A stretch of 46,300 nucleotides of DNA, taken from the IMG/VR virus record IMGVR_UViG_3300048088_000032, positions 1 to 46,300 of that record; one strand, 5' to 3'. Positions within the stretch are counted from its first letter, which is position 1. Each line of letters begins with the position of its first letter. A program made the position numbers and the translations under genes. The notes beneath the pieces are model-generated. The model was not told where the DNA came from. It searched no databases and saw only the letters and a program-made list of their open reading frames with translations. This stretch comes from a virus. This document shows positions 1 through 46,300 of this stretch, piece by piece.

Positions 1-382
1 CAGCGATGACGCTCGATAGAACGATTTGAGCAACCGTGAGGTCAATGCCGATCTTCGTCTTATCCTGGTCCGAAAGCGGCGATGCGTTGACGACGGCCAT
101 AACAGCCGGCAGCGCGGTCGAACCGAGAGATTTCAGGTCAGCGACGTTGACGCTGGAGCCTGCCGAGCAGACGGCGGCGACGACCGGGGAGGCTTCGGCA
201 AGTTTGGCCTTTGCGTCATCGCTTAGGCCGACAACGGCTTGCAACGATGCGATGGCAGTTTGGGTTGGCGGGCAAACCTGAGCGGCGACCTGCGCCGGAG
301 TTTGAACTGCGCCAGTGGTAGCGCAGCCAGAAATGAGCGCGACAAGGCCTGCCGCAAGAACGACACAGAATTTGGATTTCAT
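1..382 (-). CDS. Lipoprotein, truncated by window edge
   Basis: The frame opens at ATG 380-382 and is still open at base 1, so only about 127 residues are visible. The N-terminus is a classical lipoprotein signal: basic start (MKSK), hydrophobic core and a lipobox LISG|C followed by ATT. The mature part is Ala/Val-rich with two further Cys. An AGGA lies about 7 nt upstream of the ATG. The gene follows an intrinsic terminator (409-433) and is the last gene seen in the lysis/lipoprotein cluster. It is probably an outer- or inner-membrane anchored protein made late or as a lysogenic accessory. The specific role (spanin, superinfection exclusion) cannot be told from the sequence. Confidence 0.75.
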   Translation of the reverse strand, partial: MKSKFCVVLAAGLVALISGCATTGAVQTPAQVAAQVCPPTQTAIASLQAVVGLSDDAKAKLAEASPVVAAVCSAGSSVNVADLKSLGSTALPAVMAVVNASPLSDQDKTKIGIDLTVAQIVLSSVIA

Positions 383-408
383 GGAGATTTCCTAAGAGAA
401 TAGGCAAT

Positions 409-433
409 AAAAAACCCCGCGCTCGGCGGGGTT
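409..433 (-). terminator. Intrinsic terminator
   Basis: 8-bp stem 413-420 / 426-433 with a 5-nt loop. On the minus strand it is followed by six T and then ATTGCC. It ends the transcript of the HNH/AP2-type gene on its right, directly before the lipoprotein gene. Confidence 0.8.
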
Positions 434-450
434 CTGGTGGCGATGATTTA

Positions 451-1287
451 CTATCTAAACTGGTTTTTTCCTCGCCTCACTGGCTCTGTAAGAGCTCGCT
501 CGATGGGCCATCCCAGTTTTGTGACGCGCGTTCGAATATTACTCAAGCTAACTTCGGACCCTTCGGCGACTACACATAATGGCCGCAAACGTCCATCATG
601 CATGACCATGATCGTATTTCTTCTATTCAATGCCTGTTCGCGATCAGTGGCCCAGCGGCAATTGCCAGGCTCATAGTTGCCATTATTGTCATCTCGCTCA
701 ATGGAGTGTCGCAGCGATGGACGAGGCCCCATATCAGAGAGAAAGTTTGCGAAGTCATGCCACCGTTCGCACACTTTTATGCCGCGGCCGCCATATCTCG
801 CAAAATGCGGAACCGTTTTGTTTTCGCATCTGGAAAGCATTGCAGACCAGACGCTATATTCTGGCGACCGATTTCCTTTTCTTGTATGTCCGTGCCGATA
901 CCGATATACCGCCTTCTCTCGCGCGTAGCAACCGCACGATACGATGCGCCCCGATACCATATCGACCAATGAAGAATTTGACGTGTTCCCACAGGCACAT
1001 AGACATTTGACTACGCGCACCCTGCCATGTCGACTAACCGTATCATCAATGACCGTGAGCCGCCCGAATGTTTTGCCCAGCAGGTTTTTGTGTTTATCTT
1101 CAATGTGCGAACAGCCACAGGATCGGACCGCGCCGATATTCAGATTCGAACAGGTTACAACAGTAGTTTTCCCGCAGTCGCATTTGCATGTAATCGCACG
1201 GGCTCTACCCTTCTTTGTTTCCGGTCCAATTACTTCTAGGCTGCCGTAGCGGTTGCCGAGAGGTATGTTAAGCTTTGGGCTACCCAT
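451..1287 (-). CDS. HNH/AP2-type homing endonuclease-like protein
   Basis: 278 residues. The N-terminal half is a tandem duplication (about residues 10-60 and 70-120). Each copy has a G-x-L-x-V-I strand, a C-x-C-x-C cluster (C34/36/38; C95/97/99) and a closing C-G-C (C57/59; C118/120), which looks like two zinc ribbons. The C-terminal part (about 133-225) has the GGRGI-x-VCERW, [20 protein letters not shown] and NRR signatures typical of phage HNH/AP2 homing proteins. It would be a mobile DNA endonuclease with no structural role. It sits alone between two lipoprotein genes and is bounded downstream by a terminator. The start is ATG 1287; an upstream leader of about 105 nt carries a hairpin. 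Family assignment is from motifs. Confidence 0.7.
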
Positions 1288-1392
1288 ATGTCGCTTCTCC
1301 AGTAAGTGACGGTGGTTAGAGGGCGGATCGGTATTGCAAGTACCTTTCCGCTCTCGCTATTTTAACACGAAACGTTCGTCATCCTAATTAGG
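1288..1392 (-). other. Leader of the HNH/AP2-type gene with hairpin
   Basis: Non-coding leader on the minus strand. Outer stem 1319-1327 / 1347-1355 (9 positions, one mismatch on the minus strand) encloses an inner 4-bp stem 1330-1333 / 1341-1344 with a 7-nt loop. It has a two-stem outline like the leader of the second homing endonuclease (19271-19351), but no pseudoknot partner is visible here. Function unknown. Confidence 0.35.
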
Positions 1393-1707
1393 TCACGGCG
1401 ATAGTTTGACGATGGCAGCAGCAGCTTGGGCTGCGGCTGTTGCGACGTTGGAAATGACCGCGCCTTGAGCCGTGACGGGCGCCGTAGCGCCTACGCCGGT
1501 CTCGTTGAAGTGGACCGTCACGACACCCTCAGCTGAGGTCGTCAGGTCAAAGGAGAGCGCGGCAATGTCCTTGGAGTTCAGCGCGAGGGCTTCGCAACAC
1601 ACCATGCGCTGCAAATTGGGCTCATAGAACGGCTTGACCGAGTAGGCGGCTTGCCCGGCGCAGCCACCCAATGAGCAGGCCAACAGTGCGATGGCTGGAA
1701 CTTTCAT
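1393..1707 (-). CDS. Small lipoprotein
   Basis: 104 residues starting at ATG 1707, whose A-T-G-A overlaps the stop of the upstream membrane-protein gene. The N-terminus has a short hydrophobic segment ending in a lipobox LGG|C (C16), so a lipid-anchored periplasmic protein is expected. A Cys pair lies at about residues 37-38, and the C-terminus is an Ala-rich amphipathic helix. Position beside a small membrane protein in the lysis side of the genome suggests a lysis or envelope role. It lacks the proline-rich character of typical Rz1 spanins. A longer frame exists upstream, but the lipoprotein signal and the coupling fix the start. Confidence 0.65.
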   Translation of the reverse strand: MKVPAIALLACSLGGCAGQAAYSVKPFYEPNLQRMVCCEALALNSKDIAALSFDLTTSAEGVVTVHFNETGVGATAPVTAQGAVISNVATAAAQAAAAIVKLSP

Positions 1708-1910
1708 GCTGTGGGAGCAGCCTTCGCCGCAGAGCGGGCCGCGACTGTCTGGCTGACCCAGTGCGCGCCGGCCACAATCAGCACGACGACAGCGCTTTGC
1801 ACATCGGCCGGAAGAGTCGCGTGAAACATGCTCGCGACATACGAAACTACGGGTGCGACTACGGCGCCGGCGCCGACTGCGGTTGCGGTGTTGATAGGGG
1901 TGGAATTCAT
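1704..1910 (-). CDS. Small membrane protein, holin-like
   Basis: 68 residues with two predicted membrane segments (about residues 12-29 and 39-60) separated by a short polar turn, and a small Ala/Lys-rich tail. It overlaps the upstream gene and the downstream lipoprotein gene by ATGA junctions, so the three are probably translationally coupled. Size and two-segment topology fit a class II holin or a related small membrane protein. A second holin candidate lies next to the lysozyme at 5246-5548, so the role is uncertain. Confidence 0.6.
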   Translation of the reverse strand: MNSTPINTATAVGAGAVVAPVVSYVASMFHATLPADVQSAVVVLIVAGAHWVSQTVAARSAAKAAPTA

Positions 1911-2479
1911 GCGTGCTCCTTCGATTTATGGCGAGCCTCGAGCTCGTCTGGAGAAAAGACAAAACCGTCCACGAATGGGAAGGCTTGCAACAGAAAGATT
2001 GGGCCTGTGATCGCATGCGCGCCGTGATTCTTCTCGCGGTGCAGATGCTTGTGCAGAACCAGCATCGCCTGCGCGCTATCGACGAAGGTCTCAGGCTTGG
2101 CCGGGTCAAAAGCCTCAAAATCAAAGCCGCGCCATTTGAAGAACAAAACAATCCAGTAAATCAAAAATCCTTCCACCGGAGCCATCTCGCCGGTCGGCTC
2201 CCACGTGTACGGATCAAGAACGGGCAGCTCCGTAACAGTCCCCATCGCGATGCCTTTGACGACATCCCACCGCACGGCGTTTTGAAATGCGTATTCAAGA
2301 AACGCGTGGTGATACTCGACATCTGATGCTTGCCCGGTGATGACGCAACGCAACCCGGCCCGTTTGCCGTTGCGCTTTGTCTTCAGGAACGTCTTGGATT
2401 CGGTGCGCGCGTCGTGGTCGGGGTAATAAACATCCTCGGAGACGGTGCCCCGATGTTCGTGTTCGTTTTCTACGGGCAT
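1907..2479 (-). CDS. Hypothetical protein with HNH-like His/Cys segment
   Basis: 190 residues from ATG 2479. The N-terminal third is charged. Residues about 45-60 read C-x2-G-x6-YHH and, near residue 140, LHKHLHRE; these His/Cys groups resemble a degenerate HNH or metal-binding fold, but no complete HNH motif is visible. A hydrophobic stretch (FLIYWIVLFFKW, around residue 105) may be buried or membrane-associated. The start is unusual: the T-run of a terminator hairpin abuts the ATG and there is no clear ribosome-binding site. An ATG at 2506 would place the hairpin inside the coding region. It overlaps the next gene by ATGA. Confidence 0.6.
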   Translation of the reverse strand: MPVENEHEHRGTVSEDVYYPDHDARTESKTFLKTKRNGKRAGLRCVITGQASDVEYHHAFLEYAFQNAVRWDVVKGIAMGTVTELPVLDPYTWEPTGEMAPVEGFLIYWIVLFFKWRGFDFEAFDPAKPETFVDSAQAMLVLHKHLHREKNHGAHAITGPIFLLQAFPFVDGFVFSPDELEARHKSKEHA

Positions 2480-2501
2480 AAAAAAGCCCGCAAACGCGGG
2501 C
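2480..2501 (-). terminator. Intrinsic terminator touching the next start codon
   Basis: 6-bp stem 2486-2491 / 2496-2501, 4-nt loop, then six T on the minus strand that run directly into the ATG at 2479. Confidence 0.7.
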
Positions 2502-2522
2502 CTCATAAGGAGTGAGATGGGA

Positions 2523-2807
2523 TCAGGTGACCTGGAGCAGGAACCACTTTCGATTCGTGGCGCCAGTGCTATCGGTGATTACGCATGCGATTTCGTAGGC
2601 AACGCCGGTAGTTCCACCCGATAGCCAGAACGCGACTCGTGTTCCTTCGATGACGCCCGCTTGAGATAGCGTGATGCCGGTCGGGACAGTGATCGTTGCC
2701 GTGATCAGCGTTGCGCTGGGTGCCAACTCAGCCGCCCATTCGAATGCATAGGGAAGGTTCGCTATCGGGTCTTTCGGCGAGATACGATTGTTTGGAAGGC
2801 CAACCAT
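2523..2807 (-). CDS. Small beta-sandwich protein, fibre-tail adaptor type
   Basis: 94 residues. The opening segment (SPKDPIANLPYAFEWAAEL) followed by alternating beta strands and FWLSGGTTGVAYEIACVITDSTG is the pattern of small immunoglobulin-like proteins annotated in phages as fibre-tail adaptors. Probably a virion accessory protein. It lies downstream of the 21-residue-repeat protein and is followed by a terminator. Start at ATG 2807. Family assignment is by pattern only. Confidence 0.6.
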   Translation of the reverse strand: MVGLPNNRISPKDPIANLPYAFEWAAELAPSATLITATITVPTGITLSQAGVIEGTRVAFWLSGGTTGVAYEIACVITDSTGATNRKWFLLQVT

Positions 2808-2832
2808 GGTTAGTTCCTGGCCACGTGGCCTG

Positions 2833-4275
2833 TTATCCGACTTTGAACACTCGCGTCTCGGGCGGCACGACGTATGTCCGTGTTTCGCCAGCGACCGTGA
2901 AAATGCGGTTCTCTGCGTAGACGTGGAAAACGGCCGGGTTGACGTCGGGCGACGCGATGACGCCAGTAGCGATGCAGACGTTAGGTTGCTGAGTGCTGGC
3001 CGCGGTGCCGACTATTGGCGCGAGAATAATCTCGCCCGTCGCGGATGATGTATTGGGCTGCTGAACGCTCGCTGCGGAGCCCGACACTCGAACAGCGCCG
3101 CTGGCCGAATCGGAATTGGCGGCCTGAACCGATGCAGCCGAGCCGGTGATGGCCACAACGCCCACTGTGAGCGATACGTTCTTGCCCTGCGTCGAAGCAC
3201 TCGAACCGGAGACAGCGACGCTGCCGGATGCAGAAGAAACGTTCGGCGCTTGGGTACTGGCGGCGCTGCCTTGCACGACGTTGCCGATCGCGCCCGAGGC
3301 ATTCGAGACGTTCGGCGCCTGGATGCTTGATGCTGCGCCAGTAAGCGCAACCGATCCCGATGCTGCCGAGACATTCGTCGACTGCAAAGACGAGCTTGAG
3401 CCGGACACACGAACAGAGCCAGCCGCGCTAGCAGTGTTAGGTGCCTGATTCGACGCTGCGGCGCCGCCTACAAGGACAGTCCCGACAGCAGCGCCGACAT
3501 TCTTCGCTTGGGCCGATGCCGCTGATCCAGATACCCGGATAGAGCCGGATGCCGACGAGGCATTGACGGCCTGCGCACTTGCCGACGATCCTGAAACTGA
3601 GATTGCGCCGGCAGCAGACGAGACGTTGGGCCCTTGTGTCGATGCGCCCGATCCAGTAACCGGACTGGAGCTTGCGAGATACTTGGCCGTCTGCAACGTG
3701 ATGTTGCAGAAATTCCCGGCGCCTGCGTTGACCGTCGTCAGCGTGACCGCCAAGGTAAGCGTCTGACTCGCGCTGTTCGCGCTATACGTGAGCGTCGTGA
3801 GGTAGTCAGAAGATGCGCCCGCCACAACGCCAGTGGGCGTGTGCGTAACCGCCGTAGCGCTGCCGTCAGACAGTGTGGCGACCAGCTTCGCCGTGGCAGT
3901 ATTCGCCCCGGTGTCGCCGCCGTACATCCCCCACGCAATGACAACTGTGCGTGTCGTGGTGTCGGCGGGAACGGTGAACTGAAACCCGTTTCCGACAACC
4001 GCCGAACCTGACGCCGGGGCAAAGATGCCATCCCCGCTAGTAGCGCTGGCAGTCGGCGTGCCATCTGTCCACGTAACGCTCCGTGCATCGGGTCCGTAGC
4101 CGCCAAGCGTAACGCCGGTTCCGATCGCGGTAGGCAGAGAAATGGTCGAGCCGCCGCCGCTCTTGCGGTTGACTGCGGTCCAGCTTTGCGGGAACTGAAT
4201 CCAGTCGGTCTGTGCGGGCGAACTGAGGTTGACGACGGATGAATTTACGACTGTGGAGCCGGATAGGCTTCCCAT
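2833..4275 (-). CDS. Repeat-containing structural protein
   Basis: 480 residues. Residues 1-205 form a beta-rich globular domain (many Gly, Thr and Val). Residues about 207-441 are eleven tandem copies of a 21-residue unit with consensus GSAASxQxPNVSSASGxVxVS; two copies carry small insertions. The C-terminus (about 448-480) has the AENRIFTVAGETRTYVVPPE arrangement of repeated R-x-F/Y-x-V strands seen at the ends of small phage tail proteins. Composition is almost free of charge across the repeats. It may form a fibrous beta-solenoid or a surface decoration. Placement between the adaptor-like protein and a conserved beta protein, near the lysis genes, supports a virion role. Function not recognised. 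Confidence 0.7.
   Translation of the reverse strand: MGSLSGSTVVNSSVVNLSSPAQTDWIQFPQSWTAVNRKSGGGSTISLPTAIGTGVTLGGYGPDARSVTWTDGTPTASATSGDGIFAPASGSAVVGNGFQFTVPADTTTRTVVIAWGMYGGDTGANTATAKLVATLSDGSATAVTHTPTGVVAGASSDYLTTLTYSANSASQTLTLAVTLTTVNAGAGNFCNITLQTAKYLASSSPVTGSGASTQGPNVSSAAGAISVSGSSASAQAVNASSASGSIRVSGSAASAQAKNVGAAVGTVLVGGAAASNQAPNTASAAGSVRVSGSSSSLQSTNVSAASGSVALTGAASSIQAPNVSNASGAIGNVVQGSAASTQAPNVSSASGSVAVSGSSASTQGKNVSLTVGVVAITGSAASVQAANSDSASGAVRVSGSAASVQQPNTSSATGEIILAPIVGTAASTQQPNVCIATGVIASPDVNPAVFHVYAENRIFTVAGETRTYVVPPETRVFKVG
2953..3657 (-). repeat. Eleven tandem 63-bp coding repeats
   Basis: In-frame repeats encoding the 21-residue unit of the structural protein. Copies diverge at third positions more than at the protein level; copies 6 and 10 carry insertions of two and four codons. 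Confidence 0.8.
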
Positions 4276-4295
4276 GTTCGCCCCCGGTTACTTCA

Positions 4296-4709
4296 TCATT
4301 GACCGTTGGTCAGCGTCCAACTCGAGATGACCACCTGCTGGCCGGTCGCGATGCTGGTCGTGCCGGTCAGGTTGAGGTCGGCGCCGGACGTGCCAACGCT
4401 GCCGTCAATCAGAGCCGTACCGCCAGAGGTCGTGAGGCGATACCAGGTGGCCGCAGTTCCCGCGCCGGCTCCTGCCGTTCCTGTGCCATTTGCGATCGCG
4501 CCGACCGTCAGCACGCCAGCGGATGCAGTGCCGAAGGTGGCTGCGCAGGCGTGCGTCGAAAGAGCAACCTGCGACGTGACCGCGGTGTCGGGCGATGCAG
4601 GCTGCGTGCCGCTGTACAGTGTGAGGACCGCCGATGCACCTGCCGCCGTCGAAATGGCAGTTTGTTGCGAGGTCTTCAGTGCAACCGAGTACTTCAGGTT
4701 CGATGCCAT
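4296..4709 (-). CDS. Conserved phage virion-associated protein
   Basis: 137 residues, Thr/Ala/Gly-rich and all-beta in appearance. It has the order LTLYSGTQPAS, FGTAS-GVLTVGAI, TAATWYRL, IDGSVGTSGADLNL, SSWTLTNG that recurs in a family of small phage structural proteins. Start ATG 4709, followed by an intrinsic terminator on its upstream side (4725-4747). Likely a minor virion or fibre-associated component. Exact position in the particle is not known. Confidence 0.6.
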   Translation of the reverse strand: MASNLKYSVALKTSQQTAISTAAGASAVLTLYSGTQPASPDTAVTSQVALSTHACAATFGTASAGVLTVGAIANGTGTAGAGAGTAATWYRLTTSGGTALIDGSVGTSGADLNLTGTTSIATGQQVVISSWTLTNGQ

Positions 4710-4724
4710 TCGGGCTCCAGAAAC

Positions 4725-4747
4725 GAAAACGCCCGCACTGGGCGGGC
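4725..4747 (-). terminator. Intrinsic terminator
   Basis: 6-bp stem 4731-4736 / 4742-4747, 5-nt loop, then a TTTTCGTTT tract on the minus strand. It lies between the lysozyme gene and the next virion gene. Confidence 0.65.
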
Positions 4748-4802
4748 TGGATGAGGTTTATGCGTGAGACGAATATTTGACGTTTATTCGTTTGACAGAT
4801 AT

Positions 4803-5249
4803 TTACGCGGGCATGACGCCGGTTTCCATGGCGGAGCACAGGCGCACCGCTCGAGCGCCCACTTGGCCATGCCAATCACTGGCCTTCATACCCGCCGCAG
4901 CGATGGCATACGAACCGCGTTGCATGGCCGCAAGCGTGTTCTTGAAGCCGAGTAACTTGCCGATACCGAGGTTGAAGCACATGTTCGCGACGACGCGTTG
5001 ACGAACGTCGTCAAGCTGGCGCCACCAAGGAAGGTTGCGATCCAGATTGGCGAACGTGTCGGCGATGTCTTGCTCGAGCAGTTGGGTGACCTGTGCTGGC
5101 GTCAGCGGGTAGGCCCAGTTCGACGGCAAAGGCTTGGCTTGCAGGTTGTGGCCGACGCCAGTTGTCTGAATGCCTTTTGTGTCCTTGTATGGCCAGTAGC
5201 GCACGCCTTCATCGCGGCGCAGTTCGGCCTCGAGAAGTGTGGTGTTCAT
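4803..5249 (-). CDS. Endolysin, T4-type lysozyme (GH24)
   Basis: 148 residues. It cleaves the beta-1,4 bond between N-acetylmuramic acid and N-acetylglucosamine to open the wall at lysis. The T4-lysozyme triad is present with exact spacing: E14 (LRRDEG), D23 (PYKDTKG) and T29 (IQTTGVGH). Length matches the family. No signal-anchor or Sec signal is seen at the N-terminus, so export would need the holin. The start at ATG 5249 overlaps the stop of the holin-like gene by ATGA. A longer upstream frame exists but is not homologous to lysozymes. Confidence 0.9.
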   Translation of the reverse strand: MNTTLLEAELRRDEGVRYWPYKDTKGIQTTGVGHNLQAKPLPSNWAYPLTPAQVTQLLEQDIADTFANLDRNLPWWRQLDDVRQRVVANMCFNLGIGKLLGFKNTLAAMQRGSYAIAAAGMKASDWHGQVGARAVRLCSAMETGVMPA

Positions 5250-5548
5250 CCTTGCCCCGGCCAGCGACCATGCATAAGACCCCAGACCGCCGCCGCAAAC
5301 GCGATGAACGGGCCAAACCACACAACCAGTTTCCGAAGCACCCGCCCGGTCGCTGTGAAGAACCCGATGCCACCCTTCGCGAGCTTCAGCAGCTCGACCA
5401 ACTCCTGAGTGTTCGACTCGACGCGTAACGTCGCCTCAGTGTTTGCTGATAGCTCGCCGCGCCAGTCAAAGATCTGTTGCTCGATCGTGCTCATGCGTTG
5501 CTCCAGGGCGGTGATACGGTCATCGCCGTGCGGGTGTGGATGGTTCAA
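5246..5548 (-). CDS. Holin-like protein with one membrane segment
   Basis: 100 residues. N-terminal His/Asp-rich stretch, a coiled-coil/amphipathic region (about residues 12-60), then one strongly hydrophobic segment (about 74-94, FGPFIAFAAAVWGLMHG) and a short basic tail. It immediately precedes and overlaps the lysozyme gene, the usual place for a holin. Single-segment holin-like proteins with a soluble N-terminal coiled coil occur in phages of this kind. Role inferred from position and topology. Confidence 0.65.
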   Translation of the reverse strand: MNHPHPHGDDRITALEQRMSTIEQQIFDWRGELSANTEATLRVESNTQELVELLKLAKGGIGFFTATGRVLRKLVVWFGPFIAFAAAVWGLMHGRWPGQG

Positions 5549-5565
5549 AGGAGAGCCCCGGAAAT

Positions 5566-5590
5566 GAAAAAAGCCGCTCGATGGCGGCTT
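5566..5590 (-). terminator. Intrinsic terminator
   Basis: 7-bp stem 5571-5577 / 5584-5590, 6-nt loop and six T on the minus strand. It lies just before the holin-like gene. Confidence 0.75.
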
Positions 5591-5640
5591 GGGTTGGTCT
5601 GGTCGTAGAAAATCCGGTCAATGGCGGCTTGCATTAGTGC

Positions 5641-5730
5641 TTGACATGCGTGGAAGCCGCATACTATTTGTTTTGAACACGATACAAACGCAATACACGC
5701 GCTAGAATAGGCGCCTCACATCCAAGGTAT
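5641..5730 (+). promoter_or_regulatory. Probable promoter region of the FkbM moron
   Basis: A consensus -35 TTGACA is at 5641-5646, with only weak -10 candidates 15-17 nt on. A good -10 (TAGAAT, 5703-5708) lies nearer the gene but without a clear -35. The ribosome-binding AAGG is at 5724-5727, 8 nt before ATG 5736. The region is AT-richer than its neighbours, as expected for an independently expressed moron. Confidence 0.45.
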
Positions 5731-5735
5731 TCGTA

Positions 5736-6737
5736 ATGAGCCAAAATACATATCAGGGGCATGCAGTTACGATCGGAGACAAGCCATACAAGATCCTTGG
5801 GGACGAGGGGTACATGAACGTGATTGGCGCTACGTTTGAGCCGGCAACTGTTCTTACCCTGCGCGCCCTATGTGATCAAGGCGATCATGCGCTCGACGTG
5901 GGCGCCAATATCGGCTTGACTGCGCTGGCGCTCTCGCAATATTGCGGAAAGGTCGTTGGCGTCGAGCCAGTTCCGAAGACGTTTAACTACCTCTCCAGCA
6001 ACGTCGCTGGGGTTGGGAATATTTCGATATTCAAGACAGCCCTCGGAAACTCGGAAGGCGAGATCAGAATGCAGGGGAACCCAGACTTCCTGGCCGGCTC
6101 CTTCATCGCGGACGAATACGAGATTGCGGGCTCCGACCACTTCACCGAATCAGTGCCGATCAAGCGCTTGGACTCCAGCATGTCCCACATGGGCCTGAAC
6201 CGGCTTGACTTTATGAAAGTGGATGTCGAGGGGTTCGAGTTGGAAGTATTCGAAGGTGGTCGGGAGACGCTTAACGATCTGCGCCCGATCGTCTATCTGG
6301 AGATGAATCACTGGTGCCTGAACGTTTTTCGCCGCATATCGATCCCGGAGTTCAGGGAAAGACTGCTTTCCGTGTTTCCGTATGTCTACGCAGTCGATCG
6401 TGGGGAGTACATCTCCTACCACGATGGCGAAAACAGCCACCATATCAACCATGAACATATCGTCCATGGGAAATATGCCAACCTGGTGGTCGGATTCGAC
6501 CGCGACAAAATACTCAACAAACTCGAGAAACTGAAAGCGACGTATCCTGCCCCCGTTGTTGCTCAAGCCCAGCCCGTAAACCCTAACGATGACCGAATCG
6601 AGGACTTGCGCCGAAAACTGGACGAAGCAAACGCTCTGTCACAGCGTTTGCTCGAACAGAACAAGGCATTGCTTGAATCTACGTCATGGAAAATTACGGC
6701 ACCTCTGCGGGCTATCTCAAGCGCCGTCAAACACTAG
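5736..6737 (+). CDS. FkbM-family methyltransferase (moron)
   Basis: 333 residues, on the strand opposite to the late genes. Residues 52-62 carry the SAM-binding LDVGANIGLTA motif, E77 the acidic residue after strand 2, and 161-168 KVDVEGFE, together the FkbM signature of O-methyltransferases acting on sugars or small molecules. The C-terminal 60 residues (about 272-333) are a coiled coil ending in LLESTSWKITAPLR, a tail common in bacterial polysaccharide glycosyltransferases. It may modify host O-antigen or capsule in the lysogen. Its TAG shares a CTAG with the stop of the tailspike gene. It has its own upstream promoter-like region, which fits acquisition as a separate cassette. Confidence 0.85.
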   Translation: MSQNTYQGHAVTIGDKPYKILGDEGYMNVIGATFEPATVLTLRALCDQGDHALDVGANIGLTALALSQYCGKVVGVEPVPKTFNYLSSNVAGVGNISIFKTALGNSEGEIRMQGNPDFLAGSFIADEYEIAGSDHFTESVPIKRLDSSMSHMGLNRLDFMKVDVEGFELEVFEGGRETLNDLRPIVYLEMNHWCLNVFRRISIPEFRERLLSVFPYVYAVDRGEYISYHDGENSHHINHEHIVHGKYANLVVGFDRDKILNKLEKLKATYPAPVVAQAQPVNPNDDRIEDLRRKLDEANALSQRLLEQNKALLESTSWKITAPLRAISSAVKH

Positions 6738-8710
6738 AAGTTCAGGTTGTTCGTGAAGACCTGATTAGCGCCTGTGGCAGCATTTGTATAGCCAGCAGTC
6801 GCATTGCTCGGAAAGCGATTGCCCATCACAATGAAATTGTTTGTCGCGGATGACGAATTGAGCACGAGCCCATAGGCCTGGTTGTTGATGCCGCCAGCAC
6901 CTTCGTAACCGCACATTCCGGAGATGTTGTTGGTGATCGTGAAACCAGTAAAACCAGGCGATACGACGATTCCATCGTAGGTATTGAAAGCCGATGCGCT
7001 GTTGCTGCAAATCTGGCTGGCATCAACGGTGACGTTCGTTCCTGAACTCATGACGATGCCGTGCTGGTAGTTGTCCCTGACGATGCTGTTCTGAATGGTG
7101 ACGCCGTTAAGCTTGCTGGCAGTCGCCGCGTTGATGTAGATTCCGGCAGTTCCCTGATTGGCTGCGGCCCAGATCTTGTTCATCACGATGTTCGTGACGA
7201 GCGTGGTCCCCGTGCTTTGAATCAGCCAGCCGAAGCCGCCGTTCGTATCTGACAGAACGGTGTCGAAAAATGCAAATACGACCTGTCCGCCCGTAACGGG
7301 GTTAATCTGGATGCCGTTGCCGGTCGCCAAAGTTGTGTCGACATTGGCGACGTAAATCCCGGATGCATTCTGAATCAGAATACTACCGAAGCAATTCTGA
7401 ACGTTGCCTTGGTATATGAAGACATCGGCCGCTGCGCCATTCGCCGTGCCGACCGTAATTGCCTGGTTCCCGAGGCTCTGGATAAAGAAGTTGTGAATCC
7501 GGTAAGTGAGAGCGGTGCCATGGGAGTCGAGAACGACGCCCGTAAAGCCACCACTGATCATGAAATCGCCGATATCGACGTTGACGTTATTTCCGACGAC
7601 ATGTATCTCGGCGCCAGCAGTTTTCGTCACGGACGGGAAGAAGCCGAGGCCTCTTACCTGGATGTTGTAGTAGACCGACGAGGTTGTCCCAATAGTCAGC
7701 GTGTCGGCTGTCGTCGATGCGGATGCAATGATGGAACCGGAAGGGTTTGCGCCCTGAATTGTGAGGTTCGAGCAGCCGAGCGTCAACGCAGAACTCGTTT
7801 TGTACGTCCCGGCAGGCAGATATGCGATGCCGCCGCCGGCCGCGCATACAGCATTGAACGCATTCTGAATGGCAGTCGTGTCGTCAGTTGAGCCGTTGCC
7901 GGTTGCTCCGAAGTCCTTAACGCTGATCAGATCGCCAAACTTGGACGCATACGTACGAGCAACTGCACCAGTCCCGCTACTAAGGTACTTGAGCGATGGG
8001 TTGTTGCTCGACGCCGATAGCGTGGTGAAGGATCCAGCATTCGCTGTTGTTCCGCCGATGGCAGGAGGAGACGCGAGGTAAGTGGAGAATCCCGTCCCAC
8101 TGATCGTGCTGCTTGCCGCGAGCGTCGTGAATGCGCCGGTGCTTGGTGTCGTCGCGCCAACGCTTGCATTGTTGATGCTGCCCCCGGTGATCACCGGAGT
8201 GCCGATCGTCGGCGATGTACCGAAGACCAGTGAGCCCGAACCGGTCTCATCGGGAATGACCCCCGCCAGTTGAGCGCTGGTCGTTGATGCGAACTGGTTC
8301 AGCCCGGATGTGGTCAGGGCAATCGACGACGCACATGCAAAGCCGGTTCCAGACGTCCAGCGCAATGCATTATTTGATCCGCTGCAGCTCGGCATTGAGA
8401 ACGCAGCCGGACTCGCACTGGAACCCGTGACATTTGCGACGACGGTGTTCGCTGCCTGCGTCGCGAGGCTGGAAAGCGTGACAAGTCCCGTCGCAGTTAG
8501 CGAGCCGGTAATGGTCGGGCTCGCCAGAGAGGGAGAATTCGACAGGACTACCGAACCGGTGCCTGTCGATGTCGTCGCGCCTGTGCCGCCATTCGCCGCA
8601 GTCAGCGGATTCTGCAACGTCAGTGAGCTGAATGTCGGAGACGGGTACGTCTGGGCGAGCGCGAGCGAAGAAAACAGCCCCGCAACAACGATTGCGAATA
8701 GTTTTTTCAT
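6734..8710 (-). CDS. Tailspike with pectate-lyase fold and N-terminal signal peptide
   Basis: 658 residues. The first 19 residues form a textbook Sec signal (MKKLF, hydrophobic core, LALA|QTYP), unusual for a virion protein. Residues 30-245 are shaft-like repeats of the SPTITGxxINxxxVGxTTPSTGAFTTL type. Residues about 262-300 (SVKDFGATGNGSTDDTTAIQ, then PAGTY) mark the start of a right-handed beta-helix of the pectate-lyase superfamily used by depolymerising tailspikes; the rest is beta-helix-like. It likely binds or cleaves surface polysaccharide. The facing FkbM gene may alter the same substrate. SD-like GGAAG lies just before ATG 8710, directly after a terminator. Confidence 0.8.
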   Translation of the reverse strand: MKKLFAIVVAGLFSSLALAQTYPSPTFSSLTLQNPLTAANGGTGATTSTGTGSVVLSNSPSLASPTITGSLTATGLVTLSSLATQAANTVVANVTGSSASPAAFSMPSCSGSNNALRWTSGTGFACASSIALTTSGLNQFASTTSAQLAGVIPDETGSGSLVFGTSPTIGTPVITGGSINNASVGATTPSTGAFTTLAASSTISGTGFSTYLASPPAIGGTTANAGSFTTLSASSNNPSLKYLSSGTGAVARTYASKFGDLISVKDFGATGNGSTDDTTAIQNAFNAVCAAGGGIAYLPAGTYKTSSALTLGCSNLTIQGANPSGSIIASASTTADTLTIGTTSSVYYNIQVRGLGFFPSVTKTAGAEIHVVGNNVNVDIGDFMISGGFTGVVLDSHGTALTYRIHNFFIQSLGNQAITVGTANGAAADVFIYQGNVQNCFGSILIQNASGIYVANVDTTLATGNGIQINPVTGGQVVFAFFDTVLSDTNGGFGWLIQSTGTTLVTNIVMNKIWAAANQGTAGIYINAATASKLNGVTIQNSIVRDNYQHGIVMSSGTNVTVDASQICSNSASAFNTYDGIVVSPGFTGFTITNNISGMCGYEGAGGINNQAYGLVLNSSSATNNFIVMGNRFPSNATAGYTNAATGANQVFTNNLNF

Positions 8711-8724
8711 TTCTTCCAGGCAAT

Positions 8725-8746
8725 AAAAAAGCGCCCGGAGGCGCTT
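8725..8746 (-). terminator. Intrinsic terminator before the tailspike gene
   Basis: 7-bp stem 8729-8735 / 8740-8746, CGGA loop on the plus strand, six T and ATTGCC on the minus strand, then the ribosome-binding site of the tailspike gene. Confidence 0.8.
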
Positions 8747-8765
8747 GTATTGAATCGGCTGCGTA

Positions 8766-8978
8766 TCAGGACACCGAGACGACGCCCGCGTTATTCCAAA
8801 CGACGCCAGCGGTCACCGGTTCTGTAGTAGGTAGACCTGTCGCCCATGCGGTAGAACTGAGGATCGTTGCGAGTTGCGAAATCGGCATCGTGCAAAGCGC
8901 GATCTGCCCGTTCTGCACTTGATGAATCGTGACGGTTTCTGCGCCCGTCAGCGGTTGGGGGAGTCCGTATAATTCCAT
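8766..8978 (-). CDS. Small fibre-associated protein
   Basis: 70 residues from ATG 8978. The last 12 residues (VVWNNAGVVSVS) closely match the C-terminus of the DUF2612-type baseplate protein at 10589-11443 (QLWNNGGVVSVA), suggesting that this beta module has been copied between fibre-region genes. It is located between the tailspike and the fibre genes and probably belongs to the fibre assembly. No known catalytic motif. Confidence 0.55.
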   Translation of the reverse strand: MELYGLPQPLTGAETVTIHQVQNGQIALCTMPISQLATILSSTAWATGLPTTEPVTAGVVWNNAGVVSVS

Positions 8979-8986
8979 CTGCTTCT

Positions 8987-9172
8987 CTAGAAAATAGGTG
9001 CTGGAGCGGCGGAGAAGACTCCGTCGCTATAAGTAGAACCCATTCCCATCTGAATGTCGGCAGGAACAGGAATAGCTTGTGAACCAGATGGAGGTTGCCA
9101 GTTGCTGTTGTCGCCATCCCAAACGATGATATTGACCACAACACCATTCGAAACGATTGCATAGGTATTCAT
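8987..9172 (-). CDS. Small tail-fibre-associated protein
   Basis: 61 residues. The pattern MNTYAIVSNGVVVNIIVWDGD followed by W-x-PP-x-G recurs in small proteins encoded directly downstream of phage tail fibres, often treated as fibre assembly or tip proteins. The start at ATG 9172 is 3 nt after the stop of the fibre gene, so it is probably translated together with it. Confidence 0.6.
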   Translation of the reverse strand: MNTYAIVSNGVVVNIIVWDGDNSNWQPPSGSQAIPVPADIQMGMGSTYSDGVFSAAPAPIF

Positions 9173-9175
9173 GAA

Positions 9176-10576
9176 TCACCATTCGAAGGCCATGTAACCA
9201 GGGGAGCCATTACCACCCGCACCGCCGTTGCCGCCGCCTGCGGTATAGACGCCAGATCCGCCGCCACCGCCTGCACCATAGCCGGCGGCATTGCCGCCAA
9301 CAACGCCGCCTGTCGTGGCACTTCGTGCCGCGCCGCCCCCACCCCCAAACGGACCGCTGGCACCCGAGCCACCGCTTCCGCTTGCATTGCCTGAAGTAGT
9401 ATCGTTTCCATATCCGCCAGCCGGGAAGCCAGCCCCTGCGCTACCGCCTACTGCATTACTGGTTGTCGCGGCGGCGCCGCCACCGCCTGCGGTGCCCCCG
9501 CTCAGAGTTACGGAAGATCCGCCATTGAATCCGGCGCCGCTAATGACAGTGTTACCGCCCGACGTTCCGCTGTTCCCGGGGTTGCTGCCGCTCGCTACAC
9601 CACCCGTGCCGGCTGCGCCGATCGTGACGGTGATGGTGTTCCCCGGAGTGACGGGGTAAGCAGCTCGTTGTAACGGTTGTCCAGCGCCACCGCCGCCACC
9701 GCCGCCTGCCCATGCGCCTGTTGCGCCAATGGATCCAGGGCCGCCTGCGCCTGCGCCTGCGCCCGCAGCACAGCCGGACAGATACATCGTCGTTACACCA
9801 GCAGGGACAACGAAGCTCCCCGACGAGGTGAAGATTTGTTTTCGATTATTAAGCTGCGCTGCGGAGATGCCTGTCGATACCCATTGCGATACACCATTCC
9901 CATATATGGGCAGCGTTGTTCCTGCCAGCAGCGACGTAGACCCGGTACCTCCCGGAAAGAACGTATCGCTGCCTGCCGCAACCAACGTAACGCTATTCCC
10001 ACTGCTGTCGGTACGAGCGAAATAGAACGGCAGCGGCACACCATTAGCGCTGGCTACTGCGGGCAGCGTGATAGCGATGTTGCCCGATGTAGCATTGACT
10101 AGAACCAGGCCCGCATTCGTTGAGGTCAACGTCTGCGTCGCATTGACGGTCGCGACATTCCCGCCGAACGTCGGAATGGGCATCCACCCGGCCGCGCCGA
10201 CTGCAGGCGTGACGGTGTTATTGTCGACCATCGACATGAAGGCCGGACCGCCCGCGCCAAGTTGGATAACAGCGCCTTGCGGGTATCCGCCAATCGCGCT
10301 CTGGAAGGACGAGTCGCAAACAATCGGGCCGCCGGCTTGCTGCCATTGGCTCCATTGCGTCACTTGTTTCAAGATCCCGTTGAAATCCTGACCGAAGGGC
10401 GGAACGCCTCCTGCGGCAACAGCGGTAAAGCAGTCCGGGGGGAAGCCATCCGTAAGACTCGCCGCTCCCGCCGTAATGCCGATTTGACTGGCAGTTGGGA
10501 TCGCGCGGACGAAGCCGGACCCCGCTGAGTTCGCGAAGGGAATCGAAAACTTTCCAGGCACACTTGAGGATTGCAT
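9176..10576 (-). CDS. Tail fibre with glycine-rich receptor-binding domain
   Basis: 466 residues. The N-terminal 130 residues (SIPFANSAGSGFVRAIPTAS, then GxPPFGQDFNGILKQVTQWSQWQQ) match the base-binding part of tail fibres. The C-terminal half (about 245-466) starts with FTSSGSFVVPAGVTTMYLSG and becomes extremely Gly-rich with stretches such as GGGGGGGAGQ and GGGGGSG. These are the polyglycine-helix adhesin type that exposes variable loops to the receptor. It recognises the host surface at the tail tip. Only about 12 nt separate it from the baseplate gene upstream. Confidence 0.75.
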   Translation of the reverse strand: MQSSSVPGKFSIPFANSAGSGFVRAIPTASQIGITAGAASLTDGFPPDCFTAVAAGGVPPFGQDFNGILKQVTQWSQWQQAGGPIVCDSSFQSAIGGYPQGAVIQLGAGGPAFMSMVDNNTVTPAVGAAGWMPIPTFGGNVATVNATQTLTSTNAGLVLVNATSGNIAITLPAVASANGVPLPFYFARTDSSGNSVTLVAAGSDTFFPGGTGSTSLLAGTTLPIYGNGVSQWVSTGISAAQLNNRKQIFTSSGSFVVPAGVTTMYLSGCAAGAGAGAGGPGSIGATGAWAGGGGGGGAGQPLQRAAYPVTPGNTITVTIGAAGTGGVASGSNPGNSGTSGGNTVISGAGFNGGSSVTLSGGTAGGGGAAATTSNAVGGSAGAGFPAGGYGNDTTSGNASGSGGSGASGPFGGGGGAARSATTGGVVGGNAAGYGAGGGGGSGVYTAGGGNGGAGGNGSPGYMAFEW

Positions 10577-10588
10577 ATATTCTCGTGA

Positions 10589-11443
10589 TCAAGCGACGGA
10601 CACGACACCGCCGTTATTCCAAAGCTGTCCACTAGCGAGCCCGGACAGGCTGATGGGTAGATTTGCACCACCCAAAGCGAGCAGTGCTGACGCAGAGGTT
10701 GTCGCAAGATATACGGCCGGCGCGGCAGGATTCGGAGTCGTCGTTCCGGCCACGCAAACGACGCCGCCATTGCTATACAACGCACCAGCAGAAAGCCCGA
10801 CAGGTGATGTGGGCCAACCTATAATTCCTGCCCCCAAGGTGACGACACCGCCATCGTTCACCAGCCCGATCTGGATGATGGTGAGCGCAACACCCGCGGG
10901 CCTAGGAAGTACGCCCGATTGTGTGACGATAGAAAACTGAACCGGGCTCAGTTGAAACTCGAACGTGTACGTCATGGTCATGTTCTGACCATCGGTACAC
11001 CAGCACGCGCCAGACGACCCGAATAACGTCATCAGGATCTGGTTGATCGCCGGAATCGAGCCATTGGTGATGTTGGCGGCAGCCTTGGCCAGGATGAGCG
11101 TTCGATACGCATCATCCGTTAGCGCATAATTCCCCGTTGTGGACGCGCCGTTATAGAAGGGCGCCACGTTGAAAGGTGTTTCGACGGATCCGTTGCCGGC
11201 TTCTTCGAAACCGAGCCATTCGCCGGATGAGACCTGAAGGACGCGCGACACACCTACAATTCGCCCCCACACATCCAGACCAAATCCTTGTGCTGTCAGT
11301 ACATTCCAGACGTCTGCGTAAAAGGCGTCGATTTTTTTACGCGGGTTGACGGCCGAATCGAAGCTTCCAATAAGCCCGAGAATGGTTGGGCTATTGGCGA
11401 ACTGGCTAATTATCGTGTTCCGGTAGTCGAATGTATCAGCCAT
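10589..11443 (-). CDS. Baseplate protein, DUF2612-like (tail protein I position)
   Basis: 284 residues. It opens with DTFDYRNTIISQFANSPTI and the IDAFYADVWNVLTAQGFGLDVWGRIVGVSR motif of the DUF2612 family, which takes the place of P2 gpI at the baseplate wedge and links fibres to the baseplate. Residues about 195-284 add a tail of two repeated modules ending in YSNGGVVCVAG and LWNNGGVVSVA. The gene follows the baseplate J gene by 1 nt and precedes the fibre gene, the usual J-I-H order. Confidence 0.75.
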   Translation of the reverse strand: MADTFDYRNTIISQFANSPTILGLIGSFDSAVNPRKKIDAFYADVWNVLTAQGFGLDVWGRIVGVSRVLQVSSGEWLGFEEAGNGSVETPFNVAPFYNGASTTGNYALTDDAYRTLILAKAAANITNGSIPAINQILMTLFGSSGACWCTDGQNMTMTYTFEFQLSPVQFSIVTQSGVLPRPAGVALTIIQIGLVNDGGVVTLGAGIIGWPTSPVGLSAGALYSNGGVVCVAGTTTPNPAAPAVYLATTSASALLALGGANLPISLSGLASGQLWNNGGVVSVA

Positions 11444-11444
11444 A

Positions 11445-12857
11445 TCAACTCAGCGTCAGAATCACATTTGCAGCGGCGAATGTCGGCTCCTGATTGATGT
11501 TCATCGTTACGTCGTTCTGGTTAGGGACGACGCCAAACATCGTTTCACTAGCCACCGTTTGTGAAATACTCACGGTCCAAGAGGTTCCACTGCCAGCCGT
11601 GATCTGCGTTCCCGATATGATTTCGCCGGAGGAATCGCAGATGTATTGGCCGATTGCCAGCGACCCCGAGGCCACGCTAGAAACTGTGAGCGCGTTACCA
11701 GTGATTGATCCAGAAAACGTCGCAGATGGGACGTTGATGCACCCGATCTGTAGCGAGATGATCTGCGCCCACGCACCAAGTAGCGCAATGTTGGAATAGA
11801 AGCGGCTTGCGAAGATCTCAGAGCCAATGCGTGGAATGACTCCGCCGTCAGATCCTGAGAATGCAGAATCAAGAGCGGCCTGAACCTGAGCTAATGCGGT
11901 AGATGGTACAGAGGTACCATTCCTGATCGTGATAGCAAAAAATATCGGCGTATTGACCGCCGTTTCGAACAACACCGTATAGCTGGGCGGAGTGGCATAA
12001 ATCGGATTAGGATCGGTCACGGTTACCGACGTATTGCCCGTATATGCACAACCCGGCGGTTTTTTGATCCAGATCGCTTCAGCAACGTCTAAAGGCGTAA
12101 AGCTACCCGCAACCGCAACATAAACGCTATTCGGATTGAGCGTGACACCGCCAATTGTCGGCGCAGTTGCTGTGGGGTTATCTAGCACAAAGGCATCAAC
12201 GACGCCGGGCACATTCAGCACTGATCCGAGGATCGAATCCAGCATCCCTACCGAATTCAGTGCGACACTCTGCTGTCGTCGCAATTCGAAGGCTGCGCGG
12301 CCCTCGACAGTCCGACCAATGATGCCGGACGTGCACGTGACCGTGTCCCACCCCGGAATGGCCTGAAATATTTCGACGGCGTTGCTAGACGGTACAGCGA
12401 TTGGGCCGGTTGAGAGAGCCGCAAATGGAAGCGTAATTGCACCGCCCGGCGGAATCGTTCCGGCCGTCGTGCACGCATAAATATTTCCATTCAGATCCTG
12501 GATCTGCGCTCCAACTGTGATAACGACATTGACCAGCCCGATGCACTCGATTTGCAGCGTCGTCGGTTGCGCCGGGAGTCGGGTCAGAAAATAAATCGCT
12601 CCGATCGCATCCTGAAATCTCCCGGATGCAAACGCGGGATCCACGCTATTGGCGAGGTAGACAAACTGATTATTTACGTCGCCAATGATCGCGGTAGTGC
12701 TCGATGCAATCTGCCCTTGGGGTGTTTCCAGTGCCGGATTGACCCCTCCTCCGAAAGCCGCGTCAATATCCGCCTGGACGCCAGCTAGGATTGCGGATTC
12801 GGAAGGCAGCACTAGCCCCGCATCCGTGAACTGGATGCCCGGTACGTTTGTTGCCAT
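11445..12857 (-). CDS. Baseplate wedge protein J-like
   Basis: 470 residues. The N-terminus (GIQFTDAGLVLPSESAILAG) and the segment IASSTTAIIGDVNNQFVYLANSVDPAFASGRFQDAIG are characteristic of the baseplate J / Mu gp47 family that forms the wedge ring. Near the C-terminus (about 385-450) an inserted beta domain reads TGNALTVSSVASGSLAIGQ and ends in WTVSISQTVAS; the same domain type occurs twice in the capsid decoration protein at 24701-25606. Position between the gp46-like and DUF2612 genes fits. Confidence 0.85.
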   Translation of the reverse strand: MATNVPGIQFTDAGLVLPSESAILAGVQADIDAAFGGGVNPALETPQGQIASSTTAIIGDVNNQFVYLANSVDPAFASGRFQDAIGAIYFLTRLPAQPTTLQIECIGLVNVVITVGAQIQDLNGNIYACTTAGTIPPGGAITLPFAALSTGPIAVPSSNAVEIFQAIPGWDTVTCTSGIIGRTVEGRAAFELRRQQSVALNSVGMLDSILGSVLNVPGVVDAFVLDNPTATAPTIGGVTLNPNSVYVAVAGSFTPLDVAEAIWIKKPPGCAYTGNTSVTVTDPNPIYATPPSYTVLFETAVNTPIFFAITIRNGTSVPSTALAQVQAALDSAFSGSDGGVIPRIGSEIFASRFYSNIALLGAWAQIISLQIGCINVPSATFSGSITGNALTVSSVASGSLAIGQYICDSSGEIISGTQITAGSGTSWTVSISQTVASETMFGVVPNQNDVTMNINQEPTFAAANVILTLS

Positions 12858-12865
12858 GTGAAGCC

Positions 12866-13216
12866 CTAGAAGGAGACGGTTTGCGTCGTACCGCTGGAGG
12901 TGGTGACGATGACCTGGCCAGTAATCTGGCGATCAGCGAATGAGGCGAGGGTGCATTGCGCCGTAGCGACTTCGGGCACGGTGAGCGCGGCTGCTTCGAT
13001 CGCAGCCCGGACAACAGGAAGCGGCGGCCACTGACCCAATATCTCCTGCCAGTACGGCACGCCCTTGGTTGTGTCGAACCACAACTCCGATTTGAAGAGC
13101 TTTACTGCGGAGGCGACGTCCTGCGCAATGCTGTACGGATCGGAGGCGAGCGCGATATCACCACTTGCGTTCAGGACCAGATCCCAGACCGTTCTATCCA
13201 AAAGAAGTGTGTTCAT
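12866..13216 (-). CDS. Baseplate wedge protein, gp25 / Mu gp46-like
   Basis: 116 residues from ATG 13216, which shares a base with the stop of the spike gene (TGATG). Segments LFKSELWFDTTKGVPYWQEIL and AAIEAAALTVPEVATAQC match the small wedge proteins of the gpW/gp25 and Mu gp46 group: early conserved helix, then a beta pair. It forms part of the wedge with the J-like protein. A longer frame begins upstream inside the spike gene but has no homology. Confidence 0.75.
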   Translation of the reverse strand: MNTLLLDRTVWDLVLNASGDIALASDPYSIAQDVASAVKLFKSELWFDTTKGVPYWQEILGQWPPLPVVRAAIEAAALTVPEVATAQCTLASFADRQITGQVIVTTSSGTTQTVSF

Positions 13217-13938
13217 CAGTTCGGCGGAGTCGTGACTGCGGTAGCGCCTTGCGCCGTGTGCGTGTGCGTCTTGAGGCTCTTGCCGCCACCGATGACGTCG
13301 GTTGTCACCGTTAGCGTTCCGCCCATCGTGGCATTGCCTGCATTCGAACCTGTGCCCTGATTGAGCGCACCATTCAGAGTAATAATCGGAGAGTTCACTG
13401 CAAACGCAGTTGATGCGTCGCACTCGATATTCGGCGCCGTGATCGTGACCTTGGTCGGTGAGACGACGTTGATGCCGGATGCGCTGAACTGGACGTACTG
13501 CGTCGGCGTACCGTTTAGGAATCCGCCAAAGTAGAGGCCATCAGCCATATCAAACACCCGGCCAGAACCGGGATTAGCCTGCGCCTTCGACGCCTTTACC
13601 GATGAGATGTCGCGGCTTGCGAATCCACACATGCCGATGTCGCCAACCTGCGGGTCGAGAATGATCGCGTTCGTGCCGCCCTGGAGCCGGAAGTAGGGCA
13701 GGCCGTAGACGATGCCGTGAGGCGTAGCATTCCCCGCGCCGTCCACCTGATTCACCAGCGGCTGAACATCGACAAAGCCGACTGGCGAGACGCCGCCGTT
13801 GTTCGTGACAGAGACGATCTTGACCAGCGTGATCGTGCTGATGCGCGCGAGAATCTGATTGACCAGAAAGGAAAGGGCGCCGAAGTCTCCGGCGCCCGAT
13901 GCTGGCTCCTGCGTTCCGGTGTATCCGAAATTGTTCAT
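13216..13938 (-). CDS. Baseplate spike, Gp138/gpV-like
   Basis: 240 residues. An N-terminal OB-fold-like domain (about 40-130, with PLVNQVDGAGNATPHGIVYGLPY and a GDIGMCGF strand) is followed by a beta-helical shaft rich in Thr/Asn. The apex reads LKTHTHTAQGATAVTTPPN, where H-x-H is the metal-binding tip of membrane-piercing spikes. It punctures the outer membrane when the tail contracts. Overlaps its neighbours on both sides. Confidence 0.8.
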   Translation of the reverse strand: MNNFGYTGTQEPASGAGDFGALSFLVNQILARISTITLVKIVSVTNNGGVSPVGFVDVQPLVNQVDGAGNATPHGIVYGLPYFRLQGGTNAIILDPQVGDIGMCGFASRDISSVKASKAQANPGSGRVFDMADGLYFGGFLNGTPTQYVQFSASGINVVSPTKVTITAPNIECDASTAFAVNSPIITLNGALNQGTGSNAGNATMGGTLTVTTDVIGGGKSLKTHTHTAQGATAVTTPPN

Positions 13939-14792
13939 ATGCCGAGCTTGTAGCAGCCGATATGCGAGAACCAGGCTCCGCCAGGCATCTCGCTTTCCAA
14001 CTCATGGACGATGCTGAAAACGTTCCAGATTCCGTTTGCGACGGTGATCGAGCTATTGACATTCACCTGACCGCCCAACTTCAGATCGGGATTGAATTCG
14101 GTCGTCAGGCCGATGCCATTGCCCGAGAAAACTGGATACCCGACCATTCCGGTCGCTGGGGAGATCGGGATTGGATCGCCCGTACGCGCTGCCGTCTTTG
14201 GCCATATGGCTACTGTTCCGCGGTCTACAGTGAAGTAGATGTTCGCCGCTCGAGCGCAAGACTTGAGCTGCTCGTACGCGGTTCCACTGAAGTACGGGCT
14301 GGAAAGTTGCGCCGTTACCCCGTTGTTCTCGAACGCAAAGCCCATCGTCTGGGCTATGCCCTGGATAACCGTAGCCGCATCAGTCGGGCCGCGGAAACTG
14401 ATGGCATTGACTGGCTTTACCGCTTGAAGTGAGGCAGACAGTGCCGTGATGTTAAATGCAACGTCGGGCGCGCTCTGGAACTCACCGAATGCAGAAGCAA
14501 AGGTTCCCTGATAGACGGTGGACATCGCGCCACCATCGTTGCCGGCCGCCACAAGAATCCGGTTGTCGCGACGTTGCTGCATGATCGGGCCAACCGTTGT
14601 GAGCTGGTTGATCATGCTCAGCGGCAGTCCGTTGACTCGCAACTGCATCTGGCCTTGCGCATCGCCGTTGTACGTGACAATGGACGCCTTCGCTCTTAAT
14701 CCGCTGAGTGTGACATCTGGCCCCTGTGTTTCTCCGAATTGGCCTTCTGCGAGACTGATGGTCACATCGATCCGGCGCTTTACGAAGGTCAT
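13935..14792 (-). CDS. Baseplate hub protein
   Basis: 285 residues. Order and features match the Mu gp44/T4 gp27-type hub in this tail module: N-terminal beta barrel (KRRIDVTISLAEGQFG, LSGLRAKASIVTYNG) and a second barrel with SFRGPTDAATVIQGIAQTMGFAFENNGV. It is translated with an ATGA overlap to the spike gene. The hub connects the tube end to the spike trimer. Confidence 0.7.
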   Translation of the reverse strand: MTFVKRRIDVTISLAEGQFGETQGPDVTLSGLRAKASIVTYNGDAQGQMQLRVNGLPLSMINQLTTVGPIMQQRRDNRILVAAGNDGGAMSTVYQGTFASAFGEFQSAPDVAFNITALSASLQAVKPVNAISFRGPTDAATVIQGIAQTMGFAFENNGVTAQLSSPYFSGTAYEQLKSCARAANIYFTVDRGTVAIWPKTAARTGDPIPISPATGMVGYPVFSGNGIGLTTEFNPDLKLGGQVNVNSSITVANGIWNVFSIVHELESEMPGGAWFSHIGCYKLGI

Positions 14793-15088
14793 AGATCACT
14801 TGCTTCCAGATAGAGCAAAACGAACCGCGACCCGAGACCCGTATAGACCGGATCGCTTGTGCCTTGCGTGTCGGTGAACGAGAGATCGCCGATAAACCCT
14901 AGGTACGTCTCGCGCACCATGCGAACGCGATCGAGGCAGATCGTTGCGGTGATGATCGGAGAGTTGCTGACGTACAGGTCCAGATACATCCCCGTCGATT
15001 TCTGATAGACGTTGATCTGGCAATTCTGGCCGGCCAGCAGAACGCTCAGTGACTGGCTCGGAGTGGCCTGCAGTGGGATCGTCAACAT
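14789..15088 (-). CDS. Baseplate plug-like protein
   Basis: 99 residues. Starts MLTIPLQATPSQSLSVLLAGQNC and has LDLYVSNSPIITATICLDRVRMV-YLGFIGDLSFTDT, the layout of the small baseplate plug proteins found between Dit-like and hub genes in contractile tails. Overlaps both neighbours (ATGA and shared-base junctions). Likely closes the tube lumen at the baseplate. Confidence 0.65.
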   Translation of the reverse strand: MLTIPLQATPSQSLSVLLAGQNCQINVYQKSTGMYLDLYVSNSPIITATICLDRVRMVRETYLGFIGDLSFTDTQGTSDPVYTGLGSRFVLLYLEASDL

Positions 15089-15759
15089 TACGCGAATTGA
15101 CCAAGAGGGCCGGACAAGACGGCTGGGGTTTGGACCGGCGTGACCGCCTGAATCTGGCCGTTGCTGATGGAGTCCGCAGCGCTCGGAGATTGCACCTGAC
15201 TTGCAGCAAGAGGCGAGCTTGACGCGCTCGCGCTGAACTGAGCGGTAGCGTTCTCGCGGACCTCAAGAAACCACATGTCAACAGTGATCATCGTCGCGCC
15301 ATTCTTCGTCTCGCGGCGATAATCAACGTTCTCGACGGTCGCGTTGACGTAGGTCTTTTCAGGCGTGACGACGTTGAACGTATCAATCGAGGAAAGCATC
15401 GCATCGCATTGGGCGATGAACGCGGTACGGCTCGCCAGGTCAGAGCCGATAGCCATGCGAACCCGTACATCGTACGGAGTCGCGACCTTGTTGTAGCTTG
15501 CGAACGCGCCCTGTTCCTGCGGGTAGTCAGAAACGCGGGAGTTGTTCTTGTAGTCCAGTGCGAGGAACGAATCCGGCTGAAGCACCTGATTGCCATTCAG
15601 GTCGAAGATCCCCCAGACGGGCGCCGAGAATCCGAGCAGCGAGGCAAGCGCCCCCAATGCTCCGACTTCCAACGCCTCCGGGGTCGGCACTGTCACGCTT
15701 CGCAACAGCGCCGGCACTCCCGGAACAGCCGGAACATTCGGAAATTGGATAAATGGCAC
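15088..15759 (-). CDS. Dit-like tail/baseplate protein
   Basis: 223 residues. Ala/Leu/Pro-rich N-terminus followed by PVWGIFDLNGNQVLQPDSFLALDYKNNSRVSDYPQE and NKVATPYDVRVRM, the pattern of Dit-like proteins that join the tail tube to the baseplate. Residues about 175-223 form a low-complexity Ser/Ala/Gln/Pro tail. It lies directly downstream of the tape measure, as expected. Confidence 0.7.
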   Translation of the reverse strand: MPFIQFPNVPAVPGVPALLRSVTVPTPEALEVGALGALASLLGFSAPVWGIFDLNGNQVLQPDSFLALDYKNNSRVSDYPQEQGAFASYNKVATPYDVRVRMAIGSDLASRTAFIAQCDAMLSSIDTFNVVTPEKTYVNATVENVDYRRETKNGATMITVDMWFLEVRENATAQFSASASSSPLAASQVQSPSAADSISNGQIQAVTPVQTPAVLSGPLGQFA

Positions 15760-15760
15760 G

Positions 15761-17578
15761 TTAGGTCAGTCCAGTGTTGGCTTGCGCGACGAAGTGGTAC
15801 TTGCTGATTTCCGAACCCAGACCACGGGCCACGCCAGCAGCATCGGTAGCCTGCGTATGGACGTTGATCGGACCGTTGATGTTGACTTCGCTGCTGCTGG
15901 TGTTCGACGTCGATGCGACCGGCGGCGCAGATACGCTTGAGCCAACGGGCAGAGAGGCGACCGCAGCGGCATTAGCCTGACCGAGCGACGCATACACGCT
16001 GTTCGCATACCCTTGTCGCCGGGCGATGTTTGCCTCCGCAGCGCCAGGCCGCTCAAACTCGCGCGCGTGAATCTCCGCAGCTTGTGCGGCGGTCTTCGCA
16101 AGGCGAATGCGGCTATCAGCCAGCTTCTCTGTCGTCTTCAGCTCCTGAAGCATGAAGTCCGTCTGCTCACCGAACGTCGATTCCTTCAGCGAGTGGCCAA
16201 ACTGCTGCTTGAATGCCTTAGCCCGAGGACCGAGCCATTGTGCGATGCCAGTTGCGCCCGATGTCGTGTTGACGGCGTTCGGATCAAGTCCGCTTTCCTG
16301 CATGAGGCTGCCGATGATCCCCGCGACTTGGGCATCGCTATAACCCGCTCCCTTGAGTCGGCCAGCCAGGTACTTCTGGCGATCGGAGAGTGATCCAGAA
16401 TTTGCGCCTTGCCGAGCCTTTCCGACCGGATCGCCGTCCCACGTTGAACCTTGGTGCGCCTTTAGGTAGTCGTCTTCGCCAGTGTTGAGGCCTTTGCTAT
16501 AGACCATCGCACCGATACCGCCGAGCACAGCAAGAGCGGTAGCACCGATGCCGCCTCCAATGACGCCAAGAGCGGAACCAACTGAGCCAAGAGCGCCGGC
16601 GAGGCTAAGAAGCGGCGACACCATGCCAAGGACTTTGATCGCAGCCAGCCCGATCAGAACGTTTTTCCAGCCACCTACGGCTTCAGCAGCATCATTGGCG
16701 ATCTTGGCAAAGTCCTGGATCGACTTGACCGCGCCATTCACCCAGTTGGTGATGTCGTCCTTATGCGAGACGACCCAGTCGCCAAGTTGCTTGATGTAGC
16801 CGATCAGCGTATCGAACGCAGGCATCAGCGCTTCAACGACCTTGATCCCGACGAGGGTAAAGGTGCGCTCAACGCCGAGCCACTTCTTGCGCAGTTCATC
16901 AGCCTGACGGGCATCCTCCGCAGAGATCGCGGACAACTTCTCCATCGCCGCGACCTGATCCAATACAGCAGAACGGCCTTGCTTCAGCAGATTGAACTGG
17001 TCATCGCTGATACCCATCTGTGACGCGACGAGTTGCGCGCGGCCCGGATCGGTCTTGTAGATCTTGGAAATGATGTCAGCGCGGGCCAGAAGATAGGAAT
17101 TTCCATCCTTCAAATCTTCTTTGTTACCACCCATCCGCCAGAACCATTGAAGCGACTCGCTTGATTGCCCCACCTTGAACTGCGCGATGGTCTTCTGCGA
17201 TTCCTTCAACTGGGCGGTCATGCCCTCGGCCGTGCCGCCCGCATCTTCGGCCACGCGCTGCCACGCGGACAGGCGCTCTGTGCTTATCCCTAGGTTCTGG
17301 GACAGGCGCCCGAGGCTGGCCGCGCCGACGATCGTATTCTCAACGAAGTTCTTGATGCCGACGCCGGCAGTGAACACGCCGATCAGGGCAAGCGCCTCGT
17401 TGCGGATCTTGGAGAAGTATTGCGCTGCGACCTTGCCGGATGCCTCCATCTCTCTCGCGCGCTTCTGTGCTTCGTCGGACGTCGCCTTGAGATCCGTGCG
17501 GGCCTGCGCTGAACCGGTTTTGAATGCCTTCGGGTCAAGACCGAGTGTCACGACCAGCGAATCGATAACGGTGGCCAT
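15761..17578 (-). CDS. Tape measure protein with C-terminal tail lysozyme domain
   Basis: 605 residues. Helical N-terminus (VIDSLVVTLGLDPKAFKTG and following coiled coil), a hydrophobic central part (about 315-365) and a C-terminal peptidoglycan-hydrolase domain (about 395-535: SDRQKYLAGRLKGAGYSDAQ, then MQESGLDPNAV, TSGATGIAQW) of the phage tail lysozyme type with the putative catalytic E in MQESG. It sets tail length during assembly and probably opens the wall locally during DNA entry. At 605 residues it predicts a short tail. It directly follows the chaperone frameshift pair. Confidence 0.85.
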   Translation of the reverse strand: MATVIDSLVVTLGLDPKAFKTGSAQARTDLKATSDEAQKRAREMEASGKVAAQYFSKIRNEALALIGVFTAGVGIKNFVENTIVGAASLGRLSQNLGISTERLSAWQRVAEDAGGTAEGMTAQLKESQKTIAQFKVGQSSESLQWFWRMGGNKEDLKDGNSYLLARADIISKIYKTDPGRAQLVASQMGISDDQFNLLKQGRSAVLDQVAAMEKLSAISAEDARQADELRKKWLGVERTFTLVGIKVVEALMPAFDTLIGYIKQLGDWVVSHKDDITNWVNGAVKSIQDFAKIANDAAEAVGGWKNVLIGLAAIKVLGMVSPLLSLAGALGSVGSALGVIGGGIGATALAVLGGIGAMVYSKGLNTGEDDYLKAHQGSTWDGDPVGKARQGANSGSLSDRQKYLAGRLKGAGYSDAQVAGIIGSLMQESGLDPNAVNTTSGATGIAQWLGPRAKAFKQQFGHSLKESTFGEQTDFMLQELKTTEKLADSRIRLAKTAAQAAEIHAREFERPGAAEANIARRQGYANSVYASLGQANAAAVASLPVGSSVSAPPVASTSNTSSSEVNINGPINVHTQATDAAGVARGLGSEISKYHFVAQANTGLT

Positions 17579-17580
17579 GA

Positions 17581-18179
17581 TTATTTACCTTGCTTTGAAA
17601 GCACGCGTTCGTTGTAGTTGTCGATCACTAGAACCTCCAACAAGTTGTAGAGGTCTTCGGCGCCGTAGACAGACTGCAACTCGTGCAGAGTCGCCATGCG
17701 TCGCGAAACGATGGTGCCAATCGAACGCGGCAGGTTTGCGTACTCAATGAGGCGCGAATTCGGAATACCGGGTGGCCCCGTATCGATTACGCGCCTACGG
17801 TAAAAAAATCCGTATGCAGATTCCAGATCGCCTTGCGCAGCGTGAGCATCGTTGCAACTTCTTCGATGTCATCTGGGATCAACGACCGAACGACGCCGGG
17901 ACTCGGCTGGATCTGGACGCACTCCATCATCTTGTCCAGAAGCGGCTTCGCGGCGTCGAACGGAAGTTTCGTGATTGCCTTGATACCCATCGCCGCGAGA
18001 CCGGCGAGACCGGCCTCAGCGATGTTGTCGGGGATCTCGACGCCGGCGTTCATCAGGGCGAAGAGGGCGCGGCCGGCCCACTCTTCGGATTCGGCCGTGG
18101 GCAGTTCGGTCAAGACGAAAGATTTCCCTTTGTCCCGACCTTTCGCGTCGATCGTAATGATTGCAGTTTTACGTGCCAT
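17581..18179 (-). CDS. Tail assembly chaperone, -1 frameshift product
   Basis: Predicted fusion made by a -1 shift on the seven-T heptamer at 17802-17808 (frame 0 reads GAT TTT TTT ACC; -1 frame reads GGA TTT TTT TAC). After the shift about 70 further residues are read, ending LVIVDNYNERVLSKQGK-like at stop 17581-17583; they include LHELQSVYGAEDLYNLLEVLIV. No start codon with a ribosome-binding site exists for the extension alone. The layout is that of lambda gpG/gpGT: short chaperone, shifted extension, then tape measure. Which fraction of ribosomes shift cannot be seen. Confidence 0.75.
17787..18179 (-). CDS. Tail assembly chaperone (unshifted form)
   Basis: 130 residues from ATG 18179, ending in HTDFFTVGA. 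Mostly helical (ESEEWAGRALFALMNAGVEI, IPDDIEEVATMLTLRKAIWNL). Position between tube and tape measure and the slippery sequence near its 3' end identify it as the G-like chaperone that keeps the tape measure soluble during assembly. Confidence 0.8.
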   Translation of the reverse strand: MARKTAIITIDAKGRDKGKSFVLTELPTAESEEWAGRALFALMNAGVEIPDNIAEAGLAGLAAMGIKAITKLPFDAAKPLLDKMMECVQIQPSPGVVRSLIPDDIEEVATMLTLRKAIWNLHTDFFTVGA

Positions 18180-18180
18180 A

Positions 18181-18612
18181 TCAGAACGGAGCCGGGCTGA
18201 CAGATTCGAAGGTGATTGCCCATTTACGCGGCTGAAGGATTTTCTTGCCGGTGGGCATCTTGCTTTTGCTGGTCATGATGCCTTTGGTGCAGGCGAACTT
18301 TTGTCCGGTGCCGGGCAGCAGGATCGTCAGTTGAGCAATGAAGATTTCACGCGCCGTATCTTCTGCGGTACCCCACGTATCGAAAATGAACGCGGACGCG
18401 GAATCGGCCTGCAAAGTAATTTCGATAATCGTAGGGTACGGCGTGTAGCCACCCGACAGTTTGCCGTCCACGCCCATCACGGCTTCAGCGGAGGTCACGT
18501 CTGCAGACGAGAACATGTCGTCGACGCTGTACCCCTGAAGTTGCTGTGGCACCGGGAAAATGCCACCGACCGATAACATTAAGACCGAGTTTGCGTTTGT
18601 TAAGGTAGCCAA
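18181..18612 (-). CDS. Tail tube protein, DUF3277-like
   Basis: 143 residues. Features GIFPVPQQLQGYSVDDMFSSADV, an IIEITLQADSAS strand, and the ending WAITFESVSPAPF match the tube proteins that follow DUF3383 sheaths. The start is TTG 18612 and not the TTG at 18624, because a GGAG ribosome-binding site (18619-18622) sits 6 nt ahead of it. Separated from the sheath gene by a homing endonuclease and a terminator. It forms the inner tail channel. Confidence 0.8.
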   Translation of the reverse strand: MATLTNANSVLMLSVGGIFPVPQQLQGYSVDDMFSSADVTSAEAVMGVDGKLSGGYTPYPTIIEITLQADSASAFIFDTWGTAEDTAREIFIAQLTILLPGTGQKFACTKGIMTSKSKMPTGKKILQPRKWAITFESVSPAPF

Positions 18613-18624
18613 TTCAAGCTCCAA

Positions 18625-18657
18625 AAGAAAAACCCGCTGAGCTTGCGCTGAGCGGGT
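18625..18657 (-). terminator. Intrinsic terminator between endonuclease and tube gene
   Basis: 11-position stem 18632-18642 / 18647-18657 with one mismatch, TTGC-type loop, then TTTTTCTTTT on the minus strand that runs into the GGAG of the tube gene. Confidence 0.75.
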
Positions 18658-18684
18658 CTAGATGATGTTGTGTCTGACTACCTG

Positions 18685-19269
18685 TTACGGCATGTCGGGC
18701 CAATAGCTATTAGATTTGGACCGGTTCTCGGAACCACGCAATACCTGCAAATTCGCCTCACAATGCAGGCCACATACACGCTTGCTTTGTAGCGGAACAA
18801 TATGATCCACGTGATACCACTCGCCGGTGACCATACTCAAAAATTGAGCGGCGAAATAGAATTCTTCGATTTTGCTATTACTTGCCCACTTCGGCGTGGC
18901 TAGCAATTTTGATGCAGTGCGGCGCGCAATGGCAGCGATAACTCTGTGCTTGTTAGCTGCCTTCCAGGCTATGTTCCTCGCGCGCGCCCCATTGGGATCT
19001 GATGCATATGCTTGGGCGCTCCAGATCCGTACTTGGTCGACATTATTGGTGCGCCAGTCCGCCGCTCTTTTCCGCAGAGACTCTTGATGATCCGCATAAT
19101 ACTGCCGACTTTCTGAGTTGCGCCGATCAGCGTTCTTGTGATGGTATGCGCGGTTGCTGGCGCGCTCACAAAGTATGCATTCGGATCTTGTTCCAGCCTT
19201 CGTCTTGATCGGTCGAAATTCGAGAATGTGCTTAACTTCTCCGCACTTCGTGCAGTTTTTTGATTCCAT
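18685..19269 (-). CDS. HNH homing endonuclease
   Basis: 194 residues. N-terminal zinc finger (C6-x2-C9 and C31-x2-C34), a basic Ala/Arg-rich linker with repeated short helices, and a C-terminal HNH core: YHVDHIVPLQSK, GLHCEANLQVL, NRSKSN (H, H, N, N/H positions all present). It lies between sheath and tube genes, a gap that is normally only a few bases, so it is probably a mobile insertion that targets this junction in related phages. A structured leader (19271-19351) precedes it. Confidence 0.85.
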   Translation of the reverse strand: MESKNCTKCGEVKHILEFRPIKTKAGTRSECILCERASNRAYHHKNADRRNSESRQYYADHQESLRKRAADWRTNNVDQVRIWSAQAYASDPNGARARNIAWKAANKHRVIAAIARRTASKLLATPKWASNSKIEEFYFAAQFLSMVTGEWYHVDHIVPLQSKRVCGLHCEANLQVLRGSENRSKSNSYWPDMP

Positions 19270-19270
19270 C

Positions 19271-19351
19271 GTTTGCCCCTAAGCAAACCCTAGTGAATGG
19301 TGCGGGAAGCCAGCTAGGGAACTGGCTTGTCGGATGCCTCCTATCCCGCAC
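19271..19351 (-). ncRNA. Candidate structured leader RNA with pseudoknot
   Basis: On the minus strand: outer stem 19344-19351 / 19300-19307 (8 bp, GC-rich), inner stem 19322-19328 / 19307-19313 (7 bp, the outer base shared) with an 8-nt loop. Six loop bases (19314-19319) are exactly complementary to 19288-19293 just downstream, so a pseudoknot can form. Next comes a 6-bp hairpin (19283-19288 / 19271-19276) whose loop side carries the AGGGG ribosome-binding site of the endonuclease, 1 nt before the ATG. Suggests translational control of the endonuclease. Confidence 0.5.
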
Positions 19352-19378
19352 TTTTTCATTTTACAGCAGTTAAGCTGG

Positions 19379-20857
19379 TTATTGCACGTCGAGACTCGCC
19401 AAAGACAGGCTTTGCACGGCGCCTCCGTCGGCGAACCACAAGGTATCCGCAGTCGGCCCTCTAGCCACACGTATTGCCGCGGTTGCTGGCCCGCGTTGGA
19501 AATACCAGCCCCGCGTGGAAATTGTCGGAGCTATCGTAATTCCGGCCGCGTTATTAATTTCTGCCGACTGCAGCGCAGATAACGTAACGCCGGTCCGAAT
19601 GGCCCCAAAGTTCAATGCGGCATTGATGGCGTCCATATATGCTTGCTCGACAAGCGCATCGCCAGCCGGGTTGTACGGAACCGAATCGACTTGCGTCAGC
19701 AGATCCATGCCGGCGACCTGAAGCGAATCGTTCAGCCACATCTGGTTGAAGTAGGCATCAGCCCACAGGAACGGGCCGCTGATCTGGCCATTCGCGAGGA
19801 ACGTCCAGCCGTTGTTCCGCGACGCCCATGCGCCATAGAACGAATACCCGTTAGCGGTGAGTGTGTCGCCGGTCGTTTCGTCGGTCACAGTCGCCGTCAG
19901 CCCGCTCTGCGAACGGAACATGAAGGTAGTGCGACCGTTGGTGCGCGCAAAGTCGAGCGATGCGGCGATGCCGAGCACGAACGCGGCAACCTGAGGATCT
20001 TTGTAGATCGACATGATTCCGGAGTAACCAGCTGCCTTGACGAGTGCCCCGAAGCACGTCGTGCTGTTCTGGACCGTTGCCTGTGCGTCCGTGTCCCATG
20101 CGACGTACGCATAGCGATTGTTCTTGGAGTTCGTCCATGCCGCGAAAGCAACCTTGTCGGCGGTGACCGGCTCGAACACGGTCATGAACGCCGCCCAGTT
20201 CTGGGAGACCTGGACGATGCCTTGCATGTTCGTTGCCGGAACACCTGCGACAGCACCTTGCGAGGTGACGGCGCCGGTTGCCGACGTCAGGTTCAGGCCA
20301 GCCGCCAGCGTGCCAGACACGAAGCTGATGGTCGACGAAGCGCCGGTCGTAGCGGAAGTGATCTTGAATGCCGCGCGCTGGCTGTCGTAGCTGACCGTGC
20401 CGCCTAGCGAAGTAAAGCCGGCAGCGATAATCGTGGCGGCATTGGAAAAACTGGTCGCTGCGGACAGATTGATGGCCGACGAGGTCTTGAGAACGCCGTC
20501 AATGGTCACGATCAGCGTGCCCGATAGCGCTTGCAACTGGGTCAGCGTCAGGCCGGCAACGGATGCGCCGCGCACATAGGCAGCTACTGACGTCGTCGGA
20601 TACTGAGCGAAGAGAATGGCGCCCGGCGTCTTCGTGGCATTCACGTATGACAGGAAGTAGTTCCCTGCATAGATTGCCTCGGGGGCGGTCGCGCCGAAGA
20701 ACGCGTCAACATCATCGCCGTTCGCGAAAGACATGACTGTGCCGATCGGCACAGAAGTATCGGCCGTCAGGATCAGGCCGTTCAGGTCAAATGCCGATCC
20801 GCCCGCGCCAACGACGCCCGGCTGAACATTAACAATGTCCGAGGCAGGAATGCTCAT
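19379..20857 (-). CDS. Tail sheath protein, DUF3383-like
   Basis: 492 residues. Starts MSIPASDIVNVQPGVVGAGG and contains FANGDDVDAFFGATAPEA, KTPGAILFAQYP, AYVAWDTDAQA and a C-terminal RGWYFQRGPAT. These are features of the DUF3383 sheath family of contractile tails. A mid-protein Ser/Thr/Ala-rich domain (about 90-205) is the variable surface domain. It contracts on adsorption and drives the tube into the cell. A terminator lies 20 nt upstream of its ATG. Confidence 0.85.
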   Translation of the reverse strand: MSIPASDIVNVQPGVVGAGGSAFDLNGLILTADTSVPIGTVMSFANGDDVDAFFGATAPEAIYAGNYFLSYVNATKTPGAILFAQYPTTSVAAYVRGASVAGLTLTQLQALSGTLIVTIDGVLKTSSAINLSAATSFSNAATIIAAGFTSLGGTVSYDSQRAAFKITSATTGASSTISFVSGTLAAGLNLTSATGAVTSQGAVAGVPATNMQGIVQVSQNWAAFMTVFEPVTADKVAFAAWTNSKNNRYAYVAWDTDAQATVQNSTTCFGALVKAAGYSGIMSIYKDPQVAAFVLGIAASLDFARTNGRTTFMFRSQSGLTATVTDETTGDTLTANGYSFYGAWASRNNGWTFLANGQISGPFLWADAYFNQMWLNDSLQVAGMDLLTQVDSVPYNPAGDALVEQAYMDAINAALNFGAIRTGVTLSALQSAEINNAAGITIAPTISTRGWYFQRGPATAAIRVARGPTADTLWFADGGAVQSLSLASLDVQ

Positions 20858-20895
20858 GTAAAACTCCAGGTTGGCCGTTTCCGGCGCTCAAATGC

Positions 20896-20919
20896 AAAAA
20901 CCCCGCACTTGGCGGGGTT
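20896..20919 (-). terminator. Intrinsic terminator before the sheath gene
   Basis: 8-bp stem 20899-20906 / 20912-20919, 5-nt loop, five T on the minus strand. Confidence 0.8.
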
Positions 20920-20942
20920 CGGGGTAGTGGGCGGGGCGAGAA

Positions 20943-21473
20943 TTAAGGCGGGTACACGACATCGACATCGATCAAGCCGACCTCGAGCGAGTCCGCAAAG
21001 TCCTGAGGTACGGTGACGACCGGATTGAACTGAAGCACTGCATCGAATACCCACCGCTCCATGTACTGCTCTTCGCCTGTGACGAACGGCATCTGATGCG
21101 CGTCGTTGGCATATAGCGGCTGCATATCCAGCCCGGACTCGGCAAACTTCTGACACGCATAGTCGCTGCGCAACATCATCGAAAGCATGTTGGCGTTGTC
21201 CATCGCGGACACGCCGTAGCAGTCGATCTGAACGGATAGTTGCGTCGATCGCTTGTTCAGGGAGCCGCTGTTATCCGGTGCGTAGGTCTGCACGTTCGTC
21301 GAGAGTGGGCTGCTCAGAGACGCAGTGATTTCGATGAAATCGCCAGCTGGCATCGCGACGCGATTCTGAAGCCCGCGGATAACATGGTCGCCGTCAAGGC
21401 TGACCAGCGACAGAATGAACGAGCGCAATACCGTCAGCACCTGCGTTTCTGTGATGGAGACGGTAGCGGGCAT
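20943..21473 (-). CDS. Neck/tail terminator protein, LIC_12616-like
   Basis: 176 residues from ATG 21473, sharing a base with the upstream stop (TGATG). Segments MPATVSITETQVLTVLRSFI, NRVAMPAGDFIEIT, STQLSVQIDCYG and WVFDAVLQFNPVVTVPQDF match the LIC_12616-type tail terminator/neck proteins that cap the sheath and tube. It lies directly upstream of the sheath gene, as in related phages. Confidence 0.75.
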   Translation of the reverse strand: MPATVSITETQVLTVLRSFILSLVSLDGDHVIRGLQNRVAMPAGDFIEITASLSSPLSTNVQTYAPDNSGSLNKRSTQLSVQIDCYGVSAMDNANMLSMMLRSDYACQKFAESGLDMQPLYANDAHQMPFVTGEEQYMERWVFDAVLQFNPVVTVPQDFADSLEVGLIDVDVVYPP

Positions 21474-21871
21474 CAAGTGTTCATCTGGAGCGAGACACCG
21501 ACCTTGCACCAGCCGGTATCCCAGGTTTCGATTACGGCTTTCACAAGCCAGGTGGTGTTCGCCAGAGAGAGGGGCACGCCGCCGCCGAACATGAACAGGT
21601 CACCGCCTTGGCCGAGGGGGCGTACCACGCCTTGCGAGTTGCCGTTCAGGTAAAACGCGCGTTGCACACCCTGGACGTTCAATCCTTCGAGATGCCGGAG
21701 ATCGCCCGCGGTCAGCGCCTGCACCTGAACCATGACGCCGTCGACATCGACGTAGGCCGGGGTTTGCGAACCATCAGGCCCGGTCGTGTAGCCGCTGCTG
21801 TAGCGGATTGTGGCGGGGCGGAAGGGGTTGATCGTGCCGATCGCGCCAGCGACAACGTTGTGAAGGTTCAC
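21473..21871 (-). CDS. Head-tail joining protein
   Basis: 132 residues. Beta-rich with INPFRPATIRYSSGYTTGPDGSQTPAYVD and LSLANTTWLVKAVIETWDTGWCKVGVSLQ, resembling small head-closure/collar proteins in this part of myovirus genomes. Flanked by overlapping connector genes. Role inferred mainly from position. Confidence 0.6.
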   Translation of the reverse strand: MNLHNVVAGAIGTINPFRPATIRYSSGYTTGPDGSQTPAYVDVDGVMVQVQALTAGDLRHLEGLNVQGVQRAFYLNGNSQGVVRPLGQGGDLFMFGGGVPLSLANTTWLVKAVIETWDTGWCKVGVSLQMNT

Positions 21872-22458
21872 GATCCGTCTCCTTCCTGCACTTCCGAATC
21901 GACACTGTTCAGCATGTGGCCGGAGTCGATCAGCGGATTGTCTTTGCCCTTCTTGGCGATCGTCGATTTCGCATTGCCGGGGCTCGAGAACTCCCGGATC
22001 GATTCCTGAAGCTGCTCAGATACGAGCTTGCCCATGCGACCTAGTGCCAAGTCTTCGTCATAATCCGCTGCCTTGATGATCTTGCCGAGTTGTTCCGGCC
22101 ATTCGCCCTTGCGCTTCTGGATCATGTCGCGGAAGAACGGACGCGACGGGATTGTTACTGTGTGCTCTTCTACATGATGCGTCGTCGAGAAATTCGCCTT
22201 GTCGGCTTTCACGAACTGGCCATTCTTATTGAATGTGCCGTCGCTCTTGATGCTGCGGTTGATGGTGACGTCATGCGCCGGCACGGTGACCGTACCGCCG
22301 TACTCGTTTGTGGCCGCGATCAGCGCGACAGGCGTACCGTCTGGATACGTCGCGTCTTCGAGGAAGCCGACGCGAACCGTGTTGGGCTTGCCGACCTTGG
22401 CCGCGATCTCGCGAAGCTTGGCTTCGAGTGCGGCGCCGCCGGTGAATGCGTTGCCCAT
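21868..22458 (-). CDS. HK97 gp10-like tail completion/neck protein
   Basis: 196 residues from ATG 22458 (TGATG with the stop of the DUF4054 gene). It contains VRVGFLEDATYPDGTPVALIAATNEYGG, then PSRPFFRDMI and the C-terminal LIDSGHMLNSV: the typical order of gp10-like neck proteins, which join tail to connector. Longer than the HK97 protein, with a basic linker of about 40 residues in the centre. Confidence 0.75.
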   Translation of the reverse strand: MGNAFTGGAALEAKLREIAAKVGKPNTVRVGFLEDATYPDGTPVALIAATNEYGGTVTVPAHDVTINRSIKSDGTFNKNGQFVKADKANFSTTHHVEEHTVTIPSRPFFRDMIQKRKGEWPEQLGKIIKAADYDEDLALGRMGKLVSEQLQESIREFSSPGNAKSTIAKKGKDNPLIDSGHMLNSVDSEVQEGDGS

Positions 22459-22898
22459 CACCGCCTCCAGGGTCCGCGTTCCCACGGATTAGCGATCGGC
22501 GTTGGCCCGGGAACATAGCGCATGGAGCGGAACTGGACGGTAGCCTGCCAGAATGCGAGGCCATATTTCGTCTGGCTGTACCACTGCGCCGATCCTGCTG
22601 GCATGTCCAGTTGCGTCCCCACTGAGACGCTGCCCTCAGTCGCATTACTTATGCGCCCGACCAAGGGAGACGATGCTTCGCCGTTCAGCGGAGCATTCAG
22701 GGCGGCAATGTGCGCCGTCACCATGTTGAGCAACACCGCCCTCAGGCACAGATCCTGAATGATGCTGCCGGGCGAGTTGTCGCAGTAAAGTTGCGCTTCC
22801 CAGAAATACTGCTGGGCGAGCGGTTGAGGAACAGACGTCGCAAGTTCCGGATACCGCAAAGCCCATGCCGAGTAATCGAAACTTACGACGCCGTTCAT
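22458..22898 (-). CDS. Head-tail connector, DUF4054-like
   Basis: 146 residues. FDYSAWALRYPELATSVPQPLAQQYFWEAQLYC and LLNMVTAHIAALN, then YSQTKYGLAFWQATVQFRSMRYVPGP, are the DUF4054 pattern (helical connector ring below the portal). Start ATG 22898 overlaps the upstream TAA. Confidence 0.8.
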   Translation of the reverse strand: MNGVVSFDYSAWALRYPELATSVPQPLAQQYFWEAQLYCDNSPGSIIQDLCLRAVLLNMVTAHIAALNAPLNGEASSPLVGRISNATEGSVSVGTQLDMPAGSAQWYSQTKYGLAFWQATVQFRSMRYVPGPTPIANPWERGPWRR

Positions 22899-23377
22899 TA
22901 CGATGCCCGCCGGAAGCCGTCAGACGTTTCAAGACCCTTCGGGAGCTTGCTCGGATCGAGACGCTCCAAGCCGGACTTTTCGGTTTCTTTTTCGCGGGCT
23001 TCTGCCATCGTGCTCGCATTGTCCGCGTGTGCGAACAGCATGCCGTTCACGATGTATTCCGCCTCTTTGTGCTGCTCGACCCATTCGTCCCAGAACGCTT
23101 TCGGGATGCCATGCGTGATCGCATAGCCGAACGTGAGTTGCTGATGCGGACCCTTGTTCTGCGGAAAAGAATTGCCCTGCACGACGAACGTCTTCGCACC
23201 GCGGCGCGGCTCCGCGATCTTGTACGTGCGAGCGCCGCCACCCATGACCGGCTCATTGCGTTCACGAAAGTCGTAGAGCTTCAGCACAAAGTCGAACGGC
23301 ATCTTGCTTGCCACCGTGACCGTTGCATTCGACGGGGATTCGTTGTGCTTCTTGATTGAAAGCGTATCGCCAGCCAT
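22898..23377 (-). CDS. Conserved hypothetical phage protein
   Basis: 159 residues. The N-terminal two thirds are beta-rich (NATVTVASKMPFDFVLKLYD) with an FWDEWVEQHKEAEYIVNGMLFAHADN motif; the C-terminus is charged. Placed between the major capsid gene and the DUF4054 connector, where related phages encode a conserved protein of unknown role. A structured, 150-nt untranslated leader separates it from the capsid gene. I do not recognise a function. Confidence 0.6.
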   Translation of the reverse strand: MAGDTLSIKKHNESPSNATVTVASKMPFDFVLKLYDFRERNEPVMGGGARTYKIAEPRRGAKTFVVQGNSFPQNKGPHQQLTFGYAITHGIPKAFWDEWVEQHKEAEYIVNGMLFAHADNASTMAEAREKETEKSGLERLDPSKLPKGLETSDGFRRAS

Positions 23378-23418
23378 ATTGACCGCCTGTAAAAAAGGAA
23401 AACCGCGAAGAGAGAGGG

Positions 23419-23474
23419 GCGTGCCGCCAACGCTGCGGTCAGGGCGCTTTCGGGAATGACCCTAGGCGGCACGC
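23419..23474 (-). other. Large inverted repeat in the leader after the capsid gene
   Basis: 10-bp perfect inverted repeat 23419-23428 / 23465-23474 enclosing a second 5-bp stem (23437-23441 / 23457-23461). Located in the 153-nt untranslated stretch between the capsid gene and the next gene, downstream of a separate terminator. No T-run follows, so it is not a simple terminator; it may protect or process mRNA. Confidence 0.5.
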
Positions 23475-23482
23475 TTTGCTGC

Positions 23483-23509
23483 AAAAGAAAAGCCGCCCGG
23501 AGGCGGCTT
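23483..23509 (-). terminator. Intrinsic terminator after the major capsid gene
   Basis: 8-bp stem 23490-23497 / 23502-23509, 4-nt loop, then TTTTCTTTT on the minus strand, about 20 nt after the capsid stop. Confidence 0.8.
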
Positions 23510-23530
23510 ATTACTTCTGGTGAAACTCGC

Positions 23531-24631
23531 TCACACGCCGACCATCTGCGCCATGGCAAACGGCTGGCGAAGAATGAAACCCGCCGAGCCTTGCGCCATC
23601 TTCTGCTTGTATGCCGACAGTTCGCGAACGACCGGACCTGCCCACAGCTTCGCGTTGAAGCTGCAATAACCGGAGTCCTGACCGGTTGCGTCCGGGCACC
23701 AGAGTTGCACGATCTCACCGATCGCCGAACCTTGCGGGTTCTGTGCGGTCAGCGCGCCGTATTGCACAGCGGTCTTGACTTCCAGGTTCGGGAAGTTGTT
23801 CTTCAACAGCGCCGCCACGTTCACGTTGAACGTGTTCGTTGCGGTCATCGCACCTTCGCGGCTCGGCGACATTGCCAGCACGAAGCGCGACTTGGTGTTG
23901 ATGCGACCCGACGACTGGTTGATGAGCTGGATCACGAGACCTTGAATGTCCTCGAAAATCTCGTTCGCCGTGGCATTGATCGCGGTACCATTCAGCCACG
24001 CCACGCCACCATTAGCCTTCGGTGCCGGGGCAATTGCCGGGTAGAGCGACGGATCATTCAGCGCCCCGTAGTTCTGGAGACCGTCGACGCCCTTGAAGTA
24101 CGTCAGGTTCTGGAACTTGTTCAGGCCGTCGATCGCAGCTTCTTTCTGCTCGGCGACGAATCCGATCTTCGCGAGGCCGACGCGGTCGATCTCAAGATCA
24201 CCGTACTCGACGATGGTCTGATACAGATACGGCTGGCGTTCCGGAAAGTTCGTGTTGATTCCGGCGCGACCGTTGTTGTTGTGATCACCATACGAGGAAA
24301 CTTCGTAGGTACGTTCCACAACCGGGAAGATCAGCGTCGTGCTGGTCCATTCGCCTTTCTGCTTCTCGCCGAAGATGTCGGCGCCTTCGTTGGCCGCCGT
24401 CAGGACTCGGAGAATGTCCGGGTCCATGAAGAAGGTCAGGTATGCCGGGACGCCGGAGTTCGGAGCCGTAACGAGTGCCGGCTGGGCATCCATCGCGAGA
24501 TTGAGGTTTTCTTTCCACTCCGGGCGGCAGAATGCCTGCGTTCCCGGAAAGTCGATACCCCAGCGCGTGCGGTGATAGTCAATCGCTGCCCGCTGGTCGG
24601 CGGGCGACATGTCATATGCCAGTTTGGGCAT
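23531..24631 (-). CDS. Major capsid protein, DUF2184-like
   Basis: 366 residues. FFMDPDILRVLTAANEGADIFGEKQKGEWT, YQTIVEYGDLEIDRVGLAKIGF, NGRAGINTNFPERQPYLYQT and the C-terminal FILRQPFAMAQMVGV are the DUF2184 major-capsid pattern. It is the main shell protein, HK97-fold by family. The gene is flanked on both sides by strong terminators, as would suit a separately measured, very abundant mRNA. ATG 24631 has an AAAGGA ribosome-binding site. Confidence 0.85.
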   Translation of the reverse strand: MPKLAYDMSPADQRAAIDYHRTRWGIDFPGTQAFCRPEWKENLNLAMDAQPALVTAPNSGVPAYLTFFMDPDILRVLTAANEGADIFGEKQKGEWTSTTLIFPVVERTYEVSSYGDHNNNGRAGINTNFPERQPYLYQTIVEYGDLEIDRVGLAKIGFVAEQKEAAIDGLNKFQNLTYFKGVDGLQNYGALNDPSLYPAIAPAPKANGGVAWLNGTAINATANEIFEDIQGLVIQLINQSSGRINTKSRFVLAMSPSREGAMTATNTFNVNVAALLKNNFPNLEVKTAVQYGALTAQNPQGSAIGEIVQLWCPDATGQDSGYCSFNAKLWAGPVVRELSAYKQKMAQGSAGFILRQPFAMAQMVGV

Positions 24632-24651
24632 GATTTAATCCTTTGGGCAAT

Positions 24652-24675
24652 AAAAAAGCCGCCCTTAGGCGGCTT
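24652..24675 (-). terminator. Intrinsic terminator before the major capsid gene
   Basis: 8-bp stem 24656-24663 / 24668-24675, 4-nt loop, six T and ATTGCC on the minus strand, then the ribosome-binding site of the capsid gene. Confidence 0.8.
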
Positions 24676-24700
24676 GATGCGTTGATGGTGGACTGTGGCG

Positions 24701-25606
24701 TTAGCCGAGAACCCAGGTGGTCATCTTGACCAGTTCGCCCGGTGCGGCGACGGAAGCGGCGACCCATTTCGTCTGGGTGCCGGCCGCGACCGTGATCGTT
24801 CCGGATGCGAAGGTCTGACCGATGTTCACGGCGTACGTCCCGTTGCCACCAGTGCCCGTCAGGAAATCCGTGATAGCGGTGCCAGCGGTAATGCCACTAC
24901 CGCTCAAGGCATCGCCGAGTGCCAGGGCGCCCGAGCCGACAGCCGTCACCGTGAGCGTGCCGCCAGAGCCGGTAATTGCCGTGCTGGCGACCGTCTGTGC
25001 GGCGCTGACCTGATAGGTGCCGATGCCGCCGGCCGTGCCAGTGAGCTGGCTGAGAATCTGCGTGCCAGCGGTGACGTTCGTGCCGCTGATCGTCTGGCCG
25101 TTCGTCAGAACCCCGGTCGTGACCGCGGTAACCGTCAGCGTCGTGCCGGCGATCGATCCCGTCACCACGTTAGCAGCGATCGAGCCAGTCACGGTTGCGC
25201 CAGTGAAGTTCGAGCCGAACTGAACTGCACCGGTGGAGTTCTGCGCATAAGCAGCCTGGCCGACCGCGGTCGTGCTCGATCCGGCGTTCACAACCCAGAA
25301 GCCGCCCGCGCTGAACAGCGTGATCGGCGCGCCCTGGTAAATGGTGAGCGTGCGCTCGGCGAGGTAGTCGGTGATGATGGCTTGCTGGTCACGCAGCACG
25401 AAGCCCGAAGGTGCGCCAGCGCCGTAGTTGTTCACGGTGCGGCCGTCTTCCGGGTTGACCCAGGCGAAACGGCCAACAGTGACGCCACCGGGACCGGCGA
25501 CGAGTGCGCCTTGACCGGCATTGACGGTCGCGCGCGGGTTGTTATCGCAGAAGTCACCCAGTACTGCGGGTGCCGCCTGCACATTGACTTGACGGGGGAA
25601 TCCCAT
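24701..25606 (-). CDS. Capsid decoration/cement protein with repeated beta domains
   Basis: 301 residues. The N-terminal 135 residues ([29 protein letters not shown], then [25 protein letters not shown]) match Gp24-type cement proteins. Residues about 145-275 are two copies of a domain with [20 protein letters not shown] and [14 protein letters not shown]-like ends, which occurs singly in the baseplate J protein here. These domains probably project from the capsid. Located immediately upstream of the major capsid gene. Confidence 0.75.
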
Positions 25607-25629
25607 GTTCTACTCCTGTGTCCTGTTGA

Positions 25630-25980
25630 TTAGCGGCCGAGGCGATGCGCGTTCGGGAAGGCGTCCGAAAAATCGCCCGGTAGCTGGCTGTCCGATGCGA
25701 TGCGCGCCTTCGGCGGAGCATCACCCGGCTTCGGCTGGGCAACCAGCACAGCCTTGTATGCGCTCGGGTGGACGCCAGCGACGTCGATCTTGAGCACGTC
25801 GAGGGCTGCCTTGTAGATGGCCTCGGCGCTGTCCATGGCGGTCAGCTTGCCGACATACGGCTTGGCGATTTCTTCGGCTTCAGCGATGCCGCGCAGGCGG
25901 GCGATCGTCTTCTGTTCTGCATCGCGCGCTGCTGCGTCGCAGGCGAGTTTGATCGCCTTGTCCATTGCTGCCTTGCTCAT
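25630..25980 (-). CDS. Nested scaffold protein (internal start)
   Basis: 116 residues in the same frame as the protease fusion, starting at ATG 25980. A perfect AAGGAG ribosome-binding site (25990-25995) stands 9 nt before it, inside the coding region. The product ([18 protein letters not shown], then an extended Ala/Lys/Glu helix, [18 protein letters not shown] end) has a scaffolding-protein look. This matches lambda C/Nu3, where the scaffold is a C-terminal in-frame part of the protease. Predicted from the site, not proven. Confidence 0.6.
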
Positions 25981-27552
25981 CGGAAGCGGCTCCTTGTTCG
26001 TGTCATCGCGCGGGGTTGCGTTTGCGCCACCCGGCGTTTGCGGCGGTTCATCCATTGCGGCGGGATCGGCAGGTTCTGCCGGCGTCGGTTCGTCGACCGC
26101 CTGACCGGCAGCCGGCGCGCTCAATTTGGCTTCGATCTGTGCGAGGTCTTCGTCGCTGATCTTGCCGCGAAGCATGTCGAGGATTTCGGCGCACTTCGGA
26201 TCGACGTTGTCTTCGGCGACATCGTCGTTATCCGGCTGTTCACCATCCAGCTTGTCGAGCAACTCGACGACATCTGCCAGATCGGTGTCCTGCGCCAGAT
26301 GGGACTTGATCGCAGCAACGATGCCAGGCTTCTTCACCAGCCAGTTGCTTTTTTTCACGCCCGCCAGAATCGAGTTCAGATCGATTGCGGCATCAGCGGC
26401 CATCTTCGGCTTCAGGACGGCGAGCAACGCCCCCTTAGCCATTACAGCTTTCTTACTCAGGGACTTGCTCACTGTTAGTGCTCCCATAGGGTTAATAGAA
26501 TCTGCTACAAGGACGTCAGGGCCTGCTCGGCCCTTTTCTACGAGTGCTACGTGGTTGAATCTGAGATTGCGTATGACCCCGTCATAAGGGACGCCCTCAT
26601 ACGTTCCCGGCGTCATGTCCGGGTCGTAGTAGTAGGCGCTGGAGATTTCCTGCTGCGCTCCGGTCTCGATTCCCCGGATAGCCCTATCGGTCCAGATGAC
26701 AAGCGAGTTGTCGAGATAGGGCGCGTTGAACGCGGCGTCTGTGCCAGTCGACCCGACAATCAGATCGGGGCGGTGGTCCGAGGAATTGACCGGAACGTGT
26801 TCGCTCAGAACCGGGATGTTGTTCGCGGTCGACGCAGCCTTAGCGAGTTCGTCCGGATCGCGGAGCAGCATGTAGATGCGCTCGGGCTCGAGGCCCAACT
26901 TGTCCCAGTCGGGGATTTCATTGCCGCGGTACGGGCAGACGTTTGCCTTGCTAATGTGCGTCAGCTCGACGTGCATGCGGCCGTCCTGGTCCGTCATGCG
27001 CACGCTGGCCTTGTCGAAGGCGAGGCGGTCCATTGCTGGCTTGTCGTCGTCGGCTGTCTGAGTGCCCAGAGCAACCTCGACGGTGCCCTTGACGCCAGGG
27101 TGAAGGGGCTGCGGCGGCTCGTCGAGCTTCGCCCACTTGAACGCGGTGTGTTCCTCGCGTTGCAGCTTGGGCGTGAACTTGCGCATGATGTCCATGCGGA
27201 ACGTGATGAAGTCGACGCCCTCCAGATCCTCGACGCTCGTCATGAGGCGAAGTTCGCCATAGGGGAGGCCGCCGATCTCTTCACGAGTCTCGCGGATCGC
27301 CGTTTGCTCGGGCGTTTCGTTATCGTCTGCTTTGCCGCCGGGGAAATCCCATTCGTTCGGATGATTCGACGTCGGGCTACGCAGAAGGAACAGGGCTTCG
27401 CCATCAGGCGTCACCATACAGATGCCAGCGCCGCGAATCTTTTCGTCCTTCGCGACAAACTCCTTTCCGACACTCTTGGGGATGCCGAGATTGCTTTTCC
27501 CCTCAGCCGCGGCGTACATCGCGCGCTTCTGCTTTTCGGATACGGTCGGCAT
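25630..27552 (-). CDS. NUDIX hydrolase fused to capsid maturation protease (DUF2213) and scaffold
   Basis: 640 residues from ATG 27552. Residues 1-35 are a basic [12 protein letters not shown] segment; 39-150 a NUDIX domain with a complete box ([24 protein letters not shown], residues 72-95) that would bind metal and cleave a nucleoside diphosphate-linked substrate. Residues about 172-350 are a DUF2213 prohead-protease-like domain ([41 protein letters not shown]); 350-640 is an acidic, Ala/Pro-rich scaffold-like tail. Fusion of a NUDIX enzyme to a protease is the odd point. It lies upstream of capsid genes. A small overlapping gene precedes it by 2 nt. Confidence 0.75.
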
Positions 27553-27554
27553 GG

Positions 27555-27713
27555 CTATGTGCAGGTAATGCGTACGCCACGCATGGCGACGCGCGATGCG
27601 ATGAGGGCGGCTCGATCGGCGCCCACGAACGGGAAGATTGCGAAAGCGCAGATTTTCGCTGCGGGCATTGCCCAGCGCGCGAATTTCACGTTGACTCGAA
27701 TCACGCACTCCAT
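27555..27713 (-). CDS. Small basic hydrophobic protein
   Basis: 52 residues from ATG 27713, starting [18 protein letters not shown] with a hydrophobic middle ([20 protein letters not shown]) and RGVRITCT end. The ATG lies 1 nt after the upstream TGA (TGATATG) and the stop lies 2 nt before the next start, so it fits the reading chain exactly. Short proteins of this kind, one membrane-like helix with a basic start, are often found next to phage protease genes. Function unknown. Confidence 0.55.
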
Positions 27714-27714
27714 A

Positions 27715-28005
27715 TCAAGTGCCCACTGCGATATTCAGACCCACAACACCGGATAACGTGATCGCTGCGAGGTTGGTGTTGACGCCTATCGTCAAGGCGA
27801 CGGGCGATCCGGGGAGGACCGCCATCGCTTCGTATTGGACGGCTTCCACCGCGTCATCGCCCATCGCCACGAATACGACACGCTGACCGAGATTGGTCAC
27901 GATTGCGACTGTAGGCGAACCGGTCGTCGGCAGTTCGACGGATGACGACACATTGGTCGCCTGTAGTTCGACGGCGTCAGTCGGTGCGAAAGATGGGATA
28001 GTCAT
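27715..28005 (-). CDS. Small hypothetical head-region protein
   Basis: 96 residues, Val/Thr/Ala-rich and beta-like (VELQATNVSSSVELPTTGSPTVAIVTNLGQ, VALTIGVNTNLAAITLSG). No Cys or charge clusters. ATGA overlap with the gene on its right. In the head operon between morphogenesis protein and protease; may be a minor head component. Not recognised. Confidence 0.55.
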   Translation of the reverse strand: MTIPSFAPTDAVELQATNVSSSVELPTTGSPTVAIVTNLGQRVVFVAMGDDAVEAVQYEAMAVLPGSPVALTIGVNTNLAAITLSGVVGLNIAVGT

Positions 28006-28196
28006 TTCACAAGCTCATGAATGGGGTGATACGGGTGAAATGGAAACCCTGCTTCGGCATTGATGCGGATCACATCCTCAATCGGAGGAAACCCCCGGCG
28101 CCACTTATGTTCATCACGCCAACGAGCGGCATCCCGATCCCATTCATCCACCGCCGGATCTTTGGGCTTCTGTTTGAACCAGTTGAGGATTGCCAT
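28002..28196 (-). CDS. Small hypothetical protein
   Basis: 64 residues, rich in Trp, Arg and Asp (NWFKQKPKDPAVDEWDRDAARWRDEHKWRRGF), then a Pro/His-rich end. The start follows the upstream TGA by one base (TGATATG), the stop overlaps the next ATG. Translationally coupled head-region gene of unknown role. Confidence 0.6.
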   Translation of the reverse strand: MAILNWFKQKPKDPAVDEWDRDAARWRDEHKWRRGFPPIEDVIRINAEAGFPFHPYHPIHELVK

Positions 28197-28197
28197 A

Positions 28198-29046
28198 TCA
28201 GTTGTCCAGTCCGGGGATGATGCTTTGCGCTGTGCATCTGCAGTTCGGCAGTTCGCCCGGCCAGATGTATTCGCCGTCGATCAAACATCCCTTCGCGATG
28301 TCGTAAATCTTTCCCTTGCCGCCGTCTGCCTGACTGGCTGCAACATGGGACTGGCGCGGATGCTTACCGCCATGCGAGTGGCGCCAATGCGCCTGCGTGA
28401 TGCCGAGTTCGGCCTGACGCGTGCGGTTGATTACCGCGGTCATCTTGTTGGCTTGGTCGCGCGCGATAAAAGCGGCCCGGCGTTTCGTGACGCCATATCG
28501 CTTGGTCAGTTCTTCGGTCAGATCACCGAGGTTGCGGCCTTGGGTCATTGACCGCATGACGAGACCTTCGACGTCGCTCAGATGCTGCTGAGCGATGCTC
28601 TTGATCAGCCCGACGTTCTCGCCCACTGCGGCCTGCATGGCATTGTTGACGTCAGCCGTTGTCTTGAACTTGACTGTGAATCCGGCGCTCTTAAGGATTG
28701 ACTCCAACTGAACGTCCGTTGCTCCGGCCGCCCGGTCGACAAAATACTGGGCGAGTTCGTCGGCGCCCTTGTCGAACGCCTTCATCCAGCGCCGCGACAT
28801 ACGGTGGATCGCCCGGCGCATGGCGTTAGCGGGGCTGCCGTCGCGGAAAGACTCGAATCCGGCGTCCTGTGCTAGGCTAGGCGGTGGGTTTGCCCGGTAT
28901 TGAGCGGTGATCCAGTAGCTGAGCGACTTGTGAAGCGCGTCCACCCATTTCTGTAGCGCGCGGTTATACGACGCCTCAATACCAGCGTTTGCCCGCACCG
29001 GCCGCAGGACAACATCCTTGCCGGTCGGAGAAACGAGCTTTGCCAT
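28198..29046 (-). CDS. Head morphogenesis protein, Mu F / SPP1 gp7-like
   Basis: 282 residues. The C-terminal part (about 185-280) has ARDQANKMTAVINRTRQAELGI, HWRHSHGGKHPRQSHVAASQADG and GELPNCRCTAQSII, the Mu gpF-like minor head protein motif with the closing C-x-C. The N-terminal helices contact the portal. It follows the portal in gene order, as usual. An opposite-strand gene is inserted between the two. Confidence 0.85.
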   Translation of the reverse strand: MAKLVSPTGKDVVLRPVRANAGIEASYNRALQKWVDALHKSLSYWITAQYRANPPPSLAQDAGFESFRDGSPANAMRRAIHRMSRRWMKAFDKGADELAQYFVDRAAGATDVQLESILKSAGFTVKFKTTADVNNAMQAAVGENVGLIKSIAQQHLSDVEGLVMRSMTQGRNLGDLTEELTKRYGVTKRRAAFIARDQANKMTAVINRTRQAELGITQAHWRHSHGGKHPRQSHVAASQADGGKGKIYDIAKGCLIDGEYIWPGELPNCRCTAQSIIPGLDN

Positions 29047-29057
29047 CAGGAGCCAGA

Positions 29058-29306
29058 ATGAAAGAAGGAATTGCGGTCGACTATGTCGGCTACGACCACG
29101 AAGAGCCGCAGCGCGTCGTGGTCTATGTCGGCGAGAACGACGAATACTCGGCGCGCTTTAACCTGTCTGATCTGCTTGATACCGAGCTGGACATGTTCAA
29201 GCTGAAAAGCGGCCTGACAGACAGTGCCGGCAAGCCGCGTTTCGATGCGATGGAGTTGGAGCTAACCGAAATGGTCAGGCGAATCAGGGCGATCAAGTAC
29301 GGCTAG
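29058..29306 (+). CDS. Acidic 82-residue protein (moron)
   Basis: Plus-strand gene between the portal and morphogenesis genes, where no minus-strand gene exists. Start ATG 29058 has an AGGAG ribosome-binding site (29048-29052). The product is acidic (MKEGIAVDYVGYDHEEPQRV, then beta strands and an ELTEMVRRIRAIKYG helix) with no known motif. A longer frame upstream is not needed. Its TAG and the portal's stop share a CTAG. Independent orientation and good codon pattern mark it as an accessory gene. Function unknown. Confidence 0.7.
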   Translation: MKEGIAVDYVGYDHEEPQRVVVYVGENDEYSARFNLSDLLDTELDMFKLKSGLTDSAGKPRFDAMELELTEMVRRIRAIKYG

Positions 29307-30871
29307 ACCGTCTCTTCCTCGCCTTCTTCCTGCTCATTGCCGGTCAGCTTCTCGGCATGAACCTCTAGGCCAACCTCAGGATTCGGCGGCTCAGGCATCA
29401 GGCTCAGGTCGAGCCCCGCATAGGGAGAATCAACTTCACCCGCCACGCGACTCCGGCTTTCTTCCGGCGCGATTACTGCGGCGCCGATCAGAACCGCATC
29501 CGTATCGGCCTCGACCTTCCGGATATTCGCGCGCTTCTCTTCATCCATCGTGCGCATCGGCTCCCATTCGAAACCAATCTCGGGATCGATTTCGCCGAAG
29601 AGCGATAGCTGAACGACGTTCAGGATCTTCGACAGGTGCGGCGTGTAGATCTGCTGATTGGCCGATAGTGTGTCTTGGAAGACCTCAATCTCACCGTCTG
29701 ACGTGGCGTTCAGGCCGCTCGGCGTAATGCCGGTCAGATAGACCAGAGGCAACCCGGTCGGCGCGCACATCTGCTCCTGGCTTTGCGCCTGAAGCTTGTC
29801 CAGACTACCCAGCGGGGCAGAGATGTTGTCGAACTCTTCGTCGCTCTTGCTGATCGCATTGACGCCGTGATTGTCACGGGTCAAATTGAACAGGCTCATC
29901 CGGTTGTAGAAGTTAGACAAACCTTCTGCATTGGTGAGTTGCGACATGTCCGTCTTGAGCGTCCACACCGTGAAGGCGTGGATCAGATCAGATACGGACT
30001 GACGCGTACGAAGCCAGTTATCGACGTACGGCTTGATCATCTGCGACAGCGACAGGCCCGCAAACGCATACGCCGGCTTGAGGATGTCGGGCACTTCCCG
30101 CGTGACGACCGTCAACAGGCGGCTGGAGTGAATCTCCTTGCCCATGACGAACCAACTCGTCGGCTTGTAGAACGTCGTATCCAGCGGGTCGTTGGCGTTG
30201 TACCGGTTCGGGTATGACCAGTTCGGATCGATGACCGTCAGGCGCTTGATTGAGCCTAGTCCAATCTTGGCTGGTGACTCGACCAGTTCCGTCTTCAACT
30301 CGGCTGTGTCGATCTGGTCCGAGACCATACCGACGTCGATGAAGATCTGCGAGCGACCGAAGAATCCATCCTGCTCAATCGCTTCGCGGAACTTGGCCTG
30401 CACATTCAGGCGCTTGAATTCGGCTTCGATCTTCTTGATCTTGTCCGACTTGTCTACTTCGCCCGACGCCTTGATCTTGACCCACTTGCGGGTCATTTCC
30501 CGCGCGTAGACCTCAGCGGGCTTACGGAACTCGGGTATCTGCGCCCAGTTGGCAAGCGCAACGAAGCCGGGGAAAGCATAGCCCTGCTCGAATGCCGTAT
30601 TGATGTTGTCCAACAGACCGAAACTGAGGGCGGAGCTTTCGCTGTAGCCCGCGTCCATCGCGATCTTGGCGCCAGTCCGCTCAGGGGGCAGAACGCCCTT
30701 GAGCGGCTCGTAGGGGCGAAACAATTGCTCTTTGTTGACCTTCGTCGCCGGCTTAGCGCGCATCGCCAGCAATGCATCAAACGTCACCTTCATTGCCGCA
30801 GACTTCGCCGGCGCGATGGGCGCGACGTGCTGCGCGGCCATCTGGGCTTTTTTGCGTTGTCTGCGGTTCAT
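29303..30871 (-). CDS. Portal protein, DUF1073-like
   Basis: 522 residues. FGLLDNINTAFEQGYAFPGF, EDGFFGRSQIFIDVG-like region, LTVIDPNWSYPNRYNANDPLD, HSSRLLTVVTREVPDI and LYLTGITPSGLNATSDGE-type motifs belong to the DUF1073 portal family (anti-CBASS Acb1-related naming is used for some fusions, but this is a full-length portal). It forms the dodecameric channel at the unique capsid vertex. The C-terminus is acidic. ATGA overlap with the terminase gene. Confidence 0.85.
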   Translation of the reverse strand: MNRRQRKKAQMAAQHVAPIAPAKSAAMKVTFDALLAMRAKPATKVNKEQLFRPYEPLKGVLPPERTGAKIAMDAGYSESSALSFGLLDNINTAFEQGYAFPGFVALANWAQIPEFRKPAEVYAREMTRKWVKIKASGEVDKSDKIKKIEAEFKRLNVQAKFREAIEQDGFFGRSQIFIDVGMVSDQIDTAELKTELVESPAKIGLGSIKRLTVIDPNWSYPNRYNANDPLDTTFYKPTSWFVMGKEIHSSRLLTVVTREVPDILKPAYAFAGLSLSQMIKPYVDNWLRTRQSVSDLIHAFTVWTLKTDMSQLTNAEGLSNFYNRMSLFNLTRDNHGVNAISKSDEEFDNISAPLGSLDKLQAQSQEQMCAPTGLPLVYLTGITPSGLNATSDGEIEVFQDTLSANQQIYTPHLSKILNVVQLSLFGEIDPEIGFEWEPMRTMDEEKRANIRKVEADTDAVLIGAAVIAPEESRSRVAGEVDSPYAGLDLSLMPEPPNPEVGLEVHAEKLTGNEQEEGEEETV

Positions 30872-32292
30872 CGAGTGTGACCCATGCGGGCGAGTTGTTT
30901 GAGAGCGTCTTGCGATATCTGCATGGGCTCAAGACCGGGAGCAAATATCATCACGAAGGCATCAGCCAGGTTCGGCGACGCAACCTCACGTTTCGCCAGA
31001 TCCTTTTTGCTTTCAACCTTGACCTTGCCGTTGTTGTCGTAGTCCCGCTTGGGCGTGGACAACTCGTCAATCAACTGGTCGAGATAGGGAAGGTCGCTCG
31101 AGATGCTGATCATCTCGTCGTCGCTGAACTTCTCGCCCTTGCGGATAGCGTTGTAGGTATTGCGGAACCGATCGGCGACCAGCCACCATGTCTGGGCCTT
31201 CAGATTCAGGAACATGTCCTTGTTCTTCGTGCCCGTCTGGTATTCGGCGTCGGGCTTGAACACCGCGGCGCCAGCGTTGAACTTCTGATACTGGATGCGA
31301 CCGTCGACGACTGTGGAGTTCAGTTCGCCGAACTTGGCGCCTGCGCTTGCGCCGACACCAATAGAGTCGTACGTGACCGCCGCGCTGCGCTCCTGAGCGG
31401 CCTTCCAGACGCGAGTACAGGACTTGAGTAATTCGTCCTCACCAGCCTTCCAGAGGTCTGCCCACGACACCACAGAGCCATGCGCATACACATTTGCGCA
31501 CTTGTCCGAGCCAGAATCGGCAATGTCGTAACCGATGCGCTTGCGGCCCGAGGCTTCGAACCCTAGCACCTTGTGTGCATCGATCGCGGCCATGATCCAC
31601 GAACGCTTGATGATCGAATCGTCGTCGTTGTCCTTTGGGACGCCGAGGTAGATATGCGCGAACTCGTCTTCGTCTTCGTCCCTGGCTGCGGCGATGACAT
31701 CCAGCATCGTCTGCGACAGGAACGGATTCTCGTCGTAGTTGATGAGCCGGACTAATGTTCCAGGGGGCGGATTGATAACGAAACGACGATATGCGAAATC
31801 CGTCGCGAGCCGCGGGTTGAACACAATCCAGACCTGCGAGCCCTGTTTGCGGATCGTCGCCTCAAGGATCTTCCACTGCTCCTCGGTGAGGTTGTGGCCT
31901 TCCTCTATCCAGAGGACGTCGATACCTTCCAGCGACTTGATTTCGTCGATCGACCGCCACAAGCCATAAAACAGGAACTCGGCGCCCGTCTTGCGCCCGA
32001 TGATCTTGTTGTCGAGCACCCGGAACTGGCTGCTCAGCCCGAACCGGTCAATCTGGTTCTTGAGCAGGGTATATACCGACTCCTCAATCTTGTTCTGAAA
32101 CTGACGGACACAGAGAAAACGTAACTTTGCGTTGCTGGCCAGATATGTCGCGAACCCTGCTGCATCCCATGACTTGGACGATGCACGACCGCCATACAGG
32201 ACACGGTTCCGTACCGGCTTATCACCGACTATCTTTGCCGCCCAGAAGGCGCGCAGAACCGGATTCAGCGTCGGCGGGCTAGCTTGCTCCAT
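30868..32292 (-). CDS. terL: Terminase large subunit
   Basis: 474 residues from ATG 32292, a PBSX-type TerL. ATPase motifs: RVLYGGRASSKS (residues 30-41, Walker A-like, with A-S in place of G-S/G) and IDVLWIEEGHNL (Walker B). C-terminal nuclease region begins at KRIGYDIADSGSDKC (RNase H-like first Asp) and ends PNLADAFVMIFAPG. It cuts and pumps DNA through the portal. A GTG at 32334 would add 14 residues; I prefer the ATG because homologs begin near PPTLNPVLRAFW, though its ribosome-binding site is weak. It overlaps terS by 14 nt. Confidence 0.88.
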   Translation of the reverse strand: MEQASPPTLNPVLRAFWAAKIVGDKPVRNRVLYGGRASSKSWDAAGFATYLASNAKLRFLCVRQFQNKIEESVYTLLKNQIDRFGLSSQFRVLDNKIIGRKTGAEFLFYGLWRSIDEIKSLEGIDVLWIEEGHNLTEEQWKILEATIRKQGSQVWIVFNPRLATDFAYRRFVINPPPGTLVRLINYDENPFLSQTMLDVIAAARDEDEDEFAHIYLGVPKDNDDDSIIKRSWIMAAIDAHKVLGFEASGRKRIGYDIADSGSDKCANVYAHGSVVSWADLWKAGEDELLKSCTRVWKAAQERSAAVTYDSIGVGASAGAKFGELNSTVVDGRIQYQKFNAGAAVFKPDAEYQTGTKNKDMFLNLKAQTWWLVADRFRNTYNAIRKGEKFSDDEMISISSDLPYLDQLIDELSTPKRDYDNNGKVKVESKKDLAKREVASPNLADAFVMIFAPGLEPMQISQDALKQLARMGHTR

Positions 32293-32893
32293 AGAAGTGA
32301 TCGAGGCTCGTTGGTACGTCTTCGCCCGGGCCACCTTGCTCGACGGTCAGCCCATAAGCTTCGCGTTCAAGCGCCACCAGCGTTTTCAGCGTCTCTGCCA
32401 GCTTCTTCATGCTGTCTATGCGACCTGCGCTGGAGATGACCTTCATGTACAGGTCATTGCGCTTGTCATTACCGCGGTCATCCGGCGAACGAAGAATCTC
32501 GCCAAGTTGCTCGAACAACTCACGGTTCTCGGTGACCTGCTCAAGTTCGTCCAGCATCGCCATTGCGAGGCGGCGGGACTTGGCAATGTCTTTGCGATGA
32601 GCGAGTCGGATGCCCGCGATGACTTCCGCGTTGGCCTCGACAATCGCCCGGTCAGTTACCGCCTGTTCCGTGGTAACCGAGGTGGTAACCGTGCGCGTGG
32701 TAACTAGCTGCTCAGCCTTATCCTGTATGCGTTTGCTGAGATCGCGCACCCATCCGTCGCGCTTCGCACGCTTGGCGATAGCCACATGCGACACGCCTTG
32801 TGATGCCGCAATCTCCCGCACCGACAACAAGCCGGCCCGGTAGTCGGCTTCAATGCGCTCCCAGTCCGGCGCGGCTTTCTTTGGCTGCGCCAT
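32279..32893 (-). CDS. terS: Terminase small subunit
   Basis: 204 residues. Residues 10-50 hold a helix-turn-helix (DYRAGLLSVREIAASQGVSHVAIAKRAKRDGW), followed by a basic/Thr-rich stretch with VTTRTVTTSVTTEQAVTD and coiled-coil oligomerisation helices. It recognises the packaging site and loads TerL. ATG 32893 has an AAGG 6 nt ahead. A triple GTGGTAAC repeat lies inside the gene. Confidence 0.82.
   Translation of the reverse strand: MAQPKKAAPDWERIEADYRAGLLSVREIAASQGVSHVAIAKRAKRDGWVRDLSKRIQDKAEQLVTTRTVTTSVTTEQAVTDRAIVEANAEVIAGIRLAHRKDIAKSRRLAMAMLDELEQVTENRELFEQLGEILRSPDDRGNDKRNDLYMKVISSAGRIDSMKKLAETLKTLVALEREAYGLTVEQGGPGEDVPTSLDHFYGAS
32655..32705. repeat. GTGGTAAC direct repeats, possible packaging site
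   Basis: Three copies of GTGGTAAC(C/T) on the plus strand at 32670-32678, 32682-32690 and 32697-32705, with an inverted GTTACC at 32655-32660. They sit in the terS coding region, where pac sites are often found, but also encode the repeated V-T-T residues. Confidence 0.4.
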
Positions 32894-32948
32894 GTTTAAC
32901 CTTGAGTGATTTGTTTCTTGCGGCTCGCGGGCGCTTGGAGGAATTTAC

Positions 32949-34124
32949 TCAAGCCGCCTCAAACATCTCAGGCGTGACCGTATTGCGAGCCACCTGCCCG
33001 TATTTCTCGTGATAGGTGATCGCAGTAGCCGACCGCTCCGAGATCCAGCCACCGCGGGCCGCGTAGGCGTCGCGTGCGGCGATCGTCGGATGCTGGATGA
33101 CGGTCATTCCCGAATGCTCTTTCTCTTCGATGTGGTGCCGGTGCCCTGTATGGCACACGCGTTTCAGTGTATTGCCCCAGATCTTCGGGAACTGGCTGGC
33201 GAAGAGAAGCGGCAGATCGTCGTTCTTCTTCATATGCCCGTGGTGAAACGCCAGCATGGTTTGACCGTGCTGATAGGCGTAGTAGGGCAGCTCAGACTCC
33301 ACAACCTGAACGCGGGGCTCGTTCTCGTACAAAGCCTTGAACATGGCGCGAAGCCAGATGCTAGATGACATGTCGTGATTGCCTTCCGCCATCAGGACGA
33401 CAACCGTTTCATGCTTCACCAAGGCGAAGTCGACAATCCGGCGCAGGATGCGAATGGCGGTTCCCACCAGCTTCGAGAAGCGGCCGTCCTGGTCGAGAAC
33501 GTGCCCATGCATCGGCGTCACCGGCATCAGACCGTTACTGCCGTCCGAATGCAGGAAGTCGCCGAGCTGGTTGATAAATCCAACCTTTGCATTGGGTGCG
33601 GCATTGACCATGTGGGCGAAAGCTGCAGTCAGTGTTTGCTCTGCGATCTTCAGATCCCAGTCCGCTCCGCCTTCAAATCGCCACGCGAGGGCGCCCACAT
33701 GACAGTCCGTCAGTGTGTAGACGTTGCAGAGGGCGGCATCTACTCCAGCAGGCACCGGCGCAGCATGAACGCGCGGCAGCGTTTCCGCCATCGCAGCGCA
33801 TGCCTCGCGGAAGATTGCCTCCTGCCGATCGTGGTCAATCTGGCTCTTTACCCATTGGCCAGTGAGAACGCCGTCCTTGTTGAAATAGGAGGAGACGCCT
33901 TTTGTCAGGAAGCCATCGGGCACGACCCGAGTCATGTGGCACTCTGGCGCATACCCCATCTTTGCTGCTTTCTTCTTCAGCGCGGCGAGGGCATTCCCGA
34001 TCGTGCCGTGACTCAGGCCCAACTCAGCAGCGGCTTTCCGCTCGGAGCCCAGCCGATCTACGACCTCGAGGAATTCGAGTTGCCTCGGCGTGGCAAACTG
34101 GCGAAGGTTTTCGTCTATTGCCAC
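32949..34124 (-). CDS. Phage metallophosphoesterase with N-terminal HTH
   Basis: 391 residues. Residues 10-55 are a helix-turn-helix of the terminase/HTH kind (ATPRQLEFLEVVDRLGSERKAAAELGLSH). The calcineurin-like metal motifs follow: D140-x-H142 (TLTDCHVG), GDFLHSD (188-194), GNHD (248-251), FHHGH (293-297) and GHRH (327-330). Probably a DNA- or nucleotide-linked phosphoesterase acting near packaging. The start is GTG 34124 with a strong GAGGGG ribosome-binding site 6 nt upstream. Substrate unknown. Confidence 0.82.
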   Translation of the reverse strand: MAIDENLRQFATPRQLEFLEVVDRLGSERKAAAELGLSHGTIGNALAALKKKAAKMGYAPECHMTRVVPDGFLTKGVSSYFNKDGVLTGQWVKSQIDHDRQEAIFREACAAMAETLPRVHAAPVPAGVDAALCNVYTLTDCHVGALAWRFEGGADWDLKIAEQTLTAAFAHMVNAAPNAKVGFINQLGDFLHSDGSNGLMPVTPMHGHVLDQDGRFSKLVGTAIRILRRIVDFALVKHETVVVLMAEGNHDMSSSIWLRAMFKALYENEPRVQVVESELPYYAYQHGQTMLAFHHGHMKKNDDLPLLFASQFPKIWGNTLKRVCHTGHRHHIEEKEHSGMTVIQHPTIAARDAYAARGGWISERSATAITYHEKYGQVARNTVTPEMFEAA

Positions 34125-34133
34125 GGCTTCCCC

Positions 34134-34343
34134 TCAAGAGCTTAGTTTTGGACTGAATTCACCGCATGCGTCCGTCACATGTACGATGGGCCAGCAGCTA
34201 TCTACGTGCGCGCCCTCCGCATCGAATGACGGGACGGGCGGGTAACGCCGGCAGTGAATCAGATCACCGAACGCTGCGTGCTTGCAGGACTTACAAGTAC
34301 TCGTCGGCTCCTCGATCACCGCTGCTTTGGCTTTTCGAGGCAT
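34134..34343 (-). CDS. Small zinc-binding protein
   Basis: 69 residues. C17-x2-C20 (STCKSCKH), C31 (IHCRRYPP), C50 and C60 suggest a zinc knuckle. Starts at ATG 34343 after the terminator of the non-coding region and stops 9 nt before the GTG of the metallophosphoesterase gene. Small Cys-rich proteins of this type are common near phage terminases. Function unknown. Confidence 0.65.
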   Translation of the reverse strand: MPRKAKAAVIEEPTSTCKSCKHAAFGDLIHCRRYPPVPSFDAEGAHVDSCWPIVHVTDACGEFSPKLSS

Positions 34344-34359
34344 GGACGGTACCGGATGT

Positions 34360-34387
34360 AAAAAAGCCCATGCCTTTCAGCGCGGGC
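34360..34387 (-). terminator. Intrinsic terminator at the end of the non-coding region
   Basis: Stem 34384-34387 / 34366-34369 with a wobble and an inner GC pair, then six T on the minus strand (34360-34365). A further 6-bp hairpin (34402-34407 / 34389-34394) lies just before it. Confidence 0.65.
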
Positions 34388-34931
34388 GACTAGCAGGGGA
34401 AGCTAGTGGGAATTGGGTGAAGGCTTGACGCTTGGCCCGCATGGCGCAGTGGCTCCCTATCGGGACGCGCGGCCAACTCTGCCTTACCTTCGTGGATGGC
34501 GGCTGACCAGAACGGTCGTCAACTCAATTCGGATTTGTGCACAACCCGATTTGATACCCGGAGTTTCACCGGTATGAGCCAGTCGCCATGCATGAAAGCC
34601 GTCCGTTGTGCCGCAGGGGTGGACGAAGCCCGGATGTTACGGCGGGTTGAGGGCGATGGCCACATCTCCGCGGCTTTTGCGCTTTACCCTTGCTCTGCTC
34701 ACCCTCACGACTGGCGGCTCAACCCTATAAGGTGGGCTCGTGCCAGCGACGCGTACTGGCATACGCGGAGCCGCCATGCGTGAAGATGCTCTAGGGCTAC
34801 CAAATCAGCGATTCCGCCAATTAGTGACGCCCTTGAGATACAAATCGATATCGTTATTCCGATATCGAGAGTGCTTCCGTCGCCCGTTTTCTACAACCAG
34901 TCCGACACTGGCTGACGGCGGAAGCAGGGGA
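34388..34931 (-). ncRNA. Candidate large structured non-coding RNA
   Basis: About 545 nt without a convincing gene on either strand, rich in nested stems on the minus strand. Examples: 34860-34868 / 34845-34853 (9 bp); 34762-34767 / 34750-34755 with its loop 34756-34761 exactly complementary to 34741-34746 (pseudoknot), all enclosed by 34768-34772 / 34735-34739; 34718-34725 / 34644-34651 (8 bp); 34571-34575 / 34554-34558; 34514-34517 / 34505-34508; stepped stem 34472-34483 / 34443-34453; 34487-34491 / 34419-34423. It ends at an intrinsic terminator. Ends and strand are inferred; similarity to known large phage RNAs was not testable. Confidence 0.45.
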
Positions 34932-35024
34932 TCAGCCGAGCGGGCGAATATCGCCTTCATCGCCGATGCCATCCCAGCCTTCAATCAAATCCCATCCTTC
35001 AATATGAATCGGCCGCAGGTCCAT
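34932..35024 (-). CDS. Small acidic ORF (30 residues)
   Basis: MDLRPIHIEGWDLIEGWDGI and DEGDIRPLG, an acidic peptide with a GAGG ribosome-binding site 5 nt before ATG 35024. It begins 7 nt after the stop of the Cys-rich ORF. Small and unrecognised; kept because of the ribosome-binding site and its place in a chain of small ORFs. Confidence 0.4.
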   Translation of the reverse strand: MDLRPIHIEGWDLIEGWDGIGDEGDIRPLG

Positions 35025-35031
35025 ATCCACC

Positions 35032-35118
35032 TCAATCAAGTTTGTCCATCGGATCGCAACACACCGCGCGCCCATGAAGCACTGATGCGCACCACCAGCA
35101 ACGCGGCCCGTAGCTCAA
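35032..35118 (-). CDS. Small Cys-rich ORF (28 residues)
   Basis: TTG start at 35118 overlapping the TGA of the previous ORF, with GGAAGG 8 nt ahead. The product has C-W-W-C, then C-C (RCWWCASVLHGRAVCCDP), a possible zinc site. The frame continues upstream to 35253 but overlaps the neighbouring gene. Confidence 0.4.
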   Translation of the reverse strand: MSYGPRCWWCASVLHGRAVCCDPMDKLD

Positions 35119-35210
35119 AAATCCCAACCTTCCGCCAGGTCGATCAGTACTTGCGTCGTGCCCATGCTGATCGTCGCGCACATCAGTAGCCATGCTGTCA
35201 CTGGGTTCAT
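35115..35210 (-). CDS. Small membrane-like ORF (31 residues)
   Basis: MNPVTAWLLMCATISMGTTQ, then VLIDLAEGWDF. Hydrophobic N-terminal helix. ATG 35210 overlaps the stop of the next gene to the right (ATGA), and its own stop overlaps the TTG of the Cys-rich ORF. Confidence 0.45.
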   Translation of the reverse strand: MNPVTAWLLMCATISMGTTQVLIDLAEGWDF

Positions 35211-35440
35211 GCGAAATATCCTTGGCCGCGTACATGCCGAAACTCACCGTCATTCACCTGTGCACGCGCGCTGGCGTAGCTCTGCGAGTACTGCGGAACG
35301 TCCACCATCTCGCCGTCGATCTCGCGCCGGATCGTTTCCGGCTCATTAACCGTGATCGCCTTCAGCATTGAGCCGTGGCATTCGCGGTCAAGCGTAATCC
35401 GGCCGTCGTCGGCCTGAGCGAGGTAGTAGGTGACGGACAT
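35207..35440 (-). CDS. Hypothetical protein
   Basis: 77 residues, starting MSVTYYLAQADDGRITLDRE and ending FRHVRGQGYFA, mixed alpha/beta and mildly charged. GGAG lies 5 nt before ATG 35440. No recognisable domain; first of a coupled chain of small genes leading to the non-coding region. Confidence 0.6.
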   Translation of the reverse strand: MSVTYYLAQADDGRITLDRECHGSMLKAITVNEPETIRREIDGEMVDVPQYSQSYASARAQVNDGEFRHVRGQGYFA

Positions 35441-35500
35441 TCAGACTCCAGAATTCCTCCCGGTCTCCCGGGTCGAGGTGCGTTGCACACCGGCAGGGTT

Positions 35501-35713
35501 TCACGCCTCCGATCTGGGCGCGGCGGGTAAATCAAATAATGCTTCTGCTTTCTTGCGGGCCTCACTCCAGCCGTCGCTCGACTTGCGCTTGAGCGTCAAA
35601 ACAGGCCGCTTCTGCTCTTGCTGGGCTTGCCGTTTCTCGCGCGCCTGCTTGGCCTCAAGGATTGCCATTGGATCGCCGTACATATGCGATTCGAGAGCGG
35701 TTGAGCGAGTCAT
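35501..35713 (-). CDS. Small charged coiled-coil protein
   Basis: 70 residues from ATG 35713. Residues 15-60 are a Lys/Arg/Glu/Gln-rich helix (MAILEAKQAREKRQAQQEQK and SSDGWSEARKKAEALFDL). A terminator-like hairpin lies just ahead of the start and the frame can be read upstream through it, so the start is uncertain. Function unknown. Confidence 0.5.
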   Translation of the reverse strand: MTRSTALESHMYGDPMAILEAKQAREKRQAQQEQKRPVLTLKRKSSDGWSEARKKAEALFDLPAAPRSEA

Positions 35714-35726
35714 GGGCGGCGGAAAT

Positions 35727-35759
35727 GAAAAAGCCCGCGAGGCTTTCACCTGGCGGGCT
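35727..35759 (-). terminator. Intrinsic terminator between early and late regions
   Basis: 7-bp stem 35732-35738 / 35753-35759 with an inner 3-bp extension, then five T and CATTT on the minus strand. It stands downstream of the early operon and a weak promoter, a natural place for a late-gene control point. Confidence 0.65.
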
Positions 35760-35797
35760 ATGGATTCTGTGGGCGCTTCTTCAGCACCACGGAAGTC

Positions 35798-35826
35798 AAG
35801 ATACACGAATCTTTTGGGGTTTACAA
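35798..35826 (-). promoter_or_regulatory. Possible promoter with overlapping hairpin
   Basis: Minus-strand TTGTAA (35821-35826) and TATCTT (35798-35803) are 17 nt apart, each four of six consensus matches. The -35 lies in a 6-bp hairpin (35816-35821 / 35825-35830). The surrounding stretch 35760-35969 has no other gene. Weak evidence. Confidence 0.3.
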
Positions 35827-35969
35827 CCCCTCTTGCTAAATATTTTCAGATCACGCCACAGAGTAAGGATAGCGAATCCATCGGCCGTCAGCCTTGCCTC
35901 GCCAAACGCCGATATCGCGCCCACGGTGATTGTGAGCGCTTAAGCGCGTCTGCCTCCGCCTATGCCGCC

Positions 35970-36224
35970 TCACGCCTCCTCCGGCAAAGAATGCAGCCAG
36001 TCGTAGGCCGCGCGATTCTCGCGATATAGCGCCTTTAGTCGCTCGGTGATTACTGCGCCGAACTCTGGCGTAGGGGCGGCCCCATCCGCCAAGCGAGCGG
36101 ACCCATCGTCAAGCTGTTTAAGGTAGCTCATGATGCTTGCGCCTTCATCGAGTACCGCACCCATCGCAGCCTGCCTCGGCGTTCGGCCCGGGCCGCTCTT
36201 GGAAAATTGCCCGACTCCGCTCAT
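35970..36224 (-). CDS. Hypothetical protein
   Basis: 84 residues: SGVGQFSKSGPGRTPRQAAM start, then helical MSYLKQLDDGSARLADG and ITERLKALYRENRAAYDWLH. ATGA overlap with the possible late regulator on its right; last gene of the early operon before the untranslated gap. Unknown role. Confidence 0.6.
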   Translation of the reverse strand: MSGVGQFSKSGPGRTPRQAAMGAVLDEGASIMSYLKQLDDGSARLADGAAPTPEFGAVITERLKALYRENRAAYDWLHSLPEEA

Positions 36225-36619
36225 GCCGCCTCCATAACCTTAATCAATCCGCGCCCCACAAACTTTGGATACAGCATCTCCTTCGATTCTTGGTACAAAC
36301 GGTGAGAATCTTCGGGAGAGATGCGCGAGTTAGAGAACACTGAATACCCAGCACGCTTGTTGCGCATCGAAACTTGTATCGACGCCCTGTGTTCCCAGCC
36401 CAAGGTATCGACACAAAGCTCGACTTGCTCCGAATTGTGCTTCCAGATTTTCGCGTCTGCTTGCTCTGAGCGTTCTTGTGCCGTCATGCTGTAGCTGGAG
36501 CGATATTCGCGGCAAGTAGGCGCGCAACGGGGAGCACCGAGCGCAGGCTGATACGAGTCCTGCCATCGGTGCCACTCAGTCAGCAAGTGCTCAACTTCGT
36601 CACTCTGGTCTTGCGTCAT
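36221..36619 (-). CDS. Possible late transcription regulator (RinA/ArpU- or Q-like position)
   Basis: 132 residues from ATG 36619. Segments EVEHLLTEWHRWQDSYQPALG, CREYRSS and ELCVDTLGWEHRASIQVSMRNKRAG, with a C-terminal helix, recall small sigma-fold antiterminators, and the gene stands at the end of the early operon just before the late region, where Q or RinA genes are found. A TATAAT box with an inverted repeat lies upstream. The family is conserved in phages of this group but I cannot confirm its function. Confidence 0.5.
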   Translation of the reverse strand: MTQDQSDEVEHLLTEWHRWQDSYQPALGAPRCAPTCREYRSSYSMTAQERSEQADAKIWKHNSEQVELCVDTLGWEHRASIQVSMRNKRAGYSVFSNSRISPEDSHRLYQESKEMLYPKFVGRGLIKVMEAA

Positions 36620-36679
36620 TTCAACCCCGCGGCACGATATATAGTGAAGACACAGAAAACGACACAACTGGTAGCGGTC

Positions 36680-36725
36680 ATTATACCTAAAAACGCGCAG
36701 TACTCCTACTGAAAAGCGTTGTCAA
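36680..36725 (-). promoter_or_regulatory. Promoter elements and operator-like repeat
   Basis: On the minus strand: TTGACA (36720-36725) then, 34 nt later, a perfect TATAAT (36680-36685), too far apart for one ordinary promoter. Between them is a 5-bp inverted repeat (36698-36702 / 36707-36711). Either two weak promoters or an activator-dependent -10. It precedes the possible late regulator. Confidence 0.4.
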
Positions 36726-36739
36726 TCAGCAGGTTGCGA

Positions 36740-36991
36740 TCATTCTTCGAGCCCCGTGGCGCCCATGAATGAGTAGTTGACGCCGCGCTCATCGTCCGTC
36801 GCTTTCGCTTCCCACTTCACGGCTGGCGGCACATTCTGAAACTCGGTGCCCGCCGACCTATCCCGATTCCTCCGCCCACTCAGCGTAGGTGACTCGTAGC
36901 GCGGCCGATGCAGTACGACGAGAAAGAGGAGCATGCTTAGCGCGAATATGCCGAGGATGAAGCCTACGATGAACAGGCCGAGATTAATCAT
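36740..36991 (-). CDS. Small membrane protein
   Basis: 83 residues with one N-terminal membrane helix (LGLFIVGFILGIFALSMLLFLVVL), then a charged cytoplasmic or periplasmic tail (RNRDRSAGTEFQNVPPAVKWEAKATDDERG). ATG 36991 overlaps the stop of the upstream gene. Unknown function; small membrane proteins in this region may affect host envelope or superinfection. Confidence 0.6.
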   Translation of the reverse strand: MINLGLFIVGFILGIFALSMLLFLVVLHRPRYESPTLSGRRNRDRSAGTEFQNVPPAVKWEAKATDDERGVNYSFMGATGLEE

Positions 36992-37302
36992 GCCTGCTCC
37001 TTTGCGCGCGATGCGTCGATGCGTGTCTGATAGCCCTTGATGAAGTCCACGATCTTTGATTGAAGTTCCGGATAGGTTTTTGTGTTGTGCTTGCATACGA
37101 TACGCAGCGTTCCCGGCTGATTCGATGAGTCGAAAGCGTTCGCGTCGAGCGCATCACACGTCGAGACAAGCATCTGGAATAGCGCCGCATCTTCGCGTAG
37201 CGCATCTTTCTCCGCCACCACCTTTTCATACTCGGAGTGCATTACAAAAATCCCGCTGTCGCAGGGCATTGCGCTGGTGCCGTATCTTTGGGGTTTGGTC
37301 AT
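36988..37302 (-). CDS. Hypothetical protein
   Basis: 104 residues: central coiled coil (EYEKVVAEKDALREDAALFQML) and a C-terminal helix (ELQSKIVDFIKGYQTRID). Overlaps both neighbours by ATGA. In the early accessory block after the methyltransferase gene. Not recognised. Confidence 0.6.
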   Translation of the reverse strand: MTKPQRYGTSAMPCDSGIFVMHSEYEKVVAEKDALREDAALFQMLVSTCDALDANAFDSSNQPGTLRIVCKHNTKTYPELQSKIVDFIKGYQTRIDASRAKEQA

Positions 37303-37937
37303 GCTGCCTCCTGATTAAGCCGCCGCCCGTTGGCGAGAAACACGGCCCGGGCGAATCCTTTGGGCGTCGCGCTGCGAATGTCTCCGCGGTCGTCGGACGG
37401 CGGCGCCGCGTGAATCCGGTTATCGGGCTCGCGCAGGCCGTATGCCCTGAATTGCTCCGGCATCACGAAGCCGTTACCCGTCCATAAACAGGTCTTCTTC
37501 GTGTAATTGTCTTCCGGCTCAAACCCAGTGAACTCAAACGGATGAAACGTGTAATCAGGTTTGCGCCAGTACGTCGAAATAGTCGACACCGGATTCTCAA
37601 TACCGTATGCGGCTCCCATCTCGTCGCAGAACTCAGTGGCCGACGCGAACATTTCTACCGACTGGGCAAGCGCCCGCAAGCCTTTCCCTTGAAACCAGCG
37701 CGCACCGCTGACGGCCAAGTGAGTGCAGGGCGGGAAAGCGAACACGAATTCCACCAGGCTATCGGGCGGTACGGTCGGCAGACCGAGAAGCGCGTCCCAA
37801 TGCACAAACATGATCCCGTCGCGCACAGTCTTGCCTACGTGCTGCACATCGAAGCAGATACAGCGATAGCCAGCATCGCGCCACGGCTCCGCCATATTTC
37901 CGGTCTTGTCAAACAGGAAGATTGCTGTTGGCGTCAT
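37299..37937 (-). CDS. DNA cytosine methyltransferase-like protein
   Basis: 212 residues. AIFLFDKTGNMAEPWRDAGY and ICFDVQH form the SAM-binding start, FAFPPCTHLAVSGARWF carries the P-P-C catalytic motif (C71), and YGIENPVSTI the ENP motif; the rest (YTKKTCLWTGNGFVMPE) matches short phage C5-methylases. No large target-recognition domain is seen, so specificity may be low or the protein may act as a regulator. It may protect phage DNA from host restriction. Confidence 0.7.
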   Translation of the reverse strand: MTPTAIFLFDKTGNMAEPWRDAGYRCICFDVQHVGKTVRDGIMFVHWDALLGLPTVPPDSLVEFVFAFPPCTHLAVSGARWFQGKGLRALAQSVEMFASATEFCDEMGAAYGIENPVSTISTYWRKPDYTFHPFEFTGFEPEDNYTKKTCLWTGNGFVMPEQFRAYGLREPDNRIHAAPPSDDRGDIRSATPKGFARAVFLANGRRLNQEAA

Positions 37938-38275
37938 ATCACTCCCTTCTCATGCAGCCGAACGATTGAACGAATGTGTCCTTCGAACCACGCCATAACC
38001 ACCTCTGCGTATGTCATGCCTGATGGCGGCTTGCGCTGGCCGTCGTACACTGCGTCGCATGCCGTGCATGCGTAAGCGCCGGCCAGATCGTCAGATTTCA
38101 GGGCACCCGCTTTTCCGCCAGCGCCGCCGCGGTAGTGGCTCCAGATTGTCGTGGCGGGATCGCAAAGACACGCGCCGGGCAAGCGGACAAGACACTCCTC
38201 GTCGCGGGCCGACTCGCGGATTTTCTTGTTGCGATAGGTGAGTGTTTTCGGGAAGCCGATGAGTTTGGCGGCCAT
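37934..38275 (-). CDS. YbcO/DUF1364-like nuclease
   Basis: 113 residues. Four Cys (C28, C36, C38, C70-x2-C73) and His47 (TTIWSHYRGGAGGKAGALKSD) with an ACTACDAVYDG motif match the YbcO (DUF1364) group found next to NinB and Holliday-junction enzymes in lambdoid phages. Probably a zinc-binding nuclease in recombination. Start ATG 38275 shares a base with the NinB stop (TAATG). Confidence 0.75.
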   Translation of the reverse strand: MAAKLIGFPKTLTYRNKKIRESARDEECLVRLPGACLCDPATTIWSHYRGGAGGKAGALKSDDLAGAYACTACDAVYDGQRKPPSGMTYAEVVMAWFEGHIRSIVRLHEKGVI

Positions 38276-38694
38276 TAGGCAAACTCCTTCGCCAGCGCCT
38301 GGTAACCCTGCTCGGCTGGCTCGCTCCATTGGACGTTCTGCTCCGCGCCGAATGCGTACATAAGCTCGACGAGATCTCCCATCTCGCGGATCGTCATGTT
38401 CCGAGTGCGAGCGCCGATCACAACAAAGCCGCCGTCGATCCCAGGAACGGCTTTCTGCTTTTTCAGTGCCGCCGTCAAAACGTCCTTCCACTCCTCAGAC
38501 GTCAGGTGTTGGCCGTACCATTCAACCTGGCGCGAGACGTCGGCCAGCATCGCCCACATCTTGGCGTTCTGATCGAGCGACCGGGTGCGCGGCTTGATCT
38601 CGACGATGAAGCCGTCTGGAGCCTGAATGCAGGCGCGCGATGCCATCTGACGTGCAGTCGGATGAACGAGGCGGAAGACTTGTTTGTCGCTCAT
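38275..38694 (-). CDS. ninB: NinB recombination protein
   Basis: 139 residues from ATG 38694 (ATGA with the upstream stop). Features RSLDQNAKMWAMLADVSRQVEWYG, LTSEEWKDVLTAALKK and GARTRNMTIREMGDLVELMYAFGAE are the NinB pattern (single-strand DNA binding, RecF-pathway recombination in lambdoid phages). Length is as usual for the family. Followed directly by the YbcO-like gene, the normal neighbour. Confidence 0.85.
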   Translation of the reverse strand: MSDKQVFRLVHPTARQMASRACIQAPDGFIVEIKPRTRSLDQNAKMWAMLADVSRQVEWYGQHLTSEEWKDVLTAALKKQKAVPGIDGGFVVIGARTRNMTIREMGDLVELMYAFGAEQNVQWSEPAEQGYQALAKEFA

Positions 38695-38969
38695 GTTTCC
38701 GCCTTCAGATATGCAATAGCCTGAAGGCAGTCCGCACGGCTTTTCTCCGGCGTCGCCTTGGCGTAGCTGATACCCGCCTTCCAATCCCTCCCGGCCATCA
38801 TGTCGGCGGCAGTTTCGACGATGCTTTCGTAGCGGTCTCGGCGGCTCCGCGAACAACTCTTCAGCGTGCCGTCATAGCTCAGCGTGGCTGCGTGCAATGA
38901 AGCCAGATAGGACGCGACGCGCATCCAGTAATCGCGCTCGCGGGTGAGGTTTTTGATTTCGTCGTTCAC
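38691..38969 (-). CDS. Hypothetical protein
   Basis: 92 residues. N-terminal coiled coil (IKNLTRERDYWMRVASYLAS), then SRRDRYESIVETAADMMAGRDWK and a helical end. Overlaps the kinase-like gene and ninB by ATGA. Small regulator or adaptor; not recognised. Confidence 0.6.
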   Translation of the reverse strand: MNDEIKNLTRERDYWMRVASYLASLHAATLSYDGTLKSCSRSRRDRYESIVETAADMMAGRDWKAGISYAKATPEKSRADCLQAIAYLKAET

Positions 38970-39553
38970 GCTCCCACCTCACTAGCCAGATGCTCCGCAT
39001 TCAGCTCAGCCCGCAGTGCATCGAACACCTTGAGGTGCAGCGTCGTGACGTCGCTATCGTTGATGAACTCGAGCATGGAGTCGTAGTGGCCCGAGAGTGC
39101 GCCCTCCGATCTGTGGCCGGGAAGCGATGATCCTGCATGCTCCGGACGCACGATGCGCCAGACCGCGCCGCGTCGACGTCGCACGGCGGCAAGTTCGTTG
39201 GGAAAGCGGCAGTCGTCAACCACAACTCGCTGTCCGCTATTCAGATGGGCGCAAGCCTCTTCTTCCCAAAGTCCAGCCCAGAATTCCGGGCCGATCAGGT
39301 CGCGGCCCCATTCTGTCCCCAGCGTGACCATGGCATGGCGGGGCGTCTTGCCGCACAGCATTGCGCAAGGCTGCTCTTTCTTCGAGCCTTCGATCTCGTC
39401 ATCGGTCAGGCCGATAGAGCGAAGCATGGTCTTGAGCGGGCCGGCGAACTTGACCACCTGATAGCCATGTACCTTCGTCAAGTATTCAGCCACCGTCGAT
39501 TTACCGGCGCCAGCGTTGCCAACTAGTGCGATGATTTGGGGAAGGTCTTTCAT
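38966..39553 (-). CDS. dNMP kinase-like P-loop protein
   Basis: 195 residues from ATG 39553. Walker A GNAGAGKST (12-20), then VVKFAGPLKTMLRSIGL, TPRHAMVTLGTEWGRDLI, and VVVDDCRFPNE as the second acidic motif, the arrangement of phage deoxynucleoside monophosphate kinases (T4 gp1-like). Would phosphorylate dNMPs for phage DNA synthesis, or a modified base. Overlaps neighbours on both sides. Confidence 0.75.
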   Translation of the reverse strand: MKDLPQIIALVGNAGAGKSTVAEYLTKVHGYQVVKFAGPLKTMLRSIGLTDDEIEGSKKEQPCAMLCGKTPRHAMVTLGTEWGRDLIGPEFWAGLWEEEACAHLNSGQRVVVDDCRFPNELAAVRRRRGAVWRIVRPEHAGSSLPGHRSEGALSGHYDSMLEFINDSDVTTLHLKVFDALRAELNAEHLASEVGA

Positions 39554-40149
39554 GCCTGCTCCTTGTCGAGTCCGAGATATGTGCGCCAATAGACTTTGCC
39601 TTCTGATGTCTTGAAGCCCCAGCTATTGCTTTTCTTGCCCATGACGAAGACAGAGCGGGCCATCGATCCCCTCGGAAGGATCAGTCGGTGGAAGTCGGTA
39701 GCGCGGCGGAAGACGACCGCGCCGGGTCCGCGCCAGATGATTCCGTAGTGAGCGCAAAGGTCGGAGTCGGGCGTTTCCGTCTCCAGGCAATCGATAAGTC
39801 GCTCATAGATAGCCGGGCGCTGAAGCGCATACGGCGTCGGCTCAAACACTTCCCAGTACCCGCCCTCCAGCACAATCGACAGCGACCATGACGGGTGATC
39901 GTGCAAATGACGGTCGTTGTCGCTGCGCAGAATCGTGTGCGCGCGCACGGCGATGTTGCGGCATAGCCAGCGGTACAGCGCTCCCGACTTTGGACGGAAG
40001 CCTTCTTTCCACAGTGGGTTGTCTCCGTTGCGATCCGGGCTCCGGTAGCCGAGAATCCAATCACGAAGCATGTAGCCCGGCAGGTCGTAGTAGGGCGTGC
40101 TGCGCGCGCTCTCATGAAGCCGCAGCAGAGGTTTAACCAGCAACTTCAT
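39550..40149 (-). CDS. Cupin-like phage protein
   Basis: 199 residues from ATG 40149. RSDNDRHLHDHPSWSLSIVLEGGYWE is a cupin-type metal motif (two His and Glu), and the second conserved part RGPGAVVFRRATDFHRLIL supplies another His. Beginning (YDLPGYMLRDWILG) is conserved. Such proteins are widespread in Burkholderia-type phages; reaction unknown, perhaps an Fe- or Zn-dependent oxygenase or binding protein. An N-terminal extension in the longer frame is rejected because it overlaps the upstream gene. Confidence 0.65.
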   Translation of the reverse strand: MKLLVKPLLRLHESARSTPYYDLPGYMLRDWILGYRSPDRNGDNPLWKEGFRPKSGALYRWLCRNIAVRAHTILRSDNDRHLHDHPSWSLSIVLEGGYWEVFEPTPYALQRPAIYERLIDCLETETPDSDLCAHYGIIWRGPGAVVFRRATDFHRLILPRGSMARSVFVMGKKSNSWGFKTSEGKVYWRTYLGLDKEQA

Positions 40150-40327
40150 TGACGGTCTCCTTCTCTTCCTTCGTAGTAGTGTGGGCGAGAGCGCGACGCT
40201 GTGCATCCTGCAAGATGCGGGCGAATTTGTCGGGCCCGCAGAAGATGCCGGCGTCTGCCATGATGTCGATCATTTCGCGGTGGCTGAGACCGATGACTAA
40301 TTGGGTGGGGGCGGGTAGGGCGGTCAT
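40133..40327 (-). CDS. Small hypothetical protein
   Basis: 64 residues: LVIGLSHREMIDIMADAGIF and KFARILQDAQRRALAHTTTKEEKETV. Mostly helical, acidic at the end. It overlaps the cupin-like gene by 17 nt and the upstream gene by ATGA. Unknown function. Confidence 0.55.
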   Translation of the reverse strand: MTALPAPTQLVIGLSHREMIDIMADAGIFCGPDKFARILQDAQRRALAHTTTKEEKETVNEVAG

Positions 40328-40593
40328 GCCGTCACCTCAAGATCGTCAGTCACTTCGTCATTGATGGGGATGCCAGAGATTGGTCGGAGATAACGATCCT
40401 CAATGCAAATCTCGGTCGTCCATACCTCCTTTCCAGAACGCTGCATAGTGCAATGGATGGGCGTCCGGCTTTTGCAATGCCACGCCGGACTATCTATTCC
40501 GACGATAGGACCGACGCTCAGAACCTCCACAATCACGCCTTCATCGACGCAATCGCTCGATAGATAAGCCAAATCCCCCGGTTTGCAGTTCAT
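40324..40593 (-). CDS. Small beta-barrel-like protein
   Basis: 89 residues from ATG 40593 with a GGAGG ribosome-binding site 8 nt ahead. NCKPGDLAYLSSDCVDEGVIVEVLSVGP, then IEDRYLRPISG resembles a small SH3-like barrel. The start overlaps the upstream stop by ATGA. Unknown function. Confidence 0.6.
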   Translation of the reverse strand: MNCKPGDLAYLSSDCVDEGVIVEVLSVGPIVGIDSPAWHCKSRTPIHCTMQRSGKEVWTTEICIEDRYLRPISGIPINDEVTDDLEVTA

Positions 40594-40769
40594 TGCACAT
40601 CCCTCCAAACGTCATGCTCAAGAATCTCCGAGCCCCGAATCACTTTCCATTCACCTTCGTAGCGGATCTGTTCGGCTTCTTCCAGCAGTGAGCCGTCTTT
40701 AAAACGCCGCTCGACCTCATAAAGTCCGTCGCGCTCTGGCGGCTGGCTGCATGGTTTCCATTGGGTCAT
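40590..40769 (-). CDS. Small acidic protein (59 residues)
   Basis: Starts MTQWKPCSQPPERDGLYEVE and ends LEHDVWRDVQ. Start ATG 40769 and stop 40590-40592 both overlap the neighbouring genes by ATGA, leaving no gap in the chain. Similar short W-K-P-x-S-x-P-P-x-x-G proteins occur in many phages. Function unknown. Confidence 0.65.
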   Translation of the reverse strand: MTQWKPCSQPPERDGLYEVERRFKDGSLLEEAEQIRYEGEWKVIRGSEILEHDVWRDVQ

Positions 40770-41332
40770 GCGGCCTCCCGTTCGTGGTCATCCCAGAGGT
40801 GGTGGTAGATGCGGCCCGGTTCGCCCTTGGGAGCTACTACCGGTTGCATCATCGTCATGAACGGATTCTTCCTGTTTGCGACCTTTCTTTGCATGCGCTT
40901 ACGAATTGCCCGCGGGACAGGTTGCGGCTTCTCGGCGTTCGGCCCTTCGCCGGCTACCCAATACTCCACCCACATGCCGCCGGGACGACAACGAACCCAT
41001 GTCTCTATATGAACGGTTTGCGGTTTCGCGATGCACTGGGCGCGAAGCAACCTCCCGGCGTATTCCTTATTGATGCCAACCACTGCGGCAATGTCATAGG
41101 CTTTACCAGGATGTTTCTCGACCGCCACAATCAATGAAGGCAGCACATATGAGCCGTGTCGATCTATTGAGACCGGCCGGGGGCCAAGTCGCATATGAGT
41201 TGCATGGCGCGCCACGTCAACGGGAGATCGTGTCGGCCAAAGATGCGCCATCGACTTGTACGACTTTCCGCTCGCATGTACGCGACGGATGTTTTCCTTT
41301 TCCTCTTCCGTGTACCGCACTCCGCTAGTCAT
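40766..41332 (-). CDS. HTH-containing hypothetical protein
   Basis: 188 residues. N-terminal SANT/Myb-like helices (RYTEEEKENIRRVHASGKSY, then SMAHLWPTRSPVDVARHATHM), a second helical motif (YDIAAVVGINKEYAGRLLRAQ) like a winged HTH, and a basic tail (RKRMQRKVANRKNPF). Could be a DNA-binding regulator. ATGA overlaps on both sides. Confidence 0.6.
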   Translation of the reverse strand: MTSGVRYTEEEKENIRRVHASGKSYKSMAHLWPTRSPVDVARHATHMRLGPRPVSIDRHGSYVLPSLIVAVEKHPGKAYDIAAVVGINKEYAGRLLRAQCIAKPQTVHIETWVRCRPGGMWVEYWVAGEGPNAEKPQPVPRAIRKRMQRKVANRKNPFMTMMQPVVAPKGEPGRIYHHLWDDHEREAA

Positions 41333-41805
41333 GCTGCCTCCTGATGCTTCCAGTACTCGCGCTCAACAATCTTCGTCGCCGCGTCCACTTCGCCGATCGT
41401 CGCCATGCGGAGTTGCTGGCCCCACAGTGCGATCGCTTCTTCGACGGCTGCCTGGTCGGCATGCGAGACGAATCCCAGCTTCCCGGTCGCCTCATATCCT
41501 GGAATCATGCGGCGCATCGCTTCGTGTGCTGCGTTGAACGTGTCGAGCGCTTCGGTGCCGAGCCCGCCCTTGGCGAAAAGCCACGCCTGATTCAAGCAGT
41601 TAGCGAGTGTGTCCCACTGGCTTTTTTGGCCGTAGCCACGCGTCACTGCATCCAGTGAAGTCAACGCAGCCATTTCGAACTCGCCCGCAAACGCTTCGTT
41701 GACGTCCTGCCGGAGCACCTTGAATCGCTCCAGGGCGATCATGCAGGCGTTCGGGTTGACCATGCGCGGGCGGTAGGCCTTGCGCGGTTTAGATGAGCGA
41801 GCCAT
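41329..41805 (-). CDS. Conserved hypothetical phage protein
   Basis: 158 residues. Basic N-terminus (MARSSKPRKAYRPRMVNPNA), then helices with LTSLDAVTRGYGQKSQWDTLANCLNQAW and AAVEEAIALWGQQLR. The family recurs in the early operons of beta-proteobacterial phages; no function is known. Coupled to the HTH gene on its left. Confidence 0.6.
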   Translation of the reverse strand: MARSSKPRKAYRPRMVNPNACMIALERFKVLRQDVNEAFAGEFEMAALTSLDAVTRGYGQKSQWDTLANCLNQAWLFAKGGLGTEALDTFNAAHEAMRRMIPGYEATGKLGFVSHADQAAVEEAIALWGQQLRMATIGEVDAATKIVEREYWKHQEAA

Positions 41806-42116
41806 TACGCTACCTCCAGCATCGGTTGTTTGACGAGACGTTGACGGGCTGCCTCTTGCATGCCGCGTAGCGTTTCCATTGCGCGAAAGATTGGGGGCGT
41901 ATCGCCGTCTTCGTGGCTAGCCAGGCGCCAGAGCGAATCAGAGCGGGATTTGCCCTGCTCGGCCAGAACCACCTGGTATCGTCCAAGCATCAAAAGCAGG
42001 GTCTGGCCGATACTCGTGTCAGTGACGTCGAGTTCTCCGGCAATCTGCCAGCCGTAAGCCCCGTTCGGGTTTGCTCGAAGGATTTCGAGAACGAGTGGAA
42101 TTTTTGGTGCAGTCAT
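41805..42116 (-). CDS. Winged-helix-like small protein
   Basis: 103 residues. PLVLEILRANPNGAYGWQIAGELDVTDTSIGQTLLLMLGRYQVVLAEQGKSRSDSLWRL reads as a winged HTH (helix, helix, wing). Possibly a transcription regulator. It overlaps the upstream gene and the one after by one to four bases. Confidence 0.6.
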   Translation of the reverse strand: MTAPKIPLVLEILRANPNGAYGWQIAGELDVTDTSIGQTLLLMLGRYQVVLAEQGKSRSDSLWRLASHEDGDTPPIFRAMETLRGMQEAARQRLVKQPMLEVA

Positions 42117-42520
42117 GCCGCCTCCTTCTCACCGACCATTTCAGATGCCACCGTCGACCACGCGACAACCGAGCCTTCAATCGTCCATTCGTAGTCGTGC
42201 CACGTTCCGCCGTGTAAAACTCCGATAAGCGGTCCAAGCGGCCACACCGCGCGCCATTCATCCTGATTCTTACGAAAGAACAGAAGAGGCACTTTCTTCT
42301 CGGCGACTGCCTGCTCGACGGCTTGTGCCCACCAGGTCTTTAAATCGCCACGCGTCGCCGTTGCATGCCGCTTTACCTCGACACAGAAGCCCGGAATTCC
42401 CTCAAGGTCGCTCTCGCCGTCAAGCTGGCGGACTTTGCGCTTCACTTCCCAGCCAGTCAGAGCGCGGACGATGGAAGCAATTTCGCGCTCGCCGACCTTT
42501 CCTTTGTTACGCGACTTCAT
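42113..42520 (-). CDS. PD-(D/E)XK-type nuclease-like protein
   Basis: 135 residues from ATG 42520, the start set by the ATGA overlap with the upstream micro-ORF. KGKVGEREIASIVRALTGWEVKRKVRQLDGESDLEGIPGFCVEVKRH carries E, D, and the E-V-K of the VRR-NUC/Hjc-like nuclease fold. Probably cuts branched DNA in recombination or replication. The C-terminus (WTIEGSVVAWSTVASEMVG) is beta-like. Confidence 0.7.
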   Translation of the reverse strand: MKSRNKGKVGEREIASIVRALTGWEVKRKVRQLDGESDLEGIPGFCVEVKRHATATRGDLKTWWAQAVEQAVAEKKVPLLFFRKNQDEWRAVWPLGPLIGVLHGGTWHDYEWTIEGSVVAWSTVASEMVGEKEAA

Positions 42521-42582
42521 GCCCATTTCTGCACCCAGTAAGTAGTCCTATACGTTGTGTCTGCTATCCGCTCCATATCCAT
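42517..42582 (-). CDS. Micro-ORF (21 residues)
   Basis: MDMERIADTTYRTTYWVQKW, 21 codons. GGGG lies just before the ATG (or 8 nt before the second ATG at 42576). Its stop overlaps the start of the nuclease-like gene by ATGA. May be a leader peptide or a tiny protein. Confidence 0.4.
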   Translation of the reverse strand: MDMERIADTTYRTTYWVQKWA

Positions 42583-42588
42583 TTCCCC

Positions 42589-42756
42589 TTATTCCTTGCG
42601 AGCGCTCCAAAACTCGGTTAGTCCAGTTCGTATCTGTTCTGCCGCTTGCTCGCCGAATGCGGCTCCGATTTCGGCTATCAGCGTTCGCCTTCGGTCTACA
42701 GTCCAATCAACAATTTCTTCGATGACTTCGAGAAGGCGTTTGCGGTCATGGATCAC
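42589..42756 (-). CDS. Small coiled-coil protein with GTG start
   Basis: 55 residues from GTG 42756, which overlaps the stop of the primase-helicase gene (GTGA). MIHDRKRLLEVIEEIVDWTV, then ERRRTLIAEIGAAFGEQAA-type helices and LTEFWSARKE. Too short for a normal search cutoff but fits the gene chain and codon pattern. Unknown role, perhaps a helicase accessory factor. Confidence 0.6.
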   Translation of the reverse strand: MIHDRKRLLEVIEEIVDWTVDRRRTLIAEIGAAFGEQAAEQIRTGLTEFWSARKE

Positions 42757-44486
42757 GCTGCCTCCTTCTTGCGGTGATGCATCGAATAGGTGTTCGGCAA
42801 AACGTTCTTCTTGTACGGCTTGTAGCGCCCGCAGATATGGTCGTAATCGAACTCAACCATGCCAACCTTCCCATTGGTCTTTTTACGGACCTTCTGCACA
42901 TGCACCTGGACTGGCGATCCGGTTTGAACAACGTCGCGATAGACGGTGATGCAGTTATCGGCCTTGTTGCGCCAGTGAGCCGAGCCGCTAACGTCGTAAG
43001 GCGTAGGGACTGGGTAAGCGCCGCTTGTTTTGTCTTTCTGCAACTTCGTCGGGTGTGCAACCAGCCAGACATGGACCTGATTTTTGCGCGCGAATGCACG
43101 GATTCTCGTCAGCGCCTGACTGATGTAGTCCGTTTCAGTAACGTTACCGTCACGGGCAGGATTGATCTCATTCCACGGGTCGACAATGAGGCCGCGGATT
43201 CCGTGACGCAGTACGAGCTGCTGGGCGATCTCCAGCAATCCATCCACGGTTGGATAGTCCGGCAGCATGAAGTGGAAGTGTTCGTTGACAAACTTCAACG
43301 CGTCGCCCATTTCCTTGAACGACATGCGATCTGTAAAGCCTTCCATGAACGGCTTCCCGACGATCTTTTCGGTCATCTTTTCGACGTGGTACTTCAGCGG
43401 CTGATTTTCTGGCGAGAAAATGCCGAAATTCCATCCGTAGTGGTGCGCGAGATTAAGAGCAAGGGCATCCAGCCATTCGCTCTTGCCATGCCCGGGGATA
43501 CCAGTTACAAGCGTCCATTCGCCGGTCATGACTCGGTACGTGTCGTCCATTTCCGCCCAGCTTGTCGAAACGCCGCGCTCCGGGCCGTACTCGTAGTCGT
43601 TGAAGATCGACTCGATAATGTCGTCGACGCTGTACGTTCCCTCGATAGGAAGGGCGCGCGCATTACCGATGCAATCGGCAAGAATCTCGGCGCCATGCTT
43701 CAAAAGAACCTCATTAGCGTCCTTGCAATCTTCCGGCCATACGACGATCAGGCACTTCTCGCGCCCCAAGCGGCGCACCAGCTCTTCCTGCAATCGGACT
43801 CCCGGCTCGTCGCTGTCAACGGCGATGATGTGCAACTTGACCGCCTCAAGCGCCTTCTCGGTCAGAAAGTCGAATTTGTTGCTGTACGACTTCGAGTCGG
43901 CGGCCGGCGCACCGTCAGGGACCGACACACAACTCGTCAGGCCAGCCATCTCGACCGACAACTTGTCAATCTCGCCTTCTACCCAGACCAGCACGTCCGG
44001 GTTGATATCGTTGATACCGTACAGGATTCGCTCAGCGCCAGCCGCCATGCGGAACAGTTTGTCCTTGGACCGATACTTGACGTTCACGACTTCCTCACCG
44101 CGGAAGTAGGGGAACAGAATGCAATCCCGCTCTTCCTCGACCTGCGGGAAGTAGATCGATCCCTTGGTGATCCGGTTGCGCTCGATCACCGTTGCATCGA
44201 TACCACGTGTTTTGAACCATGCCACCGTTCCGTCAGGGGCCTGCGTCGCTGCGACGAATACCGGCTTGGTGTACGCCTTGCGGATTTCCGGCTTCTGCCA
44301 TTCTCCGCCCTTGAGCGTCCCGCTCCACCCACAATGCCAGCAGTTGAAAAGCCCCTGTTCCGTGTTCACGTTTAAGCACGGATAGTTCTTTTTCTTCCGG
44401 CTGGGCGAGCATTGCGGACAGGTCACTTTGACCTCTACGCCGCTCTTGCCGCTCACGTCGATTCCGAAATCGCTAAAGGTTTTCAC
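42753..44486 (-). CDS. Primase-helicase (zinc finger, TOPRIM, RecA-fold)
   Basis: 577 residues. Zinc ribbon C23-x2-C26 ... C49-x2-C52, TOPRIM with E170 (VWVEGEIDKLS) and D224-x-D226 (IAVDSDEPG), and a DnaB/Twinkle-like helicase with Walker A GIPGHGKS (329-336) and GLIVDPWNEI as motif B. T7 gp4-like; it lays primers and unwinds DNA at the phage fork. It follows the O-like initiator by an ATGA overlap. Basic tail (HHRKKEAA). The domain order suggests both activities are intact. Confidence 0.88.
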   Translation of the reverse strand: MKTFSDFGIDVSGKSGVEVKVTCPQCSPSRKKKNYPCLNVNTEQGLFNCWHCGWSGTLKGGEWQKPEIRKAYTKPVFVAATQAPDGTVAWFKTRGIDATVIERNRITKGSIYFPQVEEERDCILFPYFRGEEVVNVKYRSKDKLFRMAAGAERILYGINDINPDVLVWVEGEIDKLSVEMAGLTSCVSVPDGAPAADSKSYSNKFDFLTEKALEAVKLHIIAVDSDEPGVRLQEELVRRLGREKCLIVVWPEDCKDANEVLLKHGAEILADCIGNARALPIEGTYSVDDIIESIFNDYEYGPERGVSTSWAEMDDTYRVMTGEWTLVTGIPGHGKSEWLDALALNLAHHYGWNFGIFSPENQPLKYHVEKMTEKIVGKPFMEGFTDRMSFKEMGDALKFVNEHFHFMLPDYPTVDGLLEIAQQLVLRHGIRGLIVDPWNEINPARDGNVTETDYISQALTRIRAFARKNQVHVWLVAHPTKLQKDKTSGAYPVPTPYDVSGSAHWRNKADNCITVYRDVVQTGSPVQVHVQKVRKKTNGKVGMVEFDYDHICGRYKPYKKNVLPNTYSMHHRKKEAA

Positions 44487-45130
44487 AGTACCAACCCCGA
44501 TGTGTTTCCGTTGCCTTTCGGCTTGCCATTGATCTTTGCCCAGTCGTCGCGGATCGCATTCATCAGCGCCGAATCCCAGTTCGCGTAGGTATAGCCGTTT
44601 GCTTCCACCTTCCGCACGAACGAATCGAAGTGCTCGTCGAGCCGTTCAAAACCTTCTTTCGCCGCCCACGCAACAACTCGCTCGCTAATCCCAAAATCTT
44701 CCGGCATAGCCGTCTTGGGTGATTTGGTCCGCGTAGCGGGCTTTCTCTTACTCTTTTCTTCTCTCCTCTCTTCTTCTCTCTTCTGGGGCGTTTCTGTAAC
44801 GTTACATCCCTGTTCCTGCAACTGTTTCTGTGCCTCACGATGCTTGCGAACCCGCTCTGTGCTTGAGTCAGACGGCTTTTGCCGCTTGTCCCAATTAAGC
44901 AGATTCCAGTCGTCATCCATGAACCGTTTGGCGATGAAAAGTGCCTTTGTCTCCGCAAGATGCGTTTCATCGATACGCAGTGCGAAACAGATGTCCGTTA
45001 CCTGTAACGTTTCAAGAACGTTACTGCAACGTAGGCACATCAACATCAACAGCCGGCGCTGCATGGCCTCGGGCATGCTCTGCACTTTCGGATCGGTCGC
45101 AAACTCTGCGTACATCCGGAACCATTCCAA
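44483..45130 (-). CDS. O-like replication initiator
   Basis: 215 residues. MEWFRMYAEFATDPKVQSMPEAMQRRLLMLMCLRC opens the family of phage O-like initiators; a basic linker of mixed charge (KREEERREEKSKRKPATRTK) and a C-terminal helical domain (FGISERVVAWAAKEGFERLDEHFDSFVRKVEANG) follow. Start is TTG 45130 with an AAGGGG ribosome-binding site 6 nt ahead. CGTTAC repeats and a purine tract lie within the gene, where the origin is expected. It loads the helicase encoded next. Confidence 0.75.
   Translation of the reverse strand: MEWFRMYAEFATDPKVQSMPEAMQRRLLMLMCLRCSNVLETLQVTDICFALRIDETHLAETKALFIAKRFMDDDWNLLNWDKRQKPSDSSTERVRKHREAQKQLQEQGCNVTETPQKREEERREEKSKRKPATRTKSPKTAMPEDFGISERVVAWAAKEGFERLDEHFDSFVRKVEANGYTYANWDSALMNAIRDDWAKINGKPKGNGNTSGLVL
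44741..44784. other. Polypyrimidine/polypurine tract in the initiator gene
   Basis: 34 uninterrupted pyrimidines on the plus strand (44751-44784) preceded by nine more (44741-44749), so 43 of 44 bases. It codes for the charged linker. Position inside the initiator gene suggests a helper of origin melting or a recombination point, but it may follow only from the Glu/Arg/Lys codons. Confidence 0.45.
44796..45032. repeat. CGTTAC/GTAACG motifs, candidate origin iterons
   Basis: GTAACGTTAC palindrome at 44796-44805, CGTTAC at 44996-45001 and 45019-45024, GTAACG at 45004-45009, and a partial CAACGTAG copy at 45029 onward. They fall in the initiator gene. In lambdoid phages the initiator binds repeats within its own gene. 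Confidence 0.4.
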
Positions 45131-45238
45131 TTACAGCCCCTTCAGATTGAACCGGTCATAGACGCGCTGACATGCCTCAAGAGACAGCCAGCCCGCGCAA
45201 TAGGCCCACAGCAGAGCCCGCTTAGTAAGCGTCTTCAC
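45131..45238 (-). CDS. Small protein (35 residues)
   Basis: GTG start 45238 overlapping the upstream stop (GTGA), stop directly before the TTG of the initiator gene. MKTLTKRALLWAYCAGWLSL, then EACQRVYDRFNLKGL: one membrane-like helix. The same short type stands before replication genes in related phages. Function unknown. Confidence 0.6.
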   Translation of the reverse strand: MKTLTKRALLWAYCAGWLSLEACQRVYDRFNLKGL

Positions 45239-45423
45239 GCCAACCCCTTATCCAATTCCATGCGCCGGATTTGTGCCGGCGAACGTGCTGCGATCTCATC
45301 CTTCAGTCGACGCCATAGACGCGCGCGCTCGGTCAGGTCAGAAGACAGGACCATGGCGGCGCCAAGTTGCTCGATCCTCGCTTCGCGCTCTTCATCGGTG
45401 ATGCCTTGCTCACGCGCATTCAT
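45235..45423 (-). CDS. Small charged protein
   Basis: 62 residues, helical (ITDEEREARIEQLGAAMVLSS, then RARLWRRLKDEIAARSPAQI). A GGAGG ribosome-binding site lies in the end of the upstream small gene. Unknown role in the early operon. Confidence 0.6.
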   Translation of the reverse strand: MNAREQGITDEEREARIEQLGAAMVLSSDLTERARLWRRLKDEIAARSPAQIRRMELDKGLA

Positions 45424-45424
45424 A

Positions 45425-45511
45425 TCAACCTCCGCAGAACGGAATCAGAATCGTCGCCACCAGGCAAGCGCCAAAAGCGATGACACAAAGGACGAAAACC
45501 GCAGTGCGCAT
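45425..45511 (-). CDS. Small membrane protein (28 residues)
   Basis: MRTAVFVLCVIAFGACLVAT, then ILIPFCGG: one membrane helix. ATG 45511 shares a base with the CII-like gene's stop (TAATG), and its stop is one base before the next ATG. Coupling supports expression. Confidence 0.55.
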   Translation of the reverse strand: MRTAVFVLCVIAFGACLVATILIPFCGG

Positions 45512-45864
45512 TACGCCGCCCTCGCTGCCGCAAGTTGTTCCTCAAGTTGCCGGATCTTGGCGTCTTTCGACTCCACCAGATCACAGCCCGCGTTCATTGC
45601 CTCGTACTGGACCGGAGCGCGGTTCCCGCACAGCCGCATGAGCGCCAGCCGCTTGTGAGTCGGGAACCCCGCCTGGCCCTGCATCATGCGAGAGAAATGT
45701 CCTTTGTCGATTGACAGTTCCTTGCTGATGTACTCGTGCGTGAATCGACTCAGTTGAATGCACAACCGGATCGCATCCAGCTCGTCGTCGCACATGTTCA
45801 AAAGCTCGACCGGAACGTTCTGAAGCTTCTTAGGCTCACCATGAACTGCCAATTCGCGTTGCAT
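45511..45864 (-). CDS. CII-position DNA-binding regulator
   Basis: 117 residues from ATG 45864. Residues 24-75 read as a helix-turn-helix (ELDAIRLCIQLSRFTHEYISKELSIDKGHFSRMMQGQAGFP), residues 96-115 as a short coiled coil that could mediate oligomers. It stands where lambda cII stands: after cro and a tR1-like terminator, before the O-like gene, and TTG repeats of CII type lie just upstream of its start. Probably controls the lysogeny decision or DNA replication. Not homologous to CII in any motif I can see. Confidence 0.6.
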   Translation of the reverse strand: MQRELAVHGEPKKLQNVPVELLNMCDDELDAIRLCIQLSRFTHEYISKELSIDKGHFSRMMQGQAGFPTHKRLALMRLCGNRAPVQYEAMNAGCDLVESKDAKIRQLEEQLAAARAA

Positions 45865-45874
45865 TTGATTTCCC

Positions 45875-45898
45875 TTGTTGAGGGTTGACTGGAGTTGA
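45875..45898 (+). promoter_or_regulatory. CII-type direct repeats, possible PRE-like promoter
   Basis: TTGT, TTGA and TTGA at 45875, 45885 and 45895, so exactly 10-nt period (TTGN N6 TTGN), the geometry of a lambda CII site. On the plus strand they face the cro gene and the repressor gene expected beyond the edge. A TAAACA 10 nt past the last repeat could be the -10. Confidence 0.4.
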
Positions 45899-45907
45899 CG
45901 GTCCCTG

Positions 45908-45944
45908 CTAAACAAAAATGGAGTCATATCAACGCACTCCATTT
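45908..45944 (-). terminator. tR1-like terminator between cro and the CII-like gene
   Basis: 9-bp stem 45936-45944 / 45916-45924, 11-nt loop, then TTTTTGTTT on the minus strand. Same place as lambda tR1. Confidence 0.6.
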
Positions 45945-46007
45945 CTTGAACCGGTCCAACTTATGAACAACCCCCAACTGCTTGGTTATGTGTTGTTGTT
46001 GAACTGC

Positions 46008-46300
46008 TTAGTTGCGCCGCTTTGCTTCCTTGGTTTTCCGGCTAGACGTCCCGCCCGGATTGTTTTGCGCGTCGTCGCTCGCCTTGACTCGCTCTACAAT
46101 GTCGCTATCGGCGATCGACTGCGCGGAGCTACGGATGTAGGCCCAATCGACATCGGGTCGCAAGTCTTCGACGCGAACCGCACCCGCAGAAGCCTTCTCG
46201 ATCTCAATGGCCAAAGACTCAGCACACCGACGTTGCTTGTAGGCGATCTGCCAGAGATATGCGACGGAGGTTCCGACCTTAGTGGCGAACGCATCGCGCT
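46008..46300 (-). CDS. Cro/YdaS-like repressor, truncated by window edge
   Basis: About 97 residues visible, open at the right edge. RDAFATKVGTSVAYLWQIAYKQRRCAESLAIEIEKASAGAV is the YdaS/Cro helix-turn-helix (helix 3 at VAYLWQIA), followed by VEDLRPDVDWAYIR, the typical end of the YdaS domain. The C-terminal 40 residues are polar and basic (GGTSSRKTKEAKRRN). First gene of the early operon; the cI-type repressor is expected on the plus strand beyond the edge. Confidence 0.75.
   Translation of the reverse strand, partial: RDAFATKVGTSVAYLWQIAYKQRRCAESLAIEIEKASAGAVRVEDLRPDVDWAYIRSSAQSIADSDIVERVKASDDAQNNPGGTSSRKTKEAKRRN

What the first reader, a model, noticed from the sequence alone, without database searches (positions are those of the whole stretch)
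45875..45944. Lambda-like switch elements without an obvious CII homolog
Between the Cro-like and CII-position genes are a tR1-like terminator and TTG repeats in the CII geometry (TTGN N6 TTGN, twice), facing the expected repressor gene. The protein encoded next is not clearly CII, so a different activator might use the same DNA code.
Basis: partly seen in the sequence, partly recalled or inferred. Interest (0 to 1): 0.5.

Follow-up and report, generated by a model that had tools for sequence, protein, structure and literature searches.

The report
Four-repeat operator over a phage regulator's start
Upstream of a little-known phage regulator gene lies a row of four TTG signals exactly one DNA turn apart, kept in dozens of related phages, which looks like an enlarged version of the DNA switch that phage lambda uses to become dormant, run by a different protein.

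Summary
On the minus strand, between a YdaS-type (Cro-position) gene and a 117-aa HTH gene, lie a T-run terminator and four, not three, CAA triplets (TTG on +) at exact 10-bp steps; the fourth abuts the start codon. The 117-aa protein is not CII or YdaT by Pfam. Among 59 contigs carrying its relatives, 40 have four in-phase repeats, 8 three, 10 two, 1 one; first-order Markov sequences reach four in 2 of 11,800 trials. The array keeps its place whether the start codon lies after, inside or (probably) before it, so it is conserved as DNA. Nine lambdoid phages examined have at most two such triplets, typically inside the start of cII. Triple arrays occur almost nowhere else in 15 whole records. 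The neighbourhood (opposed repressor, Cro/YdaS, this gene) is lambda-like. Best reading: the operator of the adjacent protein, probably working as a CII-like establishment site with double the half-sites. Binding, and activation rather than repression, are inferred; no convincing -10 was found. Among annotated phages searched, only Xanthomonas phage PBR31 has this gene. New variant of a known kind.

The parts
46008..46298 (-). Cro-position gene, YdaS-like HTH protein, 5' end cut off by the end of the record
   Evidence: Pfam YdaS_toxin E 8.7e-10, 38.7 bits against cut-off 30
45910..45944 (-). intrinsic-terminator-like hairpin with T-run (tR1 position)
   Evidence: sequence; fold -19.3 kcal/mol, z -2.76; a T-run at nearly the same distance from the array in 32 of 34 loci
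45894..45905 (-). conserved block GGGACCGTCAAC: edge of the array with the best conserved repeat (GTCAAC; GTTGAC on +)
   Evidence: logo of 39 deduplicated loci
45865..45897 (+). array of four TTG (CAA on minus) at 45865, 45875, 45885, 45895, exact 10-bp steps; proposed operator
   Evidence: conserved in relatives
45511..45864 (-). 117-aa HTH protein gene in the cII position; proposed regulator that reads the array
   Evidence: AlphaFold2 pLDDT 85.1; lambda-repressor-like/XRE folds in VIA-align; PHROG 2345 'transcriptional regulator' E 0.0036
44483..45130 (-). replication gene (DnaD-like helicase loader), downstream as O is in lambda
   Evidence: PHROG 10469 E 4e-12
42753..44486 (-). primase/helicase gene
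   Evidence: PHROG 239 E 8.4e-89

Best explanation
The four TTG repeats are the DNA operator of the HTH protein encoded right beside them. The protein would sit on one face of the helix across successive turns. As with CII at pRE in lambda, the site straddles the start of the regulator's own gene and points at the repressor gene, so the most likely job is to switch on an antisense transcript through the cro-position gene into the repressor gene when lysogeny is being set up. Occupying four half-sites over its own translation start would also let it damp its own operon. Shown here: the array, its 10-bp period, its tie to this protein family, its conservation as DNA, and the lambda-like gene order in relatives. 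Inferred: binding, oligomeric state, activation.
For: Protein-first: of 59 contigs with the protein, 40 have four in-phase CAA, 8 three, 10 two, 1 one; Markov sequences reach four in 2 of 11,800; periods 8, 9, 11 and 12 never exceed three. In the 26 contigs found by protein alone, 16/3/7 have 4/3/2 repeats. DNA-first: of 102 places matching TTGN6GTTGACGGTCC, all 14 with four repeats have the gene within 700 nt, against 7 of 88 with two. Position relative to the start codon varies (after, inside, probably before), so the constraint is on DNA. Nine of nine lambdoid cII regions have a maximum of two in-phase CAA; in 8 of 9 the reported pair is at base 10-13 of cII. Triple arrays in 15 whole records: 29 of 32 hits are at this locus. 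Gene order: a YdaS model above cut-off in 6 of 10 cro-position ORFs and below it in 2; S24 or HTH repressor models above cut-off on the opposite strand in 5 of 8 and 7 of 10. The terminator T-run starts 20-25 nt from the array in 32 of 34 loci, overlapping where lambda's pRE -10 lies.
Against: No binding data. No convincing -10: the best mean match to TATAAT is 3.29 of 6 at a gap of 16, confounded by the terminator's T-run, and the five loci without terminator show no such peak. Lambda CII has several targets (PI, PRE, PAQ), but only one array per genome is seen here. Homology to CII is weak (hhalign probability 27%). The Paraburkholderia-type clade keeps only two exact repeats.
Confidence: 0.55

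Rival explanations
1. Autorepressor: the protein binds the array to block its own leader or translation start (roadblock or promoter-distal repression) and does not activate a repressor promoter.
For: The array abuts or overlaps the start codon; it is almost the only such site in the genomes scanned; no -10 found.
Against: The place and geometry match the CII site inside cII of lambdoid phages, and the gene order is that of an establishment switch.
Confidence: 0.22
2. Head-to-tail polymer like the excisionase-type regulators (186 Apl, P2 Cox): one monomer per repeat, cooperative and spreading, with DNA bending, repressing an early or lysogenic promoter.
For: Apl operators are direct repeats about one helix turn apart and need three or more for binding in vitro (PMC7498355, passages); the same layout of four is seen here.
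Against: No second array was seen that could be an attachment-site array; triple arrays occur almost only here. The predicted fold ranks with XRE/lambda-repressor-like HTH proteins.
Confidence: 0.12
3. RNA-level leader element: CAA triplets in the mRNA act on translation.
For: They sit at the ribosome-binding region in the window group.
Against: Exact 10-nt period with no comparable runs at 8, 9, 11 or 12; the array lies wholly or partly inside the reading frame in other clades.
Confidence: 0.06
4. Chance plus common descent of a short leader.
For: Some loci are near-identical (deduplication removed 8 of 47).
Against: Proteins only 41-50% identical to the window's keep four repeats; most spacer positions vary while the triplets do not.
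Confidence: 0.03

Closest known systems
Phage lambda CII and its pRE site
   Same: Direct TTGN-N6-TTGN repeats 10 bp apart, read toward the repressor, overlapping the start region of the regulator gene between cro and O; gene order
   Different: At most two in-phase repeats in lambda and 8 other lambdoid phages, four here; protein not recognisable as CII by Pfam or BLASTP; only one array per genome found here
YdaT (CII equivalent of CP-933P and Rac-type prophages)
   Same: Follows a YdaS gene, HTH protein, CII role; activates PRE933P (PMC8630535, PMC9986795, passages)
   Different: YdaT binds an inverted repeat TTGATT-N6-AATCAA as a tetramer with 222 symmetry (PMC9986795, passages); here the repeats are direct, and there is no Pfam YdaT hit
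Phage 186 regulator 6vli (186 CII; that identity is recalled)
   Same: Predicted fold aligns, Z 7.2, 71 residues, rmsd 2.9; 186 CII has the CII role and is stated to be unrelated to lambda CII (PMC7708051, abstract passage)
   Different: Z is tied with many other XRE-like proteins, so no specific kinship; Phage_CP76 matches 1 of 39 members at E 0.013
186 Apl / P2 Cox excisionase-type regulators
   Same: Arrays of direct repeats about one turn apart (PMC7498355, passages)
   Different: No second array that could be an attachment-site array; a different HTH fold class (recalled for Apl/Cox)
Xanthomonas phage PBR31 orf001 'putative repressor'
   Same: Same protein family (59% identity) with three in-phase repeats
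   Different: The PBR31 paper mentions proteins similar to repressors of lambda and P22, and the term CII does not occur in it (PMC10975493, passages)

Membership tests
Lambda CII family (Pfam Phage_CII) | sequence match to the family | tested here: not met
   Absent from all Pfam hits at E <= 0.1 of 39 members; BLASTP none; hhalign to 9 CII proteins probability 26.9%, E 6.8e-4, 30 columns on the HTH; PHROG 101 'CII-like' matches 1 of 39 at 4.5e-5
Lambda CII family (Pfam Phage_CII) | direct TTGC-N6-TTGC site overlapping the gene start | tested here: inconclusive
   TTGN-N6-TTGN geometry and place met, but four repeats, and the repeat nearest the terminator is TTGA not TTGC
Lambda CII family (Pfam Phage_CII) | several target promoters (repressor, integrase, anti-Q) | tested here: inconclusive
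   one array per record; two-repeat sites cannot be told from chance
Lambda CII family (Pfam Phage_CII) | activates transcription of the repressor gene | not testable with these tools
   no -10 established
YdaT | sequence match and inverted-repeat operator | tested here: not met
   no YdaT model among Pfam hits of 39 members; repeats are direct
Lambda-repressor-like / XRE HTH fold | helical HTH domain with that fold | tested here: met
   AF2 model pLDDT 85.1; VIA-align Z 6-8 to many XRE/lambda-repressor-like domains; Foldseek best E only 0.51
Excisionase-type regulators (Apl/Cox) | operator arrays at both attachment site and switch | tested here: inconclusive
   triple arrays almost only at this locus in 15 records; attachment sites were not located

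The most novel reading that the evidence does not exclude
A third, unrelated solution to the CII job: an HTH protein family that binds four head-to-tail half-sites as one cooperative unit (two tetramers or a short filament) laid over its own start codon, giving a steeper lysogeny-establishment switch than lambda's two-site CII while damping its own synthesis.
Probability: 0.3. Interest if true: 0.65.

Novelty: new variant of a known kind. Interest (0 to 1): 0.5.

Why it matters
Lysogeny decisions outside enteric lambdoid phages are poorly known. If the reading is right, three proteins without recognisable common sequence (CII, YdaT, this one) occupy the same slot, and two of them share one DNA code (TTG direct repeats one turn apart, over the regulator's start). 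That makes it testable whether the code is imposed by how an activator must face RNA polymerase, and whether doubling the half-sites sharpens the decision. It also gives an annotation handle for a family that had one relative in 50,697 phage records.

Tried and rejected
Antisense -10 box: scoring TATAAT at every gap after the last TTG gave a peak (3.29 of 6 at gap 16) that cannot be separated from the terminator's A/T tract; the five loci without terminator show no such peak. Left as inconclusive.

Some others are regular arrays near other genes; Pfam on 10 neighbouring ORFs found no shared regulator (one integrase, L138). Not pursued.

The array-to-start figure counted from the last GTCAAC, not the first, so it was not used; distances are taken.

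Solved-structure sequence search with A1: nothing credible. Foldseek had no hit below E 0.5. Lambda CII was not in the VIA-align list, which does not exclude it. Plasmids: no match. Prokaryote genomes of one order: 1 of 399 has a match, the seed itself.

Literature: seven searches listed no paper whose title or abstract start describes a four-repeat CII-type array; only open-licence PMC papers are held, so absence from print is not shown. Read in passages only: PMC9986795, PMC10975493, PMC7498355, PMC8630535, PMC7708051.

Bias: A4 and A5 were built from array-selected loci, so 20 of the 59 contigs count as array-selected. Leaving those out leaves 39: the 26 (16/3/7 with 4/3/2 repeats) plus 13 new ones (4/5/3/1 with 4/3/2/1; my reading against the lists).

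Full report
What is there. The window is a whole 46,300-base virus record. Near its right end, on the minus strand, come a YdaS-like gene in the cro position (46298-46008, cut by the end; Pfam E 8.7e-10), a hairpin with a T-run (45944-45910; -19.3 kcal/mol, z -2.76), an array of CAA triplets, and a 117-aa gene (45864-45511), followed by replication genes. The array is CAACTCCAGT CAACCCTCAA CAAGGGAAAT CAA|ATG: four triplets at exact 10-bp steps, read as TTG on the plus strand at 45865, 45875, 45885 and 45895. It is the only x4 array in the window.

The array belongs to a protein family. Searches with the protein found relatives in IMG/VR, in two Paraburkholderia genomes and in one annotated phage, Xanthomonas phage PBR31. 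In the 26 contigs reached without using the array (24 viral, the window, PBR31), 16 have four in-phase CAA, 3 three and 7 two; CAA stands out from the other trinucleotides (16 contigs with a run of four; the next best has 1), and other spacings from 7 to 14 give at most two. In all 59 protein-found contigs the counts are 40, 8, 10 and 1 for four, three, two and one; Markov-1 sequences reach four in 2 of 11,800 trials. Some of the 59 were first met through array patterns; the clean subset is given under Tried and rejected. The reverse search agrees: of 102 places matching TTGN6GTTGACGGTCC, 14 have four repeats and all 14 have the gene; of 88 with two repeats, 7 have it.

It is conserved as DNA. 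In the window's group the array ends at or before the start codon; in a second group (MSNHSQREM-type) the likely start codon lies between the second and third repeats; in a third (L062, L063, L071, L092, L094, L097) the likely start lies upstream, so the whole array would be translated. Start codons are inferred, and downstream alternatives exist. Since 10 is not a multiple of 3, each repeat falls in another codon phase, so a protein-level cause is unlikely. In the 39-locus logo the triplets, and the GTCAAC of the first repeat, are near invariant while most spacer positions vary; the logo includes array-selected loci and was anchored on the first repeat.

Comparison with lambda. In lambda, GCAA-N6-GCAA lies at codons 4-8 of cII. 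In lambda and eight further lambdoid phages the maximum in-phase run is two; in eight of the nine the reported pair begins at base 10-13 of the ORF, and in P22 the pair reported lies elsewhere (a tie), though CAA-N7-CAA is visible at base 10 there too. The HK630 and mEp213 records annotate a putative CII binding site inside cII. So the place and the helical spacing are the same here, with the number of half-sites doubled.

The protein. AlphaFold2 gives a confident helical HTH domain and a C-terminal helix (pLDDT 85.1). VIA-align lists many XRE/lambda-repressor-like domains at Z 6-8, all tied, including a bacteriophage 186 regulator (6vli, Z 7.2). Pfam finds no CII or YdaT model in any of 39 members. 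Profile comparison with nine CII proteins aligns the HTH helices weakly (probability 26.9%, E 6.8e-4). It is thus not a member of the CII family on the evidence; remote kinship is possible.

Neighbourhood. I picked candidate repressor ORFs on the opposite strand upstream from ORF lists: S24 or HTH models above cut-off in 5 of 8 and 7 of 10. Cro-position ORFs: YdaS above cut-off in 6 of 10, YdaS or P22_Cro below it in 2, other HTH in 1, none in 1; two more cro-position ORFs (L124, L134) had no hit. The window's own repressor is off the record.

How it probably works. YdaT shows that a non-CII protein after YdaS can do CII's job at a promoter between the two genes (PMC8630535, PMC9986795, passages). 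The array here points the same way as lambda's pRE. The terminator's T-run begins 20-25 nt from the first triplet in 32 of 34 loci, while the first triplet lies 33 to 68 nt before the start codon in the window-type loci and nearer or beyond it in the others; lambda's -10 lies at about -20 to -15 on the same scale (sequence). That may mean the T/A tract doubles as the -10 region of the antisense promoter, but the match to TATAAT is poor and the loci without terminator do not support it. Activation is therefore an inference from layout. Autorepression and Apl-like polymer binding (PMC7498355, passages) remain open.

One site per genome. Four-repeat arrays: 7 of 14 records scanned have one, exactly one each, at this gene. 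Three-repeat arrays: 32 hits in 15 records, 29 of them at this gene (overlapping sub-arrays count separately). Unlike CII, no second target is visible, though two-repeat sites could not be told from chance.

One suggestive exception. The Paraburkholderia-type clade (L128-L133) has only two exact repeats and a different C-terminal tail. This is one lineage, so it only hints that oligomer and repeat number go together.

Noticed in passing
L154, L176, L200, L202, L208, L219, L230, L238, L248 (viral contigs): Regular 10-bp GTCAAC arrays, some with many copies, in phages without this HTH gene nearby; possibly operators or integrase/excisionase sites of unrelated proteins.
   Followed up: partly
L138:2373-3431 and array near L138:4730-4764: A GTCAAC array about 1.3 kb from a tyrosine integrase gene (Phage_integrase E 2.2e-30).
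   Followed up: no
L128-L133, just upstream of the regulator gene: In the two-repeat clade the array overlaps a small hairpin GCCTC-GCAA-GAGGC (or close variants) with a GNRA-type loop, not noticed in the other clades.
   Followed up: no
window 46298-46008: Pfam still calls the Cro-position protein 'YdaS toxin', although published work treats YdaS/YdaT as Cro/CII equivalents (PMC8630535, passages).
   Followed up: no
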